This document shows positions 1 through 21,042 of a stretch of 21,042 nucleotides of DNA, in pieces (position 1 is the stretch's first letter; each line of letters begins with the position of its first letter). Source of the DNA: a virus; IMG/VR virus record IMGVR_UViG_3300047388_000155, positions 1-21,042 of that record, one strand, 5' to 3'. The translations under genes were made by a program, and so were the position numbers. The notes below the pieces were generated by a model that worked only from the letters and a program-made list of their open reading frames with translations, did no database searches and was not told the DNA's origin.

Positions 1-963
1 CGGCTCCAGCGGGGTGCCTGCGCCAGCGATAAAGCCCTTGTCTTCGACCAGCGCAAGGTTGCGTGCGCCGGAAGCCGACAGAGTCGCCAGCAGGTTGCCG
101 GTGGAGTCGGCGATCAAGTCGTTGCTGAGCGTCGTCTTCGCGCGGGCCTTCTTGATCGCGATTTCGAACATTTCGAAAGCGGGATCAATGTCAGCCTGCG
201 TCGGCGTCTCACCCACCCACGCGCCAACGAAGCCGTCGGAGTAGATGTTGCGAGATGCCGTGTCAGTCGAGTTAGGCTTGATTGCCGGAGTCGCCCAGCG
301 GTCGCGGGACGTCGTCCGAACCGTCGCCAGGGAGCGCATAACGCTATCCAGTGAGCGGCGGGCCATAAGGTCGGCCTGGAGGTCTGCCGGGACGGTGAAG
401 CCGCCAGCGCCGTCGTTGCCTTCGGACAGAGCCGCAAACTCACGCTGCGTGAGATAAGACTTGTCGCCGGAGTTACGGATCCACTTCACCCAGGCCGCGC
501 GGTATTCGGGCTGAGACACTGCGCGCGTCTGCTTAACGTAGTGCGCCGCATCGACGTCATCCGTGGGGATTGGGCCGAAGAGCACGTCTTCGTTGTACAT
601 CGCCTGCATGCGCGGCGAACCGTCGCGTTCCTTGAGCGTCGTCGGCGCGTACCATGTGCCAGCTTTCACAGACCAACCGGCCTGAAGCAGCGACCTTCGG
701 CCCGCGTCGTCGGCGTTAATCGGGTGCTGGACGTGGTGCGTCGGCTCGTCGAGATAAGCGCGCTGCTCGTCTAGCAGTGCGTCGCTCTTCTTCTGCTTTT
801 CGACTTCGATCAGCGATACCAGCGCCTCAGAGCGTCCGGCAAGCTGCTCAAACTCGCTACGCAGCGCCTCCGGCAGCACGGCGCCCTTATTTTCAGAACG
901 GATCGCCTGACGGCGGGCCACATTCTGATCTAGCTCTTCACGAAGCAGCGTCAAATCAGGCAT
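1..963 (-). CDS. HK97-fold major capsid protein, C-terminus cut by window edge
   Basis: The ATG at 963-961 opens a frame that stays open to base 1, giving 321 residues without a stop. Residues 1-70 are charged and helical, as in the scaffolding (delta) region of HK97-type capsid proteins. Around residues 181-195 the segment EGNDGAGGFTVPADL has the Gly-rich, VP-containing form seen where the mature capsid domain begins, so prohead cleavage is likely just before it. The rest (for example KKARAKTTLSNDLIADS, about 271-287) matches the conserved E-loop/P-domain part of the Phage_capsid family. The start is preceded by AAGAGGACGAA, a good ribosome site, 12 nt after the stop of the protease gene. 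The order protease then capsid is standard for this module. The family call is from sequence pattern memory, not a search. Confidence 0.9.
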   Translation of the reverse strand, partial: MPDLTLLREELDQNVARRQAIRSENKGAVLPEALRSEFEQLAGRSEALVSLIEVEKQKKSDALLDEQRAYLDEPTHHVQHPINADDAGRRSLLQAGWSVKAGTWYAPTTLKERDGSPRMQAMYNEDVLFGPIPTDDVDAAHYVKQTRAVSQPEYRAAWVKWIRNSGDKSYLTQREFAALSEGNDGAGGFTVPADLQADLMARRSLDSVMRSLATVRTTSRDRWATPAIKPNSTDTASRNIYSDGFVGAWVGETPTQADIDPAFEMFEIAIKKARAKTTLSNDLIADSTGNLLATLSASGARNLALVEDKGFIAGAGTPLEP

Positions 964-975
964 TTCGTCCTCTTT

Positions 976-1818
976 CTATGGTTTTCCTGCGATCAACGGG
1001 CGATAGCCCAAAGATGCCTCTAACTCGCGCATAGCTAGCTCACGCGCCGCTACGTCCGGCAGTGCAGCCAATTCGGGGCTAACCTCAGGCTCTTCTATGG
1101 CCTCAGGCTCGCCTTCAGGCTCTGGATCGGGTGTTTCTGGCTCTTCTTCAGCCTCTTCGGACGTCTCTTCGGACGCGAAGGCGTTGCGGAAGATGGATAG
1201 GTCAAACGTCGCCATTGGCATTTTCGGAGTGCCATCTGGCGCGCAGCAGGCGTCGCAAAGGCCCGCATCAACGGCCTGCTGGCCCGTGTACCACGTCTCA
1301 TCAACCATCCTGGCGCGCCAAATGGAGGCATCTACGCCGGATTTGGCCGCGTACATGGCCGCAATGACGTCGGACGTCTCATTAAGCCGCTGGGCCATCT
1401 TCGACATGTCCGCGGCGTTGCCAATGCTCAGCGCGAAGGCTTCGTGGATCATCATTCGCGCGTTGTCCACGATCGTCACCGTGTCGCCTGCAAGCGCAAT
1501 TACGGAGCCAATCGACGCCGCGAGGGAGTCAATTACGACGTTTACCGTCGCCGGATGCGCCGCCAAGGCGTTGTGAATGGCGATTCCGTCGAAGACGTCG
1601 CCGCCGGGAGTGTTGAGGTGCAAGTTAATGACGTCGGCTTTGACGGTGGACAGCGCCTTAACAAAATCGGCGGCCGTGACGCCGAAATAGCCGATTTCAT
1701 CATAGATATAGACGTCTGTAGGCCCATTTGCCAGATTTTCGATGCGATACCAATCGCGCCGTCCTTCGACAAGCGCAGCCTGGGGCCGGGATGATCGCCA
1801 GATACGCGGCTCTTCCAT
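976..1818 (-). CDS. ClpP-like prohead maturation protease
   Basis: This is a 280-residue S14-type serine protease that would trim the scaffold part of the capsid protein inside the prohead. Visible family marks are INLHLNTPGGDVFDG (about 64-78), the nucleophile segment DSLAASIGSVIALAG with Ser102, and MMIHEAFAL with the catalytic His125. The oligomer-type ending MVDETWYTGQQAVDAGLCD follows. After residue about 215 comes a strongly acidic, Pro-rich tail (EETSEEAEEEPETPDPEPEGEPE), then a short ordered end. Such a tail could act as a scaffold-like extension (inference). It lies between portal and capsid genes, as expected. No clear Shine-Dalgarno site precedes the ATG at 1818, and 51 bases separate it from the portal stop, so the start is less certain than the function. 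Confidence 0.9.
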   Translation of the reverse strand: MEEPRIWRSSRPQAALVEGRRDWYRIENLANGPTDVYIYDEIGYFGVTAADFVKALSTVKADVINLHLNTPGGDVFDGIAIHNALAAHPATVNVVIDSLAASIGSVIALAGDTVTIVDNARMMIHEAFALSIGNAADMSKMAQRLNETSDVIAAMYAAKSGVDASIWRARMVDETWYTGQQAVDAGLCDACCAPDGTPKMPMATFDLSIFRNAFASEETSEEAEEEPETPDPEPEGEPEAIEEPEVSPELAALPDVAARELAMRELEASLGYRPLIAGKP

Positions 1819-1869
1819 GAAGCCACGATATGGGCGTTAACCGGCAGAGAATTACGGCAAATCGGCGGT

Positions 1870-3393
1870 TTATTCTTCGAAGCGTGCGCGATATTCGCGC
1901 AGTGTGCGCCCTGAGATGCCGATACGGGCTGCGATTTGCTCCCACGTGAGTCCATTACCGCCCTCGCGCAAAGACTGAGCCTTGGCCCACATAGCGCGCG
2001 CCACGGGGTCTGACTCGATCCGCGGACGGCCTGCGCGGTTGCCGGTGGCAGGCTTCGCTGTAACGCCGGGAGCGGCTGGCGTGCCGGGAGCCGCGATAGT
2101 TGGGTCATTCCCGCCGGGGTTCGTCTCGGGCTGCGCGCGTGTCGTGAGCGCCGGAGGCGGATCGCTAAGCTCTTCGAAGCTCATCGGCACCATGTTTGCC
2201 GGCACCAGATAAGTGCCGGTGCGCTCAGCCTCTTCCAACCCGATCTTGTTCTGCGCCGACTCCAGCGAGATAAGGCCACCCATCCAGTCAGCGCGTACGC
2301 GGGCGTGAACCTTGTCCTTATCCTCTTGCAGCGCCCGAACGTCGCTAAGGTCGAAGCTTACATAGTCCAGATCTGGGAAGTCGATGGTTAGATCCCGGTT
2401 CAGCGGCCCCTCTAGCTCTTTGTAGAGCGTCGCCAGCGTCTCATCCCAGAACGATTCCCGGTCGCTCTTACGGTTGCCGTAGGACGATGACGACATACCC
2501 AGGCGCGCGCCGATGAGCGACAGCGGGACGCCAAACGGCATGGCCAACCGCGCTTCGTTAATCTCATCTAGCTCCGGCGCAACAATGCCGCGCTGGCCTA
2601 ACTGCGCTGTTATCGGCGTAAAAGTCGCGTCGGCGCCGTCGAGAATCATCGTCTCGTGCCAATTGCCCTGCCCGAATTGCGTCTTCAGCCGGTGGCGCAA
2701 GTCTTCGCGCTGATCGTCCCGAAGCTTGTTTTTTGTAGACAATATGCCAGCAGGCACCGCGGCGTTCTCGAGAAATGCCTTCACAAAGCTTCGTAGGTAG
2801 CTGTCCGTGTCGATGCGCGGGGCGATGACTCGCAGCGGCGACATTCCGTAATAGTCGTCAACCGGATTGCGCTTGCGCCAATGAATGACGTCGGAGGCGT
2901 CAAGCTGCACATATTCCGAGTTGCCGATCCAATAGTCATACCGCTTGATGAATTTCTGCGAGTCAGGGACGATGCGCACGCGGTCTGGGCGCAACAGCCA
3001 AAGCTGAACCGGACGGCCTGCACCTGAACGAACCTTCAGCGCATAGGCGTTGCCGGAGATATAGAGGTGCATGATGATCGTCGCCCATAGCTGGAAGCGA
3101 TCCATAAACGGGTTGGGATTCTCCAGCAGAGTCAGCAGCTTGCTGTCATAAACCGCCGTCTTGCCGCGCAGCCCGACCATCTTAGGCTCCGACGCGCTGG
3201 ACGATAGCTCTTCGATCGCGGCGTAAACAATCTCATTGCCGCCGTAGCCTTCATTGGCGAAGGCGAGGTAGTTAAGCTGCATTGGCTGCTGAATGCCGTC
3301 CTGCCAGGACGGAGCCGGATGCCATTGTGCGCTTAGGTTCTGTGGCGCGAAGAGGCTGCGCAGGCCCGTTACAGCTTCAGCAATAAGGCCCAT
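1870..3393 (-). CDS. Portal protein with an added C-terminal helix-turn-helix segment
   Basis: This is the HK97-family portal, the dodecameric ring at the capsid vertex through which DNA is packaged. The ATG at 3393 is chosen because it overlaps the upstream TGA (TGATG) and is preceded by AGGCGG at 6 nt. A GTG 18 nt further upstream is less likely. Family marks include LLENPNPFMDRFQLW, LYISGNAYALKVR, LRPDRVRIV, DVIHWRKRNPVDDYYGMSPL and MPFGVPLSLIGAR. The portal core ends near residue 405. A Pro/Ala-rich linker follows, and the last about 54 residues contain an AT-hook-like RAGRPRIES and a helix-turn-helix-like GLTWEQIAARIGISGRTLREY. That appendage is not part of the usual portal fold. The frame is uninterrupted through the junction. 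Total 507 residues. Confidence 0.92.
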   Translation of the reverse strand: MGLIAEAVTGLRSLFAPQNLSAQWHPAPSWQDGIQQPMQLNYLAFANEGYGGNEIVYAAIEELSSSASEPKMVGLRGKTAVYDSKLLTLLENPNPFMDRFQLWATIIMHLYISGNAYALKVRSGAGRPVQLWLLRPDRVRIVPDSQKFIKRYDYWIGNSEYVQLDASDVIHWRKRNPVDDYYGMSPLRVIAPRIDTDSYLRSFVKAFLENAAVPAGILSTKNKLRDDQREDLRHRLKTQFGQGNWHETMILDGADATFTPITAQLGQRGIVAPELDEINEARLAMPFGVPLSLIGARLGMSSSSYGNRKSDRESFWDETLATLYKELEGPLNRDLTIDFPDLDYVSFDLSDVRALQEDKDKVHARVRADWMGGLISLESAQNKIGLEEAERTGTYLVPANMVPMSFEELSDPPPALTTRAQPETNPGGNDPTIAAPGTPAAPGVTAKPATGNRAGRPRIESDPVARAMWAKAQSLREGGNGLTWEQIAARIGISGRTLREYRARFEE

Positions 3394-3530
3394 CAGAAAC
3401 CGCCTACCCACCTAAACGTTTGCACGGCTGCGCCGAGTATAGCAGCAACCATTATGAGCGTGATTGCCGTCAGCAATAAGACGCCCAGGCAAACAGCGAT
3501 TATGCGCAGGTCATCCCGGTCAAACTTCAT
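3393..3530 (-). CDS. 45-aa single-span membrane protein between terminase and portal
   Basis: The product starts MKFDRDDLRIIAVCLGVLLL. It has a short charged N-terminus, one hydrophobic segment of about 25 residues (10-35) and a short basic end (FRWVGGF). Its ATG overlaps the large-terminase stop (ATGA, 3527-3530). Its TGA overlaps the portal ATG (TGATG, 3391-3395). Both junctions being exact stop/start overlaps is strong evidence that this is a real, coupled gene rather than a gap. A one-span protein could be holin-like or act at the membrane during assembly, but nothing in the sequence decides this. It is short enough to be missed by default gene callers. Confidence 0.8.
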   Translation of the reverse strand: MKFDRDDLRIIAVCLGVLLLTAITLIMVAAILGAAVQTFRWVGGF

Positions 3531-5146
3531 ATGAAGAATATATCCACGTCTTGCACCTCAAGGACACCGCTAGCAATAGCGTCCAGTCGCGCCTGCCAGG
3601 ATAGGCAACCGGCGATCGCTGGGTCGATCTTAAGCGGTGAGTCAGGACGTTCCTTTTCGATCGTCCACATTGGCTCACCCAGGTCATCAGTGAAGGTCTG
3701 CATATGCTTCTGCGCGTTGCCGATAGCCGACGCAAAGCGCAGATCACCGTTATGGGTTAGCTCGCCACCGTCGATTGCGTTTCGATATGCCAGCAGCGCA
3801 TAGGCCATCTTCCGCAGCGTCGTCGTCTTCCACTCGACGATGACGTCATCCCCGAAGCGTCCGGCCCACGCAGCCATTTGCTCCGTCCAATAGTAAGGGT
3901 CGCCGTAAAGCCTCCAGACGTTCCAGCGGCTGAACGCCTCCGTAACCGATGCGTTGACGTCGGCTATGGGTATCTCCATGCGCCCGCTAGCGGCATACCG
4001 CGGCTCCCAAATGCCGATCGGCCACTGATAGCCCGTCTTGACGTGCGTAGCCACACAGGCCGTCCAGTCGCGGCTTATGGAGCCGTCGAAGCCCAGCGTG
4101 ATGACGTCGCCGTCGGGCACAACCATCCGGCGCCGGAGCTTATCCCATTTCTCGCGCGAAAACGGCTTATCCTCTTCCGACGTGATCTGATTGAGGTAGT
4201 AGCGCCGCGCTGTTGGTGCAGGCGTCCCCGGCGGGCCGACGATCTCTTGCGCCAGCCGCTCGACGTCCAGCCAGACAGAGTCGCCGCGGGCCGCTAGCAG
4301 CCCATGCCTGAGCGCCTCCATGTCGGTCAAATCAGGCACGTCGGGCGCTTCCAGGCAATCGTACAGGAAACCGCCGCCGGGGCTGAGCTTATCCGCCGTC
4401 TTGCGGTACGCCTCCCAATCGCGCTCAGCGTCGGAGTTTTCACCTGGGTTATGCGCGTTGCTGATTGCTAGTACGCGCCCGCCGACTTTGGCGGCGTTAC
4501 GCGCAATGGTGGCGCTCATCTCATGGCCTTCGTTGTTTAGCAGCCAATGGTGGCTTTCATTCTTGATCACGAAGGTGGAGCGCCCGCCCTCCAGCGCCCG
4601 CGGTGATGACGTCACAGCTTCTATGCGCTCGCGTCCGTGGTGCGCGTAGATAATCTCTTTACCCAGGTCGATGCTGTATTCGTCGATCGCCAGCGGTGAG
4701 AACAGGCCAGGGAAGAGCGTCAGTGTATTGCGCGTCTGATCACGCGAGACGGCGGCAATCTGCACCCAAGCCGACTGTCGCGCCACCGCGAACGGCTCGC
4801 CGCCGATGAATTCGCTAAACCGGGACGGGCCGACAAACTCAATCGCCGCGAGCACGGCCGCAACCGGATCTTTGCCCCAACCCTTCATGCGCCGCAGCAT
4901 GCCTGCGCGGTATTGGAAGCGGCCTTGCTCATCGACGGCAAACCACCAGAGCACAAAGCGGGCCTGCTCATCCGTGAAGCGCCACGACTTCCCGGCGTCC
5001 GGCCCGTCAGGGTGTTGCAGGTAGTCACCCGTCCAGTCGAGTATCTGCCATCCCAACGTATGTTGTGGCAGTACGAAGTCGCCGTGCGTGTCGCGCTGCC
5101 ACGTCGGGCCGACGATAACCGGAGCGGCTGGGGCCTCCGTCGTCAA
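3527..5146 (-). CDS. Terminase large subunit (packaging ATPase and nuclease)
   Basis: This 539-residue protein is the DNA-packaging motor. The ATPase part contains RRMKGWGKDP (about 85-94), a variant Walker A in the position where many actinophage-type terminases carry a GxGKS/GWGK form. It also has VIKNESHHW (193-201), which fills the Walker B/catalytic glutamate position. The nuclease part starts with ITLGFDGSISRDWTA (349-363, Asp354 and Asp360) and continues with RLYGDPYYW (412-420, Asp416), the acidic RNase H-like residues. The start is TTG at 5146-5144, overlapping the preceding TGA (TTGA). No better start lies close by. It follows the small-terminase gene and one 85-aa gene and is followed by the portal, which is the normal order. 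The Walker A lacks the usual Ser/Thr after Lys (Asp instead). Confidence 0.92.
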   Translation of the reverse strand: MTTEAPAAPVIVGPTWQRDTHGDFVLPQHTLGWQILDWTGDYLQHPDGPDAGKSWRFTDEQARFVLWWFAVDEQGRFQYRAGMLRRMKGWGKDPVAAVLAAIEFVGPSRFSEFIGGEPFAVARQSAWVQIAAVSRDQTRNTLTLFPGLFSPLAIDEYSIDLGKEIIYAHHGRERIEAVTSSPRALEGGRSTFVIKNESHHWLLNNEGHEMSATIARNAAKVGGRVLAISNAHNPGENSDAERDWEAYRKTADKLSPGGGFLYDCLEAPDVPDLTDMEALRHGLLAARGDSVWLDVERLAQEIVGPPGTPAPTARRYYLNQITSEEDKPFSREKWDKLRRRMVVPDGDVITLGFDGSISRDWTACVATHVKTGYQWPIGIWEPRYAASGRMEIPIADVNASVTEAFSRWNVWRLYGDPYYWTEQMAAWAGRFGDDVIVEWKTTTLRKMAYALLAYRNAIDGGELTHNGDLRFASAIGNAQKHMQTFTDDLGEPMWTIEKERPDSPLKIDPAIAGCLSWQARLDAIASGVLEVQDVDIFFI

Positions 5147-5400
5147 TCTGTCTGTCCTGCTTCTTCTTCGACGCCCGGAATGTAGAGTCCTACTGGCTGG
5201 AGCGGTTTGCCTAAGGTGCTTATCTTAAGAATGATGGGAGCGCCAGCAAGTATGGCCACGCGCTCAGCCGCCGTTAATTGCCAAGTAGTTACCACCATTT
5301 GCCCATCTGTCCGCGCGGGCAGTTGCAAATATTCGGGCTGATCTTTAGCGAACACAACGGGAATGCCGCCGAAAGACTCGGCAGGCGGAATGGGCCTCAT
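5143..5400 (-). CDS. Conserved-looking 85-aa protein between the terminase subunits
   Basis: No function is recognised. The ATG at 5400 overlaps the small-terminase stop (ATGA) and its own TGA overlaps the TTG start of the large terminase, so it is translated within the packaging operon. The sequence has PEYLQLPARTDGQMVVTTWQ in the first half and LTAAERVAILAGAPIILKI then LGKPLQPVGLYIP in the second. It contains no Cys and no membrane segment. The pattern (WxLTxxERxxILxGxxIxL) looks like a small, ordered protein that I associate with phage structural operons, but I cannot name the family. A role in packaging or head assembly is inferred only from position. Confidence 0.75.
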   Translation of the reverse strand: MRPIPPAESFGGIPVVFAKDQPEYLQLPARTDGQMVVTTWQLTAAERVAILAGAPIILKISTLGKPLQPVGLYIPGVEEEAGQTD

Positions 5401-5813
5401 GTCGCAACCCCCAGCCGCGATTTATAGTAATCAAGCGCCTTCGGCTTATCCATGGCGGAGCCGTCAGGCTGGCGCTCAATCTCCAGCCGGACGCGGCGGC
5501 GGGCTGCTTCCGTCGTGAGCAAGTCGCCCATAGCAGACCAAATGCTGGCGAACATCGATGCCGTTGTCTCTTCTTCTTCCAGTAGGCGCGTGATCATCTC
5601 CGCAACCAGAATAGCGCCAGCCCAATCCGACGGTTCGAAAAAGTCCGTTTGGCCAGAGTCCTTAAGCGATTCGTACCAGCCCACCGCGATCGGATGCATG
5701 GACGACGGAAGCTCCGGCACCTTCACGGCGCCCTGCCGCTGAATCGACGTAACTCCAGGCGTAACGTTACGACGCCTTAATTCGACCTTCCGCTTTGGCA
5801 TTGGCCCAGGCAT
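5397..5813 (-). CDS. Terminase small subunit (actinophage-like)
   Basis: The 138-residue product begins MPGPMPKRKVELRRRNVTPG, the basic N-terminal opening common to small terminases of the type paired with this large subunit. It has a central helical part (HPIAVGWYESLKDSGQTDFF, then SDWAGAILVAEMITRLLEEEE) and a helical C-terminus ending ALDYYKSRLGVAT. This protein would recognise the packaging site and dock the large subunit. No obvious helix-turn-helix is seen, unlike many small terminases. The ATG at 5813 has GGTGA 5 nt upstream and AGGAAG a little further away. It is the first gene after the 455-base gene-free region, which is where a cos or pac site is expected. Confidence 0.8.
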   Translation of the reverse strand: MPGPMPKRKVELRRRNVTPGVTSIQRQGAVKVPELPSSMHPIAVGWYESLKDSGQTDFFEPSDWAGAILVAEMITRLLEEEETTASMFASIWSAMGDLLTTEAARRRVRLEIERQPDGSAMDKPKALDYYKSRLGVAT

Positions 5814-6054
5814 TTACTTCACCACTTCCTTAGTAGACATTGGTTCGCATATCGCATCATGCATAATAATTGCCATCCCGCATTTTAGTAATGCCGCAAC
5901 TAATACGTAATTACTATCGGATTAAGCGTGCAATTAAGCTGCATTAAATGCGTCTTTAGTCGTGAGATTATGACTGCATAAGACGCGCATCTAATGGCGA
6001 ATCTAATGCGACTTATCTGTATTTTCCCGTTTTTTGGACTCGTACAGCAAATCG

Positions 6055-6070
6055 AGTGAGCTTGCTCACT
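6055..6070. promoter_or_regulatory. Short perfect hairpin AGTGAGC-TT-GCTCACT
   Basis: The seven-base arms at 6055-6061 and 6064-6070 are perfectly complementary with a two-base centre. Flanking ATCG (6051-6054) and a downstream CGAT add partial symmetry. Neither strand has a T-run next to it on the 3' side, so it is not an intrinsic terminator. A protein-binding operator or a part of a packaging site is more likely. Confidence 0.4.
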
Positions 6071-6114
6071 TAATCGATTGTAAGATTTGTGCAAATTTCG
6101 AGCCCCATCCCGCA

Positions 6115-6162
6115 CGCAAAGTCGCAGCGCAAATCGCAACGCAAGTCGCGCGCAATCTCGAG
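6115..6162. repeat. Tandem degenerate iteron-like repeats, CGCAA(A)(G)TCGC, four units
   Basis: Four adjoining units start at 6115, 6128, 6140 and 6151: CGCAAAGTCGCAG, CGCAAATCGCAA, CGCAAGTCGCG and CGCAATCTCGAG. The period shrinks from 13 to 12 to 11 bases. Units share the CGCAA start, and three carry TCGC. Tandem units of about helical-turn length beside AT-rich DNA resemble binding sites of a packaging or initiation protein. Confidence 0.55.
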
Positions 6163-6268
6163 TTAGAATTTTCTTGGATGACATCTCTAATGACTCATTA
6201 GATTACGAATACAACAGTCATTAGAGTGCTTATAAGAATAGACATTACAATACATGCGCAACATCATG

Positions 6269-6556
6269 CTATCTTCGTGGTCGATGATCAGTATCATCTC
6301 TTGCTGTCTTTAGGGAGTGGTGTCGATGGCATAATCCCTGGCCGTTGTTCGCATCGTACATGGCTCCGCCATTAGAAATGCTAACAATGTGATCTGCTTC
6401 CGTTGCCACTTGTGTACACCCAGGCCATGCACACAGCGTATCTAATGCGAGTACCATTGCACGCCATACACGGTGATTACTACCATAGCTATGAACGTGC
6501 ACAGGACACGGCTTAAGATGTGGGCAATTGGGTTGCGGACACGGCAACGACGTCAT
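6269..6556 (-). CDS. HNH endonuclease, packaging-associated
   Basis: This is a 95-residue HNH nuclease. The core is LCAWPGCTQVATEADHIVSI (41-60) with zinc ligands Cys42 and Cys47 and the Asp55-His56 pair. It continues with DANNGQGLCHRHHSLKT (68-84), carrying the central Asn (70/71), Cys76 and the final His residues. An N-terminal Cys-rich stretch (C6, C11, C17) is extra. Small HNH proteins encoded just before small terminase are known in HK97-like phages to be needed, with the large terminase, for cutting at the packaging site, and this gene has that position. The ATG at 6556 has GGAG 8 nt upstream. Two TCTAATG heptamers lie inside the gene. The gene is read toward the terminase but separated from it by the 455-base repeat region. 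Confidence 0.88.
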   Translation of the reverse strand: MTSLPCPQPNCPHLKPCPVHVHSYGSNHRVWRAMVLALDTLCAWPGCTQVATEADHIVSISNGGAMYDANNGQGLCHRHHSLKTARDDTDHRPRR

Positions 6557-6577
6557 GGGCTAAGCTCCATGACGTCG

Positions 6578-6583
6578 AGTATA
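6578..6583 (-). promoter_or_regulatory. Possible -10 element TATACT upstream of the HNH gene
   Basis: On the minus strand a near-consensus TATACT lies in the 45-base gap between the preceding gene and the HNH start, so transcription could begin again here for the packaging genes. No convincing -35 lies 16-18 bases upstream, so this is tentative. Confidence 0.3.
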
Positions 6584-6601
6584 CCGCAGCGCGGGACGGT
6601 G

Positions 6602-6835
6602 TTAGCTCTTCTGTATGTTCCACATAACATCGTCGGCGACGCGCGCTACAGTAATGGCTCTAGCCTCCGCCGCGTGTCGGGCTATTAGGCCGTCCACGTT
6701 TCCCTCAATAAGATGGAAGCGGCAAGTAAGGCAAAGAGGGATCGCCTTGTACCAACGACGGCGCATATAGTGCTGCTCAGGCCCAACGTCAGTAAGTGCA
6801 ACAACCGGGTTTCCACAGAAGATACATTGCTTCAC
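6602..6835 (-). CDS. 77-aa zinc-finger-like protein
   Basis: The start is GTG at 6835-6833, because GGAGG lies 7 nt upstream and the GTG overlaps the preceding stop (GTGA). The longer frame reaching 6892 has no such support. The product begins with a CIFC pair (Cys4, Cys7) and has a second CLTC pair about 30 residues later, so a zinc-binding fold is likely. The second half is helical (GLIARHAAEARAITVARVADDVMW). No family is recognised. It is the last of the run of small proteins before the HNH gene. Confidence 0.7.
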   Translation of the reverse strand: MKQCIFCGNPVVALTDVGPEQHYMRRRWYKAIPLCLTCRFHLIEGNVDGLIARHAAEARAITVARVADDVMWNIQKS

Positions 6836-7410
6836 TGTCCCGCCTCCGGTGCCTGTGTGGTGAGGGCGTCGTACCTCTGGAGCCAGTCCCACTCCCAGCC
6901 GTTAAGGGCAAAGGCCAGCGCCTTGTCCTCAGTCCATGCGTCAGGCGTAGAGTCGTAGACCTTTCTGCCGCGTGCCCTGAACTCTTCAGCCGTTGAGGTC
7001 GCCAGTCCCGCCAGCGCCTCCAGCCTCTCGATGGTCATGTCGGCTGCGTCCAATTCTGTCCGGTAGTGCGCAGACTTCTCCCGCTCGGCCTGTAGCACGT
7101 CCTCCATATGGCGTGCCTCTTCCTTCCACCATTGCACCATGCCCTCAGCCTTCTTGGCACGCTCCCACTCGGCAGCGAGGGCCTGCTGTGCTTCCGAAAG
7201 CGATTCCCAGACTTGTAGCGCGGCGGCGTGTTCTTCCTCGATACGCGCCTGCTGCTGGGCGATGGTGGCCTGATCTGCCTTGTGCCGAACATGCAGTGCG
7301 TCCATGCAATCGTGCCTGAAGACGAAGCCCTTGGCATAGGGGCCTGCCAACCACTCAGGGCTTGGCATATTGGCCTCCCAAGGCTGGGCGCAGCGGCTAC
7401 AGACGCTCAT
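6832..7410 (-). CDS. 192-aa protein: N-terminal Cys motif plus long coiled coil
   Basis: The product starts MSVCSRCAQPWE, a CxxC pair joined later by a His/Cys (RHDC, about 33-35), which could bind zinc. Residues about 40-145 are rich in Ala, Glu, Gln and Arg in heptad form, pointing to a long coiled coil. The C-terminus is WTEDKALAFALNGWEWDWLQRYDAL, an amphipathic, Trp-rich segment. No function is recognised. The ATG at 7410 overlaps the stop of the upstream gene (ATGA), and its own TGA overlaps the next GTG start. The next gene upstream also encodes a coiled coil, so the two products may pair (inference). Confidence 0.75.
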   Translation of the reverse strand: MSVCSRCAQPWEANMPSPEWLAGPYAKGFVFRHDCMDALHVRHKADQATIAQQQARIEEEHAAALQVWESLSEAQQALAAEWERAKKAEGMVQWWKEEARHMEDVLQAEREKSAHYRTELDAADMTIERLEALAGLATSTAEEFRARGRKVYDSTPDAWTEDKALAFALNGWEWDWLQRYDALTTQAPEAGQ

Positions 7411-7907
7411 GACGACTTCCTCTTCTCTGTTGCGGCGATGGCGGCGAGAGCCTCAGTGGACAGAACCCAAGCCGTATAACCAGCGTTCATGTCCTCATGG
7501 TCTGTCGTTGCGATAGCCTCCAGCGCCTTCCGTAGCTCTGCAATGGTCTGCTCAGCAGCTTCCTGCCCTCTTTCGCGGTGTCCTAGTTGCCGCCCAAGAT
7601 ATTGAATCTGAGCCCGTAGCTCTGCGATGGTTGTGTCCTGTGCGTGCAGTTCCTTCATACTCTTAGCCAACATGCCGCTAAGCACGCGGTTACTGGCCCT
7701 TAAGTCTGCGATGGTCTGCTCAGCAGCGCGGGCGTTGTGGTCGGCAACAATCTGATCGGCGTCCTTTTCGGCGAAGCAGACTGCTAGCCGTGAATAGCCA
7801 TCCTTCACCGCCCAGAAAAGGAAATGATCACGGAACGGATTGTCTTCGTCTGAGCCTAGATGCTGTTTCTCCCACCGTTCCCCCTCACTCGCTCCCGGCG
7901 TGGTCAT
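7407..7907 (-). CDS. 166-aa coiled-coil protein with internal AEQTIAELR repeats
   Basis: The central region (about 60-132) carries three copies of a short unit: AAEQTIADLRAS, AQDTTIAELRAQ and AAEQTIAELRKA. The spacing is about 30 residues, in a continuous heptad pattern. The N-terminus (SEGERWEKQHLG, then HFLFWAVKDGYSRLAVCFAEKD) looks like a small folded domain. The C-terminal GYTAWVLSTEALAAIAATEK resembles the end of the neighbouring coiled-coil protein. The start at 7907 is overlapped by the upstream stop (ATGA) and has a very strong ribosome site, TAGGAGGT, 4 nt upstream. Function unknown. Confidence 0.75.
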   Translation of the reverse strand: MTTPGASEGERWEKQHLGSDEDNPFRDHFLFWAVKDGYSRLAVCFAEKDADQIVADHNARAAEQTIADLRASNRVLSGMLAKSMKELHAQDTTIAELRAQIQYLGRQLGHRERGQEAAEQTIAELRKALEAIATTDHEDMNAGYTAWVLSTEALAAIAATEKRKSS

Positions 7908-8056
7908 GACTTACCTCCTAACACCTGCTTGATGCCTGGTAGCGTCCAATCGCCGCACTGGCAGGTCAGATACAGCGGCGGGTACGGGTCGGCTAACCTC
8001 AGCGCCAACACCTCGAATACGTGGACACCGCCTGCGCAGCGGCGGGCTGTGGTCAT
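7904..8056 (-). CDS. 50-aa small Cys-containing protein
   Basis: The frame starts MTTARRCAGG and ends GIKQVLGGKS. It has three Cys residues (7, 32, 34) around LYLTCQCGDW, which may hold zinc. The ATG overlaps the preceding stop (ATGA at 8053-8056) and the stop overlaps the next ATG (ATGA at 7904-7907). The last codons also encode the strong TAGGAGGT ribosome site of the next gene. This exact fit on both sides is the main evidence that it is a gene. No family is recognised. Confidence 0.65.
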   Translation of the reverse strand: MTTARRCAGGVHVFEVLALRLADPYPPLYLTCQCGDWTLPGIKQVLGGKS

Positions 8057-8205
8057 GACGTCTCCTTATGTGCCGCGCGCCACGCTTTGACCTTGCAGGT
8101 GTTTCCGCAGTACATGCGGCGTTTGGTGGCGCGGAAGAGCCGCCCGCAGGTTATGCAGGCGGCTTCCGTGGGCGGGATAGGCTTGTAGAGGCCCTTACGA
8201 GGCAT
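8053..8205 (-). CDS. 50-aa zinc-finger protein (CxxC...CxxxC)
   Basis: The product begins MPRKGLYKPIPPTEAACITC and continues with a basic stretch and MYCGNTCKVKAWRA. The CITC and CGNTC pairs, with GRLF and basic residues between them, resemble the short treble-clef/zinc-ribbon proteins that read as FCS-type or MYM-type fingers. The start at 8205 overlaps the end of the upstream gene by 11 bases. A longer frame to 8313 would overlap that gene deeply and is not preferred. The stop overlaps the next ATG (ATGA). DNA or RNA binding is plausible but unproven. Confidence 0.7.
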   Translation of the reverse strand: MPRKGLYKPIPPTEAACITCGRLFRATKRRMYCGNTCKVKAWRAAHKETS

Positions 8206-8479
8206 CGTAGTCAACGTACGGGGAATCGTGGTCAAGGGTGGCCCGAATCGCGCCGACCATCGACCACTGGTGCTCGTCCATTTCCTTAAGCTCCCAGGCG
8301 GCTTCGACTGCATCCTGCCGTGCGTAATAGGCTGCGCGGTCGGTGGGGTCGCCGGGAATCTCTTCGTAATAAGGCTCGACGCAGTCGTTGCAAGTGATGA
8401 ATTCGACTGCGGTGCCCTCGTTGTACGTAACTAGCTTGTGGGAGGCGTCGTATTCGCAGGTAAGAAGCTTGCTGTCCAT
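8195..8479 (-). CDS. 94-aa acidic protein with N-terminal zinc-binding motif
   Basis: The start at 8479 is chosen over an earlier one at 8515 because GGAG lies 10 nt upstream. It also puts the motif TCEYDASHKL at the very N-terminus. Cys8, His14, Cys30 and Cys33 (TCNDC) form a likely zinc site. The rest is acidic and helical (YYARQDAVEAAWELKEMDEHQW). No family is recognised. It lies 7 bases after the preceding gene and overlaps the next by 11 bases. Confidence 0.7.
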   Translation of the reverse strand: MDSKLLTCEYDASHKLVTYNEGTAVEFITCNDCVEPYYEEIPGDPTDRAAYYARQDAVEAAWELKEMDEHQWSMVGAIRATLDHDSPYVDYDAS

Positions 8480-8486
8480 GTCTGTG

Positions 8487-8768
8487 TCACTCCTCTGTGT
8501 TGCTGATGACAGCATCGTAACCCAACAGGGGAGATGGCGTCAACCCTTTTTCGGTAACTTTCGGATCTTTTTTCTCAGCCTTGTGTTGTTCCGCTAGAAA
8601 CAGCCGCCATCGCCTGAACTTCGGGTCGCGTGGGTTGTCGTAGCCCCAGTTGCCCGGCGGGATGGTGATGTCCGTCTTGCATTGGCCGCACATGTCACTC
8701 ACGCGGATGACTGACATAGGCCGGCGGCAGCGGACGCAGCGCGGGGCTAACTGCCTGGGAGTATCCAT
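8487..8768 (-). CDS. 93-aa zinc-ribbon protein with basic tail
   Basis: The start at 8768 gives a product opening MDTPRQLAPRCVRCRRPMSV, with a second pair MCGQC about 17 residues later, a compact zinc ribbon. Then comes PPGNWGYDNPRDPKFRRWR and a Lys/Glu-rich helix (AEQHKAEKKDPKVTEKG). The start overlaps the 3' end of the Toprim gene by 22 bases and has GAGGG upstream. A longer frame to 8855 would lie wholly inside the Toprim gene and is not preferred. Probably nucleic-acid binding, but no function is known. Confidence 0.7.
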   Translation of the reverse strand: MDTPRQLAPRCVRCRRPMSVIRVSDMCGQCKTDITIPPGNWGYDNPRDPKFRRWRLFLAEQHKAEKKDPKVTEKGLTPSPLLGYDAVISNTEE

Positions 8769-10510
8769 TCTGGGTGCCCTCGCTCGTGGGTAATCCGGTC
8801 TGACGAGACGCGCATTGCGTATGTCTTGAGGTTTGACGAGCCGCAGAACGGGCAAACGTCCTTATGTTTGCCGCCACCACTACCGCCACCGCCGGAAACG
8901 CCGCCTAACTTGATTGGCTCAGGCTCCTCCGGCCCCTCGTTCATACCAGGGTTAGCGTCCTGTGTCCCTATAGGACTATAAGCCGGGTATAGCGAGCCGA
9001 AGCCGGTGAAGCGCTTGCGTCCCTGAGTCTGGTTCACCCAGTCCTTAAACTCGGCATCCGTAACGTCTTCGCGCACGGCTTCCACCGTCTCGGCTTCGTA
9101 TTCGCGCCAGAGCCAGGAAGCTACTTGTCGCTCCGACTGAAGCTCGCGCACGGGCTGAACGGTGAACGTGCCCAGCCGTTCCGGCGCCGCTACAGCCTGC
9201 GGCACGGCCAGCAGGATAACGGCTCCGTGCTCAGCAGACCAGCGCACGCCGACAATGCCGCCCTGGACATATGCCTTACTGCGGGCCTCCGTGAAGCGGT
9301 TGCGGGCCTGCTTGAGGCTGATGCGTTCGTCCGGCACATAGCGCACCGTCGTGAAGTATTCACCGGCTAAACGTTCAGACTGCTTCTGCTTCCAGTCGCC
9401 GAAGAAACGTCCAGGCGCGCAGCGCGGGCACAGGACGTCGTGGCAAGTCATGACGTAGGCCGGACGTCCCTTGCAGTCCAGGCAGAACGCCGGACGCCAG
9501 CGGTTGTAACAAGTGCCCAGCGTAACGGCGCGCTCATGCCAGCCAACACGCTCACATAATTCGATGTACCTGCTCTGCACCTGCTCCCGCGCAACAAAGG
9601 CAGCGTTGGCGATTGTGGAGGCTTCAGCAACGGCTTCCGCCGCGTCGGCTTCTGTGACCGGAGGTGCTACGAACGTCGGCAGCTTCATGTAGGCGCGTAG
9701 CTCTTCGACGGTGCCCACCCAGTCGGCGGCGTCGTAGCCCTTCTTGATCTCCGTAAAGGCGCTCACGTCGAGACGCCAGACGTCATTGCCCTGCGCGTGG
9801 AGGTGCGCCGCGGCGGCGTCCATCAGACCGATGCCTGCATCGTCGGCGTCGGGCCATTGGACGATTGGGTGCCCCTTCAGGCATTCCCAGACGGCGGGAT
9901 TAGGACAGTTGCTTGCGCCGGAGGCCACGGCAAGGGTGCGAAAGCGACGCTCTTTGAGCCAGTCGCGCGTTGTCTCGCCTTCGACAAGGATGATGGTGCA
10001 GCCCTCCGGCCACGTGCGTATGTCTTCGGAGCCGTACAGCGGCAGATCGCGGGAGCTTACGCCTCCCAGGCCCATGCGCCCGTCGGCGCCCATAAACCTG
10101 AACGTCTTGCTGCCGTCGGCAAACTCAAGCCGCCGGTGGATTGCCACGGTCATTCCCAACGTGTCGCGGATTGGATAGTCAATCGTGCGCACAGGCTCAG
10201 CAGGTTTGTCGGACGCGATACGAGGTCCCGGCGAAGCGGCCTGCTTCTGGCGCGGCTGGGGGTTGAAGGCGACGGGTGCGCTGCCGTGTTCGGTGCCGCA
10301 TTCGCACATCCCGCGGCGGCGGTGCCGGAAGGTATCCAGCGGCCCGTCTAGTGGCGACTGCACGCGCGAGCAGATGATCGACCCTTCGGTCATGTAGCCA
10401 ATGCAGCGGATGCCCTGATGTTGAGGGAGCCGCGCGTGTCCGCCGCAGAGCGGACAAGGGACAGAAGCGTTTTTAAAGTATTGCCTGGGTGACGCCGCTT
10501 GTGACGTCAT
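8747..10510 (-). CDS. Toprim primase-like protein fused to a Rep-like domain
   Basis: This 587-residue protein has four parts. Residues 17-71 hold Cys pairs (C19/C22, C36, C47, C69/C71), as in DNA-primase zinc fingers. Residues about 110-275 are a Toprim fold: IILVEGE with Glu177 and QWPDADDAG with Asp221/Asp223. Residues about 310-510 look like a plasmid/phage rolling-circle Rep protein: MTCHDVLCPRC (354-364), the strand-rich YFTTVRYVP, an ARNRFTEARSKAYVQGG helix, a WLWREYEAE Tyr segment and GRKRFTGFG. The usual HUH histidines are absent at GVRWSAEHGAVILLAV (421-436). A Gly-rich linker (537-548) leads to a final CPFC ribbon (C553/C556). The ATG at 10510 has no ribosome site but overlaps the stop of a 26-codon frame (ATGA). 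With the helicase next door it probably acts in replication. Confidence 0.75.
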   Translation of the reverse strand: MTSQAASPRQYFKNASVPCPLCGGHARLPQHQGIRCIGYMTEGSIICSRVQSPLDGPLDTFRHRRRGMCECGTEHGSAPVAFNPQPRQKQAASPGPRIASDKPAEPVRTIDYPIRDTLGMTVAIHRRLEFADGSKTFRFMGADGRMGLGGVSSRDLPLYGSEDIRTWPEGCTIILVEGETTRDWLKERRFRTLAVASGASNCPNPAVWECLKGHPIVQWPDADDAGIGLMDAAAAHLHAQGNDVWRLDVSAFTEIKKGYDAADWVGTVEELRAYMKLPTFVAPPVTEADAAEAVAEASTIANAAFVAREQVQSRYIELCERVGWHERAVTLGTCYNRWRPAFCLDCKGRPAYVMTCHDVLCPRCAPGRFFGDWKQKQSERLAGEYFTTVRYVPDERISLKQARNRFTEARSKAYVQGGIVGVRWSAEHGAVILLAVPQAVAAPERLGTFTVQPVRELQSERQVASWLWREYEAETVEAVREDVTDAEFKDWVNQTQGRKRFTGFGSLYPAYSPIGTQDANPGMNEGPEEPEPIKLGGVSGGGGSGGGKHKDVCPFCGSSNLKTYAMRVSSDRITHERGHPEWILPGS

Positions 10511-10587
10511 CGCTGCGAACCGTGGGAGGTACTAGATGTAGTGGGGGTGTTGGCAAGTGGTCTATGTGTGGTAGCTTGTAACAGCAT
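10507..10587 (-). CDS. 26-codon leader ORF coupled to the Toprim gene
   Basis: The frame begins MLLQATTHRP and ends TSHGSQR. AGGAGG (10599-10604) lies 11 nt before its ATG, a rather long spacing, and its TGA overlaps the Toprim-gene ATG as ATGA. It would therefore supply ribosomes to a gene that has no ribosome site of its own. The product is Thr/Ser-rich and has no recognisable fold, so it may matter as a leader peptide rather than a protein. Its start codon sits inside a palindrome. Confidence 0.45.
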   Translation of the reverse strand: MLLQATTHRPLANTPTTSSTSHGSQR

Positions 10588-10596
10588 ATTGCTGTT
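10580..10596. promoter_or_regulatory. Inverted repeat AACAGCA-TAT-TGCTGTT over a start codon
   Basis: The seven-base arms are perfect with a three-base centre. On the minus strand the palindrome covers the ATG of the 26-codon leader frame, and its outer arm adjoins the AGGAGG ribosome site. It could be an operator for a dimeric repressor, or an RNA hairpin that hides the start codon. Confidence 0.45.
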
Positions 10597-10622
10597 TGCC
10601 TCCTGCTTAGGCTAAACGGCTC

Positions 10623-10651
10623 GACGGCCACCTCTGCAAAAGGTGGCCGTC
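10623..10651. promoter_or_regulatory. Eleven-bp hairpin in the gap between helicase and Toprim genes
   Basis: GACGGCCACCT (10623-10633) pairs perfectly with AGGTGGCCGTC (10641-10651) across a 7-nt loop. Neither side has a T-run, so it is not a standard intrinsic terminator. In a transcript starting near the TATAAT at 10674-10679 it would sit in the 5' leader of the Toprim mRNA, so attenuation or mRNA protection is possible. Confidence 0.5.
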
Positions 10652-10673
10652 TTCACGTTTGCGGGTTCCGCCG

Positions 10674-10679
10674 ATTATA
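10674..10679 (-). promoter_or_regulatory. Consensus -10 hexamer TATAAT before the Toprim gene
   Basis: A perfect TATAAT on the minus strand lies just after the helicase stop codon, in the only gap of this operon longer than 100 bases. No good -35 is seen at 16-18 bases, where the sequence belongs to the helicase 3' end. A weak or activator-dependent internal promoter is plausible. Confidence 0.4.
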
Positions 10680-10685
10680 CGCCCA

Positions 10686-12320
10686 TCAGCGCTTGAGCGC
10701 CCGCGCTGCCTTCTGAGCTTTAGCCGCATCAATCAGATCTGACACGTCGCCCTGCTTCGCTCCCTCCGGCACCTTCACGCCCAGCACCTTAGCGAAGGCT
10801 AGCGAGCGCTCCGACGGTGGTTTACGCCGCCAGGGAGCGTCACGGCGCACAAGCGGCATCGCTCCCGCCATGTGCACGTAGTCTTCGCAGTGGCCTTGCG
10901 CGTAACCGATATCGAGGCCCGTGCGCAGAAGCTCCGACTTGTCGCTAGGGTAGCGCTCAAACGGATCCTGCGAGCGGTAGGAACGGATGACGTCGTACAA
11001 GCCATTGCCGGTCGGCTGCACCAATAGGACGCCGTCGGCGCCCGCTGAGAGTGTATAGATGCCACCTTCGCTAATGCCCCAGTGCAGGTTCCGGCGCCGG
11101 AACAAGTCAACTTCGCGGGCGACTAGCTCGCCCTCAAGCTCCATCGCCTCTTGCCGGTCGCGCAGGACGTCCAGCCCGTCAAGAATGCCCAGCACGTCTT
11201 CAATGTTGCCGCGCATGTTATCGAGTTCGTCTTCGTCGGCGGGCTGAGGTTCGACACCGAACAGCGTTGCCGCGGTGAGCAAGTCGCCGACCCTGGACGA
11301 CACGGCCACAAGGTCGAGTACCAGCAGATGCGTTTTGCCGATATGGGTGCGAGTGCCGCGGCCCAACATCTGGGTGTACAGCGGCCTGCTACACGTCGGG
11401 CGCGCCATGATGATGCAGTCAACCGCAGGCTCGTCGTAGCCTTCGGTGAGCACCATGCAGTTACATAGAACGGTTATGTCGCCGCTGCCGAAGCGCCGGA
11501 GGATCTCGTGCCGCTCGGCTTCCGGCGTGCCTGCCTCCACCATCGACGTCGAGTATCCGGCGTCGGCAAACGCCTGCATAAAGCTGCGGGCGCTTGCAAT
11601 GGTAGGTGCAAATAGAAGCGTCCGGCGTCCCAGCGCGTGCTTTTCCCAGGCTTCTACCGCGAGCCTGGGAGCATCGGCGTTGTCTAGCCTATCAGCCAAT
11701 TCGGTGCCGATATAATCGCCGTGCTGCTTATGCAGGCCCCGCATGTTGAGTTTTACGCCGATCTCCAGCGCTTTGATATCGCACAGGTAACCCTGGCGCA
11801 TCAGGTCGAGCATGGAGGTTTCGTACGTAATGGAGTCGTACATGTCGTCCAGACCTTTGCGGTCTGTGCGCTCCAGCGTGGCGCTCACGCCCAGCAGAAG
11901 GGTGTTCGGCCCGACGACATGCTCAAGGATGCGGTGGTAGCTTTCTGCGGCGGTGTGGTGCGCTTCATCGACGATTACCGTGTCATAGGCCCGCGGGAAG
12001 CGCTCCAGCCGCGCTGGACGCGCCAACGACTGCACCGACGCAATCGTTATCTGCTGAGCCGTCTCGTTACGCTCTGCCTTGACGATGCCGGAGCTTAGCT
12101 CCGGCGCAACCATATGCATCTTCTGCTGGGCCTGGATGATTAGCTCATCCCGGTGCGCCAGGATCAGGGAGCGCCCGCCGCGCTGCTGACACAGCGAGCA
12201 GAACACTACCGTCTTTCCGGCGCCGGTCGGAAGCTGTATGGCCTGCCGGTTGATGCCGCCTTCGTAGGCGTCGAGCACGGCTGAGATCGCGGCGTTCTGA
12301 TAAGGACGCAGGGTGATCAC
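10686..12320 (-). CDS. Superfamily 2 DEAD/DEAH-type helicase
   Basis: The start is GTG at 12320-12318, which overlaps the stop of the preceding gene (GTGA) and puts the Q-motif-like ITLRPYQNAA at the N-terminus. Earlier starts would run inside the upstream gene. Of 544 residues, motif I is LPTGAGKT (Lys36), motif II is VDEAHH (DEAH at 118-121) and motif III is GVSATLERTD (SAT at 146-148). The second RecA domain shows TEGYDEP and QMLGRGTRT. The C-terminal third carries WRRKPPSERSLAFAKVLGV and GDVSDLIDAAKAQ, a region typical of phage-encoded helicases of this group. It would unwind DNA in phage replication or recombination. The adjacent Toprim protein is the natural partner. Confidence 0.9.
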   Translation of the reverse strand: MITLRPYQNAAISAVLDAYEGGINRQAIQLPTGAGKTVVFCSLCQQRGGRSLILAHRDELIIQAQQKMHMVAPELSSGIVKAERNETAQQITIASVQSLARPARLERFPRAYDTVIVDEAHHTAAESYHRILEHVVGPNTLLLGVSATLERTDRKGLDDMYDSITYETSMLDLMRQGYLCDIKALEIGVKLNMRGLHKQHGDYIGTELADRLDNADAPRLAVEAWEKHALGRRTLLFAPTIASARSFMQAFADAGYSTSMVEAGTPEAERHEILRRFGSGDITVLCNCMVLTEGYDEPAVDCIIMARPTCSRPLYTQMLGRGTRTHIGKTHLLVLDLVAVSSRVGDLLTAATLFGVEPQPADEDELDNMRGNIEDVLGILDGLDVLRDRQEAMELEGELVAREVDLFRRRNLHWGISEGGIYTLSAGADGVLLVQPTGNGLYDVIRSYRSQDPFERYPSDKSELLRTGLDIGYAQGHCEDYVHMAGAMPLVRRDAPWRRKPPSERSLAFAKVLGVKVPEGAKQGDVSDLIDAAKAQKAARALKR

Positions 12321-12544
12321 AGGGACACCTCGCCGTCTTCTTCTTCCAGGCACTGGATCCACGATTTCGCGAGCATCAGCGCCGCTGCCGCTAGGCAACG
12401 CTCGCATATATTTAATTCTTCGTGCTGCATGGTCAGGTTAAAGCCGTCCCAGGTAGCACCGTCACCCTGAGTGGAAAATAGGAAGAATGGCACCGTCCTC
12501 TCTATCTCAGTCAGCGGGGCGTTGCACTTGTCGCAGGTAATCAC
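12317..12544 (-). CDS. 75-aa zinc-finger protein, copy 2 of a tandem duplication
   Basis: The product opens ITCDKCNAPLTE after a GTG start that overlaps the upstream stop (GTGA). A second pair, ICERCLAAAALMLAKSW, closes the domain, so there are four Cys ligands. The middle segment ATWDGFNLTMQHEELN is almost the same as in the upstream neighbour, so the two genes arose by tandem duplication. The Cys pairs frame a small beta-strand region, a rubredoxin-like or zinc-ribbon layout. Function is unknown. It is coupled to the helicase gene by a GTGA overlap. Confidence 0.8.
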   Translation of the reverse strand: MITCDKCNAPLTEIERTVPFFLFSTQGDGATWDGFNLTMQHEELNICERCLAAAALMLAKSWIQCLEEEDGEVSL

Positions 12545-12786
12545 AACGGCACCTCATCGTCGGGGCGCTCGCCGTCCAGGCGCTTGAGGTGCGTAATCCA
12601 TTTCTGCGCGAGCGCCATCGCGGCTTCTGCATGGCAGCGCTCACATGCGCTCAAGCCTTCTGTCTGCATCCTCAATTCAAAGCCGTCCCAGGTGGCATCT
12701 GGATCATATTCCTGAGTCCAGAAAAAGTACTCCACCGCGTAGATCTCATTTTGAGTCAGCGGGGCGTTGCATTTGTCACAGGTCAT
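12541..12786 (-). CDS. 81-aa zinc-finger protein, copy 1 of a tandem duplication
   Basis: The start at 12786 is chosen because AAGGAG lies 10 nt upstream and the product then opens MTCDKCNAPLTQ, exactly like the next gene. A longer frame to 12831 would run into the promoter. It shares CDKCNAPLT, ATWDGF, CERC and AQKWI-type residues with the downstream copy and ends with an acidic tail (DGERPDDEVPL). It is the first gene of the long minus-strand operon. Function unknown. Confidence 0.8.
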   Translation of the reverse strand: MTCDKCNAPLTQNEIYAVEYFFWTQEYDPDATWDGFELRMQTEGLSACERCHAEAAMALAQKWITHLKRLDGERPDDEVPL

Positions 12787-12821
12787 GTTTGGCAAACTCC
12801 TTCTACCTTTTCGGCACGGCG

Positions 12822-12850
12822 ATCGTAGCACACAACGTTGACAGCCGCAA
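12822..12850 (-). promoter_or_regulatory. Promoter of the minus-strand operon
   Basis: On the minus strand, -35 TTGCGG (12850-12845) and -10 TACGAT (12827-12822) are 17 bases apart, and the -10 is extended by TGC. It precedes the zinc-finger gene starting at 12786. It is intertwined with the plus-strand promoter: the two -35 elements are only one base apart, so the two directions probably exclude each other. Confidence 0.55.
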
Positions 12851-12866
12851 TCAAGGCGGGTAGTCT
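12838..12866 (+). promoter_or_regulatory. Promoter of the plus-strand operon, likely leaderless
   Basis: -35 TTGACA (12838-12843), a 17-base spacer and -10 TAGTCT (12861-12866) are followed by 7 bases and then the ATG at 12874. Transcription would start at or next to the A of the ATG. A palindrome CAACGTTG (12833-12840) overlaps the -35 and could be an operator. Confidence 0.6.
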
Positions 12867-12873
12867 TGTATTC

Positions 12874-13086
12874 ATGGAAACACGCAGGTACGGAACGTCA
12901 GGCTCACAGGTACGGATCGAGGCGGCAGCGCTGGAGCTACTCCGGCGGCTCGCGCTCGCGGAGGATCGCTCACTGACAAAACAAATGACGGTGTTGATCA
13001 AAGAGGGATATGCTGCACGGCAGGCTACGATTGACGGCACACCCGCCGCTGTCAATCCTGGCTACGTCGCGACTACGCTTACATAG
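12874..13086 (+). CDS. Ribbon-helix-helix type small DNA-binding protein
   Basis: The 70-residue product starts METRRYGTSGSQVRIEAAAL. The strand SQVRIEA followed by helices ALELLRRLALAE and SLTKQMTVLIKEGYAARQ gives the layout of MetJ/Arc-type repressors and of antitoxins. The ATG at 12874 is preferred to an in-frame TTG at 12838 that lies inside the -35 element. No ribosome site stands before it, as expected for a leaderless message. It is the first gene rightward of the divergent promoter, so control of that promoter, including its own, is likely (inference). No toxin-like partner adjoins. Confidence 0.7.
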   Translation: METRRYGTSGSQVRIEAAALELLRRLALAEDRSLTKQMTVLIKEGYAARQATIDGTPAAVNPGYVATTLT

Positions 13087-13087
13087 T

Positions 13088-13125
13088 GAAATGACCGGCC
13101 CGTGTTCGCGGAGGCCGGTCATTTC
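13088..13125 (+). promoter_or_regulatory. Thirteen-bp perfect hairpin between the RHH gene and the next gene
   Basis: GAAATGACCGGCC (13088-13100) pairs fully with GGCCGGTCATTTC (13113-13125) across a 12-nt loop. The next bases are GGAAGGAG, the ribosome site of the following gene, so there is no T-run. It could limit read-through, protect the message or change access to the ribosome site. Transcript tests would tell these apart. Confidence 0.55.
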
Positions 13126-13139
13126 GGAAGGAGCTTGCC

Positions 13140-13424
13140 ATGACCACCTTAACAGAAACAGCGCACGATCTCCTAACCAGCATGGAGCAGCAAGCCAGCA
13201 CGACGTATCAGCAAGTCAGTAAGACGGAGATGGACGATGACATGTTTTGCGTCGCTCACCTCACTAGCCGCGGTGCCCATAAATGGCATTACGCGCTCAT
13301 CCCGACGGCCACGCAGCGCCCAACCTACATGACGCGGCCGGTTGCGCTTAAGACGCTGGAAGCCTTTATCAAGCGCGCGCAGCACGACGCCATCACCGAA
13401 GCCATGCTGGTACTCATGCGATGA
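13140..13424 (+). CDS. 94-aa hypothetical protein
   Basis: No family is recognised. The ATG has GGAAGGAG 6 nt upstream, the best ribosome site in this block. The product is hydrophilic, with an N-terminal helix (HDLLTSMEQQASTTYQQVSK), a short strand region around MFCVAHLTSRGAHKWHYALI and a C-terminal helix (LKTLEAFIKRAQHDAITEAM). It has no membrane segment or Cys pair. Its stop starts the chain of ATGA overlaps to four following small genes. Confidence 0.75.
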   Translation: MTTLTETAHDLLTSMEQQASTTYQQVSKTEMDDDMFCVAHLTSRGAHKWHYALIPTATQRPTYMTRPVALKTLEAFIKRAQHDAITEAMLVLMR

Positions 13425-13540
13425 AACGACCACCTATGTCCGAATTCACTTGTGACCGTTGCGGGCGCTTAATTAAGCGGACGTCTCGCCGTCCCCCATT
13501 CCGCCTCCAGCGCCATATTTGTATTGGGGTGTGCAGATGA
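13421..13540 (+). CDS. 39-aa zinc-finger microprotein
   Basis: The frame opens MKRPPMSEFTCDRCGRLIKR and ends RHICIGVCR. CDRC with a His-Cys-Cys ending gives a plausible four-ligand zinc site in a very basic protein. Its ATG overlaps the upstream stop (ATGA at 13421-13424) and its stop overlaps the next ATG (13537-13540). The two exact overlaps and the CxxC pattern are the evidence. It has no separate ribosome site. Confidence 0.65.
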   Translation: MKRPPMSEFTCDRCGRLIKRTSRRPPFRLQRHICIGVCR

Positions 13541-13764
13541 GCGAACATGTCACCCACCCGAATCACCACCTGATCCCGAAGCGTGAGACGCCCCGCGAGC
13601 CGGTCGGGCCTAAGTGCATGGCGCGGCCCGTCGGAGATATCAGCGATGACGGGCGCTGTATCCTGGCACCGTGGCACGAAAAGACGATCCCTCACCTCAA
13701 CGCCCGCGGCGAACGCTGGGGGTCTATGAGGCGGGTCGATCTGGTTCCGGAGGCACACCGATGA
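13537..13764 (+). CDS. 75-aa hypothetical protein
   Basis: The start at 13537 is chosen for the ATGA overlap; an earlier in-frame ATG at 13519 would overlap the upstream gene more deeply. The product is polar, His-rich at the front (MSEHVTHPNHHLIPKRE) and has two Cys residues (KCMARP, RCILAP) about 15 apart. A segment PWHEKTIPHLNARGERWGS follows. No family is recognised. The stop overlaps the next ATG. Confidence 0.65.
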   Translation: MSEHVTHPNHHLIPKRETPREPVGPKCMARPVGDISDDGRCILAPWHEKTIPHLNARGERWGSMRRVDLVPEAHR

Positions 13765-13826
13765 CCGTTTTGCTTATTATCGCTGCGGGGACGTTCGCCG
13801 GTTATCTGTGGGTGCGCTACTCATGA
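13761..13826 (+). CDS. 21-aa membrane microprotein
   Basis: The whole product, MTVLLIIAAGTFAGYLWVRY plus a final Ser, is one hydrophobic span with a basic end. Its ATG overlaps the preceding stop (ATGA) and its stop overlaps the next ATG (13823-13826). It is far below usual gene-calling limits. The evidence is the double overlap and the clean transmembrane profile. Confidence 0.5.
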   Translation: MTVLLIIAAGTFAGYLWVRYS

Positions 13827-13912
13827 CAACAACGGACGTCTGGTATCTGGTTTTGGTTATTGACGGCATAATTTTTGGGCACCTCTTGTATAAGGCCATA
13901 TTTCATCGCTGA
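13823..13912 (+). CDS. 29-aa membrane microprotein
   Basis: The product starts MTTTDVWYLVLVIDGIIFGH and ends LLYKAIFHR: a single hydrophobic span followed by a basic tail. The ATG overlaps the stop of the 21-aa frame (ATGA). It closes the chain of coupled small genes, with the structured non-coding stretch immediately after it. The two neighbours could form a two-component membrane element, but this is inference. Confidence 0.5.
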   Translation: MTTTDVWYLVLVIDGIIFGHLLYKAIFHR

Positions 13913-13919
13913 GGCACGG

Positions 13920-14060
13920 CAGGGAGCGTTGAGAACGATGCGGTCGGCGGGGCGCGTCGTACTCCGCTCCCTGTAGCGCCTGAGCGCTGCAAGCCTCCCG
14001 GCTTTAGAGTCGATGCATTAGTTGACAGCAAATGCATTGACGGGGACTAGGCCGGGAGGC
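13920..14060 (+). other. Structured non-coding region with two long-range stems
   Basis: CAGGGAGCG (13920-13928) pairs with CGCTCCCTG (13965-13973). Then GCCTCCCGGC (13993-14002) pairs with GCCGGGAGGC (14051-14060) across 48 bases. Inside the second, ATGCATT and AATGCAT form an inner inverted repeat around TTGACA (14022-14027). The segment lies between the last microprotein gene and the ribosome site (AAGGAG) of the gene at 14111. It may be a structured 5' leader or a small RNA. A promoter within it is possible but has no good -10. Confidence 0.45.
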
Positions 14061-14110
14061 TCTTAACTCAGGGACGTAAGTAGCACGCGCAAGCGAAGGA
14101 GAAAACGCAG

Positions 14111-14731
14111 ATGCCAATCATTCAGCCCAAATCAGGAGCGCCCGAAGTCCCAGACGGTGTATATACCGTTAAGTGCATCAAGGTCGCCGAAGAGATCGTG
14201 GAAGATGATCCATTCGGCAAGCCGGACAAGGTGCGGCTTACGCTTCAACTTGAGGGTTCATTCGACGCCGACGGCAAGCCGGTGTTTCTCGATCCCCGCG
14301 TCAATCAGGCATGGTCGAAGCGCGCGACTCTTTATAAGTACGCGCTTGCCTTCGGACTCAAGCCGTCTCTTTCAGATGGCTTCGACACCGATGCGCTAAT
14401 CGGTAAGCGCGCCACCGCCACCGTTTACACGGAGGAGGAGGGCGGTTGGCCCCGCATCACCGCGCTCGTCCCGCTGAAGGCCCAGGCTGCGCCTGCGGCA
14501 AAGGCGGCGCCGCAGGCTTCTTCCCCGTCGGAGCAATCCGCGGCAATGGCCGCATTGGCCGCTGAGGTCGATAAAAACGCGCTGGCGTCATTCTGGGAGG
14601 CCGTAGGCGAAAGCGGCACAGACCGCGGCACCGTCGCCGATATGGCTGATACCATGTTCGGCAAATCCGTCTCTAAGCTCACGTCGGCTGAGCGAGACGA
14701 ATTGCTGGGCCAAGTGCTCTTAGGGGCCTAA
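14111..14731 (+). CDS. Putative phage single-stranded-DNA-binding-like protein
   Basis: The ATG has AAGGAG 9 nt upstream. Residues about 12-120 (PDGVYTVKCIKVAEEIVEDD, then KVRLTLQLEG and LIGKRATATVYTEEEGGWP) alternate strands in the manner of an OB-fold phage protein of the SSB/DUF669-like kind. An Ala/Pro-rich linker (KAQAAPAAKAAPQAS) follows, and the rest is a helical C-terminal domain (about 140-206). It is transcribed alone between the structured leader and a strong terminator, which suits an abundantly made protein. The fold is judged by eye, so the function is tentative. Confidence 0.5.
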   Translation: MPIIQPKSGAPEVPDGVYTVKCIKVAEEIVEDDPFGKPDKVRLTLQLEGSFDADGKPVFLDPRVNQAWSKRATLYKYALAFGLKPSLSDGFDTDALIGKRATATVYTEEEGGWPRITALVPLKAQAAPAAKAAPQASSPSEQSAAMAALAAEVDKNALASFWEAVGESGTDRGTVADMADTMFGKSVSKLTSAERDELLGQVLLGA

Positions 14732-14737
14732 AGGCGC

Positions 14738-14775
14738 AAGAGGGAGCCGTGATTTTTACGGCTCCCTCTTTTAAG
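14738..14775 (+). terminator. Intrinsic terminator after the SSB-like gene
   Basis: AAGAGGGAGCCGT (14738-14750) pairs with ACGGCTCCCTCTT (14758-14770) across a 7-base T-rich loop, and the right arm runs into TTTTAAG. The 13-bp GC-rich stem, short loop and T-run directly after the stop codon of the gene at 14111 make a typical rho-independent terminator. Confidence 0.85.
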
Positions 14776-14794
14776 CTAAGCAGGGAGCTTGACG

Positions 14795-15187
14795 TTGAAC
14801 GCAATCATTATCAGGCCGGAACCATGCCCGCGGTGCCGTGGCTTCGTCTCGCGCGATAACTGCATTAACTGCGGCTGGGACGCGCCGGAGGTGGCAGAAG
14901 TCTTGGACATACCTGCCGGTGGCTTCTATGAGCACTACACGCAGCGCTGCACCATATGCAGCCGCCGAATCCGCCAGCCCCAGGATGGCACCCGCAACCT
15001 CTGTATCGTGCAGGTATTCCGCCGTTGGGATTCGCTTACGGCACTGGGCCTGCCGATGAATATCAAGGATCCTGCTGGCTGCGTCGGCTTCGTGCCCGTC
15101 TTCGACAATCCCGGCGATGCTTACAAATGGCGTGATGAAGAGCATCCTGATGCCACGGTGGTCGCAATATGGCCTGGGGCCGAATGA
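14795..15187 (+). CDS. Zinc-ribbon protein of about 130 aa
   Basis: No ATG is available in frame near the front. TTG at 14795 has GGGAG 7-8 nt upstream, while another TTG at 14789 is too close to it. The product carries CPRCRGFVSRDNCINCGW, a tidy zinc ribbon, and then CTIC with a later Cys (RNLC). The second half (GCVGFVPVFDNPGDAYKWRD, DATVVAIWPG) has no recognised fold. The stop overlaps the ATG of the VRR-NUC gene (ATGA). Nucleic-acid binding is likely. Confidence 0.65.
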   Translation: MNAIIIRPEPCPRCRGFVSRDNCINCGWDAPEVAEVLDIPAGGFYEHYTQRCTICSRRIRQPQDGTRNLCIVQVFRRWDSLTALGLPMNIKDPAGCVGFVPVFDNPGDAYKWRDEEHPDATVVAIWPGAE

Positions 15188-15495
15188 CCGCCCGCGTCAA
15201 GTTGACGCCGCGGGAAGCGCTGTGGCGCCAAGAGTCGGAAGCTGATTTCCAGTCCTGGGTAATCGATTTCGCGCGCGCTCACGGCTGGTTAGTGGCGCAC
15301 GTCAACGACTCGCGGCGGCAGAACGTCAGCGGCCTGCCGGATCTGGTTATGGCCCGTGCAGGCGTCATCATCCTTGCGGAGTGTAAGACGATGGGAGGCA
15401 GCGTCCGGCAATCGCAGATCCCCTGGCTGGAGGCGTCCGGCTGGCACCTGTGGCGCCCGTCGCATCGCGAAGTAATCATGGAGATCCTGACATGA
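15184..15495 (+). CDS. VRR-NUC family nuclease
   Basis: The 103-residue product matches the single-domain VRR-NUC nucleases of phages. The front Glu lies in WRQESEADFQSWVIDFA (14-30), then VNDSRRQNVSGLPDLVMA (40-57) holds Asp53, and IILAECKT (62-69) supplies the ExK pair Glu66/Lys68. A conserved Gln follows (RQSQIPWLEASGW). These are structure-specific or Holliday-junction-type endonucleases of the PD-(D/E)XK fold. The start at 15184 is taken for the ATGA overlap. A start at 15169 would add five residues. It sits among replication and recombination genes. Confidence 0.88.
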   Translation: MTARVKLTPREALWRQESEADFQSWVIDFARAHGWLVAHVNDSRRQNVSGLPDLVMARAGVIILAECKTMGGSVRQSQIPWLEASGWHLWRPSHREVIMEILT

Positions 15496-15656
15496 TTAAG
15501 AAATGCCTGATAATTGACTGCTTGAATCCCGCGGCGAAGCGGGATGACTTCTGTGAGCCTTGCGGATATTGGGTGCGCGTGACGCTCGCCGACAAGTGGT
15601 ACCGCAACCATAAGCCGCCGGAGCGCCCACGCCAGATTGCCCTGTTGACATTGTGA
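15492..15656 (+). CDS. 54-aa zinc-finger-like protein
   Basis: The product starts MIKKCLIIDCLNPAAKRDDF and continues with CEPCGYWVRVTLADKWY and a basic end. Cys5, Cys10 and the CEPC pair form a likely zinc site of the compact kind that phages encode near nucleases. The ATG overlaps the VRR-NUC stop (ATGA). A longer frame from 15450 would overlap that gene and is not preferred. Function unknown. Confidence 0.7.
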   Translation: MIKKCLIIDCLNPAAKRDDFCEPCGYWVRVTLADKWYRNHKPPERPRQIALLTL

Positions 15657-15672
15657 TGACAGCGGGTACGCT
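15645..15672 (+). promoter_or_regulatory. Second leaderless-type promoter
   Basis: -35 TTGACA (15645-15650), a 16-base spacer and -10 TACGCT (15667-15672) are followed by 7 bases and the ATG at 15680. The distance from -10 to ATG is the same as at the promoter at 12838-12866. It overlaps the end of the preceding gene, so it would be internal to the plus-strand operon. Confidence 0.45.
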
Positions 15673-15679
15673 TATAGCC

Positions 15680-15895
15680 ATGAACCAGACACAGCAGCCC
15701 GTCCGACAGCAGATGTACTTCTATGACACTGTGAGGGCGTCAGACCACGAAGAGCTAACGCGCTTCATCAACCATGCGGCAACGCAAGGCTGGGAGCCTG
15801 TGCAGTGTTGGTCTGACCGTGCTTCATTTAACCTAGCCGTCGGCGTGAACGGAACCGATCACTTCTGCCTCATGCGTAGGCCGGTGGATTACTAG
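15680..15895 (+). CDS. 71-aa DUF4177-like small protein
   Basis: The segment MYFYDTVRASDHEELTRFIN, then HAATQGWEPVQCW and the ending GTDHFCLMRRPV, follows the pattern of DUF4177-type proteins: strand, helix, a GWE turn, two strands and a final LxR. Function of that family is unknown. The ATG at 15680 is chosen from the promoter at 15645-15672. The alternatives are an ATG at 15656 or a GTG at 15653, both overlapping the upstream stop, which would add 8-9 residues. No ribosome site precedes 15680, which fits a leaderless start. Confidence 0.6.
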   Translation: MNQTQQPVRQQMYFYDTVRASDHEELTRFINHAATQGWEPVQCWSDRASFNLAVGVNGTDHFCLMRRPVDY

Positions 15896-15897
15896 AG

Positions 15898-16672
15898 ATG
15901 CGAGTTTTAAGCCTAGGCTGGGGGGTTCAGTCGTGGACACTTGCAGCCATGATCGCTTTGGGAGAGCAGCCGCCCATCGATTTTGCGGTGCACGCCGATA
16001 CCACCCATGAGAAATCTGGTACTTACGAGCATGCGATGAAATGGGCACCGTGGCTCTATGACCGGGGTGTCAAGGTCGTGACAGTAAAAGCTCAAGATAC
16101 CCGCATTTTCCGTGACGATTGGGGAAAAGATGGCGGGATCATGATCCCTGCCTATTCGGAAACGCCGGAAGGCGGGGCTGGCATTATCCGTCGCCAATGC
16201 ACCGATGACTGGAAGATTGCCCCTATCCGGCGTGCCATCGCCGGAGCGTTGGCTGCACAAGGTCTAAGTAAGAGCGCCGGGGCTGTCGAATTGGTAATGG
16301 ACGCGAATGCGGGACAGCGACGTGGCTTATATCGTCAACAGTTACCCCTTAGTTGAAGGGCACATCAGCCGTGCACATTGCATCGCATGGCTTGAGGCCC
16401 ATAGCTTGCCAGTGCCGCCGAAAAGTAGCTGCACCTTCTGCCCCTTCCATAAACTGGAGGAATGGCGAGGCCTCAAGCGCGAGGGAGGCTCTGATTGGCG
16501 CAATGCCGTCGCTGCGGATGATCTGCTGGCCACGATCACTAATCGGCCCGTGAACCTTTTCCTGCATAGCAGTCATCGACGCCTTGAAGACGCTATTCGC
16601 ATTCCTGAAGATGACGGCAATGCACAAATGACCTTCGATGCACTCTGCGACGGAGGCTATTGCGGAGTTTAG
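15898..16672 (+). pseudogene. PP-loop (PAPS-reductase-like) gene split by a frameshift
   Basis: The first frame (15898-16356) begins MRVLSLGWGVQSWTLAAMIA, the PP-loop of phage PAPS-reductase-family proteins, and reaches AGAVELVM. The second frame (to 16672) resumes as TRMRDSDVAYIVNSYPLVEG and carries RAHCIAWLEAH and KSSCTFCPFHKLEEW, the conserved C-terminal part. Homologues have a GIxxDEx stretch before RM, and that stretch is missing. The frame change needs a loss of 3n+2 bases. A loss of 20 would restore seven residues exactly, and TGG (16298-16300) lies at the joint. The first frame ends 33 residues after PSR-like order is lost. It could be a real deletion, a strain variant or an assembly error. 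The intact family activates sulfate-like substrates or acts in DNA/RNA modification. Confidence 0.75.
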
Positions 16673-16676
16673 GACT

Positions 16677-17033
16677 TTAGCGCGTCGCAGCCTCTTGCAG
16701 CGCGAAGGATCCGAACGCCAGTACCGCGGAAACGCCAGAATCATTACGCCGCAGGGTGTGGAAGTAGCCTCCCGGCGAAAGAGCCAAAGAATCGGCTGCG
16801 GCCACAGCCACATCGCATATGCCTCCGGCGCCGTTGGTAATCGTGATGCCGGATACGGTGCTCTTCGTAATCGCCGCCGTTGGGTTGCCGGTGCCGAGAC
16901 GCAACACCCACTCCAGGCCCCAGCCGCTGATGTTCTGCGCGGCTCCGTTTACGTCAACGATCGTGAAGCGCAATATTTTGTCTTCACCCATGAAAAAGTG
17001 ATCAGCGTTTTCAACCAGACTTAGCGTGCTCAT
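16677..17033 (-). CDS. 118-aa BppU-like beta-sandwich virion protein
   Basis: The ATG at 17033 has AGGAGG 7 nt upstream, a strong site. The product starts MSTLSLVENADHFFMGEDKI and continues LRFTIVDVNGAAQNISGWGL, then SGITITNGAGGICDVAV and SLALSPGGYFHTLRR. This pattern, with a disGWxLxW centre and a final PGxYxxxLRR strand, matches the N-terminal domain of baseplate/upper tail proteins (BppU) and similar small Ig-like virion proteins. It is the last gene of the right-hand minus block and ends 4 bases from the opposing PP-loop gene, so transcription converges there. No terminator is seen in the gap. Confidence 0.6.
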   Translation of the reverse strand: MSTLSLVENADHFFMGEDKILRFTIVDVNGAAQNISGWGLEWVLRLGTGNPTAAITKSTVSGITITNGAGGICDVAVAAADSLALSPGGYFHTLRRNDSGVSAVLAFGSFALQEAATR

Positions 17034-17044
17034 GCTTCCGCCTC

Positions 17045-18544
17045 CTAAACGCTCGCGTCCATATCGATAATAGGCTCATAGCTGGCGTTCGCGAGCACGA
17101 CGTAAATGTAGCTGCCGGAGGCTGTGATTATCGGCTCATAGCTCGCGTCCAGATAGATGTAGATCGCCGACTCGGCAACCTTCGGAAGGTACAGGACGCC
17201 CTGCTGATCCCGCAAATGGATCGGCAGGATGCGCTTGTAGCCGCGCGGGTTAGGCCAATCGAAATTGCGCCAGGGTGCGACAACCGGCGGGATGAGCAGG
17301 GTATTTAGCTCAAGAGCGAGCGCCTCAGGCTGTCCGCGCCGCGCCTGCAATCGTGGGTTAGTCTGCACATAGCTTAGGAACGGCTGTCCCGGCACCGCTA
17401 GCAGCGTGACGATGTTATCGGCAGCTACGTCCGCCGGGAGCCTGCGAGCCAGCCGCGCAGGATTTGGCTGGTCGAAGCTAAGCAACGGCGGCTGGGCTAT
17501 GACGCCGAATAGCGCTAGAACGCTGTCAGCGTCTGGTGGTGGCTGCTGAGCGCGGCGGCTGGCACGTGATAGCTCCCAGACAAAAGCGGGCGTCTGGCCT
17601 GGGCCTGCATAGAAGCGGTCGGAGCCGACAAGCGTAAGCGGCTCGCCTTGATTGACAAAGCCACGAAGCTCGATTACCGAAGCCTTCAGACGGTTAGGCA
17701 GATCTAGCTGGAAGCCGTAAGTAATCGCTTGCCCAGGCGCGCCGTAAAAGCTAGGCGGCACGGTACTCAGCGTGTCAAGCAAATGCTCGTCGAGATGGGT
17801 GCGGAGGCTCACGGCCCGCGGATAGCCGCGTGGCGGTTGCCATTCCCAACCGGGAACCTGCCCTGGCGCACCGTAGAAAAGATCCATGCCGACAAGCGGC
17901 AGCGGCTCGCCTTGATTGACGAAGCCTCGCAATGCGATCGCCGAAGCCTTCAGGCGTGTCGGCAGGTCTAACTGGAAGCTGTAGCTGATGGCTTGCCCCG
18001 GCGCACCGTAGAAGCGATCGGCGCCCGCGAGGATAAGCGGCTCGCCTTGATCCACAAAGCCGCGAAGCTCAATCGCCGACGCCTTCAGACGCGTTGGCAA
18101 ATCTAACTGGAAGCTGTAAGTAACCGCTTGACCGGCGGCGCCGTAGAACGTCGGTGCCACCGTGCTCAGGGTGTCGAGCAAGTGATCGTCGAGATGCGTC
18201 CGCAGGCTGCTAGCTCTACTGTAGCCGCGCGGCGGTTGCCACTCCCACGGAGGCGTCTGGCCGGGAGCGCCATAGAAGCGGTCGGAGCCAATGTAGAAGA
18301 CGTCCGCCTGGAGGTTTTCCGGCTGTGCGTTCGCCGCGCGCAGGCGTTGAGCCGTAAGCGCCGTGCCACGTCCGGCGCCGGAGGGGTTAGGCCAATCGTA
18401 GCCGGGAACCTGCCCTTTTGCGCCGTAGACCGTGTCTTGCCCAGGCTCCAGAAGCAGGTTCGTCGCTAGGCGATATTCGCCCCAGGAATCGACGGCGCGC
18501 CGATACTGCTTATCGCGAGGTGAGCCGTAGCGCGTCGAAGGCAT
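17045..18544 (-). CDS. 499-aa repeat protein built from FYGAPGQ units
   Basis: No known family is recognised. Residues 89-309 are five units of 43-45 residues in two types in the order A-B-B-A-B, each opening with FYGAPGQ (or FYGAAGQ). Type A continues WEWQPPRGYxRAxSLRTHLD. Type B continues FQLDLPTRLKASAIELRGFV and ends QGEPLxLxG. Units 1 (before) and 6-9 (after) are diverged relatives that keep a WPNP, FDQPNP or YVQTNP motif. The C-terminus has two short units IYIYLDASYEPII and YIYVVLANASYEPII. No signal peptide, membrane span or Cys pair is present. The repeats suggest an elongated or beta-rich fibre protein in the virion. The start has AAGG 8 nt upstream and lies after a stop-to-start gap of one base. 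Confidence 0.75.
   Translation of the reverse strand: MPSTRYGSPRDKQYRRAVDSWGEYRLATNLLLEPGQDTVYGAKGQVPGYDWPNPSGAGRGTALTAQRLRAANAQPENLQADVFYIGSDRFYGAPGQTPPWEWQPPRGYSRASSLRTHLDDHLLDTLSTVAPTFYGAAGQAVTYSFQLDLPTRLKASAIELRGFVDQGEPLILAGADRFYGAPGQAISYSFQLDLPTRLKASAIALRGFVNQGEPLPLVGMDLFYGAPGQVPGWEWQPPRGYPRAVSLRTHLDEHLLDTLSTVPPSFYGAPGQAITYGFQLDLPNRLKASVIELRGFVNQGEPLTLVGSDRFYAGPGQTPAFVWELSRASRRAQQPPPDADSVLALFGVIAQPPLLSFDQPNPARLARRLPADVAADNIVTLLAVPGQPFLSYVQTNPRLQARRGQPEALALELNTLLIPPVVAPWRNFDWPNPRGYKRILPIHLRDQQGVLYLPKVAESAIYIYLDASYEPIITASGSYIYVVLANASYEPIIDMDASV
17618..18280 (-). repeat. Five tandem 43-45-residue coding repeats (A-B-B-A-B)
   Basis: Each unit is about 129-135 bases and is nearly the same at DNA level within its type. 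For example, the two type A units share the LRTHLDxHLLDTLSTV coding stretch and the three type B units share LDLPxRLKASxIxLRGFV. The high identity and mixed order show recent duplication and exchange between units. Unit number may vary between related genomes, and this stretch is prone to assembly collapse. Confidence 0.8.
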
Positions 18545-18545
18545 G

Positions 18546-19289
18546 CTAGTACCTTAGCAGCGCGCCGTCTGCGTCGGCCTGAGCGCTGGGCCGCATGTCG
18601 AGTCCGCCATTAAGGCCGGGAGGTAGCTGCCCGCCGCCGCCGCCAGCCGGAGGCTTGAAGGCGACAAAACCCATAGTCCAGTGTCCCGTACTCCCGATTG
18701 AGCTTGTCCTATTGGTATTCGTAACCTGCGCCGAAAGAGTCTGCTGATAGGTAACGGAGTCGCCACCATCACCAGCGAAGATGACCGACATGCCGGTCGG
18801 CGTGCCGGGAGATGTAGTCACATCGTTAACGCAAGCGACCAAGAGCAGCGCATCAGCCTGCGAGGTACTGATTACGCTGCCGGTGTCCGCAGGGTTCGCG
18901 GTGCCTTGGGTTACGCCCGAATCGTCTTCCGGCGTGGTAGTGTCGGCCCCTGTGACGCGGCCAATGACGCCACCCTGAGCATCCTGTGAGCCGTAGCCGC
19001 CACCTGGGTCTGCCACCGTATAGCTAGCCGGTTCACCCGCGGCGTTAGTAATGATCTTGCGATAGATGGCCTGCGACGGCAGGAACGTGCCAGCGCCAAC
19101 CTGCCAGTAGATCTCCGTAAAGCCGGAGGGTGCTCCAGGCTTGTTAGCGCCGCTGAGCAGGTTGCCCCAGGCATAGAACAGGATGCAGACAACATCGCCG
19201 TTAGCCAGCGATGACGGCTTGGTGAACGAGACGCCGCCGCCACCACTCTGATCATGGGTGACGCCGACTACCCAAACAGGCGCAGCCAT
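18546..19289 (-). CDS. Putative virion surface/tail protein (jelly-roll-like)
   Basis: The 247-residue product starts MAAPVWVVGVTHDQSGGGGV. It has SSLANGDVVCILFYAWGN, PSGFTEIYWQV, QAIYRKIITNAAGEPASYTV and a C-terminal GHWTMGFVAFKPPAGGGGG. This order (P.g...GDvvv.....w, GftEi, yrKi....EpasYt, ..gfvAfkP) recurs in small phage proteins of the virion surface or tail, often next to receptor-binding genes. A Gly-rich segment and a Pro-rich end follow. Its ATG comes directly after the upstream TAG (TAGATG), so it is probably coupled. No ribosome site of good quality is seen. Exact role unknown. Confidence 0.6.
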   Translation of the reverse strand: MAAPVWVVGVTHDQSGGGGVSFTKPSSLANGDVVCILFYAWGNLLSGANKPGAPSGFTEIYWQVGAGTFLPSQAIYRKIITNAAGEPASYTVADPGGGYGSQDAQGGVIGRVTGADTTTPEDDSGVTQGTANPADTGSVISTSQADALLLVACVNDVTTSPGTPTGMSVIFAGDGGDSVTYQQTLSAQVTNTNRTSSIGSTGHWTMGFVAFKPPAGGGGGQLPPGLNGGLDMRPSAQADADGALLRY

Positions 19290-20906
19290 CTAAGGACAGA
19301 CTATCTGCGGCCCCACAGTCAGCACGCCATTAAGGTAATAAGCCTGATTGCAGACAACCGGGGTCGGCGTGCCTGTTGGCGTTGCCGTGGCGGTAGGCGT
19401 CGCTGTCGGAGGCACGGGAGTAGCGGTGGCTGTCGGCGACGGAGTCGGCGTAGATGGCTGCTGTGTGGCCGTGGGAGGCGCTGGCGTGGCCGTCGGAGGC
19501 ACAGCGGTACTAGTAGGCGGAACGGGCGTATTTGTCGGAGGGACGGCTGTTGCAGTCGGCGGAACCGGCGTCGGCGTACCTCCGGCGTTAGTAGTCACAT
19601 CGACCAAGACGAGGTTAATGTTCGCTATGATTGCCGACTGATTCGCGGTGATCGAAATGGTGTTCGGCCCAGGCAAAAGCTCCGTCTTCGGGACGTCGAA
19701 GCTAACCGTTTTCGGGCTGAAGGTCTGGTTATCTGGGTAAGGCCAAGCGCCCGTGTTCGGGTGGCCGTTGACCGTATAGGTGAAGGTCAACGGCGCGTTG
19801 TACGAATAGAAATTGAACATGAGCCGCGACGAGGCAGCGACCGGGATTAGGCTACCGTCCATTGGCACCGTGCTTACCGTTAGCGGCGTCGCCCAGCCTT
19901 CGTTGTGGGTACCGTCGCCATTGTCGGCGTTAGCGTCGAGCACGTCATAGCTAGCGTCTTTGTAAGTGAACGGGCCATCAAAGCCGACGTTATCCCAGAC
20001 GAAGGTATGAATACTTTGAAACGGCGGGCCTTCTTTATCGCCGTTGTAGTGCGCGTCTTCAATCCAGACGAGGCCGCGAGTGAACGTCAGGCCCAGGCCG
20101 TTAACCGTCGCAATATGCTTGAGCACGGAGCCGCCTGCGTCCGTCGCCCAGACTTCGGCACTGTTGACGTTGACGTTTACCTCGACATGGTTCATTGCGG
20201 CAGCGCTGCCGAACGACACGCAGTCGAGTACCTGTATGTCTAGCCCGCTAACCTGGGTTGAATCGGTGACAACGTAGTTACGACTGACGATTGCAGAATC
20301 CAGTGTCCACTTACCAGCGCAGTTGACTCCACTAGTTTCGGCGAACCCGTTGCTGTGAGCGAACCGCAAGCCGACACCGTGTTGGGGGACGGCCACCCAG
20401 GATGAAAAATGCGTGAATGGCGCAGGTACAGGCCGGTCGGTAATCCATAGTTCAGGCCATGCCGCATGTGTTCCTCCGGTGTCATTGCTTACGTCGAAAA
20501 CGATCTTGCCGGTGCGTCCGGCGAAGTCGAAGGGCTGTTTGGGATACATCGCCAGGACGGCCACATCGCCGTTATCGTTCATGGCGTCGTGAAGCTGCCC
20601 GCCGCAGACCTGGACGTCGTTCGGAGGCGCCACCGTCCCGCCGGAGCATCCCTGCATCGGCGTATTAGCGATGAGGTTGTAGCGGCCGCTGAGGTTCTGA
20701 TAGCCAACGAAGCGGCTAACTCCCCAGATACTACCGTCTAGCTGGCCGCTGCGGTTCGTTACCGCATGCGCCACGTCGAAGCCATCGCAGAATGTCATCC
20801 CCGTACAGCCGCCTACGGCCTGAATAGGCCGCGCCTGGGGGTGTGTTAAGAGCAGGATGGCAAAGACGAGCACCATAGGCGGCGAATACCGCAGAAGTTT
20901 CTTCAC
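19290..20906 (-). CDS. Secreted protein: signal peptide, lectin/GH-like domain, PT-rich linker
   Basis: The GTG start at 20906-20904 gives MKKLLRYSPPMVLVFAILLL, a typical Sec signal peptide with a probable cut after ARPIQA (about residue 30). Residues about 31-340 form a beta-rich domain with paired Cys and segments such as WPELWITDRPVPAPFTHFSS, AAMNHVEVNVNVNSAEVW and HTFVWDNVGFDGP, like concanavalin-type (LamG/GH16-like) folds. No clear catalytic pair is seen. Residues about 345-440 are a second beta domain. Residues 444-516 are a TP/PP linker (PPTATAVPPTNTPVPPT and similar), followed by a short Cys-ended tail (VVCNQAYY...QIVCP). A GAGAGG lies 11 nt upstream. A signal peptide is unusual for a phage virion gene and suggests a host-surface or lysogenic-conversion product. 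Confidence 0.7.
   Translation of the reverse strand: MKKLLRYSPPMVLVFAILLLTHPQARPIQAVGGCTGMTFCDGFDVAHAVTNRSGQLDGSIWGVSRFVGYQNLSGRYNLIANTPMQGCSGGTVAPPNDVQVCGGQLHDAMNDNGDVAVLAMYPKQPFDFAGRTGKIVFDVSNDTGGTHAAWPELWITDRPVPAPFTHFSSWVAVPQHGVGLRFAHSNGFAETSGVNCAGKWTLDSAIVSRNYVVTDSTQVSGLDIQVLDCVSFGSAAAMNHVEVNVNVNSAEVWATDAGGSVLKHIATVNGLGLTFTRGLVWIEDAHYNGDKEGPPFQSIHTFVWDNVGFDGPFTYKDASYDVLDANADNGDGTHNEGWATPLTVSTVPMDGSLIPVAASSRLMFNFYSYNAPLTFTYTVNGHPNTGAWPYPDNQTFSPKTVSFDVPKTELLPGPNTISITANQSAIIANINLVLVDVTTNAGGTPTPVPPTATAVPPTNTPVPPTSTAVPPTATPAPPTATQQPSTPTPSPTATATPVPPTATPTATATPTGTPTPVVCNQAYYLNGVLTVGPQIVCP
19359..19577 (-). repeat. Low-complexity coding tract for the TP/PP linker
   Basis: Seventy-three residues made almost only of Thr, Pro, Ala, Val and Ser in short motifs (PPTAT, PPTNT, PPTST, TPTPSPTAT). 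Similar TP/PP linkers are especially common in surface proteins of Chloroflexota, where they join domains to the cell envelope. The opposite strand shows long Gly/Val-rich frames that are only a by-product of this repetition. Confidence 0.8.
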
Positions 20907-20924
20907 GGCTTAACGCCTCTCTCT

Positions 20925-21042
20925 TTACATTTCCTCAACTACGTAGTGACTGGAAACCAGCCCAACGCCGGTAACGGATGACAGCGAAATCTCATCGTTG
21001 TTTGCTGTGGCCGTGATCAGATAGATCTCTTCGTCCGGCGCT
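20925..21042 (-). CDS. C-terminal end of a gene cut by the right edge
   Basis: The open frame runs in from the window edge and ends at TAA (20927-20925). The last 38 residues read APDEEIYLITATANNDEISL, then SSVTGVGLVSSHYVVEEM. They are strand-like, with no Cys or membrane span, and resemble the end of a virion protein, but nothing can be named from so short a piece. The next gene starts 18 bases later, so they probably share a message. Confidence 0.6.
   Translation of the reverse strand, partial: APDEEIYLITATANNDEISLSSVTGVGLVSSHYVVEEM

Follow-up and report, generated by a model that had tools for sequence, protein, structure and literature searches.

Primases and HUH initiators are components of distinct modes of DNA replication. 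According to a 2024 study, no virus or plasmid was known to combine a primase with an HUH initiator until the mriyaviruses (PMC10962738). Relaxase-primase fusions also exist (PMC5862659), and papilloma- and polyomaviruses use inactivated HUH domains to bind their origins (PMC6668415). In a limited literature search, we found no description of a phage primase, of either the Toprim or the AEP type, that carries a HUH-less Rep- or IS91-like tail.

The phage protein analyzed here, designated P0001, resembles the phage Toprim primase-helicases (T7 gp4-like and D5-like; phrog_6088, phrog_239) in that a Toprim head, marked by VEGE and DxD motifs, lies behind a zinc ribbon. In contrast to these enzymes, it has no helicase domain; a zinc-containing, HUH-less module stands in this position, and the helicase is encoded by a separate gene.

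The P0001 gene and its surroundings

The window is the whole virus record IMGVR_UViG_3300047388_000155 (21,042 bases). P0001 (587 aa) is encoded on the minus strand at 8747-10510, which is exactly where the first-pass annotation, made from the nucleotide sequence, had placed its ORF. A summary of the predicted features, including their positions and the relatives that share them, is presented in Table 1.

Table 1. Predicted features of P0001 and of the adjacent helicase gene (positions in the window; L numbers designate related proteins).
Feature	Position	Strand	Matches and conservation
Whole gene: primase head (residues 1-300) and tail module (301-587)	8747..10510	-	L169 covers residues 10-582
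N-terminal zinc ribbon C19/C22/C36/C47	10370..10456	-	same Cys pattern in L169, L173, L179, L182, L184, L187, L190, L191
Predicted Toprim primase domain, residues 112-290	9641..10177	-	phrog_6088, NF005477; L171 alignment
Toprim VEGE motif, residues 176-179, with E177	9974..9985	-	
Toprim DADD motif, residues 221-224, with D221 and D223	9839..9850	-	
Tail module, residues 301-587	8750..9610	-	common to L169, L170 and (partly) L198
Six-Cys zinc domain of putative IS91/Rep type, C334-x8-C343-x2-C346-x9-C356-x4-C361-x2-C364	9419..9511	-	PF14319; hhalign
Motif-I-like strand YFTTVRYVP, residues 385-393	9332..9358	-	
Place of the HUH strand, GAVILLAVP, residues 429-437, without His	9200..9226	-	
Tyr471 (WREY)	9098..9100	-	kept in L169 and L170; apparently lacking in L198 (placed by eye)
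End motif GRKRFTGFG, residues 497-505, Rep_1-like	8996..9022	-	
C-terminal CPFCG knuckle, residues 553-557 (C553, C556), after a Gly-rich linker	8840..8854	-	C-x2-C-G in 4/4 members
SF2 helicase, separate neighbouring gene, directly upstream in transcription	10686..12407	-	ResIII E 1.5e-27, phrog_16 E 2.7e-86

The gene is flanked by the SF2 helicase gene and by a packaging block, comprised of genes for a small terminase (PF25673), a large terminase, a portal and a ClpP-like protease. Relatives of the large terminase (58% identical) occur in viral contigs and in one Dehalococcoidia bin, and the host of the phage is therefore probably a member of the Dehalococcoidia. The terminase relative in the Dehalococcoidia contig (L129:1495-4116) lies in two pieces separated by a gap of ~900 bases, perhaps an insertion, intron or intein.

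Inspection of GC skew and repeats around the P0001 gene revealed no clear origin. The cumulative GC-skew minimum is located at ~13.5-14 kb, within the divergent region. Also in this region, close to the minimum, lies an inverted repeat with perfectly matching 13-bp arms and a loop of 12 bp (13088-13125), which may be an origin or a site of regulation. Between the helicase and primase genes there is a 20-nt imperfect hairpin (10614-10660; 80% complementary), a putative terminator or binding site.

Several other genes of the record have distinctive features. The portal protein (1870-3411) has a C-terminal helix-turn-helix (residues ~483-512; HTH_23, E 4.4e-4, and a weak match to the small-terminase profile phrog_309), and this predicted portal-HTH fusion is unusual. 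A PAPS-reductase-like gene (15898-16672) is divided between two ORFs that overlap in different frames and each match phrog_424 (profile positions 164-262 and 296-412), owing to either a frameshift or an assembly error. Two adjacent small Cys-rich genes (12317-12831) appear to be tandem duplicates, with a direct repeat of 43 nt at 84%. The region 17045-18544 encodes a 499-aa protein composed of repeated FYGAPGQ-type units, with no Pfam or PHROG match, and a protein of 538 aa, encoded at 19290-20906, contains a long Pro/Thr linker (PTATPTP) and has no PHROG match. Pro/Thr linkers are common in surface proteins of Chloroflexota.

The tail module and its relatives

A search of 393 Dehalococcoidia genomes with P0001 identified, in independent genomes, two relatives of the tail: L169 (587 aa), which has the same architecture and matches residues 10-582 (E 7.4e-53), and L170, which matches residues 323-573 (E 6.0e-38). 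A profile built from these three tails detected another member, L198 (E 1.5e-6). The tail of L170 is preceded by an AEP Prim-Pol domain (E 1.7e-10) and a CHC2 finger (E 1.8e-6), and the head of L198 consists of a CHC2 finger only (E 1.5e-14). Since the heads of P0001/L169, L170 and L198 differ, the tail is a module paired with three kinds of primase part.

Where the genetic setting of the tail-bearing genes was readable, it was that of a phage. L170 adjoins a small terminase gene. L169 lies in a provirus-like block, bordered on one side by a serine integrase and a sigma-like gene and on the opposite side by a ParB/methylase gene, with, judging from a reading of the gene, a putative terminase further on; no helicase was seen in this block as far as the end of the contig.

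The relatives of the tail (L169, L170 and L198) are few and all belong to one bacterial class. Scans for close homologues with P0001 as a single sequence found nothing in viral or genome contigs, and in phage and plasmid collections P0001 gave Toprim matches only, or nothing useful. In collections of phages, plasmids and viruses, residues 301-587 were not closely matched, and scanning viral sequences with L198 or with alignments of the tail (A2/A3) yielded no relatives. The weak tail matches that were inspected among 400 Chloroflexota genomes look like chance, as do L199, L201 and L207.

The Cys pattern TCHDVLCPRC, which the first-pass annotation had taken as a mark of rolling-circle Rep proteins, is present (residues 355-364) and forms part of the six-Cys zinc domain. 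All four members match PF14319 (Zn_Tnp_IS91) in one register (best E 4.9e-5; L198, E 0.46), with scores that, where shown, do not reach the curated threshold of 26.3 bits; the Cys residues fall at profile positions ~32, 41, 44, 54, 59 and 62, of which L169 lacks the one at 44. Comparison of the zinc part by hhalign gave E 1.1e-4 against the IS91 alignment and E 1.4e-3 against Rep_1, with 0 of 100 shuffles as high in either case. Assignment of this domain to the Rep_1 instead of the IS91 type was rejected, as the Rep_1 similarity is the weaker there.

Beyond the zinc domain, the similarity is of a lower order. With MAC realignment, hhalign aligned the whole tail to IS91, but with -norealign the zinc part alone was significant, and the profile comparison of the post-zinc part with IS91/Rep_1 reached the level of 3-7 in 100 shuffles. 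The 45 aa following the zinc domain beat 1000 of 1000 joint permutations against IS91; measured against windows of real proteins, the same segment is borderline (1.9% for P0001, 5-6% for L169 and L170). The IS91 HMM, whose match to P0001 extends from the zinc domain through YFTTVRYVP, gives L170, P0001 and L198 higher ranks than any unrelated control protein. None of the four members has a Y2_Tnp or Rep_1 match in Pfam.

The HUH motif (two His flanking a hydrophobic residue) is absent from P0001 and from all three homologues collected. The corresponding slot reads GAVILLAVP in P0001, VVLLILP in L169, GAVIMLAIP in L170 and PVFHVLMP in L198, so that L198 keeps the second His and the other three have lost both. 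The slots of P0001, L169 and L170 are not significantly similar to HUH strands, nor is their core, from the zinc domain to the Tyr, significantly similar in sequence to HUH proteins; compared with Rep_1, the HUH region of L198 falls within the top 0.12% of control windows. Downstream of the slot, the segments WREYEAE (residues 468-474) and GRKRFTGFG (residues 497-505) noted in the first-pass annotation are both present. When Tyr...GRRRF..FG was compared with Rep_1, control windows scored as high in 0.33% (P0001), 1.4% (L170), 3.0% (L198) and 7.8% (L169) of cases. Beyond the HUH slot L198 was placed by eye, since its MAFFT alignment looks wrong there.

The description of the tail as a Rep-like domain devoid of HUH is thus supported by the homologues, by the missing histidines and by the flanking parts, which are similar to those of IS91/Rep_1; it is not supported at the HUH slot itself, where significant similarity was seen in L198 only, and the closest known layout is that of IS91/Rep_1 and not of Rep proteins generally. 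Structure prediction was uninformative: the AlphaFold model of the tail alone (single sequence) had a pLDDT of 35 and is unusable, the order of its strands and helices being compatible with the HUH fold (beta-alpha-beta-beta core) but no evidence for it, and a model of the head with two distant relatives (pLDDT 34) is likewise unusable. The tail profile matched no solved chain by sequence.

From these comparisons, Rep/IS91 ancestry of the tail appears likely. We infer HUH ancestry with good but not high confidence, because the tests depend on one another and knowledge of the Rep layout guided the choice of segments.

The main rival to a targeting role for this module is pure protein docking. 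The tail would then be an alpha/beta domain with a zinc ribbon and no relationship to HUH endonucleases, representing a new type of C-terminal primase domain for docking onto the replicative helicase or SSB, much as the C-terminal domain of DnaG binds DnaB, and its likeness to Rep would reflect a shared zinc ribbon and chance. We regard this as possible, though doubtful. The restriction of strong significance to the zinc part, the non-significant similarity of the HUH slot and the lack of a matching solved chain are all consistent with it, and exchange between primase heads would suit docking too; it sits less well with a similarity to IS91 that runs on past the zinc domain, with an end motif that fits Rep_1 at the expected place, with the C-terminal CPxCG common to the IS91 layout, and with the His that L198 has in the HUH slot, in a Rep_1-like context.

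The head of the protein

The primase-type Cys pairs and the Toprim core (Glu177, Asp221/Asp223) recognized in the first-pass annotation are present. The front Cys set (C19-x2-C22-x13-C36-x10-C47, plus C69/C71) is kept in several Dehalococcoidia phage-type primases, and profiles of phage DNA primases (phrog_6088, E 6.9e-9; NF005477, E 2.3e-9) align with residues 114-267. A Pfam search gave no gathering-level match and no direct Toprim match for P0001 itself. In the 393 Dehalococcoidia genomes, approximately 30 proteins match the front half; those inspected are mostly primases and primase-helicases, with DUF3631, AAA_25, DnaB-like or D5-type C-terminal parts. One of them, L171 (E 1.2e-26), directly matches Toprim_2 (above its cut-off) and Toprim_4, and its catalytic residues, like those of other relatives, align with E177, D221 and D223 of P0001. 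Taken together, the phage primase matches, the Toprim matches of L171 and the aligned acidic residues support a zinc ribbon plus Toprim primase head, which P0001 shares with many Dehalococcoidia primase-helicases.

The head had been suggested to be either primer-making or nicking-closing, and only the former option agrees with the best matches. Toprim domains are common to topoisomerases, OLD-like nucleases and nicking-closing enzymes, and P0001 has no direct Pfam Toprim match of its own. Nevertheless, it is very unlikely that the head is such an enzyme and not a primase: the best matches over the same span are phage primases and primase-helicases, the order of zinc ribbon and Toprim is that of primases, and in L170 and L198 the place of the Toprim head is taken by other primase parts.

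Proposed role and comparison with known systems

We propose, with a probability of roughly 0.55, that P0001 is a phage replication primase/initiator whose tail is a nuclease-dead, IS91/Rep-derived module that places the primase on DNA or on the replisome. The zinc ribbon and Toprim front would constitute a primer-making head of the DnaG/T7-gp4 type. The helicase that usually lies behind such a head in related phages is absent, and its place would be taken by an IS91/Rep-type, HUH-derived module retaining the zinc domain, the motif-I strand, the Tyr...GRRRF end and the C-terminal zinc knuckle. As the metal-binding histidines of HUH are gone, the tail has presumably lost its nicking activity. 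Its most likely binding target is phage DNA (an origin, or a single-stranded or hairpin site) or a replisome partner, to which it would bring the primase; the host or the separate SF2 helicase of the phage would carry out the unwinding.

Targeting is the simplest reading because the nuclease residues have been lost, the zinc domains, the basic GRRRF and the layout have been kept, and the head has been exchanged. The presence of the same tail on unrelated primase heads suggests a reusable part for the placement of primases on DNA. Retention of a degenerate Rep for DNA binding and a new type of initiator, offered as alternatives in the first-pass annotation, would be compatible with each other; DNA binding and the initiator role are both predicted from sequence. 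It is also very unlikely that the tail remains an active nuclease through other metal ligands and Tyr471, so that the protein both nicks an origin and primes: this Tyr is kept in three of the four members, but three members have lost both His and L198 has lost one, Glu replaces the Lys of the YxxK motif of Rep_1 in P0001 (YEAE), L169 (YLDE) and L170 (YLRE), and L198, aligned by eye, apparently has Phe in place of the Tyr.

If the targeting reading is true, a dead Rep scaffold swapped among unrelated primase heads would mean that primed replication in dsDNA phages reuses parts of rolling-circle systems, and the site at which replication starts should be chosen by the tail and not by the primase.

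Among known systems, the IS91 transposases (PF14319 zinc domain plus Y2 HUH domain) share with the tail a six-Cys zinc domain, in which the last four spacings are identical, a W-containing helix, a motif-I-like strand and a terminal CPxCG. The tail differs from them in the lack of HUH, a shorter core, its location behind primase heads and the lack of a transposon context. The Rep_1 rolling-circle initiators (pC194/pUB110 type, PF01446) resemble it in having Cys...CPxC before motif I, and a Tyr followed ~24 residues on by a GR-containing end motif, whereas the tail lacks HUH, YxxK, the Trp-rich segment after HUH and a match to the Pfam profile. Fusions related to MobA/RepB' of RSF1010 also join an HUH-superfamily domain and a primase in one polypeptide (PMC5862659); in these, however, a relaxase precedes an AEP primase and the system is linked to conjugation, whereas the HUH-like part of P0001 is presumably dead, C-terminal and encoded by a phage. 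In papillomavirus E1 and polyomavirus T antigen, an inactivated HUH domain is fused to a replication enzyme (PMC6668415), which in these eukaryotic viruses is an SF3 helicase. By analogy, we tentatively propose that a nuclease-dead, IS91/Rep-derived, exchangeable origin-targeting tail on Toprim, AEP and CHC2-type heads in Dehalococcoidia phages could be the prokaryotic counterpart of these dead-HUH origin-binding domains, with a primase in place of the helicase.
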